Positions 1 through 38,667 of a stretch of 38,667 bases of DNA are shown here, one piece after another. Location: NCBI GenBank assembly GCA_913051785.1, contig CAJXCK010000010.1, forward strand, positions 1-38,667, given 5' to 3'. The position numbers and the translations under genes are program-made. The notes under the pieces are model-generated. The model saw only the letters and a list, made by a program, of their open reading frames with translations. It had not been told where the DNA came from and searched no databases. Each line of letters begins with the position of its first letter. Positions within the stretch are counted from its first letter, which is position 1. The DNA is from an uncultured Gammaproteobacteria bacterium. Lineage in GTDB: Bacteria; Pseudomonadota; Gammaproteobacteria; Pseudomonadales; Azotimanducaceae.

Positions 1-1
1 T

Positions 2-325
2 CCTGTTTGCGAATCACTTAGGGAGAGAGGCTTGGACTTGCTAGGGCCTTTACCCGCGGACACCCTCTTCACGCCAAAGTACCTTGATGAGGCAGACGCT
101 GTTATGGCGATGTACCATGATCAGGGACTGCCCGTCTTGAAATATTCGAGTTTTGGTAGAGCTGTCAATATTACCCTGGGCTTACCGTTCGTAAGAACGT
201 CTGTCGATCATGGAACGGCTCTTGAGCTGGCGGGAAGAGGGGTCGCAGACAGTAGTAGTTTTCGGGAGGCTATAAAACTAGCGGGACGCATTTTGAAAAC
301 TGGGGCCGGTTCCCACGCGAACTAA
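2..325 (+). CDS. pdxA: 4-hydroxythreonine-4-phosphate dehydrogenase PdxA (C-terminal part)
   Basis: This is the 3' end of pdxA; the frame is open to the left edge, so the N-terminal two thirds lie outside the window. PdxA oxidises 4-phosphohydroxy-L-threonine in the cytoplasmic pyridoxal-phosphate pathway. The visible 107 residues carry the family's C-terminal signature: a [11 protein letters not shown] stretch with a metal-binding histidine, followed by [14 protein letters not shown] and a short helical tail. The stop TAA (323-325) is one base before the ATG of rsmA, so the two are almost certainly co-transcribed, an arrangement common in gammaproteobacteria. Nothing looks broken; the gene is only cut by the window. 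Confidence 0.95.
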
Positions 326-326
326 G

Positions 327-1118
327 ATGGCGCACGTTAGGAAAAGATTTGGACAACATTTTCTCTCAGATTCTATCGTGATCGGGAGCTTGTTGAGGGC
401 AATCGGTCCATCTAGAGGCGATCGAATACTTGAAATCGGTCCGGGAAGGGGAGCCATCTCGAGGCATTTGGCCCAGCTTGAAGATGTTGATTACGTTGGC
501 GTTGAGATAGATAGGGATTTGGTAGCTTTTCTCAGGGAAAGTTATCCAGATATTAAAGTTCATTGCGAAGATATTCTAAAGGCAGACTTAGAGCAGATTC
601 TCGCAGTAGAAAACAATAGGGAGTCCGCGAAAACTAACTGGAAGATTATCGGTAACCTTCCCTACAATATTTCCAGCCCACTTTTGATGAAAATGATCGA
701 GTTTTTGAGGACGAATCCTGGCGTTATTGGTTCGATGATTTTTATGTTTCAAAAGGAGCTAGCCTCTCGCTTAATCGCTTCGAAAGGATCAAAGCAGTGG
801 AGTAAGTTGAGTATTTATTCGCAACTGTTTATGGAAGCTGAGTTGCTTTTTGATGTGCACCCTGAAAGCTTTTCGCCACCTCCTAAAGTCATGTCCTCTG
901 TCTTGAGAATAACGCCTCGGGAAGATCAGGAAAATCAGAGCATTCCAAACAATCTCAGCGCGATACTAAATGTGGCGTTCTCGGCGCGGAGAAAGACTTT
1001 GCAAAACGTTTTCAAGGATTATTCAGTAGATTGGGAAGCGCTTCAGATTCGACCAACATCGAGGCCAGACCAGCTCGGTGAAAAGGATTACTTGAAGTTG
1101 TCTCGGGCACTTTTGTGA
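327..1118 (+). CDS. rsmA: 16S rRNA dimethyladenosine transferase RsmA (KsgA)
   Basis: RsmA dimethylates two adjacent adenines near the 3' end of 16S rRNA late in 30S assembly. The 263 residues match the usual length. FGQHFL sits at residues 8-13, the SAM-binding loop ILEIGPGRGAIS at about 34-45, and the catalytic NLPYN motif at 110-114. The C-terminal domain begins after the SPPPKV stretch. The ATG at 327 is chosen because it follows the pdxA stop directly and places FGQHFL where the family has it. In many relatives apaG lies between this gene and apaH; here the next gene is apaH, 27 bp away. Confidence 0.97.
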   Translation: MAHVRKRFGQHFLSDSIVIGSLLRAIGPSRGDRILEIGPGRGAISRHLAQLEDVDYVGVEIDRDLVAFLRESYPDIKVHCEDILKADLEQILAVENNRESAKTNWKIIGNLPYNISSPLLMKMIEFLRTNPGVIGSMIFMFQKELASRLIASKGSKQWSKLSIYSQLFMEAELLFDVHPESFSPPPKVMSSVLRITPREDQENQSIPNNLSAILNVAFSARRKTLQNVFKDYSVDWEALQIRPTSRPDQLGEKDYLKLSRALL

Positions 1119-1145
1119 ATCCAGTCTTTTTTAGGTGAATTTGAT

Positions 1146-1979
1146 TTGGCGACTTATGCGGTAGGAGATTTGCAGGGCTGTTATCAGGAATTTAGGGATC
1201 TACTCGAAAAAATCAATTTCGGTCCCTCCGACAAGCTTTTATTGGCAGGGGATCTAGTAAATAGAGGACCTCACTCTCTCGAAACGTTGAGATTTATACG
1301 TGGATTCTCGGATCAGTGTGAGATCGTCTTGGGTAATCATGATCTTCACTTGCTTGCTATCGTTATTGGTGGCCATGGAATCAAGAACTCAGATACGTTT
1401 GATTCTTTACTGGAGTCGGGTGAAATTCAGGAACTCGCAGACTGGCTCTTGAGGCAACGCCTTATGTTTATTGAAGAAGAGTTAAACGTAGCGATGGTCC
1501 ATGCAGGTGTATACCCCGAGTGGGATTTAAAAACAGCAAGAGAACTAGCGAGTGAGGTAGAACTCGTATTTCAGGGTCGAGGAGAGATTTCTCCTCGGGT
1601 CTTATTCAAGAATTTATATGGTAATGAACCCATCACCTGGCATGATGATTTAAGGGGCATTCAGAGGCTACGTTTTATTATCAACTGTTTCACCAGAATG
1701 CGAATGCTCACCAAAAATGGGGCACTGAATTTCGATTATAAGGGTCCGTTAGATGAATCACCGAATAACTTGATTCCCTGGTTTAGATACAACTCTTTCA
1801 AAAAGACTCGAGATACCAAAATACTTTTTGGGCACTGGGCTTCACTGGAAGGCGAAACCGGGGATACTGATTTCATAGCATTAGATACTGGTTGTGTTTG
1901 GGGCAGGAGGTTAACTGCTTACTGTCTCGAAACAGGTGAATTTCATTTTCAAGAAGCAAAACGGCCGAGCGTGACATAA
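1146..1979 (+). CDS. apaH: Symmetrical bis(5'-nucleosyl)-tetraphosphatase ApaH
   Basis: ApaH splits Ap4A into two ADP and controls dinucleoside polyphosphate levels and RNA Np-caps. The 277-residue protein carries the metallophosphatase motifs in order: GDLQGC (7-12), GDLVNRGP, GNHD, and VHAG in the middle of the chain. The start is TTG at 1146, with AGGTGA at 1133-1138 as ribosome binding site 7 bases upstream; the resulting MATYAVGD matches the family N-terminus, so no upstream ATG is needed. It continues the pdxA-rsmA operon. Length and motifs are complete. Confidence 0.95.
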   Translation: MATYAVGDLQGCYQEFRDLLEKINFGPSDKLLLAGDLVNRGPHSLETLRFIRGFSDQCEIVLGNHDLHLLAIVIGGHGIKNSDTFDSLLESGEIQELADWLLRQRLMFIEEELNVAMVHAGVYPEWDLKTARELASEVELVFQGRGEISPRVLFKNLYGNEPITWHDDLRGIQRLRFIINCFTRMRMLTKNGALNFDYKGPLDESPNNLIPWFRYNSFKKTRDTKILFGHWASLEGETGDTDFIALDTGCVWGRRLTAYCLETGEFHFQEAKRPSVT

Positions 1980-1997
1980 TTTTAAGAGTTATTTTTC

Positions 1998-3071
1998 GTG
2001 GACGATTTGAAATATTTTTTGGTTGGAGGAGCAGTTAGAGATCAGGTTCTAAAAAGAGAAAACTCAGACAGGGATTATGTCGTTGTAGGTGCCAATGAGG
2101 AGCAAATGTTGGAGCGTGGCTTTAAAAAAATCGGCAAATCTTTTCCTGTATTTTTGCACCCAGATACGGGGGAAGAATATGCGTTGGCGAGAACAGAGAA
2201 AAAGCAAGGTCTAGGTCACACCGGGTTTGAGATATCTGCCTCAGCCGACATCACTCTTTTGCAGGATCTATCGAGGCGAGACCTCACTATCAATGCGATC
2301 GCTGTATCCCCTGGCGGCGATTTTTTTGATCCTTACAACGGCCTCGAAGATTTGTCCAACAAGGTACTCAGACATGTGAGTGATGCCTTCATAGAAGATC
2401 CGTTGCGATTTTTCCGTGTAGCTAGGTTTGCCTCTCAGTTACCCGGCTTCTCGATAGCTGAAGAAACCTCATTTCTCATGAAAGAAATGCACAGATTTGA
2501 AAGTCTCGACGAGTTAAGTGGTGAACGTATCTGGCAGGAGTTCCTGAAAGCGCTTAAAGCGCCAGAGCCGAACAGGTGGTTCGAGACTCTTTCTAATGTG
2601 CAAGCCTACGACCCTTGGTTTGGCGTCTTTAGTGGCAAGACCTTTAAAATTGCGCCCGGAAGTGCGATAGAGAGGTTTGCACTATTGCCGCTCTTAGAGG
2701 ATGAAATACTAACTTTTTCGGATATGTTAAAGATTCCTAAAGAGTTTTCTCAGGCAGCTCTGGATCGAGTGCGCCATCTGGAGTATTTCAATGCCGACTC
2801 GCCAAACGAGGCTAGCCTTGCAGTTTATTATGATCACCTGGTCGCACTAAAGGCTCTGCATGATCCTTTCAGACTCTTTTTTCTTCTTGATTTGATTCAA
2901 GATGAGTCTTTACGCGCTGAGTGGCGTTCAAAATCAAGTCGCGATCTTGATGTAATTAAAGAACACAAAGAAATCATAGAGAAAGAAACGTCTTCGTTGT
3001 TAGGTCGAGATAAAGGAGAAGGGATAAAGCATGCTCGACTTAAAGTTCTTCAAGATCAGTTCGAGCGATGA
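1998..3071 (+). CDS. cca: CCA-adding tRNA nucleotidyltransferase
   Basis: This class II nucleotidyltransferase builds or repairs the 3' CCA end of tRNAs. The N-terminal head has GGAVRD (10-15), the metal-binding DRD (24-26) and RRDLTINA (93-100), followed by the neck segment around DPLRFFRVARFA. At 357 residues it is shorter than the roughly 410-residue E. coli enzyme, and I see no HD-type phosphohydrolase motif in the C-terminal part, so it is probably the short form without phosphatase activity. The start is GTG at 1998, giving MDDLKYFLVGGAVRD. The 3' end overlaps the convergent folB by 16 bp (3056-3071). The one tRNA in this window already encodes CCA, so here the enzyme would mainly repair ends. 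Confidence 0.93.
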   Translation: MDDLKYFLVGGAVRDQVLKRENSDRDYVVVGANEEQMLERGFKKIGKSFPVFLHPDTGEEYALARTEKKQGLGHTGFEISASADITLLQDLSRRDLTINAIAVSPGGDFFDPYNGLEDLSNKVLRHVSDAFIEDPLRFFRVARFASQLPGFSIAEETSFLMKEMHRFESLDELSGERIWQEFLKALKAPEPNRWFETLSNVQAYDPWFGVFSGKTFKIAPGSAIERFALLPLLEDEILTFSDMLKIPKEFSQAALDRVRHLEYFNADSPNEASLAVYYDHLVALKALHDPFRLFFLLDLIQDESLRAEWRSKSSRDLDVIKEHKEIIEKETSSLLGRDKGEGIKHARLKVLQDQFER

Positions 3072-3412
3072 ATTCTAACTCCAACAAATTCTGCTTTTGA
3101 CAGTGCGTCGGGTTTTTTTACTGATAAGTCGACGCTAGAGACCCTAGGCTGCTTTAAGCAGTAATCGCATACATTTTCAGCCAACGTTTCGAGAAGGAGA
3201 TACTTGCCATTTCGAATTATTCGCTCGGCCTCCTTGGCCAAGTAAGAATAATCTACGGTATCTCCGATCACTTTGCTTCGAGCAGCAGGACGGATATCGG
3301 TATGAATTTCTAAATCTAACAGAATCTTTTGTTCTTTTACTCTCTCTGCTTCCAAAATCCCCACTATCGCGGTGATCTCAAGACCAGCGATTTGGATGAT
3401 GTCTTTGGCCAC
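3056..3412 (-). CDS. folB: Dihydroneopterin aldolase FolB
   Basis: FolB converts 7,8-dihydroneopterin to 6-hydroxymethyl-dihydropterin in folate synthesis. The open frame runs upstream to 3535, but those residues lie inside tsaD and do not resemble FolB. I choose GTG at 3412, one base after the tsaD stop, which gives 118 residues starting MAKDIIQIAGLE, the usual FolB size and N-terminus. Family signs are the GILEAERVKEQ segment, DTVDYSYLAKEA, and a lysine-rich C-terminal VKKPDAL motif. It is downstream of tsaD in a two-gene unit. The folK and plsY genes commonly found in this neighbourhood are absent. Confidence 0.92.
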   Translation of the reverse strand: MAKDIIQIAGLEITAIVGILEAERVKEQKILLDLEIHTDIRPAARSKVIGDTVDYSYLAKEAERIIRNGKYLLLETLAENVCDYCLKQPRVSSVDLSVKKPDALSKAEFVGVRIHRSN

Positions 3413-3413
3413 C

Positions 3414-4463
3414 TCAGATACTCTCTGTAAAGTTGTGGAGTGCTTCGATGTTCCAACGAGGCGTGGTTTTGATTTCCAGCGATAGATCGCGCTCTTGTTT
3501 TTGACCAGACATCCTAAGTGCCCCGGCATGAGCAATCATGGCTCCATTATCGGTGCAGAACTCTGGTGAAGCATAGTAAATGGTGGCGCTAAGTTCGTTT
3601 TCTAAATACTTTCGTAGATGTTGATTTGCGCTGACTCCACCCGCGATAACTAAGTGATCGATCCCTGTTTCTTTCAGGGCGCGCTCACATTTGATTTTTA
3701 ACGTCTCAACCACGGCATCTTCGAAGGCGAGAGAGATGTCCTCTATGTCTTTGTCGCTCAGAGTTCCGCATTCCTTTATGGTATTTTGAGCGAAAGTTTT
3801 GAGTCCGCTGAAGCTCAAGTTTAGCCCTGGCCGATCAGTCATTGGCCTTGGAAATCTAAATCGGGCTGGCGCCCCACTCGACAATTTTTGTCGTGCCGCA
3901 CTTGCAGCCGCAGCGATTTGTGGGCCTCCTGGATAACCCAGGCCAAGTATTTTGGCCGTTTTATCAAAAGCTTCTCCAGCAGCGTCATCCACTGACTCAC
4001 CCATTAATTCATACTCCCCGAGAGCTTTCACATTCACTATTTGGGTGTGGCCGCCAGACACCAAGAGAGCGACGAACGGAAACGGCGGAGGTTTCTTCTC
4101 CATCATTGGGGCAAGGAGGTGGGCCTCCATGTGATTAATGGAAAGCGAAGGTATTTGCAAAGACAGAGCCAGAGTTTTTGCGAATGTTGCTCCGATTAGC
4201 AGTGCGCCCATTAGTCCCGGACCGGACGTATAAGCGATGCCTTGTAGATCGGTTAATTTTTTCTGATTATTGGCTAGTATCAATTTGGTCAGAGGGCTGA
4301 TCTTTCTAATGTGGTCTCTCGAGGCGAGCTCGGGTACCACCCCACCGTAATCTTTGTGAATGTCGGTTTGGCTATGGAGAACATGGTCTATTAAGCCGTG
4401 TTCACTATCGTAGAGAGCTAGGCCCGTCTCGTCGCAAGATGTCTCGATCCCAAGTATCAGCAT
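3414..4463 (-). CDS. tsaD: tRNA N6-adenosine threonylcarbamoyltransferase TsaD
   Basis: TsaD is the catalytic subunit that places threonylcarbamoyl on A37 of ANN-decoding tRNAs, working with TsaB, TsaC and TsaE. The 349 residues contain GIETSCDET at 5-13, the metal-binding histidines of HMEAH at 111-115, VSGGHTQ at 135-141 and a C-terminal GGVSAN nucleotide-binding loop. The start ATG at 4463 yields the standard [13 protein letters not shown]. It is divergent from rpsU; the 117 bp between them must hold promoters for both. The intron-bearing tRNA at 9162 reads ANN codons and is itself a likely substrate (inference). Confidence 0.97.
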
Positions 4464-4580
4464 AGGAAAATTGTGGCTCCGTTTGATAATTTTAAACTGG
4501 TGAGATGATTTTACAGCCGTCTATTGCGAACTGGAGAATCCGTGTGTACCATCCTTCCTCCGTTTTGGGAACCATTTGTT

Positions 4581-4796
4581 ATGCCATATGTCAGAGTGAA
4601 AGAGAACGAGCCGTTTGACATTGCTTTAAGACGTTTTAAACGATCATGTGAAAAGGCGGGTGTTTTATCTGAGGTCAGGCGTAGAGAGTTCTATGAAAAG
4701 CCCACTGCTGTGAGAAAGAGAAAAGCAGCTGCTGCTGTCAAACGGCATATCAAGAAGGTAATGAGAGAAACTCGGAGATTCGACAGGAACTACTAA
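4581..4796 (+). CDS. rpsU: 30S ribosomal protein S21
   Basis: This is a 71-residue basic protein beginning [20 protein letters not shown] and ending in an arginine/lysine-rich helix, typical of proteobacterial S21. S21 sits on the 30S platform near the anti-Shine-Dalgarno region and helps initiation. The open frame extends upstream to 4524, but those 19 residues are unlike S21, so the internal ATG at 4581 is the start. It is the first gene of the rpsU-(yqeY)-dnaG-rpoD macromolecular-synthesis cluster. Confidence 0.98.
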
Positions 4797-4830
4797 CGGA
4801 ATCCCCTCCCTGCCAGGTTATCTCAGAATT

Positions 4831-4865
4831 AGGACGGTTAGATTAGAACGGTTAGCGTTCTCATA
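4831..4865 (+). repeat. Short direct repeat with a small hairpin between rpsU and yqeY
   Basis: ACGGTTAG occurs at 4834-4841 and again at 4848-4855. The second copy lies in the loop and stem of a five-base-pair hairpin, GAACG (4846-4850) with CGTTC (4856-4860). There is no following T-run, so it is not a convincing terminator. It could mark a processing or attenuation site between rpsU and the downstream genes, as that interval is regulated in other species, but that is only a guess. Confidence 0.3.
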
Positions 4866-4886
4866 GTCCTATAAGATAAGATTGAC

Positions 4887-5339
4887 ATGCAAGACCTTAG
4901 AACGAAACTTATCTTCGAAACCAAACAAGCGATGCGAGACAGGAACAAGCCTCGTTTGGGCACCTTGAGGATGATCTCCTCCGAATTCAAACGCTTTGAG
5001 GTGGATCAGCGCCAAACTCCAGTTGAATTAGATTTGATAGCAATCCTTGAAAAGATGTTAAAGCAAAGGAAAGACTCGCTTGATCAGTTTAGGAAAGCTG
5101 ATAGAAACGATCTGGCTGATGTAGAATCAGCAGAGATAGCAGTAATCGAAGAATTTTTGCCAGCAAAACTTTCGGACAGTGAATTGACTGAGCTAATTGC
5201 TAAATTGATAGAAAAACTTAGTCTGAGTGGTCCAAGCGATATGGGTGCCGCAATGAAAGAGTTGAAAAGCGCGGGTGATCCTCGGATAGACATGGGAAAA
5301 GCTAGTCAAATAGTCAAATCGTTACTCTCGGCGAAATAA
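4887..5339 (+). CDS. yqeY: GatB/YqeY domain protein
   Basis: This 150-residue protein is the stand-alone YqeY family, related to the C-terminal tail domain of GatB and GlnRS that contacts tRNA. It begins MQDLRTKLIFETKQAMRDRN and has the typical EFLPAKLSDSEL segment and a C-terminal MGAAMKEL...GKASQIVK region. Its precise function is not established. It is commonly found between rpsU and dnaG, exactly as here. The ATG at 4887 is the only sensible start. A true GatB carrying the same tail domain is encoded at 14772-16217. Confidence 0.92.
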   Translation: MQDLRTKLIFETKQAMRDRNKPRLGTLRMISSEFKRFEVDQRQTPVELDLIAILEKMLKQRKDSLDQFRKADRNDLADVESAEIAVIEEFLPAKLSDSELTELIAKLIEKLSLSGPSDMGAAMKELKSAGDPRIDMGKASQIVKSLLSAK

Positions 5340-5372
5340 GGATTAAGCCCTAGTTAGGCACCATCCCTTCAG

Positions 5373-5385
5373 CCTATAGTATAGG
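5373..5385 (+). promoter_or_regulatory. Possible -10 element inside a small palindrome upstream of dnaG
   Basis: CCTATA-G-TATAGG at 5373-5385 is a perfect six-base inverted repeat around one base and includes TATAGT (5375-5380), close to a sigma-70 -10 box. A TTAGGC at 5354-5359 would be a poor -35 at a short 15-bp spacing. It may be a weak internal promoter for dnaG-rpoD or may have no function. Confidence 0.25.
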
Positions 5386-5407
5386 AATACCATATCGAGC
5401 TTTTTGT

Positions 5408-7102
5408 GTGTCTGGCCTGATCCCTCAAACTTTTATAAATGATCTCATCGAATCGGCGGATATTGTAGAGATCATTGGCAGTAGGCTTGAGCTAAAAAAG
5501 GCCGGTAGGAACTTTCAAGGTTTGTGTCCTTTCCATAACGAAAAAACACCATCCTTCTCCGTAAGTCCTGAAAAACAGTTCTTTCATTGTTTTGGTTGCA
5601 AAGAGAGTGGCACCGTTCTTACGTTTTTGATGAAGTATGAAAATCTTGATTTTGTTGAAGCGATTGAAGCACTGGCAAAGCATCTTGGAAGAGATGTGCC
5701 TAGAGAGAGGGGTAAGCGTGACTCGGCTCCAGAGCAAACTAAAGAGCTGCACGCGCTTGAGTCGGCTGTCCAGATCTTTAAAGATAATCTTCGAAATTCG
5801 AGCGAAGCGATCTCATATCTCAAACGCCGCGGTATCAGCGGTGAGATAGCTAGGGATTTCGGACTGGGTTATGCGCCCGATGAGTGGCAGCATCTATCGT
5901 CAAAATTAGAGAAAGATGGTTTCTCTGCCCAGGTGCTGCTGAATAGTGGATTGACTACGACTAATGACAGAGGTCGGCATTATGATCGATTCAGGGGGAG
6001 GATAACGTTCCCAATTAGGAATATTCGAGGCAAAACGATTGGTTTTGGTGGTCGAGTGTTCCGGGATGGAACACCTAAATATCTGAACTCTCCCGAGACG
6101 AAGCTCTTTTCTAAAAGCAAGGAAGTCTACGGTTTATTCGAAGCTAGGAAAGGAAACCAGCGATTAGACAGGCTCATACTCGTTGAAGGATACATGGACG
6201 TGATCGCCCTAGCGCAGCATGGCATACGAAATGTCGTAGCGACCCTCGGGACAGCCGTAGGGGAAGATCATTTGAGGAAAATGTACAGGTATAGCAGAGA
6301 GATTGTATGTTGTTTCGACGGAGACGAGGCTGGCAGGAGTGCAGCATTCAGAGCTTTAGAGGCAGCTCTGCCCTTTCTTGATGAAAAAAAGCGAATTCAT
6401 TTTATATTTTTGCCTAATGGTGAGGACCCTGATTCTTTTGTGAATAGAAATGGATCTGATAGATTTCTAGAGCTAGTTCAATCTTCGACGCCCGGATTCG
6501 AATATCTGTTCTCGAGTTTAGGGTCAAATTTGGATCTCTCCTTGCTGGATGACAAAGTCGCATTAGCAGGTTTGGCGAGGCCATTGATAGACAGAGTGAA
6601 CTCTAAACTCGCGAGAGATGTTTTGTTGGCTAGATTAGGCGAGCTTACAGGTTTGGACTTATCAAAGCCGCAGCCCCGAGGTGCTTCGAAACCGATCCAA
6701 GTAAGACGTGATTTTTCTCAACCAGTTCAGAAATTATCGGAAAGGCTGGCTGGCATGCTTGTACGGAGACCCGAATTGTTAAAAGTCCTGAGTATCGAGG
6801 ATCGCGATGCTTTGGCCGCTCTTGGAAATGAATCGGATCTTTTTTTTAAGGTTGAGACAATAATCTCACGTGACCCCAATCTGTTGCCTGAGGAGCTGAT
6901 TAGCAGATGGCCTGACGCTGAGGATGTGGATAAGGTTGTCGCTTTGGCTAACTTTGAAGAAGTGCTTGGAGTAGATGAACAAGAGATACAGTTCCTGGAG
7001 GGAGTTGGTCGTTGGCTAGGTTTGCGGGAAGCAAACGCGGAAGTTGAGAGGCTTAAGAAACATATTAACGACCGAGGAGAAGAAGGAACAGTAAATAATT
7101 GA
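5408..7102 (+). CDS. dnaG: DNA primase DnaG
   Basis: DnaG makes the RNA primers for replication. Domains in order: a CHC2 zinc domain with C40, H43, C61 and C64; a catalytic core with the TOPRIM glutamate E260 in LVEGYMDV and the D304/D306 pair in FDGDEAGR; then a C-terminal helicase-binding region from about residue 430. The 564 residues are slightly shorter than the E. coli enzyme (581). The start is GTG at 5408, giving MSGLIPQTFINDL. It lies between yqeY and rpoD as in other gammaproteobacteria. Confidence 0.97.
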   Translation: MSGLIPQTFINDLIESADIVEIIGSRLELKKAGRNFQGLCPFHNEKTPSFSVSPEKQFFHCFGCKESGTVLTFLMKYENLDFVEAIEALAKHLGRDVPRERGKRDSAPEQTKELHALESAVQIFKDNLRNSSEAISYLKRRGISGEIARDFGLGYAPDEWQHLSSKLEKDGFSAQVLLNSGLTTTNDRGRHYDRFRGRITFPIRNIRGKTIGFGGRVFRDGTPKYLNSPETKLFSKSKEVYGLFEARKGNQRLDRLILVEGYMDVIALAQHGIRNVVATLGTAVGEDHLRKMYRYSREIVCCFDGDEAGRSAAFRALEAALPFLDEKKRIHFIFLPNGEDPDSFVNRNGSDRFLELVQSSTPGFEYLFSSLGSNLDLSLLDDKVALAGLARPLIDRVNSKLARDVLLARLGELTGLDLSKPQPRGASKPIQVRRDFSQPVQKLSERLAGMLVRRPELLKVLSIEDRDALAALGNESDLFFKVETIISRDPNLLPEELISRWPDAEDVDKVVALANFEEVLGVDEQEIQFLEGVGRWLGLREANAEVERLKKHINDRGEEGTVNN

Positions 7103-7143
7103 AAGGTTAATAACTTGTAGTGGCTTGATGGAGATGTGGCAGG

Positions 7144-7149
7144 TATAAT
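7144..7149 (+). promoter_or_regulatory. Candidate -10 box of an rpoD promoter
   Basis: A perfect TATAAT lies in the 199-bp gap between dnaG and rpoD, about 150 bp before the chosen rpoD start. The -35 position is poor (TGGCTT at 17-bp spacing). rpoD often has its own promoter in this gap, so the site is plausible. The rest of the gap (7103-7301) shows no gene and no clear terminator. Confidence 0.35.
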
Positions 7150-7301
7150 CGCTCGCCTCCTAGGAAACGCGAAAAACAGAACATAAGAGTGACACCCCAG
7201 ATCAAAATCCCAGCTGACCTAATGGACGGCCTGTTTTCGTCCAAGGAGCTCTGTTTAGATAATGAAGGCTCAAGGTCCGGTTTTTGAATAATCGAGGAAA
7301 T

Positions 7302-9137
7302 ATGGCTAAAGAAATCGATACAGCGCAACAAGAATCTAGACTGAAGGAGCTCATAGCTAAAGGAAAAGAGCAGGGCTATCTGACTTTTGGCGAAGTTAAC
7401 GATCACTTGCCGGATGAGATATCTGATCCCGAGCAGATCGAAGACATCGTCCGCATGATCAACGACATGGGCATAACGGTCCATGAAACTGCTCCGGACG
7501 CAGATGACCTCCTGACTAACGAGGAGAATACGGCTGATGAGCTTGCTGCAGAGGAGGCCGCTGCGGCGCTCGCTGCAGTAGAAAACGAAGTTGGCAGGAC
7601 GACCGACCCGGTACGAATGTACATGCGCGAAATGGGAACAGTCGAGCTTCTAACAAGGGAAGGCGAGATTGCTATCGCAAAGAGAATAGAAGAAGGTATT
7701 AGGGATGTTCTAAGGGCGTTAGCTTTTTTTCCTGGAACGGTTGATTTTCTGCTGGACTCTTACACTCACTGCGTCAGTGAGGACAAATTGTCTGATCTTC
7801 TTGTTGGGTATCTTGATCCGACAGATGAAGTGCCAGCTGCAACGCAACCTGGAGATGCAGCGCCTGAAATCGACGATGATGATGACGAAGAAGAACAGAA
7901 GGGTCCTGACCCCATAGAGGCGAAGAAAAGGTTTTCGGCACTAAAAAGGAATTACAACAAATACCAAAAAATTCTCGATGAAAAGGGAGCTAATAGTACA
8001 GAACTAATTGATTATGCCCCTAAATTGGCTGAGGCTTACTCGTGTTTCAAATTGACGCCAAAATATTTCGATAAAATGGTAGAGATGGCGAAAGACGCTC
8101 ATGGCCTTTCTAGGAAGCACGAGAGGGCAATAATGTCCGTTGTGGTAAAAGATTGTGGTGTTCCTAGGGATTTATTCAGATCAGAATATTTAGATAAAGA
8201 GCTCAGCGTTACCTGGATAAATAAATTTTCCAAAGCAAAGAAAGACTATTCGGGTAGAATAGAAAAATCTCGTGGAGAGATTGCGCGTCATCAAAAACGT
8301 CTCAAGAACTTGGTCAAAGCATTGGGACTAACGATTAAAGAATTAAAAACGATAAACAGACAGGTATCTCTGGGTGAGGCTAAAGCACGCAGGGCGAAAA
8401 AGGATATGGTGGAAGCCAATCTAAGGTTGGTCATTTCCATTGCCAAGAAATACACAAATAGAGGGCTCCAGTTCTTGGACCTCATCCAGGAAGGGAACAT
8501 AGGCTTGATGAAGGCGGTGGACAAGTTCGAATACCGTCGTGGTTATAAGTTTTCAACCTATGCAACATGGTGGATAAGGCAAGCCATAACTAGGTCGATT
8601 GCTGATCAAGCAAGGACGATCAGAATACCTGTTCATATGATAGAAACTATCAACAAATTGAATCGAATAAGCAGACAAATGCTGCAAGAGATGGGTCGAG
8701 AACCTACTCCCGAGGAGTTGGGAGATAGGATGGAAATGCCGGAAGATAAGGTCCGCCGAGTGTTAAAGATCGCGAAGGAACCTATCTCGATGGAGACCCC
8801 CATTGGTGATGATGAAGATTCGAATTTGGGAGACTTTATTGAAGATCCACAAATCGGCTCCCCAATTGAACTCGCTACTGGAGAAGGGCTTCGAGAGGCG
8901 ACGAAAGATATTTTAGGTGGATTGACAGCTCGCGAAGCAAAAGTTTTGAGGATGCGGTTTGGTATTGATATGAACACTGACCACACTCTAGAGGAGGTTG
9001 GAAAACAGTTTGATGTCACCAGAGAGAGAATTCGACAGATCGAGGCAAAAGCGTTGAGAAAACTGAGACATCCGAGTAGATCTGAGCATCTAAAGAGTTT
9101 TCTGGACGAGACTTCAGAAGGAGGTAAAAATACATAA
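7302..9137 (+). CDS. rpoD: RNA polymerase primary sigma factor RpoD (sigma-70)
   Basis: This is the housekeeping sigma factor. Signs of the family are a region 1.1-like N-terminus, the acidic non-conserved region with an Asp/Glu run near residue 200, region 2 with [20 protein letters not shown] (2.3-2.4, which reads the -10 box), region 3 [13 protein letters not shown], and region 4.2 [20 protein letters not shown], which reads the -35 box. I choose ATG 7302 (611 residues), preceded by GAGGAA, over the TTG at 7284. The tRNA gene starts only 24 bp after the stop, with no visible promoter between them, so both may share a transcript. Confidence 0.97.
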
Positions 9138-9161
9138 AGCGCAATGGAATTTGCGTGTTAA

Positions 9162-9514
9162 GGGCCTATAGCTCAGTTGGTTAGAGCAGTGGACTCATCA
9201 AAATGGTGCGCCTGAGCTCGAAAGAGTCAGGATGAACGGGATGAATTCAAGGAAACCTTAGCCTGCGGATGAATATTCGGAGGTTGGCAACCTTGAGCCA
9301 AGCCGGCGGTGCACCGCCGGAAGGTGCAGAGACTACCTGAGGACTGGAGATTGAATCTCTGAGTGTCCTTAATGACAGGCTAGAGCGTCCCGCACCCAAA
9401 CGAAAGATTCTGGAAGGAATCAAGGCGTGGGTGATGAGATAGTCCGCACAACGTTGAAAGACGTTGATTATGTGAATCCATTGGTCCCAGGTTCGAGTCC
9501 TGGTGGGCCCACCA
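9162..9514 (+). tRNA. tRNA with CAT anticodon, probably tRNA-Ile2 (lysidine type), split by a group I intron
   Basis: The exons are 9162-9198 and 9475-9514. Joined, they form a 77-nt cloverleaf: acceptor GGGCCTA with TGGGCCC; D arm GCTC/GAGC; anticodon stem GTGGA with TCCAT; loop CTCATAA with anticodon CAT; T arm CCAGG/CCTGG; and an encoded CCA (9512-9514). The intron lies right after the third anticodon base. I assign isoleucine (AUA codons, C34 modified to lysidine by TilS) because the arms and the ATTGGTC variable region resemble Ile2 more than elongator Met, because the tRNA follows rpoD as in Pseudomonas (memory), and because tRNA-Ile(CAU) carries the intron in Azoarcus. Elongator Met remains possible. 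Confidence 0.9.
9199..9474 (+). ncRNA. Group I self-splicing intron in the tRNA anticodon loop
   Basis: The 276-nt intron folds by eye as a full group I ribozyme. P1 pairs the exon CAT (9196-9198) with guide GTG (9206-9208), with a U-G wobble at the 5' splice site. P2 is 9211-9219/9224-9231 with a GAAA loop. P3 is 9237-9241/9388-9392. P4 is 9247-9252/9291-9296, followed by an AAA joining segment. P5 is 9260-9264/9281-9285. P6 is 9297-9299/9323-9325 with a GC-rich P6a (9303-9309/9314-9320). P7 is GACTA 9331-9335 with TAGTC 9440-9444. P8 is 9393-9397/9429-9433. P9 is 9450-9455/9460-9465 with a GAAA loop. The last base is G9474. Layout and core match the Azoarcus tRNA-Ile intron (IC3 type, about 205 nt, from memory). 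An extra domain sits at 9336-9385. No endonuclease ORF is present. Confidence 0.92.
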
Positions 9515-9519
9515 AATTA

Positions 9520-9536
9520 CTAAAAAATTTTTTTAG
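9520..9536 (+). terminator. A-tract/T-tract after the tRNA, possible transcription end
   Basis: Just after the CCA end, CTAAAAAA is followed by a seven-T run and AG, which can pair as an A-T-only hairpin. It lacks the GC stem of a normal intrinsic terminator, so the call is weak. The remaining bases to 9600 show nothing else. Confidence 0.25.
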
Positions 9537-9600
9537 CTTACGACACTGCCTAGACCGCATGTCACTCTAATTTTTGAAAAAGATATTCGGTCTCTCCGTT

Positions 9601-10242
9601 CTAACTTAATATCTCAGTAATCAGTGATATTGCTGCGATTATAAGGATTGTTCCAAAGATTATGTCCAACTCAGCTGTTTTGTTGCCCAGAAGTGTTCGA
9701 AAGACTTTCAATGAAACCAAGAGACTAACTAATGCGTACCATCCCCCGTCTATGAGGCCTGCGAGGAAAGCAATAGTCCATGCAGTGGTGAGGGTAATGT
9801 CGGGCGGTATTGTAGAATTGAAAACTGCAAGAAAAAAGAAGGCAACTTTTGGGTTCAAAAAAGCGATAAGAAAGCCACTAGTGAATGCTCGAGTTTGATT
9901 TCGAAGGCCAGCTTTTTCATCCTCCCTTGATAAGAATGCGGGCTTAATTTTTTCTTTCATTCCCGCGGCAAACATAGATATTCCTAGATAGAACAAAAAG
10001 ATTACGGCGATAATCCGAATAATTGGCGAGAACTGCTCTAAGTCTGATTTAGAAAATGCGGTAACTCCAACCGCTAAAAAAGCATATATCGAAATAGCGA
10101 GCCCGTGTCCGAGAGAGGCTAGTAACCCAAGCTTTGTTTCCCCTTGAATAGCCGTCCTGGAAATCAGCGCCAAACTAGGTCCTGGGCTTGCGGCCCCAGC
10201 GATGAGCAAAAGGACTAGTACCAGCCATTGCTCCAGAGACAT
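9601..10242 (-). CDS. LysE/RhtB-family amino-acid exporter
   Basis: This 213-residue protein is strongly hydrophobic, with about six predicted membrane segments. It has the LysE/RhtB N-terminal signature AGAASPGPSLALISRTAI at roughly residues 16-33, and a central GFLIAFLNPKVAFFFLAVF segment with the Asn-Pro-Lys motif typical of the family. Members export amino acids such as lysine, homoserine or threonine across the inner membrane; the substrate cannot be told from sequence. The ATG at 10242 lies 9 bp after the glyS stop, so it is probably translated from the glyS transcript. Confidence 0.88.
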   Translation of the reverse strand: MSLEQWLVLVLLLIAGAASPGPSLALISRTAIQGETKLGLLASLGHGLAISIYAFLAVGVTAFSKSDLEQFSPIIRIIAVIFLFYLGISMFAAGMKEKIKPAFLSREDEKAGLRNQTRAFTSGFLIAFLNPKVAFFFLAVFNSTIPPDITLTTAWTIAFLAGLIDGGWYALVSLLVSLKVFRTLLGNKTAELDIIFGTILIIAAISLITEILS

Positions 10243-10251
10243 ATAAGCGGC

Positions 10252-11625
10252 TTACTCAGGCATATTATTAATATGGTTAAGCATAAAGTCTGCTAAGTCC
10301 TCCTCACTAACTCGCTCTTGTTTCATTGTGTCCCGATTTCTGATTGTGACTGTTCCATCTTGCTCGATCGTTTGAAAGTCTATTGTTATGCAGAAGGGCG
10401 TACCCGCTTCGTCGTGACGACGATAGCCTTTACCAATATTCCCTGTATCTTCATAAACGATTCGGCCAAGGCCTAGTCGTGATAGCTGTCGTTTTATCTG
10501 TCCCGCTTTTATTACGATGTCCTTGTTGTTTCGTTTTAGCGGCAGCACGGCTGCTTTGATAGGTGCTAAGTGAGGTTTGAACTGCATCACGATTCTTTCC
10601 GACCCGTCTTCTAGTGACTCCTTTTTGAAAGCCTCGTTCAGCACGGCAAGAACTCCACGATCAACTCCTGCAGATGGTTCAATTACAAAGGGGATTTCCC
10701 ACTTTTTCGTCTCAAGGTCATGCACTGCAAGTTTGTTGTTTGAGTCCTTGTTCTCTTTTACCTGTGCGTGGATTTCAAATTCTTCCTGATTTTTCGTATG
10801 CGAGCCTAAATCAAAGTCTGTTCTATTTGCGATGCCCTCCAACTCCTCTAGACCATGTGGAAACCGATACATAAGATCAGTTGTCGCTTTGCTGTAGTGC
10901 GCCAACTCATCCCCGGGAACCTCTAAGAGTTCTATCGAATCTTTTGGTATGCCTTGTCGTTCCCACCAGTCAAGACGATCAGCTACCCAGCGGTTATGCC
11001 ATTCTTCATCAGTGCCCGGTTTTACGAAAAACTCCAATTCCATCTGCTCGAATTCGCGAACGCGGAATATGAAGTTTCGTGGCGTGATCTCATTCCTAAA
11101 TGCTTTGCCTATCTGTGCGATTCCAAAAGGAAGTTTCGGAGAGGTTGAGTCCATTATGTTTTTGAAATTTGTAAAGATAGCCTGTGCGGTTTCTGGCCGC
11201 AGGTAGGCAAAGTTTTGGCCATCGGCAACGGGACCCACTTGGGTTTGAAACATCAGATTGAAGGGTCGCGGTTCTGTTAGTTCCTTACTACCGCAACTTG
11301 GACATACGTCACTCTCGAGGTGGTCCGCTCTAAATCTTGCTTTACAGTTCTTACAATCGACCAGAGGGTCGCTAAAAGTATCTTCATGCCCGGAGTGTCT
11401 CAAAGTCAGGGGATTGGTTAAGATTGCAGCGTCAAGTCCCTCGACATCGTCCCGATCATAGACCATTGATCTCCACCAGGCTGCCTTCAAATTATTTTTT
11501 AATTCAACACCGAGAGGACCGTAGTCGTAGACACCTTGTAAACCCCCATAAATATCGCTGGATTGAAATATAAAGCCTCTTCGCTTTGCGAGACTCACTA
11601 ACTCGTCCATATTTTCTGCGGTCAA
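10252..11625 (-). CDS. glyS: Glycyl-tRNA synthetase, single-chain alpha2 type
   Basis: This is a class II synthetase that charges tRNA-Gly. The [18 protein letters not shown] start, a zinc site with C91, C94, C108 and C111, motif 2 with FRNE (177-180) and motif 3 [10 protein letters not shown] identify the homodimeric, eukaryote-like form of about 460 residues. It is not the two-subunit GlyQ/GlyS enzyme found in most gammaproteobacteria. The start may be TTG at 11625 (AGGTAGAG upstream, 457 residues) or the ATG five codons later at 11610. It is divergent from the DUF1499 gene. Acquisition by horizontal replacement is plausible, but codon use is not obviously foreign. Confidence 0.93.
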
Positions 11626-11780
11626 AATTCTCTACCTTTTTTGAAACTCTATGGTTCAGAATAAAAATCTTTATGGTAAGCGGTTCGGAGTTCCAGCTTG
11701 AGATTCGTGGGTATCTTTACCTTACAAGATTCCATCCAATGCGTAATAATAGGTCTGTTTTAGATCTAGAGATAGTAGGC

Positions 11781-12533
11781 ATGGGTGAAGGGGGAAAAAG
11801 GGGACCAAAGACGTGGGCGCTTGCCGTCCTTTATGCCGCTGCTTTCGGGACTTTACTTCTTCCGTTTGGCGCTCTAGGAACCCGGTTTGGAGCTTGGGAT
11901 TTTGGTGTCGGATTTATTTTCCTAGGGGCTGGAACATTGATTACCGCGATTGCCCTGATTGGCTCTGTTGTAGGCTTCCTGGTTGCAATAAAAAATTCTT
12001 CCGCGCTTGAAAGAAATGCCACTGTACTCGCGTTAATTGTAAGCTCGTTGGTCCTCTCAGTAGTAGGAGTCCAAGTGGGAAGCGTCGCGTCAGTTCCACC
12101 CATTCACAACATAAGTACTGACATTGTTGATCCTCCCCAATTTCGGAAGTTGATTGCGGAGAGAGTTGAAAGTGGCGCGAATCCTCTTGTTTACGATTCG
12201 GAAGTGCTCGGTCCGCAGCAGCAGTTGGCGTATCCATGGATAACAACTAAAACCTTGAATGGCACCATTAGCGATAGGGCAAAAGAAGCGGCTGAAATCG
12301 TTCAGAATATGGGCATGGACCTCGCCTCTCTGGACGTGGTCGATGGTGTAATAGAGGCTACTGATACGACGTTCTGGTTTGGCTTTAAGGATGATGTCGT
12401 TATTCGGATAAGGCCCATTGAAGCATCTAAGGTTCTAGTCGATGTACGCAGTATCTCGCGTGTTGGACAGTCGGATCTCGGCGTGAACGCGCGGAGAATC
12501 ACCGAGATACTCGCCGGGTTTAAGAATAAATAA
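11781..12533 (+). CDS. DUF1499 membrane protein
   Basis: The predicted 250-residue product has three hydrophobic segments in its first 120 residues, then a soluble domain. That domain contains ATDTTFWFGFKDDVVIRIRP and VDVRSISRVGQSDLG, both hallmarks of DUF1499, whose function is unknown. The frame is open back to 11586, but that part overlaps the start of glyS on the other strand and lacks family features; ATG 11781 puts a charged N-terminus directly before the first membrane segment. ATG 11739 is an alternative. It converges with the yfcE-like gene 12 bp downstream. Confidence 0.8.
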   Translation: MGEGGKRGPKTWALAVLYAAAFGTLLLPFGALGTRFGAWDFGVGFIFLGAGTLITAIALIGSVVGFLVAIKNSSALERNATVLALIVSSLVLSVVGVQVGSVASVPPIHNISTDIVDPPQFRKLIAERVESGANPLVYDSEVLGPQQQLAYPWITTKTLNGTISDRAKEAAEIVQNMGMDLASLDVVDGVIEATDTTFWFGFKDDVVIRIRPIEASKVLVDVRSISRVGQSDLGVNARRITEILAGFKNK

Positions 12534-12545
12534 GCAGTTTCTACT

Positions 12546-13028
12546 TTAAAAAAGCTGTATCTCAGCTGATATGGTTTTCAGATCCACGATGCCTATGGCG
12601 TTGCGACCCTCCATCATCCCGGCGCTTTCTCCAGGGTTAAAGAAAAGCGTCCCATCTATTTGTTCTTTTCGATAACGATGAGTGTGGCCATGTATCGCGA
12701 GGTCTTGCCCGTTTAAGTGCCCCTCAAACTCGAGTGGGTCGTGGACAACGATAATGTCCCTCTCCTTCCAATTCAGCAACAAGGGTGGGTCTTGAAAGTA
12801 AAAGCCTCTGGCCTCTATTTCTTGCTCTAAGCCAGCACGTTCTTGGTCATTGTTACCAAAAACTCCATATAGCGGAGCTTGAAGATCTTTAAACTGAGTT
12901 AAGACTTTAGGTTGAGTAATATCTCCTGTGTGAATTACCTTCTCAACTCTGGAGATGTTAAAAAGCTCGATGACTTTTTTTACGTTTTTTATGTTGTTGT
13001 GGGTATCACTGACAATTCCGATTCGCAT
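12546..13028 (-). CDS. YfcE/MJ0936-family metallophosphoesterase
   Basis: This 160-residue calcineurin-like phosphoesterase has the metal-binding motifs in order: SDTHNN (7-12), HTGDI (33-37), GNND (58-61), VVHDP (94-98) and HGHTHRYR (113-120). Small proteins of this family hydrolyse phosphodiesters in vitro; the cellular substrate is generally unknown. The length is usual. It is separated from the thiolase gene upstream by a strong terminator-like hairpin, so it probably has its own promoter in the short stretch 13029-13044 or beyond. Confidence 0.87.
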   Translation of the reverse strand: MRIGIVSDTHNNIKNVKKVIELFNISRVEKVIHTGDITQPKVLTQFKDLQAPLYGVFGNNDQERAGLEQEIEARGFYFQDPPLLLNWKERDIIVVHDPLEFEGHLNGQDLAIHGHTHRYRKEQIDGTLFFNPGESAGMMEGRNAIGIVDLKTISAEIQLF

Positions 13029-13044
13029 CGTTTTCTAGTTCCTC

Positions 13045-13081
13045 AAAATAATAAGCCGGCTTCTAGCCGGCTTATTATTTT
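13045..13081 (-). terminator. Strong palindromic terminator between the thiolase and yfcE-like genes
   Basis: A perfect 16-bp inverted repeat (13045-13060 and 13066-13081) surrounds the five-base loop TTCTA. The GCCGGC core is flanked by AT-rich arms ending in four Ts on either strand, so it can end transcription in both directions. It lies 24 bp after the thiolase stop on the minus strand, so ending the DUF35-thiolase transcript is its likely job. Confidence 0.85.
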
Positions 13082-13105
13082 GGTTAGTCGAGATTATTAG
13101 TTGAT

Positions 13106-14251
13106 CTAGCTAGCCTTCTCTAGAACATGAATCCCGCAGGCGCTACCAAGTCCTATTACGTGAGTAAGGCCGATTTTTGCACCCTCAACCTGCCTGGCTC
13201 CAGCTTCTCCTCTCAAATGCGTGCTGACCTCATAAATATTAGCTATACCTGTAGCTCCTAGAGGGTGTCCTTTTGATAACAGTCCTCCAGATACGTTTAC
13301 TGGAATTCTTCCCCCAAGGGCTACGTCGCCATCATCAATCAACTTGCCAGCTTCACCATCCCCACATAGCCCCAAATTTTCGTAATGCAGAATTTCTGCA
13401 GTTGCGAAACAGTCATGCAACTCCACTAAGTCGACATCTTCAGGCCCTATACCTGCCATTTCATATGCGGCCTTCGCTGCCTTGCGAGTACAAGAGTTGA
13501 CGTCGGGCATTACCAAGTCCCTTTCTTGCCATGGGTCGGACGTCAATACGGAAGCGCGGACCTTTATGGCCCTCTTCATCAGCCCAAGCTCCCTCGCTTT
13601 GGACTCTGAGCAGATCACCGCGGCGGCAGAGCCATCAACATTTACTGAACACATCAGCTTCGTATTGGGATATGAGATCATTTCAGCGTTCATAACCTCT
13701 TCAAGCGGGGTTTCTATTTGATACATAGCCTTAGGGTTCAAAGTTGAGTGGTGATGGTTCTTAACAGAGACCTTCGCAAACTGCTCAAAGGTGGTTCCAT
13801 GTTTTCTCGCATGCTCCATTCCTGCCTCAGCAAATACGGCGGGCATGGTGCCAGATCCTAATAGGCCCTCTTTGGGTATGCCCGTTTTGCCTCCTGCCCC
13901 ACCGAGTAGTCCCTTGCCCATTTGTTCTACCCCGACCGCGAGCACGCAGTCGTACAATCCTGCTTTGACTGACGCCCAAGCTTCTCTGAAGGCTGTCGCG
14001 CCTGTTGCACAGGCGTTTGAGACGTTTACAACTGGTATCCCGGTTTGACCTATTTCCTGCAGCACTCTTTGTCCGACCATAGCAGAAGCTTGGCCCAGGT
14101 TGCCGCAATACAACGCTTCCATATCTTGGATTTGAAGACCGCAGTCATCGAGGGCCATTAAGGCTGCCTCAGCTCCAATTTGGGGAACCGTTTTATCAGG
14201 AAATCTCCCAAACTTAATCATGTCTACGCCGACAATATATGCATCTGTCAT
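13106..14251 (-). CDS. Thiolase-family protein (SCP-x/lipid-transfer-type acetyl-CoA acyltransferase)
   Basis: This 381-residue protein has the thiolase fold with the nucleophile C81 in SNACATGATAF, a mid-C-terminal HDCFA, the catalytic-histidine motif KGHPLGATG, and GLGSACG near the end. This pattern is that of the SCP-2/SCP-x-like branch rather than classical FadA or PhaA. It probably cleaves or forms a carbon-carbon bond in acyl-CoA substrates. The gene follows a DUF35 zinc-ribbon gene by 33 bp, a pairing often seen for this branch, where the DUF35 protein binds the thiolase as a partner. The exact substrate is not recognisable. Confidence 0.88.
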   Translation of the reverse strand: MTDAYIVGVDMIKFGRFPDKTVPQIGAEAALMALDDCGLQIQDMEALYCGNLGQASAMVGQRVLQEIGQTGIPVVNVSNACATGATAFREAWASVKAGLYDCVLAVGVEQMGKGLLGGAGGKTGIPKEGLLGSGTMPAVFAEAGMEHARKHGTTFEQFAKVSVKNHHHSTLNPKAMYQIETPLEEVMNAEMISYPNTKLMCSVNVDGSAAAVICSESKARELGLMKRAIKVRASVLTSDPWQERDLVMPDVNSCTRKAAKAAYEMAGIGPEDVDLVELHDCFATAEILHYENLGLCGDGEAGKLIDDGDVALGGRIPVNVSGGLLSKGHPLGATGIANIYEVSTHLRGEAGARQVEGAKIGLTHVIGLGSACGIHVLEKAS

Positions 14252-14284
14252 TTTAATACTCCGTTTACTATTTCGATAAAAACT

Positions 14285-14701
14285 CTAAGAAGCTGGCTGG
14301 AAAAAGTAAGACAAGTAAGAATTGCCTTCTTGATCTTTTCTGCCCAGCGCGTCTGCGAATATCACCTCTACCGGCATGTCAAACTCGATCGATGCGGGAT
14401 CAGGATCAATGTTAATAAGGTTCCCTTTTATAGCCGTGCCATCTTCCAAATCCACTATGGCGCTTATATAGGGAACGTCAATTCCCGGAAACGATCTGTA
14501 GACAATTGAATACGAGTACAGCTTTCCCCTCGTAGGAAGAGTCGTCGTAGACATTTGATCACGAGCTCCACATTTCGAACAGGTAGCTCTCTCTCCCAAA
14601 AATGTTGCACCGCAGGATCCGCATTTGTAGCCTTCAAGATAAGGCTCTCCTTCGTCAGGAATTTTTATATACGGTACCGCGGGAAGTGGCTTAACTTTCA
14701 T
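14285..14701 (-). CDS. DUF35 zinc-ribbon/OB-fold protein, acyl-CoA-associated
   Basis: This 138-residue protein has an N-terminal zinc ribbon (C27, C30, C41 and C44) followed by an OB-fold domain containing GKLYSYSIVYRSFPG and PYISAIVDLEDG. DUF35 proteins usually sit next to thiolase-like enzymes and form complexes with them, probably to channel acyl-CoA. Here the gene is first in a two-gene operon with the thiolase. The short gap to gatB (14702-14771) shows no clear terminator. Confidence 0.88.
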   Translation of the reverse strand: MKVKPLPAVPYIKIPDEGEPYLEGYKCGSCGATFLGERATCSKCGARDQMSTTTLPTRGKLYSYSIVYRSFPGIDVPYISAIVDLEDGTAIKGNLINIDPDPASIEFDMPVEVIFADALGRKDQEGNSYLSYFFQPAS

Positions 14702-14771
14702 TACGAATTCCCCTAATTTTCCCCTTATATTGCGTACTGTTTATATCTTTTTTTGCTGATGATATACAGCC

Positions 14772-16217
14772 TCACCCCTTTTTAATTTCTCCTTGAATGA
14801 TTTCGTTGACTTCTTTTGGATTAGCTGCGCCTTTTGTTTTCTTCATTACTTGTCCCACGAGAAACCCAAGTACTTTTTGTTTGCCCTTAAGTAATTCTGC
14901 TAATTGAGTCGGATGCTCTTTCAGAATATCCAAAACGATATCCTTTAGCCCATCAGTTCCACCTATCTGTCTCAAACCCATCTCATCAATGCGATCATCG
15001 ATCTCAGGTATTTCTGGTGGTGTCTCGCAAAACGCTCTGAACAGCTTTTTTCCTGATGTCGAAGATATAGTTCCGTCATCAATTCGAATCAATATCTCAG
15101 CCAACAAAGATGGTAAAATGGGAGTTTGATCAAAACCGAGACCTTTCTCGTTTAAAAGGCTCGAAAGGTTGCTGTTAACCCAGTTGGCTGACAGCTTTGG
15201 AAGTCCAGATGCTTTTGCTAATTCCTCGAAAAAATCTGACTTGCTTCGATCGACACTTAATTGTTTCGAGTCGTAACCGCTGAGCCCGAACCTGCTCTGA
15301 TAATTTTTTTCTCTTTGCTGCGGCAGTTCTGGTAGTTCAGATTTAATCTTTTCAATTTCTTCGCGGCTGAGAACTAAAGGCAATAGATCTGGGTCTGGGA
15401 AGTATCGATAATCTTCGCTGAGTTCCTTTGAACGCATAGACCGCGTTTCGTCTTTATCGGGATCAAAAAGCCTTGTTTCGCGGACAATTTCTCCACCATC
15501 TTCTAAAACATCAATCTGTCTCTCTATCTCGAGTTCGATCGCTCTTTCCACAAATTTGAAAGAGTTGATGTTCTTTATCTCGGTTCTTTCTCCTAGCAAT
15601 GAATCTCCCTTCTGACGAACAGAGACGTTGGCATCACATCTCATACTTCCTTCAGATAGGTTCCCGTCGCAAATACCGATAAAGGTGGCAAGGTTATGGA
15701 TCTGTTTAAAATATTCTGAGGCTTCTCGGGCCGATCTGATATCTGGTTCCGAGACTATCTCAAGCAAAGGCGTGCCGGTGCGATTTAGATCTACGGCCGT
15801 TCTTCCCTGAAATAAGTCGTGGATAGATTTCCCCGCATCCTCCTCTAAGTGCGCCCTAGTAATTCCTATTATCTTCGTTGCACCCGCTTCGTCCGTAATT
15901 TTGATGCTTCCTCTTCCCACTATAGGATTTTCGAATTGGCTAATTTGATAACCCTTCGGCAGGTCAGGATAAAAGTAGTTTTTTCGGTCGAAAATTGATA
16001 TTTCGTTGATTTCAGCTGAGATAGCGCACCCAAATTTAACGGCCATTTCCACCGCTTTTTCATTGAGCACTGGTAAAGACCCTGGAAGCCCGAGATCTAT
16101 CTCACAAGTGTTCTCATTTGCGAGGGAGCCATATTCGTTGCTTGCTCCTGAAAAGATTTTACTAGTGGTTGCTAATTGGACGTGCACTTCGAGCCCAATC
16201 ACTGTCTCCCACTCCAT
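14772..16217 (-). CDS. gatB: Aspartyl/glutamyl-tRNA(Asn/Gln) amidotransferase subunit B
   Basis: GatB is the kinase/transamidase and tRNA-binding subunit of GatCAB, which turns Asp-tRNA(Asn) and/or Glu-tRNA(Gln) into the amide form. The 481-residue protein begins MEWETVIGLEVHVQL, then has KNYFYPDLPKGYQISQ, VDLNRTGTPLLEIVSEPD and SMRCDANVSV, and ends in a YqeY-like tail of about 150 residues. The open frame extends 17 codons into gatA; I choose ATG 16217, two bases after the gatA stop, because it matches the family start. It is last in gatC-gatA-gatB. Confidence 0.97.
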   Translation of the reverse strand: MEWETVIGLEVHVQLATTSKIFSGASNEYGSLANENTCEIDLGLPGSLPVLNEKAVEMAVKFGCAISAEINEISIFDRKNYFYPDLPKGYQISQFENPIVGRGSIKITDEAGATKIIGITRAHLEEDAGKSIHDLFQGRTAVDLNRTGTPLLEIVSEPDIRSAREASEYFKQIHNLATFIGICDGNLSEGSMRCDANVSVRQKGDSLLGERTEIKNINSFKFVERAIELEIERQIDVLEDGGEIVRETRLFDPDKDETRSMRSKELSEDYRYFPDPDLLPLVLSREEIEKIKSELPELPQQREKNYQSRFGLSGYDSKQLSVDRSKSDFFEELAKASGLPKLSANWVNSNLSSLLNEKGLGFDQTPILPSLLAEILIRIDDGTISSTSGKKLFRAFCETPPEIPEIDDRIDEMGLRQIGGTDGLKDIVLDILKEHPTQLAELLKGKQKVLGFLVGQVMKKTKGAANPKEVNEIIQGEIKKG

Positions 16218-16219
16218 CT

Positions 16220-17695
16220 TTAAAATTTCTCCAGAACGGAGTTGGAGTGTGGTCTTGCCAGATGCCACGTTGTGTTTTTTTGATACTCACAAGCGATTTC
16301 GAGGATTGTCTTTTCACTATTGGCTGGACCGATCAACTGCAAACCGACGGGTAGATCATTGTGGAAGCCACAAGGGATGGACAATGCGGGGATGCCTGCG
16401 AGACTTGCGGGCACCGTAAACAAATCTTGTTGATACATTGAAACCGGGTCGTCATTCAAGGAGCCAAGCTTGAATGCGGTGTCTGGCGTTGTGGGTAACA
16501 TGAGGGCGTCAACTTTTGAAAAAGTGGCGGTAAAATCGTCAGATATTTTTCGTCTGATTTTTTGCGCTTTCACATAATAGTCGTCAAAGTATCCGACGGA
16601 TAACGTGTATGTGCCTGTGAGAATTCTTCTTTTTACCTCCTCGCCAAAGCCCTCACTCCTTGATCGTCTATATAAATCCTCAAGACTTCTAGGATCATTG
16701 CAGCGATGGCCAAATCGCACACCATCGTACCGGGCCAGGTTCGTAGACGCCTCAGCGCTTGCGAGCACGTAATAAACTGGCACAGCGTGTTCAAGGTTTG
16801 GAAGATCAACTTCGACGAACGAGTGCCCTGATGACTCTAGCTGTCTGCGCGCTGTCTCGAAGGCGTTCTGATATGAGATTTCATTAAATATCCGGCCACG
16901 CGGCAGGCCTATTTTCTTTGGAGAATGCCCGGGTGTGAATCCTTCGGATTTTATTCTGTCCAACCAATCGTCTCGACGCTTTGCGCAGGTGGAGTCTCTC
17001 TTGTCGAAGCCTGCCATGAATGCAAATGAATGAGCCAAGTCTAATGCCGATAACCCAATCGGGCCCGCTTGATCCAAGCTAGAGGCGAAGGCAACCATCC
17101 CGAATCGAGAAATACTGCCATAGGTTGGTTTTAAGCCGGTCACACCGCAGAAAGCGGATGGCTGTCTGATTGAACCACCTGTGTCCGTGCCAGTGGCAAA
17201 TGGCACATAGCCTTTCGCTACGGCTGCCGCTGAACCGCCCGATGAACCGCCAGGGACGTAGTCGGAGTCCCATGGATGATGGACGGCGCCAAAGAAACTG
17301 CTCTCATTTGACGAACCCATTGCGAATTCGTCCATGTTAGTTTTGCCTATGCAGACCATACCCGCATCATCTAACTTTCTAACTACCGTGGCGTCGTAAG
17401 GGGCTGCAAAATTTTCAAGCATCTTCGATCCACATGTCGTCGTCGAATGTTTTGTGCAGAAGATATCTTTATGGGCCATCGGTATTCCTGTAAGGAAGGA
17501 ACTAGCCTTGTTTCTGATTTGAACATCTGCATCATGAGCTTGTTGAAGCGCGTGCTCTTCGGAAAGACTGATAAAGCAATTATTTGTATCGCCACGCGCG
17601 GCGTTTATTGCCTCCTTGGTAAGCTCGACGCTAGATACTTTCCCGTTAGACAAAGCCTCAGCGAGAGCTTTAATCGTGAATTGTGTTTGAGTCAT
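16220..17695 (-). CDS. gatA: Aspartyl/glutamyl-tRNA(Asn/Gln) amidotransferase subunit A
   Basis: GatA is the glutaminase of GatCAB and supplies ammonia to GatB. It is an amidase-signature enzyme with the complete Ser-cisSer-Lys triad: K76 in AHKDIF, S151 in PGGSSGGSAAA and the nucleophile S175 in DTGGSIRQP. Its 491 residues are the usual length. The ATG overlaps the gatC stop by four bases (17692-17695), so translation is probably coupled. Confidence 0.97.
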   Translation of the reverse strand: MTQTQFTIKALAEALSNGKVSSVELTKEAINAARGDTNNCFISLSEEHALQQAHDADVQIRNKASSFLTGIPMAHKDIFCTKHSTTTCGSKMLENFAAPYDATVVRKLDDAGMVCIGKTNMDEFAMGSSNESSFFGAVHHPWDSDYVPGGSSGGSAAAVAKGYVPFATGTDTGGSIRQPSAFCGVTGLKPTYGSISRFGMVAFASSLDQAGPIGLSALDLAHSFAFMAGFDKRDSTCAKRRDDWLDRIKSEGFTPGHSPKKIGLPRGRIFNEISYQNAFETARRQLESSGHSFVEVDLPNLEHAVPVYYVLASAEASTNLARYDGVRFGHRCNDPRSLEDLYRRSRSEGFGEEVKRRILTGTYTLSVGYFDDYYVKAQKIRRKISDDFTATFSKVDALMLPTTPDTAFKLGSLNDDPVSMYQQDLFTVPASLAGIPALSIPCGFHNDLPVGLQLIGPANSEKTILEIACEYQKNTTWHLARPHSNSVLEKF

Positions 17696-17985
17696 TCAAT
17701 TACTCTAGGTACGGTGAAGAATCCATCCTTTATCTCTGGAGCGCCCCTCTGCAGTAGATCTCGGTTAGGCTTCTCAGAAACTTGGTCCGGTCTCAACCTT
17801 TGAGCAGAATCCAGGGGGCTCTTCAATGGAAGTGTATCTGATGTATCGACTTCCATCATTTTGCTTATCATTTTTATAATAGACTTGATATCGCTTTCCA
17901 GCTTTAGCTCCGCAGCTTCATCAATCTCAACTTTCGCAAGATTTGCCAGATGCAATATGTCTATGTGATTTTTTTTATCTGTCAC
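17692..17985 (-). CDS. gatC: Aspartyl/glutamyl-tRNA(Asn/Gln) amidotransferase subunit C
   Basis: GatC is the small subunit that wraps around GatA and GatB. The 97-residue product has the family pattern: HLANLAKVEID near the N-terminus, a helical middle, then LRPDQV and the C-terminal GFFTVPRVIE. The start is GTG at 17985. It is the first gene of the gat operon and divergent from mreB; their promoters must share 17986-18124. Confidence 0.95.
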   Translation of the reverse strand: MTDKKNHIDILHLANLAKVEIDEAAELKLESDIKSIIKMISKMMEVDTSDTLPLKSPLDSAQRLRPDQVSEKPNRDLLQRGAPEIKDGFFTVPRVIE

Positions 17986-19162
<1,177 letters not shown>

Positions 19163-19203
19163 GGCCCTCGTAATTTATCAGATTCGTCGCTTAACGTTAT
19201 TTC

Positions 19204-19218
19204 GGGAGGTTTTCAATA
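19204..19218 (+). promoter_or_regulatory. Ribosome binding site followed by an apparent ATA start codon of mreC
   Basis: GGGAGGT (19204-19210) is a strong Shine-Dalgarno sequence. Five bases later, in the mreC frame, the codon is ATA (19216-19218), followed by AAG ACA CTT TTT. No ATG, GTG or TTG occurs in this frame until TTG 19336, which lies after the whole membrane anchor. Confidence 0.6.
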
Positions 19219-20067
19219 AAGACACTTTTTTCGAGAAGAGGAGGCCGGACATCTAAAATAGCATTCTTAATTGTCTTTTCGCTCTCGGTCTCATATTTAG
19301 ATCATAACTATAGTTATCTTAATTCTTTTAAAAACTTGCTTTTCGACGCGGTCACTCCTATCTATTTCGTAGCCGAGTTGCCTTTGCGAATCTTCAACCA
19401 ATTCGATGAGCTCTTCGTTTCTCGGTTGAAATTAACTCGAGCTTTGGAAGATCAAGAAAAGAGAAACCTGTTACTTTCTCGCATCCAGCAAAAATATGAA
19501 TCCCTGCAAAAGGAAAACACCCGCATGAGGAAGCTGTTGGGTTCAAGTTCATCCCGCGACGAAGAGGTCCAGATAGCGGAAATCGTATCTGTTGATTTGA
19601 GCAGGGGCTCAATGAACATGGTTATCAATAAGGGGGTATCGGATGGAGTTCGGTTTGGGAACGTTGTCATAGATGATGCAGGCGTTGTCGGCCAGGTTGC
19701 TAGAGCTGGCACTCAAACAAGCCTTGTGCTGCTTATCACAGATAAAGATCACGCCACCCCCATTCAAGTTAGGAGAAATGGGCTTCGAGCAGTTGCTGGA
19801 GGAACAGGATCATTAGATTATCTCATATTGGAAAATCTCCCCGTATCCAGTGACCTGCAGGTTGGTGACATAGTTGAAACCTCGGGTCTAGCCGGTCGTT
19901 TCCCCTACGGCTATGCCGTCGGAACAATAGTCGATATTGAAAAAGAGCAAACTTCGGTTTTCGCTTCAGTAAAGTTGGCACCTGCGGCAAAACTGAGCCA
20001 ATCCAGATATCTGCTAATATTGAAAGACCTTCAACAAAACGTCGAATCTGGACGAAGGCAGCTTTGA
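19216..20067 (+). CDS. mreC: Cell shape-determining protein MreC
   Basis: MreC is a bitopic periplasmic protein that links MreB to the PBP2/RodA elongation enzymes. Reading from 19216 gives 283 residues: a short basic cytoplasmic start (KTLFSRRGGRTSK), a membrane segment (IAFLIVFSLSVSYL), a coiled coil around residues 70-110, and the beta-rich MreC domain with NKGVSDGVRFGNVV and ETSGLAGRFPYGYAVG. The first conventional start, TTG 19336, would remove the basic start and membrane anchor, which every MreC needs. The start therefore appears to be ATA 19216, placed ideally behind GGGAGGT. A base-call error for ATG is the main alternative. Confidence 0.9.
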   Translation: MKTLFSRRGGRTSKIAFLIVFSLSVSYLDHNYSYLNSFKNLLFDAVTPIYFVAELPLRIFNQFDELFVSRLKLTRALEDQEKRNLLLSRIQQKYESLQKENTRMRKLLGSSSSRDEEVQIAEIVSVDLSRGSMNMVINKGVSDGVRFGNVVIDDAGVVGQVARAGTQTSLVLLITDKDHATPIQVRRNGLRAVAGGTGSLDYLILENLPVSSDLQVGDIVETSGLAGRFPYGYAVGTIVDIEKEQTSVFASVKLAPAAKLSQSRYLLILKDLQQNVESGRRQL

Positions 20068-20552
20068 ACCTTCTGTATTTTGTTATGTTGTTTTGCCTGG
20101 CGTGTGTTTTTGAGCTCATGACCCTTCCCAACAATCTCTATGGACAAGGGGTGCTTTGGACCCCTTACTGGTTGTTAATTTTGTTATGGATCCAAGCATT
20201 GAAAAATCTAAGCCAGGGAGCTGTTTACCTCGCTTGGGGATTAGGGCTATTGGTTGATGTCTTGCTGGACCAAGTTTTGGGCACGAACGCTCTTATATTT
20301 GGTGTCGTAGTCTTTATCGGTCAGAGCTTTAGTCCGAGATGGGTTCTCTATTCAAAAATTCAGAAGACGATATTGGTTTTTTTTGGACTTTGCCTGATCG
20401 GTGCAATACAACAGCTGTACTTGGAAATCTTTGACCAAGCAGCTTGGACTTTGGCGCTCATCTTGCGAGCTTTTGCGAGTGCGTTGGTTTGGATTGCATA
20501 TGAGTTCATGGGGAGCCACGTTTTTTTTCGAAAAATGGGAAGAGGTAGTTGA
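20064..20552 (+). CDS. mreD: Rod shape-determining protein MreD
   Basis: MreD is an integral inner-membrane partner of MreC. The 162 residues are mostly hydrophobic, forming about five to six membrane segments, with the PNNLYGQGVLWTPYW and GLLVDVLLDQVLGTNALIFG segments typical of the family. The start is TTG at 20064, within a TTGA that also contains the mreC stop, so translation is probably coupled. The length agrees with E. coli MreD (162). Confidence 0.93.
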   Translation: MNLLYFVMLFCLACVFELMTLPNNLYGQGVLWTPYWLLILLWIQALKNLSQGAVYLAWGLGLLVDVLLDQVLGTNALIFGVVVFIGQSFSPRWVLYSKIQKTILVFFGLCLIGAIQQLYLEIFDQAAWTLALILRAFASALVWIAYEFMGSHVFFRKMGRGS

Positions 20553-21136
20553 TTCAAGTCGTGTTGGCGTCAGGCTCACCGAGAAGAGCTCAGATTATGG
20601 AGGCTATTGGTGTGCCTTGCCGAGTAGCTCCGCAGAAGATAGATGAAAGTCTGAGGGACGGTGAGTCAGTCGTGAATTATGTTGAAAGACTGTCACGAGA
20701 AAAAGCCGAAAGTGCTTTGGGGGAATTTTGTCAATCTGTGATAATCGGAGCAGATACGGTTGTGGTCTTAGGAGACTTAATTCTCGAAAAGCCCAAGGAT
20801 AGAGCCGCAGGCACAGAGATGCTGAGTCTGTTATCAGGGCGCAGGCATTTGGTCTTCACTGGGCTCACCGTTCTGTATAGTTCTTTGGTAATTACCGATG
20901 TAGTGACGACAGAGGTTAGTTTCAGAGATATCAGCAACGAGGAAATGGAACTATATTGGAAAACAGGAGAACCAGAAGATAAAGCTGGTGGTTATGGTTT
21001 ACAGGGTATAGGCGGGACTTTTGTGACCTCTATTCGCGGAAGTTACAGTGGAGTCTTGGGCCTGCCTGTTTTTGAGACCGAGAGGGCGCTAAAGAAAGCA
21101 GGTATAGATACATGGAGGTATCGAATTGGGCACTGA
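20549..21136 (+). CDS. maf: Maf-family nucleoside triphosphate pyrophosphatase (YhdE type)
   Basis: Maf proteins hydrolyse non-canonical or UTP/dTTP nucleotides and have been linked to cell-division control. The 195-residue product has ASGSPRR at 7-13, GADTVV around 67-72 with the catalytic aspartate, and EKPKDRAAGTEMLSLLSGR. The start TTG 20549 sits in a TTGA overlapping the mreD stop, the same arrangement as mreC/mreD. The position after mreD is conserved in gammaproteobacteria. Confidence 0.94.
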   Translation: MIQVVLASGSPRRAQIMEAIGVPCRVAPQKIDESLRDGESVVNYVERLSREKAESALGEFCQSVIIGADTVVVLGDLILEKPKDRAAGTEMLSLLSGRRHLVFTGLTVLYSSLVITDVVTTEVSFRDISNEEMELYWKTGEPEDKAGGYGLQGIGGTFVTSIRGSYSGVLGLPVFETERALKKAGIDTWRYRIGH

Positions 21137-22634
21137 AAGGATATTGATAGATGGTTCACAGCGAACCGTCTCGCTAGCGCTAACGAAGGAAAAGAGATTG
21201 ATAGCGTTCCACTGTCAAGATAGGTCCTTGGGAAACATGGTCGGCAATATCTACCTAGGTAAAGTAAAGAAAGTCGTTCGAGGGATACAAGCCGCTTTCG
21301 TTGACATAGGTGGCAGTAAAGATGGCTTTTTGCATGTTAAAGGGATCGATCTAAGCCGACAGCCCAAGTTGTCCAGGAAAGTGGATTTCGAGGGCACCGA
21401 CATAGGGAATTATTTGCGTGATGGTCAATGGCTAGTAGTCCAGGTTGAAAAAGAAGGTTTTGCGGGAAAAGGCCCCAGGCTGACAACGTTATTATCTATA
21501 AGTTCGAATATGTTGGTTCTTACTCCTCACTCAAATAAAATTGGAGTGTCGAGAAGAATAGAAAAAGAAGGCGAAAGCGAAAGGTTTAAGCGAATTTTTG
21601 AGCCAAGATTGCATGATATCGATCGTGGACTGATAGTCCGAACGACCGCAGAGGGCGCTAGTGAGGAGAAGCTAAACCAAGCCCTAGATAGTATTCTGCA
21701 GAGATGGGATACGCTGAATACAGAAATTCGAAGTGTAATGAACGCACAAAAAATCGGGTTGATTGGAAGAGCGGAATCTTTTCCAACTAGGCTATTAATG
21801 GATTTGGCGAGCCGTAATCTGGAGAAAGTGTTGATCAATGACCCGGATTTGTTCAGGGAGGTCAGCGACTACGTTACTTTGGAAGAAAAGAGTTTTGCAA
21901 ATGCTATTTCCGTAGATTTTGAGGACGGAGATATCTTCGCGAGATTTGGCATCAGTGCGCAAATTGATTTAGCACTAAAAAAGGAGTTTCAAATGAGCTC
22001 AGGAGCTCAGTTGGTCTTTGAACAAACGGAAGCGCTCGTTAGCGTTGATGTTAACAGTGGTAGTAAATTGAACCATGGTGATTCGAATGTCGGCGGAGCG
22101 GATGCGCAAGATCAATTGGCGATTCAGGTGAACATGGAAGCTGCTGAGCTCATACCCAGTCAGCTTAGATTGCGTAATTTAGCGGGGTTAATAGTTATAG
22201 ACTTTATCAATATGAGCTCGACCGAGGCTCACGACCAAGTTTTAGCTGCGCTCGAAAGAGGCTTACTCGAAGATCCCGCTACGACAAGAGTAGACGGCTT
22301 TTCCGATCATGGGGTTGTTCAGATGACTCGTAGGAGGGCCGGCAAGTCTCTGCACGATTCGATGACTAATCTTAACGCGTCCAAACCGGATTCGGTTCTA
22401 GAAGATGTGTGTGAAAAGATCGTTATAGACATCATTCGTCATCACAAGAACAATAGAAATTCCAAAGAATCCGGGGAGTATCTTGTTCGTGCTGAACAAA
22501 AGACGGTCGATTATCTTCTCGAACATAAAACCAATTATTTAAGCAGGTTGGAGTCGGCTGTAAAAAGATCTGTTGGTGTTCAGGTTGAACCGGACTTTGA
22601 AGTTGATGAGTTTGATTTTTCGCTCGTGGAATAG
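21126..22634 (+). CDS. rng: Ribonuclease G
   Basis: RNase G is an RNase E-like endonuclease that matures the 16S rRNA 5' end and cuts some mRNAs. The 502-residue protein has an S1 domain (about 38-125), the 5'-sensor and RNase H-like parts, and the catalytic DNase I-like part with both metal-binding aspartates, D308 in DVNSG and D359 in VIDF. After MTRRRAGKSL the family normally has a Cys-x-x-Cys zinc-link that ties the dimer; here residues 411-420 are DSMTNLNASK with no cysteine. The start TTG 21126 overlaps maf by 11 bp behind GGAGGT. Confidence 0.93.
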   Translation: MGTERILIDGSQRTVSLALTKEKRLIAFHCQDRSLGNMVGNIYLGKVKKVVRGIQAAFVDIGGSKDGFLHVKGIDLSRQPKLSRKVDFEGTDIGNYLRDGQWLVVQVEKEGFAGKGPRLTTLLSISSNMLVLTPHSNKIGVSRRIEKEGESERFKRIFEPRLHDIDRGLIVRTTAEGASEEKLNQALDSILQRWDTLNTEIRSVMNAQKIGLIGRAESFPTRLLMDLASRNLEKVLINDPDLFREVSDYVTLEEKSFANAISVDFEDGDIFARFGISAQIDLALKKEFQMSSGAQLVFEQTEALVSVDVNSGSKLNHGDSNVGGADAQDQLAIQVNMEAAELIPSQLRLRNLAGLIVIDFINMSSTEAHDQVLAALERGLLEDPATTRVDGFSDHGVVQMTRRRAGKSLHDSMTNLNASKPDSVLEDVCEKIVIDIIRHHKNNRNSKESGEYLVRAEQKTVDYLLEHKTNYLSRLESAVKRSVGVQVEPDFEVDEFDFSLVE

Positions 22635-22652
22635 TCGACTCAAAAAAGGTTT

Positions 22653-25600
22653 ATGTATAGGTATCTGGACAAGCTGCAAGATAGTCGGCTGAGCAGGTTC
22701 ATATGTCGGGCCATAGCTTTATTTATATTTTCCTTGTCTCTCTCCTTGTTGGCACTCCGAGGTTTCGGCGTTGTGCTTGAAAATAATCCAACTTGGGTTG
22801 GTCAGTTATTAGGCAAGTATAATGCAACGGTAAGTTCTCTCTCCGTTCGCTGGCGGTTTACTGATCCAATAATAGAGATGGAAACCTTTGTTTTTGGTGC
22901 TGGCTCCATTCAAAAATTGAAATTGGAGCTTGATTTAATTGAAAGCTTACTTAGGGCGAATCCAGTTCCAAAAAATTTGGTGTGGAAGAGGTTGAGCCTG
23001 GATTTTATATATCGAGAAAAATCAGGCTGGCACATCAAGAATTTCAAAGCCCTACAACTGCCCTTTGATTTAATCAAAAGCATTCGGAACGCGGATTCGT
23101 TGGAGGGATATGTTGAGCTGAGGTTTATTGATGGAAACATTCTCGCTGATGCTATAGGTATAGACATGCGGTCTGCGAACTCTGGCAGTGAACACTTAAA
23201 TTCAATGTCAATTCGAAATATCAAGAATGGCAGTGGCAGTCTAAATCTGAAATCTTACGAGCAAGTGATGTCCTTGGGATTGAGAGAAGATTTTTTTTCT
23301 GTTTCCGGGTCAATATCCTTATCAGATGCAATAACTAAAGGCCCAAAAGTTACGTTTTCTATTGATGATTGGTGGCTTTTTAATCGTTCTGGAAAGACCA
23401 AAGCTCTTTTTGCAGGTAAGAGCACTTTGGCTCCTCCCACCGGTCATCACCAGAATCCTGACAATGAGCTCAGCGTTACCATTGAAATTCCTCTTCGAGG
23501 AGTTGGAAACGAAATCAGCGGGACGACTTCAAAATTTTTTTTAGAAGTTCCCTCTATCGGCGACGCAAAGGCGTTGATCATTCGGCCAGAACCTGTGTCT
23601 TCGAGGTTGATTATGAAAAGCCTTAATCAATTCGATCTGGGTGTTTGGGCGCCAAAGGTTGATTTAAAGTCTTTCGGCAAAGAATTTAGAGGATTATTGA
23701 GCAATATCGCACCTGGTTTGGGGAGCTGGATGAATGGTCTGCGTCCGGAAGGGTTTCTGAATAATTTCTTTTTCCGCTATCGATCTGGCCATGGTGGTTT
23801 TTATACAACTTCTTTTTCTGGATTGAGTCTTAATGGTTTTAGGGGCGTTCCAACTACCTCGAATTTGCAGGGAACCGCATCTGGTTCTTTGTTGAGCCAT
23901 CAAATAACAGTTAATTCATCGAACACGTCACTCCACCTTCCCACTTTCTTTGAGCAACCTTGGTTTTTTAGCGATATCTCTGGAAATCTCCAGGTCTATG
24001 TTGGTGTCGATTATCTGGGAATTAGGGGTAAAAATATCAAAGGCGACAAAGAAGGTAGTCTGATAGCTGGGGAGTTTTCTATATCGAGGCCGAATGAAAA
24101 AGTTGAGCAAAGGATGAATTTACAGTTTCAGCTGTCTGAAGGGAAAGTCTCGGATCTAAAAGAGTTTGTCTCTCTAAAGTTACCGCCTTCGGCAAGAAGT
24201 TGGCTGCTCGGGGCCCCACTCTCAGGTGAGTTCTCGGATGTTCGCGGAGCTTATCAGGGAGTTTTTCAGACCGATCGTCCGAGTGTCTCTAGAAGATGGG
24301 CGCTGTTGTCCGCGGCGAGGGATCTTGGAGTGAAATTTGAGGAGGCTTGGCCTGCCCTAAACGGCTCCGATGGCGTGATAGAGGTGCTTGGAGAGAGGAT
24401 TGTTTTCAATTTTAAGCCAAGCGAGATCGGTGGTCTTCAGGTGTCAGATGGAACGATCACATTTGATACCGAAGCTCTTGTTTTGGGGGTCACCGGCTCA
24501 CTGGAAGAAGAAGCAAGCAAGGTTCTGGATTTCATAAAAGTAACGCCCTTAAAGAGAGCACTTCCTTTCGTAGAAAAGGATTGGCAGGCAGAGGGTAGCG
24601 TAAGTATTGATGGGCAATTTTCTGTTCCGGTTAGAGAAAACTCTTCCGAAAAAGATTCGATAGACCTAGATTTTTCGGTAACGAATCTAGAAGTCAAGAT
24701 GCCAAGTCTTGGGCTAGAATTCGGGGGTCTCGTTGGCAGCGGGACCTTCCTGTCCCCACATTTTTTGAGCGGCTCCTTTTTTGGCGAACATTTTGGCCGG
24801 CCTGTTTCTCTAGATTTTCGATATGACCCGGAGCGACTTTATATCGATGCAGTCGGTTCGTTAACGGCAGAGAATGTCCTCCAATTATCTGACCTAGACT
24901 CAGAAAAATTCTTTCACGGCACTTTAGATTATCGTGGAACTCTAACACTGGATATGAATGATGAAGTTTCCCCGGTATTTAATCTTTATAGTGATCTTTT
25001 AGGTCTTGCGATTGATGTGCCTGATAACTTAGGCAAGGAAAAAACTGAAAAAGAGGCCCTACGCTTAAGTATAGAATTCTTAGAGATGGGAAGGAGATTT
25101 GATTTACAGTACAAGTTCATGGAGGGGTACCTAACTGTTGGAAAAGCAGATCCCATGGGCCATCTTCGATTAAACGCACCAGCTGGCCTAGTTTTGAGTT
25201 ACCCGAGTAAAGTTGTGCTGAGCGGGAAGTTAGATAGTTTTGACTTTTTGGGCTGGAACGAGTTCCTCAAACCATATTGGGGGCAGGGCGGCGCTAGCTC
25301 TGTTGTGGTTGAAAATCTTACTATCGAGCATTTTCAGATAGATCAGTTTCTGTTTGAGGACATGATAGTCAATGGACAGTCGTTGGGGTCGGAATATCTT
25401 TTGACTTTCGATAGTAACAGGTTGGCTGGCTCAATAAAGTTTGGTCAAAGTGACCGATTATCGCTCGATATCAATACGCTGTTACTTCCAGTTTATAATG
25501 ATTATGGGGTGATGGATGAACCGTCTAAGGAAAATTGGTTGCTCGACGATCCTGTTAGTTTGGAGCTTGGTGCGAAGTTGCCTAAGATGTTTTTATCCAT

Positions 25601-26432
25601 TGAGTCTATTTTTTTAGGGATAGAAGATTATGGATCTTGGTCATTTTATCTAGAACCTGATGTAGCAGGAATCGAATTGACCTCGGTCGATGGAAGCATC
25701 AGGGGAATGAGTTTTAAAGAAGCCTCCGTGAAGTGGGATTTTGAGAATAATAGGACTTCTTTCGCCAACGAGGTATCAATAATCGATCTAGGTAAAGCCC
25801 TCCCGTTGTGGGGCTTTGCCCCTGGCGTTGAGACCAGCTCTTTGGAAATGAATATGGATTTGAGTTGGCCGGGTTCGCCGTTGAATGTGGAGTTATTTTC
25901 GACTGTGGGTAAGGCGGCAGTTCAGGCTGGAGCAGGGCGTTTCCTGGATGAGGAAACTTCCGCGAACGGTTTGAGGCTCCTCAGCATCTTTACTCCTTAC
26001 GCTATAATGAAGCGGATCAACAATTTCGATTTTTCTGACATCCTAGGTGAAGGGATGAGCTTTGATTCCCTGAGTGGTGCCGCTCAGATCGCTTATGGAG
26101 AATTAGAATTTACGCAGCCCCTGATAGTGGAAAGCCGATCATCAACTTTTGAATTTGGAGGCAAAATCAGTCTCGTCGATGATTCGCTCAGCAACGAAAT
26201 GATTGTCACGTTGCCGGTCAGTAAGTCGCTTCCATGGTACGGTTTATATCTTGCTCTAGCTAATCCCGTCGCTGGACTAGGCGTCGTCATTGGGGAACAA
26301 ATTCTGCGAAAGCCGATAGAACAATTTAGTAGCGCGAAGTTTCAAATAGAAGGTACTTTTGAAGATCCAACCGTCAGGTTCCAAAGTCTCTGGGATACTG
26401 AGATTGAGTTGCCGGCTAATATTTCTGAGTGA
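22653..26432 (+). CDS. yhdP: YhdP-family AsmA-like envelope protein
   Basis: YhdP is one of the large AsmA-like proteins that bridge the periplasm and move phospholipid toward the outer membrane. The 1259-residue chain is close to E. coli YhdP (1266). It has one N-terminal membrane anchor (about 18-40), a long beta-rich body rich in short repeating strands, and a C-terminal AsmA-like region with ISLVDDSLSNEMIVTLPVS and NPVAGLGVVIGEQILRKPI. Its position between rng and tldD is conserved. The window lacks the mla lipid-transport operon usually seen near ibaG, which may make this protein more important (inference). Confidence 0.92.
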   Translation: MYRYLDKLQDSRLSRFICRAIALFIFSLSLSLLALRGFGVVLENNPTWVGQLLGKYNATVSSLSVRWRFTDPIIEMETFVFGAGSIQKLKLELDLIESLLRANPVPKNLVWKRLSLDFIYREKSGWHIKNFKALQLPFDLIKSIRNADSLEGYVELRFIDGNILADAIGIDMRSANSGSEHLNSMSIRNIKNGSGSLNLKSYEQVMSLGLREDFFSVSGSISLSDAITKGPKVTFSIDDWWLFNRSGKTKALFAGKSTLAPPTGHHQNPDNELSVTIEIPLRGVGNEISGTTSKFFLEVPSIGDAKALIIRPEPVSSRLIMKSLNQFDLGVWAPKVDLKSFGKEFRGLLSNIAPGLGSWMNGLRPEGFLNNFFFRYRSGHGGFYTTSFSGLSLNGFRGVPTTSNLQGTASGSLLSHQITVNSSNTSLHLPTFFEQPWFFSDISGNLQVYVGVDYLGIRGKNIKGDKEGSLIAGEFSISRPNEKVEQRMNLQFQLSEGKVSDLKEFVSLKLPPSARSWLLGAPLSGEFSDVRGAYQGVFQTDRPSVSRRWALLSAARDLGVKFEEAWPALNGSDGVIEVLGERIVFNFKPSEIGGLQVSDGTITFDTEALVLGVTGSLEEEASKVLDFIKVTPLKRALPFVEKDWQAEGSVSIDGQFSVPVRENSSEKDSIDLDFSVTNLEVKMPSLGLEFGGLVGSGTFLSPHFLSGSFFGEHFGRPVSLDFRYDPERLYIDAVGSLTAENVLQLSDLDSEKFFHGTLDYRGTLTLDMNDEVSPVFNLYSDLLGLAIDVPDNLGKEKTEKEALRLSIEFLEMGRRFDLQYKFMEGYLTVGKADPMGHLRLNAPAGLVLSYPSKVVLSGKLDSFDFLGWNEFLKPYWGQGGASSVVVENLTIEHFQIDQFLFEDMIVNGQSLGSEYLLTFDSNRLAGSIKFGQSDRLSLDINTLLLPVYNDYGVMDEPSKENWLLDDPVSLELGAKLPKMFLSIESIFLGIEDYGSWSFYLEPDVAGIELTSVDGSIRGMSFKEASVKWDFENNRTSFANEVSIIDLGKALPLWGFAPGVETSSLEMNMDLSWPGSPLNVELFSTVGKAAVQAGAGRFLDEETSANGLRLLSIFTPYAIMKRINNFDFSDILGEGMSFDSLSGAAQIAYGELEFTQPLIVESRSSTFEFGGKISLVDDSLSNEMIVTLPVSKSLPWYGLYLALANPVAGLGVVIGEQILRKPIEQFSSAKFQIEGTFEDPTVRFQSLWDTEIELPANISE

Positions 26433-26449
26433 ACGAAAATGGTGATCAA

Positions 26450-27910
26450 ATGAGTAAAAACACAGATTCGTTGCTGGACATTGTCTTATCAGAGCTTTTG
26501 ATTCCAAATCAAATGTCGGTCTCAAGTTTGGAGTCCGCGATGGATTCGTTCGGAGCTCGGAGTATTGACTTTGGCGAAGTGTTTATTCAATCGGTAAATT
26601 ACGAGTCTTTTAGCTTGGAAGATGGAAGGGTGAAAGCTGGCTCTTTTTCACAAAATTCTGGTTTCGGCGTTCGGGCCATATCTGGAGAGAAAACAGGTTT
26701 TTCTTATTGTGATGGGATAGATGCTGATAGTTTAATTGGCTCGGCAAAAACTGCCGCCTCGATAGCTAAGCGAGGAAGTGGGATCAAAAGGGAAAACTAC
26801 TCGAAGACGAATTCCCTTTCTAAGTATGCTTCGGTCGACCCGCTCACAAGCATGTCAGATAAGGAAAAGGCAAATATTCTTCTTGAAATAGATCAAAATG
26901 CGAGGAGAGCTGACTCTCGAGTAGAAGAGGTCTCTGCGTCTTTAACAAGTAGTTTTGAGCGAATGTTAGTAATGTCTTCTGACGGAGTTTTGGCGGCAGA
27001 TATTCGACCTTTGGTGAGGTTAAGCGTTTCAGTTATTGCAGTTGAGGGAAATAAGAGGGAGAGAGGCAGCGCGGGAGGAGGAGGAAGATACTCATTGGAC
27101 AAGCTTGTAAGCTCTGAGTCCCCATCGCGTTTCGCAAGAGAAGCTGTGCGGATGGCTGAGGTGAATTTGAGAGCGAAGCCAGCGCCCGCCGGCAGAATGC
27201 AAGTGGTGCTTGGGCCTGGATGGCCGGGAGTTCTCTTGCATGAGGCTGTTGGGCACGGTCTTGAAGGGGACTTTAATCGGAAAGGAAGCTCTACTTTTTC
27301 GGGTCGGATAGGAGAGAAGGTAGCCTCCCCTTTGTGTACTGTGGTTGACGATGGAACGCTATTTGATCGTAGAGGCTCTTTATCGATAGATGATGAGGGG
27401 ACTCCAACTCAACGAAATATACTTATCGAGAACGGTGTTCTTACGAATTACATGCAAGATAAGCTTAACTCCCGTTTGATGAATGTTCCCACGACTGGTA
27501 ACGGCAGGAGAGAATCCTACGCATGTTTGCCGATGCCAAGAATGACCAACACTTTCTTGGAGGCAGGAAAGAGTGATCCCTTAGAGATTTTGAACTCTAT
27601 GGATAGAGGGGTTTATGCTGTCAATTTTGGAGGCGGTTCTGTCGATATAACCTCGGGCAGCTTCGTGTTTTCGGCTACCGAAGCTTATTTTGTTGAAGGT
27701 GGGGAAATTAAGTACCCGATCAAAGGTGCGACACTCACGGGCTCAGGTCCTGAAGTAATGCGCAATATTTCCATGATTGGAAACGACCTACAGCTAGATT
27801 CTGGCGTTGGCGTTTGTGGCAAGCAGGGTCAATCAGTGCCGGTAGGTGTCGGGCAACCAACCTTGAAAATTGACGAAATTGTCGTTGGCGGCACTCAAAC
27901 AGAGAGCTGA
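26450..27910 (+). CDS. tldD: Metalloprotease TldD
   Basis: TldD and PmbA (TldE) form a heterodimeric zinc protease that degrades unfolded peptides and, in some bacteria, trims microcin or RiPP precursors. The zinc motif HEAVGH is at residues 264-269, with the following GLEGDFNRKG. I choose ATG 26450 (486 residues), which gives MSKNTDSLLDIV and matches the E. coli N-terminus, rather than the GTG at 26429 that overlaps the yhdP stop. The partner pmbA follows at once, whereas in E. coli the two genes are far apart. Confidence 0.95.
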   Translation: MSKNTDSLLDIVLSELLIPNQMSVSSLESAMDSFGARSIDFGEVFIQSVNYESFSLEDGRVKAGSFSQNSGFGVRAISGEKTGFSYCDGIDADSLIGSAKTAASIAKRGSGIKRENYSKTNSLSKYASVDPLTSMSDKEKANILLEIDQNARRADSRVEEVSASLTSSFERMLVMSSDGVLAADIRPLVRLSVSVIAVEGNKRERGSAGGGGRYSLDKLVSSESPSRFAREAVRMAEVNLRAKPAPAGRMQVVLGPGWPGVLLHEAVGHGLEGDFNRKGSSTFSGRIGEKVASPLCTVVDDGTLFDRRGSLSIDDEGTPTQRNILIENGVLTNYMQDKLNSRLMNVPTTGNGRRESYACLPMPRMTNTFLEAGKSDPLEILNSMDRGVYAVNFGGGSVDITSGSFVFSATEAYFVEGGEIKYPIKGATLTGSGPEVMRNISMIGNDLQLDSGVGVCGKQGQSVPVGVGQPTLKIDEIVVGGTQTES

Positions 27911-27915
27911 AACCT

Positions 27916-29250
27916 TTGTTTTTTGATCTCCAAAAACTGAAAACCGACTTGACGGCAGTAATTGCAAAGAGCGTGGATGGCGGTCTTTCTATCGGTGCTG
28001 ATGAAGTAGAGGTGATGGTAGCTCGCGATCAAGGTTTGGAGGTTTCAGTTCGCCACGGGAGAATAGAAAATTTAGAATTAAGTAACGATTTTTCACTGTC
28101 GATAAGCGTTCTTTTCGGAAAACGCAAAGGTTCTGTGAGTTCAACGAATTTTGACGATAGCTCGATTAAGTCGCTTCTGGCCAAAGCCAAAGATTTAACT
28201 CTCCTTCTTGAAGAGGATCCCCATTACGGCTTGGCACCCGGTGGATTAAATCCCAAAAAGTTGGTCGAATTAGATTTATATCATCCCTGGATAACAGAAC
28301 CTACGGATGCTGTTGCGATTGCGCTAGCCATTGAGAGAGCAGGTCTTTCTTTGAATGAAAAGCTGTTGAGACCAGATTCTGCTGAGGTCTCCACAACAAA
28401 CTCGCTTGTGGGGTATGGAAATAGCAATGGTTTCTCAGCCGTTATACCAAGGTCAAGACATAGTATGAGTAGTGTATTCGTTGCTGAAGAGAAAAACGGG
28501 ATGCAACGCGATTACTGGTATTCGATGGCCCGGGATCCCGAAGAGCTAAGGCAAGCAGATGAGGTTGGAAAGGAGGCTGCTCGACGCTCTCTTGCAAAGC
28601 TAAATCCAGAAAGGCCCATTAGTGGCGTTTTCCCAGTGCTTTTCGCACCGGATTGTGCAAGTTCCCTTATCAGCCATTTTATATCGGCGGTGAATGGTTC
28701 CTCTCAGTTCAAGAAGGCAAGTTTTCTCTTGGATAGAATTGGACAAAAAATATTTCCCGAATGGCTGACGATTACGGAAAATCCGCTGGAGCCAAGAAGT
28801 TTGGGAGGGGCTTTCTTTGACTCGGATGGGGTCCAAACCCGAAACAATAAGTTTGTGACTGACGGCGTGCTAACTTCTTATGTGCTCTCGAATTATTCAG
28901 CAAAGCGATTAGGACTAGAAACAACGGGTAATGCCGGCGGTGTTCGTAATTTGACTCTGGCGGGGCCCTCTTCTGGTCAGAAAGATTTGTTAAAAAAAAT
29001 TGGACGAGGTGTCCTCGTATCAAGCCTGATGGGACAGGGGGTAAATATTGTTAACGGCGACTACTCCAGAGGCGCAAGCGGGTTTTGGGTAGAAAATGGA
29101 AAAATCTCTCACGCAATCGATAACTTTACGATCGCAGGGAATCTCTCTGACATGTTTTTTGGCATTCAAGCGCTGGGGGATGACGCGGATAAACGTTTTA
29201 ACGTAAGGACACCGAGTATTCTGGTGGACTCAATGGCAGTGGCGAGTTAG
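27916..29250 (+). CDS. pmbA: Metalloprotease subunit PmbA (TldE)
   Basis: PmbA is the partner of TldD; it has the same fold but lacks the HExxxH zinc motif, and I find none in its 444 residues. Family features include RHGRIENLELSNDFSLSISV near the N-terminus and the glycine-rich C-terminal GVNIVNGDYSRGASGFWVEN. The start is TTG at 27916, five bases after the tldD stop, pointing to coupled production of both halves. It ends the long mreB-pmbA run; rapZ converges from the other side with an 80-bp gap in which I see no clear terminator. Confidence 0.94.
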   Translation: MFFDLQKLKTDLTAVIAKSVDGGLSIGADEVEVMVARDQGLEVSVRHGRIENLELSNDFSLSISVLFGKRKGSVSSTNFDDSSIKSLLAKAKDLTLLLEEDPHYGLAPGGLNPKKLVELDLYHPWITEPTDAVAIALAIERAGLSLNEKLLRPDSAEVSTTNSLVGYGNSNGFSAVIPRSRHSMSSVFVAEEKNGMQRDYWYSMARDPEELRQADEVGKEAARRSLAKLNPERPISGVFPVLFAPDCASSLISHFISAVNGSSQFKKASFLLDRIGQKIFPEWLTITENPLEPRSLGGAFFDSDGVQTRNNKFVTDGVLTSYVLSNYSAKRLGLETTGNAGGVRNLTLAGPSSGQKDLLKKIGRGVLVSSLMGQGVNIVNGDYSRGASGFWVENGKISHAIDNFTIAGNLSDMFFGIQALGDDADKRFNVRTPSILVDSMAVAS

Positions 29251-29330
29251 TCAATAATTGATTTGCCAGTCCGCGGCGGGGCCATTGGTACAAGGAATCG
29301 ATCAGGTTTTCATAACAACTAGCTATCTGA

Positions 29331-30200
29331 CTATAAGAAGTCTTTTAATTCTCTGTGGCGTACTTGCACTACGGCATAACTTGTCCTAAAGAACTGGGCG
29401 AGTCTCTCTGCCATATAGACGCTTCTATGCTGGCCGCCGGTGCAACCAATCGCTAAAGTGAGATAAATTTTTGAGTTCTTCTCGCATTCTGGAATCCATT
29501 TCGAGAGGAATTGTTTAATATCATTGTAAAGATCGTCCACCATGGGCACGCTGTCTAGGTACTCTCTTGTCTCATCATCCAGTCCCGTCAGGGCCTCTAA
29601 CCCTTTTATCCACCTTGGGTTGCAGAGACATCTGACATCGAAAACAAAATCGGCGTCTATAGGGACACCTCTTTTAAAACCGAAGGATCTAAAAACTAAG
29701 TTGATGGGGGAGCTTTCTTTGTTGGAGATTACGAATTCTCGAACTTGAGCCTCCAGATCTCTAGAGGTCAAGGAGGTAGTGTCAATGGTTAGATCTGCAA
29801 GCTCTGCTATTCTCTCCAAATATTTTGCTTCTAAATTGACAGCTTCGCGAAGATCTATCTCCTCGCTAGTGAGAGGATGCTTCCTCCTGGTCTCACTAAA
29901 TCGCTTAACCAATGTTGGGCTTTGTGCGTCTAAATAGATCAGTATTACGTTGACTCCCTGCCTGCCCCATGCGTTTAAAACTTCTGGTAGGAGTTCGATC
30001 GACTCACTTCTGGAGTCTGCACAAACAGCATAAGCATTTGATGTTGAGCCTGATCTCTTTAAATTTTTCTCGATAAGCATATCGAGTAAATTTACGGGAA
30101 AGTTGTCTAGGCACTTGTAGCCGTTATCCTCTAGCGTTTTGAGTGCCGTTGTTTTTCCAGAGCCAGATCGGCCGCTAATGATGAATAAATCCGTGGTCAT
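29331..30200 (-). CDS. rapZ: RNase adapter protein RapZ
   Basis: RapZ is an ATP/GTP-binding protein; in E. coli it senses glucosamine-6-phosphate and guides RNase E to the small RNA GlmZ. The 289 residues include the Walker A GRSGSGKT (10-17) and the C-terminal GCTGGQHRSVYMAERLAQF characteristic of the family. It lies 115 bp downstream of rpoN. The hpf and ptsN genes that normally separate rpoN from rapZ are missing, and no ptsO follows in this window. Confidence 0.95.
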   Translation of the reverse strand: MTTDLFIISGRSGSGKTTALKTLEDNGYKCLDNFPVNLLDMLIEKNLKRSGSTSNAYAVCADSRSESIELLPEVLNAWGRQGVNVILIYLDAQSPTLVKRFSETRRKHPLTSEEIDLREAVNLEAKYLERIAELADLTIDTTSLTSRDLEAQVREFVISNKESSPINLVFRSFGFKRGVPIDADFVFDVRCLCNPRWIKGLEALTGLDDETREYLDSVPMVDDLYNDIKQFLSKWIPECEKNSKIYLTLAIGCTGGQHRSVYMAERLAQFFRTSYAVVQVRHRELKDFL

Positions 30201-30315
30201 GATTTCCCGGGTGTTTTTTTGATTTGAAGAGAATTTTTCTTTTGAATCTAGGTGGTCCCGATATTAATGGGTAATTCGTCGTCTTATCGTCCGTCGTACC
30301 GTCTTCGCTGTTGGG

Positions 30316-31824
30316 TTAGATTAATCTCTTCCTCTCATTTGACGGTGGGATGGAGAGAGACTCGCGGTACTTTGCTACCGTTCGTCTAGCTACGTCAATA
30401 TCTCTAGCCTTTAAAATATTTACAATCTTACTATCACTGAGAGGTTTTTGCGGATTTTCTTCATCCGTTATCTTTTTTATTAAAGCTCTGATTGCTGTAC
30501 TTGATGTTTCTTCACCTTTATCTGAGGCGAGTTTTGACGAAAAAAAGTGCTTCAGTTCAAAAAGACCGCTAGGTGTAGCCAGATATTTTTTACTAGTTAC
30601 TCTCGAAACTGTTGATTCATGCAAACCCACCTGATCTGCAATTTCGGATAGTATCAATGGTTTCATTGCCACTGCTCCCTCGTCGAAGAAGGATTGTTGA
30701 ACTTCCACGATCTTCTGACCTACCTTAAGAAGTGTATCGTGTCTTGTTTGAACACTTCTGACCAACCATTTAGCATCTTGGATATTGTTTTTTAGGTAAT
30801 CTTTCTCCGCTCTCTTGCCGGAGTCGCGCAGCATATTTTCGTAGAAAGAACTCACACGGATCTTGGGTACAGCCTGGGGGTTCAGCTCAACGAACCATTT
30901 TCCACCTTTTGTTTTAGCAACTAGATCAGGAATGACGTAATCAGATTCGGAATTCCCAAACTCGCATCCTGGCGTCGGGTTTAGTGTTTGAATTAGGGCG
31001 ATCGTTTCGCCAAGTTCAGCCCTGTTGAGATGGTGCTTCTTCTGCATCCTCGCGTAGTCCTTCTTTGCGAGAAGATCTGAGCTTTGCTTGAGGAGTTCTA
31101 TAGCTTCTGCTCTCCGATTTGAAGTCTCTGGAAGGTTTTTGAGTTGAATCAAAAGAGTTTCGGTCAATGTTCGGGCTGCCACGCCAACAGGCTCAAAGGA
31201 CTGGATTACCTGGAGTACTAGCTCTATGTCCGTCTCGTCTAGGTCCACCTCGCTAAGGGTCTCGTTTGGTAGACTTTCGAGAAGCTCACTCACAGAGGCT
31301 TCCAAGAACCCATCCTCATTTATCGAACCGATGATAGTGATACCGATTTCGAAGTCAGACCTTGCCAGTTTTGCTAGTTCAAGTTGCCAAAGCAAATGAT
31401 CTTTCAAAGTCTCTTTTGAGGCTCTTTGTTCATATATGTCGAATAAATCATTGTCGGCATGACTTAGACTTTGGGAGCCAGAGATAAAATTATCGTCCCA
31501 TTCGTTTTGAATGGCTCCATCCTCTTCGGGATCGTTATTCTCAGTTGCCTTTCCTGTTAATTCTGAAAGAGCCTCGAGTTGATTGTCTGTTTGGTTGTTG
31601 TCGGATTCTGAACCTTCGGAAAAATCTGGAATGTCTGTTGGCGACTTGTCGTTGATAAACATTTCTTGCTCATCTTCCCTTTCTAGTAAAGGATTTTCTT
31701 CGAGGGCATTTTCGATTTCTTCGGTAAGTTCCAAGGAAGACATTTGAAGTAGCTTGATCGCCTGTTGTAACTGAGGCGTCATCTTCAATTGTTGTCCGAG
31801 TTTTACCGCAAGAGTTTGTTTCAT
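30316..31824 (-). CDS. rpoN: RNA polymerase sigma-54 factor RpoN
   Basis: This is the alternative sigma factor that needs AAA+ activators and reads -24/-12 promoters. Region I at the N-terminus is glutamine- and leucine-rich (KMTPQLQQAIKLLQMSSLEL), followed by an acidic region II of about 80 residues, the core-binding region III, and the RpoN box ARRTVAKYRE at 479-488 near the C-terminal end. The 502 residues are standard. No activator gene is present in this window. It is downstream of lptB with an 87-bp gap, as in most gammaproteobacteria. Confidence 0.97.
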   Translation of the reverse strand: MKQTLAVKLGQQLKMTPQLQQAIKLLQMSSLELTEEIENALEENPLLEREDEQEMFINDKSPTDIPDFSEGSESDNNQTDNQLEALSELTGKATENNDPEEDGAIQNEWDDNFISGSQSLSHADNDLFDIYEQRASKETLKDHLLWQLELAKLARSDFEIGITIIGSINEDGFLEASVSELLESLPNETLSEVDLDETDIELVLQVIQSFEPVGVAARTLTETLLIQLKNLPETSNRRAEAIELLKQSSDLLAKKDYARMQKKHHLNRAELGETIALIQTLNPTPGCEFGNSESDYVIPDLVAKTKGGKWFVELNPQAVPKIRVSSFYENMLRDSGKRAEKDYLKNNIQDAKWLVRSVQTRHDTLLKVGQKIVEVQQSFFDEGAVAMKPLILSEIADQVGLHESTVSRVTSKKYLATPSGLFELKHFFSSKLASDKGEETSSTAIRALIKKITDEENPQKPLSDSKIVNILKARDIDVARRTVAKYRESLSIPPSNERKRLI

Positions 31825-31911
31825 ATTTCGCCAAATTCGGCTCTAGCCCTGTGCTTCTTTGAGCTTAAGCTTTTTGTTTCCTCTTCCTCAATATCATTTT
31901 TTGAATTGTTT

Positions 31912-32655
31912 TTAATTGCCGAGATAAACAGACTTCACGGTTTCGTTTGCTGCGACCGCCTCGGGTTTACCCTCAAAGATTATAGCTCCATCGCTCATCA
32001 CAAATACGTTGTCACATATGTCAAGCATATCTGCAGCGTTATGGTCAGTTATCAGTACTCCAATGTTGTCCTGCGCTAAGGATGAAATATGTCTCTTTAT
32101 TTCATTTATCGATATGGGATCAACGCCTGCGAAAGGTTCGTCTAATAGCACATATTTGGGGGAGCTAACCAAAAGCCTTGCCAATTCCAGTCGTCTCTTT
32201 TCTCCTCCGCTTAGAAATTTTCCTTGACGCTCCTCTATCTCTTTCAGGCCAAATTGAATTAGTAGGTTCTCTATCCTCTCATCTTCATCTTGTTTTGTTG
32301 CCTCCGTCCGATGCAATTCGGAAGCGGTCTTTAGATTGTCTAAGACAGATAAGCCCCTGAAAACTGATGTTTCTTGTGGAAGCAGACCGAGACCCTTCCT
32401 TGCTCGAATATGAATAGGTAGGTTTGTCACAGATATGCCGTCGATTAGAACATCGCCTGACTCAGCCTTGATAATCCCGGACAGCATACCGAAGCACGTG
32501 CTTTTCCCGGCGCCATTGGGGCCTATCAATCCCACAACCTCCCCACGATCGACTCTCAAAGATACTTCTCTTACGACCAGCTTATCCCTAAATGATCTAG
32601 TAATGTTCTTTGAAACTAAGCCAGATGAGTTTGATCCTGACCTTTGCTCAGGCAT
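31912..32655 (-). CDS. lptB: LPS export ABC transporter ATP-binding protein LptB
   Basis: LptB is the ATPase that powers lipopolysaccharide extraction from the inner membrane with LptF and LptG. The 247-residue protein shows Walker A GPNGAGKST (45-53), the signature LSGGEKRR, Walker B YVLLDEPFAG and the switch histidine in ITDHN, plus the family's GLGLLPQE segment. It lies between lptA (6 bp upstream) and rpoN. Confidence 0.97.
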   Translation of the reverse strand: MPEQRSGSNSSGLVSKNITRSFRDKLVVREVSLRVDRGEVVGLIGPNGAGKSTCFGMLSGIIKAESGDVLIDGISVTNLPIHIRARKGLGLLPQETSVFRGLSVLDNLKTASELHRTEATKQDEDERIENLLIQFGLKEIEERQGKFLSGGEKRRLELARLLVSSPKYVLLDEPFAGVDPISINEIKRHISSLAQDNIGVLITDHNAADMLDICDNVFVMSDGAIIFEGKPEAVAANETVKSVYLGN

Positions 32656-32661
32656 ATATGA

Positions 32662-33156
32662 TTATTCCGGCTCTTTTTTTTTTATAGTCATTAAGACGCG
32701 ACTGCCCGCGTTGCCAGCCTTTATGCTACCTGTCTTGATGTTAAACCTGATAACTGAGCTAGAGATTTTTGACTCTCCGTATGCCAGTGTCGCCTGATCC
32801 GATAGTTCGACAATGTCAGATTCATTGATGAGTTTGATTGTGCCTGCGGTTCCAATTAACCCGGGGTTGCTTGCTTTGCGTTCACTTTTTATCAGGGCGG
32901 GGTCACCATATGCGATTAACATGGAGATAGTTGTATCCTTTTTTAAGTTAGTCTCTAACCTGGCTGACTGAAGCGTTATACCTTGATATTTGGTTACAAC
33001 TGAACCCTCATATTTTATTTTTTCCTCTTGTGGGTAAAACTCAAAACTGTCACTTTCGATATTGATAACAGTATCTCCCGACGCAGTATGTGAAAGTGAT
33101 GAGAAGAACAGAAAAAACACTGCTTTTACCGGTCTGGACGAAGATATTTTGCTCAA
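32662..33156 (-). CDS. lptA: Periplasmic LPS-bridge protein LptA
   Basis: LptA forms the periplasmic beta-jellyroll bridge that carries LPS to LptDE. The 164-residue precursor has a signal peptide ending near residue 27 (SLSHTASG) and then the OstA-like domain with INIESDSFEFYPQEEKIKY and GSVVTKYQGITLQSARL. The start is TTG at 33156, the only in-frame start before the signal peptide. It is 17 bp after lptC and 6 bp before lptB. Confidence 0.92.
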   Translation of the reverse strand: MSKISSSRPVKAVFFLFFSSLSHTASGDTVINIESDSFEFYPQEEKIKYEGSVVTKYQGITLQSARLETNLKKDTTISMLIAYGDPALIKSERKASNPGLIGTAGTIKLINESDIVELSDQATLAYGESKISSSVIRFNIKTGSIKAGNAGSRVLMTIKKKEPE

Positions 33157-33173
33157 GGTTTTTCCGCCATTTC

Positions 33174-33785
33174 TTATTTCGGAGTTAGGTGGATCTCACC
33201 TTTAATTCGGGAACTGTCTTCTCCTCTCAACCTAAAAATACCCGCCCGCTCTATAGAAAAGTTTGTTCCTGTGTGAGTAGAGTCTCCAATCAGGAGTTTG
33301 ACCGAACCAGTTCCAGTAATTTTCTCGTTAGGCAAGTCGATAGCAAGAAGGTCGCTCGTAATCGATATGTGTTTGGCATTGGAGGAATATCTAATCAACT
33401 TTACGGATCCGGTAAGTGAAATCGATCCATCGCTTGCCGGTCTATAATCTGTCAATGCCTTATCCGACTCGGAAACATAAGCAAAGTCGCCGAGTGCAAA
33501 CTCGATTCTAGGTGATATAAATACCGATCCCTCGCCAGGATTCGCGCTAAGCTCTTTTGCAGAAAGTTTCAATCGATCTGAGATGTTTCGGTTGAAGAGC
33601 ACCAGAGATGGCTGCTTTGCAGAGTAGGCGGTCGAATTCTTGGGTTCCACCGAGTTTAGGGCATCCTGTTTAGTTGCCTTTTCTTCAAAGTCCTGCGCGT
33701 GCGAGTTCACTGAAAAACCAATAGAAAGATAAAAAAGAAAGAAGAGTATTCGCAATTTGGTTGGCTCGTTCGGCTTAATTCCCAT
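33174..33785 (-). CDS. lptC: LPS export protein LptC
   Basis: LptC is the membrane-anchored link between the LptBFG transporter and LptA. This 203-residue protein has an N-terminal hydrophobic segment (about residues 12-28) and a beta-rich periplasmic domain with repeated strand pairs, including GSVKLIRYSSNAKHISITSD and a final IKGEIHLTPK. Sequence identity to known LptC is not obvious by eye, so the call rests on fold pattern and position between kdsC and lptA. The hydrophobic segment ends in NSHAQD and could be cleaved, whereas E. coli LptC keeps its anchor. It overlaps kdsC by 11 bp. Confidence 0.82.
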   Translation of the reverse strand: MGIKPNEPTKLRILFFLFYLSIGFSVNSHAQDFEEKATKQDALNSVEPKNSTAYSAKQPSLVLFNRNISDRLKLSAKELSANPGEGSVFISPRIEFALGDFAYVSESDKALTDYRPASDGSISLTGSVKLIRYSSNAKHISITSDLLAIDLPNEKITGTGSVKLLIGDSTHTGTNFSIERAGIFRLRGEDSSRIKGEIHLTPK

Positions 33786-34299
33786 ATGGCCAAAGATCCT
33801 TACTGGTTAAAATCAGCTCAGCAATCTCGAACATAACCCCGTCGCCACCTGCTTTTTCAGTAACGAAGTCGACCTTTGATTTGATTAATTCCGCTGCATC
33901 TTGAACGGTGGCGCTAAGACTTATATTCGGGTGGGTGAATAATTCTAAATCTGCGAAATCATCTCCAATCGCGAGAATTTCTTGAGAAGCAAAACCCTTC
34001 GCCCTCAATTTTTGGAGACCACTCAGTTTAGATTCTGACCCCAAAACTATTTTTGTTATGCCGAGCTCTTCGGCTCTTTTCTCGACTGATTGAGAGTTTC
34101 TTCCGCTCAATATCGCTATATCGATGCCACTCTTCAATAACAACTTAATGCTGCTTCCATCTCTAACGTGAAAATTTTTGCTCTCTTCCCCATTGCTGTT
34201 ATAGGTTATTTTCCCGTCCGTTAGAACCCCATCAACGTCAAGTATTAGACCATTAATCCTTGCGGCCGATCTCAGAAGATTTTTGTCAAAATTAGACAT
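33775..34299 (-). CDS. kdsC: 3-deoxy-D-manno-octulosonate 8-phosphate phosphatase KdsC
   Basis: KdsC removes the phosphate from KDO-8-phosphate for the LPS inner core. It is a HAD enzyme of 174 residues with the nucleophile D21 in LDVDGVLTDG, the motif II serine in ILSGRN, and the GDDFADLELF metal motif. The isomerase gene kdsD, which normally precedes kdsC, is absent; yrbG adjoins directly with an 8-bp overlap. Confidence 0.95.
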   Translation of the reverse strand: MSNFDKNLLRSAARINGLILDVDGVLTDGKITYNSNGEESKNFHVRDGSSIKLLLKSGIDIAILSGRNSQSVEKRAEELGITKIVLGSESKLSGLQKLRAKGFASQEILAIGDDFADLELFTHPNISLSATVQDAAELIKSKVDFVTEKAGGDGVMFEIAELILTSKDLWPYGN

Positions 34300-35290
34300 T
34301 ACTTATTAAGTAAGCGGTGTACGCGAACCAGCTGAGAAGTAAAACTGAGCCCTCGAGTCTAGTTACTTCTGATTTTTTCCCGAAGCCATATGCAAATAAG
34401 GCTAATAACATTGTCAGGGCTAACATGGTTCCACCATCTCTCCATAGTTGAGAGCGCTCTATGCTAACTCCACCCATAAGGGCAGGAATACAAAGCACCG
34501 CAGTTATGTTGAGAATGTTTGAGCCAATAATATTACCAACCGCGATATCTTCATGTTTTTTCATGGCTGCACCTATCGTTGCAGCAAGCTCGGGCAAGCT
34601 GGTGCCTATAGCGACCACGGTTAGGCCAATAATGAGTTCGCTAATTCCTAATAAGACAGCAATGTTAATCGCGGCGTATACTAGAAGCTCCGCTGAGACT
34701 AGTAGCAATGCCAAGCCCATTAAAGTAAATACCAAGCCCTTTTGTTTTGATAGAGTAGCCAGTTCTTCGATTTCAGAATCTAGCTGTGTTTTCAGAGCTT
34801 GATCCCCCGCAACGATTTTTTGAACGTAGATTTCATCCTCTTTCTTTAGGTCGCTCCAGATTTGATAGATTACGAGCAGTAACCCCACCAAGAGTATTAT
34901 CCCGTCATTGAAGGTTAATGCAGAGCCATTTGCCAACAAGATAAGCGCAAGAGCAGTTAGCCCCAGTAACCAAGGTAACTGCCTGTTCCGAGCGTTAGAG
35001 TCAATTGTTACAGGAATTAGGATTGCTGTTAGTCCGAGCACCAACCCGATATTAGCGATGTTTGAACCGATCGCGTTCCCGACCGCGAGTAAGTTGCTCC
35101 CATCTTGCGAGGCGATTATTGCCACTACTATCTCCGGCGCAGAGGTTCCCAATGAAACAACCGTTAAGCCAATAACCAGCTTGGGAATGCCGAAATTCGT
35201 GGCTGTGGAAGCTGCGCCCGACAGGAAGAGGTCGGCCGACCAAACAAGGCCCACGAATCCTACAATTATCAAGATAAGGTTTAATGTCAT
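34292..35290 (-). CDS. yrbG: YrbG-family calcium/sodium antiporter
   Basis: This 332-residue membrane protein of the CaCA superfamily has about ten membrane segments and the two diagnostic alpha repeats, GTSAPE (48-53) with GNAIGSN (71-77), and a matching GTSLPE with GNIIGSN in the second half. It exchanges Na+ for Ca2+ across the inner membrane. In E. coli it likewise starts the yrbG-kdsD-kdsC-lptC-lptA-lptB cluster. It is divergent from ibaG over a 151-bp gap that holds both promoters. Confidence 0.93.
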   Translation of the reverse strand: MTLNLILIIVGFVGLVWSADLFLSGAASTATNFGIPKLVIGLTVVSLGTSAPEIVVAIIASQDGSNLLAVGNAIGSNIANIGLVLGLTAILIPVTIDSNARNRQLPWLLGLTALALILLANGSALTFNDGIILLVGLLLVIYQIWSDLKKEDEIYVQKIVAGDQALKTQLDSEIEELATLSKQKGLVFTLMGLALLLVSAELLVYAAINIAVLLGISELIIGLTVVAIGTSLPELAATIGAAMKKHEDIAVGNIIGSNILNITAVLCIPALMGGVSIERSQLWRDGGTMLALTMLLALFAYGFGKKSEVTRLEGSVLLLSWFAYTAYLISNV

Positions 35291-35441
35291 ACGTCAGATA
35301 GACGAGATCGGAGAACAGAAGGGCTCACGAGAATTTTTAAGAATTCATTAAAACTAGACATCAAAACAGCTTAGACTCTTCCTTGATGGAATCCAAGTTA
35401 AAGGGTTGCGAACCAGCGAATATTGATGGACATTCCCACTT

Positions 35442-35654
35442 ATGGAAAGCACGATCCGAGAGAGAATTTTGTTAGCGTACCCAGATGCGACGATCCAGGT
35501 CAACCTATCTGGCCGTAATGCGGAGATTCAGATTGAAAGTGTGACTTTGTCCGCGTTCAGCAGGCTGCAGCAGCAAAAAAAAATTTATGCTTGCATTGAC
35601 GACTTCATATCGGAAGGGGTTATCCATGCGGTATCGATTAAGATCGCCAAGTAA
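35442..35654 (+). CDS. ibaG: BolA-family protein IbaG
   Basis: This is a 70-residue BolA-like protein of the IbaG (YrbA) type, which binds iron-sulfur clusters with monothiol glutaredoxin. It has the alpha-beta-beta-alpha pattern with a conserved RLQQQKKIYACIDDFI stretch and a GVIHAVSIKI end. ATG 35442 is the start; no strong ribosome binding site precedes it. murA follows 17 bp later, the same order as in E. coli and Pseudomonas. Confidence 0.92.
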   Translation: MESTIRERILLAYPDATIQVNLSGRNAEIQIESVTLSAFSRLQQQKKIYACIDDFISEGVIHAVSIKIAK

Positions 35655-35671
35655 ATTGTTGAAAAAATAAC

Positions 35672-36934
35672 GTGGAAAGACTTCACATATCAGGTGGGAA
35701 TGTCCTTGAGGGCGATATATCAATATCGGGATCAAAAAATGCATGTTTACCAGTTCTTGCAGCATCCCTGTTAAGTTCCGAACGTATTTCTATTTTCAAT
35801 CTGCCGGACCTTGTTGATGTCTCCACGATGCTGAAACTTATCGGGAAGTTAGCAGGAGAATGTTATGAACAAGACGGCTCGGCTTTAAGTATTAAGGCAG
35901 AAGAAATCCAGTGTAAAAAAGCCCCTTACGATCTAGTCCGAACTATGCGCGCTTCATTTTTAGTGCTAGGCCCACTCTTGGCTCGTTGCGGTTATGCAGA
36001 AGTATCCTTGCCTGGAGGCTGCGCGATTGGTTCGAGGCCTGTAGATCAGCACCTAAAGGGCTTTGAGGCAATGGGTGCCCATATAGAGGTAAGAGATGGT
36101 TATGTAATTGCCAAGACGACCGAAGGGCTGCAGGGCGCAGATATCTATTTTGATAACCCCACGGTCGGAGGAACGGAAAATATAATGATGGCAGCGAGCT
36201 TGGCATCTGGAACCACCAACATCTTAAACGCTTCTGCAGAACCGGAGGTGAAGAATCTAGGAGATTTTCTCAATGCAATGGGAGCAGATGTCTCTGGACA
36301 CGGCTCGAACCAGATAAAGGTCAAAGGAGTTTCGTCTCTCAGAGGATGTACTCATAGAGTTGCGGCAGATCGAATCGAAGCTGGCACATTTATGGTTGCA
36401 GCAGTCGCAACACGGGGCCAAATTACTATGAACGGTGTGGACCCACGGGAGCTTGAAGTGGTTACCGAATTGCTGAGTGAGTTCGGGGCTGAAGTTGAGA
36501 CAAGCAGCGACAGAATTAGAGTCTCAATGGAGGCTCGGCCATTCGCCGTGGATATTGAAACGGCGCCGTTCCCCGGATTTCCAACGGATTTGCAAGCGCA
36601 ATTCATGGTCTTGAATGCTGTGGCGAGAGGGAAAGCTTTCGTTAGGGAGCAAATCTTTGAAAACAGATTTATGCACGTTCAGGAGTTAATACGCATGGGC
36701 GCGAAAATAGAACTGAGAGGAAGTAATATGGCGGTAGTGACCGGTAGGAAAGCTTTGAAGGGTGCTCCGGTTATGGCTACAGATCTGAGAGCATCGTCAT
36801 CTTTGGTGATAGGTGGCTTGGTTGCAGTTGGAGAGACGATAATCGATAGGATTTACCATATCGATCGTGGTTATGAAGCTATTGAAAAAAAACTGTCCGC
36901 GCTCGGTGCGACGGTTAGAAGAATTCGAAATTGA
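35672..36934 (+). CDS. murA: UDP-N-acetylglucosamine 1-carboxyvinyltransferase MurA
   Basis: MurA commits UDP-GlcNAc to peptidoglycan by adding enolpyruvate from PEP. The 420 residues contain K22 and N23 in SGSKNACLP, and the active-site loop cysteine C117 in LPGGCAIGSRP; this cysteine is the fosfomycin target, so the enzyme should be of the sensitive type. The start is GTG at 35672. It continues the ibaG operon and is followed by hisG after 23 bp. Confidence 0.97.
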   Translation: MERLHISGGNVLEGDISISGSKNACLPVLAASLLSSERISIFNLPDLVDVSTMLKLIGKLAGECYEQDGSALSIKAEEIQCKKAPYDLVRTMRASFLVLGPLLARCGYAEVSLPGGCAIGSRPVDQHLKGFEAMGAHIEVRDGYVIAKTTEGLQGADIYFDNPTVGGTENIMMAASLASGTTNILNASAEPEVKNLGDFLNAMGADVSGHGSNQIKVKGVSSLRGCTHRVAADRIEAGTFMVAAVATRGQITMNGVDPRELEVVTELLSEFGAEVETSSDRIRVSMEARPFAVDIETAPFPGFPTDLQAQFMVLNAVARGKAFVREQIFENRFMHVQELIRMGAKIELRGSNMAVVTGRKALKGAPVMATDLRASSSLVIGGLVAVGETIIDRIYHIDRGYEAIEKKLSALGATVRRIRN

Positions 36935-36957
36935 AAGGGCGATAACGAGTTTTATTC

Positions 36958-37581
36958 ATGATAACGATTGCAATAAATAAAGGGCGTATTTATCAAGAAA
37001 CAGTGCAGCTACTGTTGAAGGCGAAAATTCTCGATAAAGCCTCGGCGAAAGAAGACCGTCGGTTAGTCTTCTCCTCGCCAAGCGGAGACTATCGCTTCTT
37101 GGTAGTTCGATCGGCCGATGTGCCAATTTATGTGGAACGAGGAGCGGCAGATGTTGGAGTCACAGGTAAGGATTCGATTATGGAATACGGAGCGTCCATG
37201 ACGTTTTATGAAACCATGGATTTGGGTCTCGGTAAGTGCAGGATGATGACTGCTTGGCCGAAAGAGTCTCCAGAACCATTCGGTAAAATCAAGGTAGCGA
37301 CGAAGTTTGTGAATATCGCCCGGGAGTATTTTGATTCTCAAAATCGACAAGTTGAGATGATCAAATTATCTGGGGCTTTGGAAATTGCTCCGAGTCTGGG
37401 CTTATCTGACTGTATTGTTGACCTTGTCGCTACGGGAGAAACCTTAAATGCCAATGGGATGGAACCTCGTGAGTTGATCGCAGAGATTTCTTCCAGGCTT
37501 ATAGTGAACAGAGCTGCTTTGAAAACGAAGTTCAATGAAATCAGTGTTTTTACCAATCTGATTTCTAGTGTTTCAAGTTAA
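36958..37581 (+). CDS. hisG: ATP phosphoribosyltransferase HisG, short form
   Basis: HisG catalyses the first step of histidine synthesis, ATP plus PRPP. At 207 residues it is the short form, which lacks the C-terminal regulatory domain and needs the HisRS-like partner HisZ, not found in this window. Motifs are NKGRIYQE near the N-terminus, RGAADVGVTGKDSIMEYG (61-78) and the PRPP loop DLVATGETLNANGM (155-168). The murA-hisG-hisD order is that of Pseudomonas. Confidence 0.96.
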   Translation: MITIAINKGRIYQETVQLLLKAKILDKASAKEDRRLVFSSPSGDYRFLVVRSADVPIYVERGAADVGVTGKDSIMEYGASMTFYETMDLGLGKCRMMTAWPKESPEPFGKIKVATKFVNIAREYFDSQNRQVEMIKLSGALEIAPSLGLSDCIVDLVATGETLNANGMEPRELIAEISSRLIVNRAALKTKFNEISVFTNLISSVSS

Positions 37582-37627
37582 TCTTAAGGCGATCGATTAG
37601 ATTCAAGTCAGTAAGGGAGCACGACCA

Positions 37628-38667
37628 TTGAGAGTTCTTTTTTCCTCTTCTACCAGTTTTGACTCTGATCTTTTGAGAATAATCGAGGCTGACACATCGA
37701 CTGTTGCTAGTTTATCGGAAGCAGTGTCAGGAATCCTCTCGAGAATTAAATCAGAGGGTGATTCAGCGCTTTTAGAACTAACCAATTCTCTAGAGGATAA
37801 TGCTTTTAGCAAAGTAGAAGACCTACAGGTAAGCGACAGAGATTTGGAGCAGGCCTGGGAAAGGCTAGGAGATCACGATAGGAAGGCCCTGCAGGTGGCA
37901 GCGGAGAGAATTACTACTTTTCATCAAAAGCAGTGCCAAAGTTCCTGGTCCTTTCGAGACAACTCGGGCAACGTGCTTGGTCAAAGAATATCGCCCATAG
38001 ACAGGGTGGGCGTCTACGTTCCAGGCGGAAAGGCATCTTATCCTTCCAGCGTTTTAATGAGCGTCATCCCAGCGAGAGTTGCTGGTGTCTCTGAGGTGAT
38101 AGCTTTCACGCCTGGCACTTCGGGAGCAATAAGTGACATCGTGTTAGCTGCTTTTTCGTTAGCAAGGGTGGACAGAGTGTTTATGGCTGGTGGTGCTCAA
38201 GCGATAGGCGCGATGGCCTTCGGTACTCCTATGGTTCCCAAGGTAGATAAAATTGTTGGTCCGGGAGGTGCGTTTGTAGCTGAGGCGAAGCGACAGGTTT
38301 TTGGTTCAGTAGGGATCGATATGATTGCAGGCCCCAGCGAGGTGCTTGTTATTGCTGACAATCAAGCGCCGGTCGATTGGGTTGCGCTAGATATGTTTGC
38401 GCAAGCTGAGCACGACCCAGCGGCTCAGAGCATCGCTATAGTTTTTGGCGAAAAATATGCAAAAGATTTGGAAGCCGCTACAAAGCGTCTGATCACAGAA
38501 ATGCCGAGAAAAAAAATTATTCAAGAATCGCTATCAAACAGAGGCGCAATAATATGCTGCGCGAACCGGCGAGAGGCTGCAGAAATAGCAAACCGTATAG
38601 CGCCAGAACACCTAGGCTTAATGATCGACAACCCTTACGAACTTCTGGATCAAATAAAAAATTTTGG
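37628..38667 (+). CDS. hisD: Histidinol dehydrogenase HisD (N-terminal part, cut by window edge)
   Basis: HisD performs the last two oxidations to histidine. The visible 346 residues are intact and run off the right edge; a full enzyme is about 430. Motifs seen are GVYVPGGKASYPSSVLM, FMAGGAQAIGAMAFG, KIVGPGGAFVAEAKRQVFG, GPSEVLVIAD, and the active-site QAEHDP with its zinc-binding pair. The start is TTG at 37628 with AAGGGAG at 37613-37619 as ribosome binding site. It is 46 bp downstream of hisG, so it belongs to the same operon. Confidence 0.96.
   Translation, partial: MRVLFSSSTSFDSDLLRIIEADTSTVASLSEAVSGILSRIKSEGDSALLELTNSLEDNAFSKVEDLQVSDRDLEQAWERLGDHDRKALQVAAERITTFHQKQCQSSWSFRDNSGNVLGQRISPIDRVGVYVPGGKASYPSSVLMSVIPARVAGVSEVIAFTPGTSGAISDIVLAAFSLARVDRVFMAGGAQAIGAMAFGTPMVPKVDKIVGPGGAFVAEAKRQVFGSVGIDMIAGPSEVLVIADNQAPVDWVALDMFAQAEHDPAAQSIAIVFGEKYAKDLEAATKRLITEMPRKKIIQESLSNRGAIICCANRREAAEIANRIAPEHLGLMIDNPYELLDQIKNF

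Follow-up and report, generated by a model that had tools for sequence, protein, structure and literature searches.

A tRNA gene that is cut in two immediately after its CAT anticodon raises three questions: what interrupts it, whether the cell could do without it, and how the interruption came to lie there. Here these are addressed for a locus in an uncultured, probably marine bacterium. Very probably, an intact and active-looking group I intron occupies the only tRNA-Ile(CAU) gene found in this gammaproteobacterium, a relative of HTCC2089 and of the K189A clade; the intron would be removed by splicing, would have been inherited within the genus, and would belong to a kind that has been gained or lost repeatedly.

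Gene anatomy and the group I fold

The tRNA-Ile(CAU) gene lies at positions 9162–9514 (+) of the window, the whole 38,667-nt stretch of DNA analysed here, which comes from a draft genome of 2.37 Mb in 134 contigs (93.45% complete). The 5′ exon (9162–9198, +; bases 1–36 of the tRNA) ends in GACTCAT, with CAT as the anticodon; the intron (9199–9474, +; 276 nt) carries no open frame of note; and the 3′ exon (9475–9514, +) begins AATCC at A37 and runs to an encoded CCA. The exons are placed by the sequence, by the cloverleaf that they form when joined and, at the 3′ exon, by relatives, and the intron by a covariance-model match, covariation and boundaries common to relatives. Upstream on the same strand are dnaG (5408–7102; TIGR01391, 457.9 bits) and rpoD (7284–9137; NF004208, 846.8 bits), whose stop codon lies 24 nt before the tRNA, and a profile match places tsaD at 3414–4463 of the same window. 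Neither a promoter-like site, of the one promoter type sought, nor a terminator-like site for the tRNA was found on its strand between 9000 and 9650. An earlier note on this DNA had described a 276-nt group I intron after base 36 of a CAT tRNA directly behind rpoD; the exact coordinates, the model match and the 24-nt gap agree with that description.

That note had proposed a covariance-model search, with the lack of a match counting against the intron. The group I model RF00028 matched 9187–9466 over its whole length (1–253) with 87.5 bits against a gathering score of 50 (E 3.6e-21), and this is its sole match in the 2.37-Mb draft. The folding energy of tRNA plus intron is −135.5 kcal/mol, compared with −111.2 kcal/mol (s.d. 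6.1) for 100 shuffles, and thus 4.0 s.d. better. For a comparative view, the structure was named by hand on the sequence and its pairs were counted over an alignment of introns from the same tRNA site, comprising 42 of 52 introns (L155, L362, L384 and seven viral introns were left out). Standard pairing is seen in 91.3% of 3,296 cells and two-sided changes in 50 of the 83 named pairs. The covariation score is 0.335 as against 0.125 for shuffled data, with none of 500 shuffles as high, and sliding the partners by 1–3 columns lowers pairing to 35–42%.

All helices that the earlier note had listed, P1 to P9, are present on the + strand, together with the guide GTG on CAT, the GAAA loops of P2 and P9, and the terminal G. 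P1 (9196–9208) pairs the exon CAU and the following CA with UG and the guide GUG (CAUCA/UGGUG) around an AAA loop; its U9198·G9206 pair at the 5′ splice site is U·G in 42 of 42 sequences, and its innermost pair (9200–9204) is formed in just 48.6% of cells. P2 (9211–9231) is paired in 88.3% of cells, with two-sided changes in eight of eight pairs. The P4–P5 domain with its long P5a extension (9247–9296) joins a P4 paired at 99.2% to a weak P5/P5a/P5b helix (68.7% over all rows), two pairs of which fail, in 27 and 28 of the 42 sequences. P6 and P6a (9297–9325) are paired at 100% and 99.0%, P6 being invariant in all 42 sequences and six of seven P6a pairs being changed on both sides.

The P3/P7 pseudoknot of a group I core is likewise in place: P3 (5′ strand 9237–9243, 3′ strand 9386–9392) is paired at 98.8%, and P7, with the guanosine-binding site (5′ strand 9329–9335, 3′ strand 9440–9445, bulged A9330), has all six pairs invariant and 100% paired across the 42 sequences. 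P8 (9393–9433) reaches 87.0%, with six of eight pairs changed on both sides and one pair, 9400–9428, unformed in 33 of 42 sequences. The 3′ end (9446–9474) consists of P9.0 (9446–9447 with 9472–9473), P9 (9449–9466; 95.4% paired) and G9474, which precedes AATCC; P9.0 is paired in all sequences, one of its pairs often changed on one side and the other changed on both sides once.

Between P7 and P3 lies a P7.1/P7.2-type hairpin (9336–9379), a feature absent from the earlier note's description. Its helices are paired at 98.8, 100 and 70.9%, with two-sided changes, the inner stem (70.9%) being its weak spot. A P7.1 hairpin is more typical of subgroup IA.

Identity, position and copy number of the tRNA

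When joined, the exons give a clean 77-nt cloverleaf with a CAU anticodon (ARAGORN), which the program labels tRNA-Met(cat) from the anticodon alone. Three observations argue for tRNA-Ile(CAU) instead, as the earlier note had it. First, the gene occupies an ileX-like place behind rpoD. Second, the joined tRNA is closer to Escherichia coli ileX (62 of 77 aligned columns identical) than to either of the two other CAT tRNAs of its own genome, which we take to be of the elongator-Met and initiator-Met kinds (55 of 81 and 51 of 80 columns identical, respectively). Third, the genome encodes TilS (155 bits; cut-off 93.6).

The place behind rpoD is a usual one for such a gene. In E. coli K-12, ileX follows rpoD at a distance of about 0.7 kb, in the same orientation and separated from it by mug. 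Among 39 loci around rpoD scanned with ARAGORN, 24 have a CAT tRNA behind rpoD, which starts between about 27 nt and 5.2 kb past the RpoD match and lies on the other strand in one case (L032); one locus (L048) has a tRNA-Leu alone near rpoD; and 14 have no tRNA reported by ARAGORN, four of which (L002–L004, L068) hold the split form that the program missed. The nearest named RpoD records are HTCC2089, two K189A-clade assemblies and UBA4421, in keeping with the gammaproteobacterial host that had been proposed. HTCC2089 and both K189A-clade assemblies carry the intron at the same place, and UBA4421 has an uninterrupted tRNA behind rpoD that is identical to the joined exons at 77 of 77 bases. A different arrangement is seen in genus g3 (G260:C5:415987–420130; similar in G1076, G1092 and G1108), where two RpoD-like genes, 38–58% identical to the RpoD of the window and both on the strand opposite tRNA-Ile, flank the intron-bearing gene.

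The weakest rival, a tRNA-Gln(CUG) gene with the intron shifted by two bases, owes its appearance to ARAGORN, which reports no tRNA in the window by default and, with introns allowed (-i), a tRNA-Gln(ctg) with a 276-nt intron at 9162–9514 and likewise at related loci; it can be dismissed with near certainty, as this cut leaves the 5′ splice site with C instead of U and without the U·G pair that 42 of 42 sequences keep, whereas under the CAU reading the exons equal the intronless UBA4421 tRNA in the place that ileX has in E. coli. The default miss and the wrong anticodon in intron mode make an annotation trap for genomes with a split tRNA-Ile(CAU): carrier genomes can seem to lack this tRNA because the program misses or misnames the split gene.

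The position of the gene also bears on the suggestion of the earlier note that intron and tRNA were transferred together. Phages and viral contigs do contain tRNA-Ile(CAU)-like genes, some of them interrupted, which could in principle have arrived as one cassette. Against this, the tRNA stands at its ancestral place behind rpoD, as in E. coli K-12 and 24 of the 39 scanned loci, and an intronless relative has the identical tRNA there. Because of this usual synteny and this identical copy, we rejected joint transfer as unsupported; it is highly improbable.

Might the gene instead be dead, its intron decayed and an intact copy elsewhere in use? An intact tRNA-Ile(CAU) elsewhere had been named in advance as grounds for giving up the interpretation. 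Neither the covariance model nor the tRNA 5′ pattern, which picks up some Met-like tRNAs as well, detected a second tRNA-Ile(CAU) in the draft, and the two other CAT tRNAs look Met-type; the single match to the pattern in this genome is the split gene. That absence is weak on its own, because the 134-contig draft shows few tRNAs (only 24 matches besides the split gene) and may lack an intact copy through incomplete assembly; this counts in favour of a dead gene. In four carriers of the same genus that are 96–99% complete (G039, G179, G200, G1081), the split gene is again the only pattern match, and these genomes therefore back a single tRNA-Ile(CAU). Moreover, the exons are unchanged relative to the intronless gene of UBA4421, the core pairs of the intron are intact, and eight related carriers retain the intron. 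A dead gene is thus very unlikely, and the split gene would be the cell's one source of this tRNA.

For a functional split gene, guanosine-initiated self-splicing is the likely mechanism, judging from the conserved fold. In the folded transcript, the guide GUG would pair with the CAU of the anticodon; cleavage after U36 would come from a guanosine docked in P7; the freed U36 would attack after G9474; and the exons would join to a complete tRNA. Conversion of C34 to lysidine by TilS and modification of A37 by the t6A pathway would be expected to follow splicing, because in the precursor C34 is engaged in P1 and the splice site separates A37 from the anticodon.

Inheritance and movement of the intron

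We scanned 120 genomes of the family to which the window belongs with the tRNA 5′ pattern. Ninety-two matched, and 28 gave no match and have undecided status. A normally needed tRNA, tRNA-Ile(CAU), is split in 33 of the 120, spread over 16 of 37 genera, as judged from a CAT whose next base is not A. In all 33 carriers the last base of the intron is G and a matching 3′ exon comes next, which is no independent evidence for the terminal G since a 3′-terminal G was a condition of the boundary searches. In 28 of the 33 the split gene is the only pattern match; the other five (G260, G1027, G1076, G1092, G1108) have one further match with a Met-like stem, presumably a Met tRNA from that resemblance. 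Two genomes of the same genus as the window, G1098 and G1110, have the tRNA uninterrupted. With other families included, 43 distinct host introns measure 234–367 nt (median 273), and none contains an endonuclease gene, the longest ATG-started sense frame being 77 aa (the maximum also for the 52 introns). Beyond the family, at least 5 of 369 genomes of the class sample matched, a count that is not used as a rate since its pattern, with an extra final G, misses the window's own gene; 2 of 398 genomes of the phylum sample matched, one being the window's own. Plasmids gave 5′-exon matches alone, in seven records.

Several observations fall outside these counts. By eye, L085 (G114) appears to contain a further tRNA-Ile(CAU) intron that the boundary search missed. 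Group I introns also occur in further tRNAs in other genomes of the order, according to ARAGORN, which can misname split genes: in tRNA-Leu(CAA) at L083, L084, L086, L090, L095–L097, L099 and L108, in tRNA-Leu(TAA) at L100, L110, L481 and L482, and in tRNA-Arg(CCT) at L103 and L478–L480. Within the genus, tRNA-Arg(CCT) has a group I intron in G039, G179 and G200 and is uninterrupted in the genome of the window. At L109 (1501–2157; G105), a group I intron match lies in what by eye appears to be 23S rRNA, with an open frame of 138 aa that, again by eye, resembles a LAGLIDADG endonuclease.

Within the genus, several lines of evidence support vertical descent of the intron. First, the RpoD tree, with 74 rows, unites eight carriers in one clade (99/95): five genomes of the genus plus three named records. 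The sister group of this clade consists of UBA4421, G1098 and G1110, all without the intron. Second, the introns of these eight carriers also form one clade (91/88, not starred). Third, intron and RpoD distances within the genus are correlated (Mantel r 0.88, p 0.001). The intron probably dates back to the common ancestor of one subclade of the genus and was passed down by descent from there. The window's own intron sits on a fairly long branch (0.41) and is at most 78% identical to any other.

Across families the picture differs. A history of vertical descent alone, from an ancestral gammaproteobacterium and with numerous losses in place of any transfer, draws support from the correlation of intron and RpoD distances among 38 carriers (Mantel r 0.64, p 0.0002) as well as from that within the genus. 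However, an approximately unbiased (AU) test rejects the introns of the family as one clade (p 0.0045) and likewise the six introns from other families as one clade (p 0.0074); these groups were based on taxonomy and chosen after sight of an earlier intron tree, and the tree behind the tests was built without L155 and without five viral rows of the Azoarcus type. Intron presence on the RpoD tree requires 13 changes of state (12–14 across bootstraps), eight of them forced by starred branches, on a tree that omits the carriers G105, G157, G1024 and G1085 (fragments or no match), scores AG-891-G07 as intronless although its tRNA was unseen, and scores SI074 on a tRNA cut by a contig end behind the anticodon arm. 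The family's introns from G240, G1011, G1009 and G1109 cluster with those of distant families in a mixed clade (92/93) that is not starred, which leaves vertical descent some room; three of the four (G240, G1011, G1109) are related to one another by RpoD, so that few transfers may suffice. On balance, descent without any transfer is unlikely. The old vertical inheritance that the earlier note had offered as the alternative to transfer therefore holds within the genus, where the RpoD and intron clades and the Mantel correlation agree, and seems not to hold across families. Our preferred reading is that this kind of intron was repeatedly gained or lost at the tRNA site across Gammaproteobacteria and that the intron alone appears to have moved between families, the tRNA staying put.

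Introns at the same tRNA site also occur in viruses. Two pattern scans of IMG/VR led to 81 loci, in 18 of which matching tRNA exons flank an intron; a core-motif scan added L296, among the matches listed. At the RF00028 gathering score, L143, L145, L152, L167, L180, L187, L210 and L215 matched, and L162, L165, L175, L189, L195 and L214 gave no match. The core is of the window type, with the extra hairpin, in L143, L145, L152 and L167, and of the Azoarcus type, without it, in VL162, VL187 and VL210. On the intron tree, a starred clade (99/92) takes in 38 of the 39 host introns and leaves the four window-type viral introns outside; the remaining host intron, L155 from another family, falls among viral introns on a long branch.

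Some viral introns contain endonuclease-like frames. L146, L149 and L150 have one 751-nt intron in common (L149, 1351–2101, +), and L296 has one of 773 nt (1941–2713, −). In both L149 and L296 an open frame runs into P7; that of L149 matches HNH_3 (PF13392; E 7.6e-10), and that of L296 resembles it by eye. Four of four tested window-type core motifs are found in L149 and three in L296, and despite these motifs the 751-nt intron of L149 went unrecognised by Rfam up to E 1. Just behind the split tRNA of L167, a free-standing frame matches an HNH endonuclease (phrog_1271) and, at a borderline score, NUMOD3.

Other inserts interrupt viral tRNA(CAT) genes as well. Those of L165, L175, L189, L195 and L214 are 440–631 nt long, end in GTGGTACG or GTGGTAAG and are apparently another intron type at the same site. 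Acinetobacter phages have a tRNA(CAT) 96–97% identical to the exons, and the two exons lie about 744 nt apart in 8 of the 25 phage records that contain both, a count that includes GenBank/RefSeq doubles. In phage AM101 (L153, 1501–2243; record 77436–78178), some 666 nt split the tRNA just after CAT; this insert contains an endonuclease-like frame, whose matches to Phage_endo_I and NUMOD3 stay below the cut-offs, and no group I core was detected in it. In viruses, tRNA(CAT) is thus invaded repeatedly at one spot.

Viral introns, some of them endonuclease-bearing, are a plausible vehicle of intron spread. A more specific proposal, which we regard as possible rather than probable, is that phage-borne tRNA-Ile(CAU) genes served as a shuttle from which an endonuclease-bearing intron passed into the host tRNA. 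The HNH enzyme would cut an intronless tRNA-Ile(CAU) at the 36/37 junction, infection would copy the intron into the host gene, and the endonuclease gene would later be lost, leaving the host lineage with the small ribozyme. If true, this would account for an intron that is frequent yet patchy and crosses families while the tRNA stays behind rpoD. The endonuclease-bearing versions in viral tRNA genes at the same site make the route of spread testable.

Comparison with known systems

The textbook intron at this site is that of Azoarcus, which is about 205 nt long, is inserted after the anticodon and pairs its guide GUG with CAU; to our knowledge, it has no endonuclease gene and no P7.1. The parallel drawn by the earlier note thus extends to the tRNA, the insertion point and the guide, and stops short of closest kinship. 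The intron of the window is longer, at 276 nt, and differs from the Azoarcus type, which we take VL162, VL187 and VL210 to represent, in its core motif (GATGAATTC rather than TGTCAAATTC) and in its P7.1/P7.2-type hairpin, missing from these three; its P7 strands are 104 nt apart, compared with 30–40 nt in the viral introns. On the tree, the Azoarcus-type viral introns split from the window kind (100/100, with a long-branch warning at the join). Judged by these stand-ins, Azoarcus-like descent was rejected on hairpin structure and tree. The intron of Azoarcus sp. BH72 tRNA-Ile is classed as IC3 (Tanner and Cech 1996, cited in PMC4033280), and crystal structures of Azoarcus pre-tRNA-Ile are cited in PMC3984707 (2014).

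According to a 2014 review (PMC4033280), tRNA group I introns are known from cyanobacteria and a few alpha- and beta-proteobacteria. In Gammaproteobacteria, group I introns are reported in two tRNAs of Beggiatoaceae, including Thiomargarita nelsonii (PMC4853749, 2016; citing MacGregor et al. 2013). They resemble the present case as tRNA group I introns of this class that were lost from automatic annotation, and differ in lying in other tRNAs and, in the pertinent passage of that paper, in being left without a structure or type by the authors. Among the open-licence PMC papers listed by searches, no title or abstract opening deals with an intron of gammaproteobacterial tRNA-Ile(CAU). PMC11835236 (2025) presents a database with 42,459 group I introns.

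The introns of cyanobacterial and plastid tRNA-Leu(UAA) and of cyanobacterial tRNA-fMet (Paquin et al. 1997, cited in PMC4033280), in other tRNAs and hosts, likewise lie next to the anticodon and are of the self-splicing group I kind; one is ancestral and the other recently transferred. In the tRNA-Ile(CAU) intron both histories seem to be mixed. As to mobility, spliced HNH-bearing introns have been described in two protein genes of a Shewanella phage (PMC8541194, 2021), and the frames of the viral introns L149 and L296 look like known intron endonucleases for a tRNA anticodon site, in contrast to the 43 host introns, which are without one. The intron in the window is genuine and its kind is known; it departs in structure from the textbook intron of this tRNA site, and its mobile counterpart in viruses is open to test.
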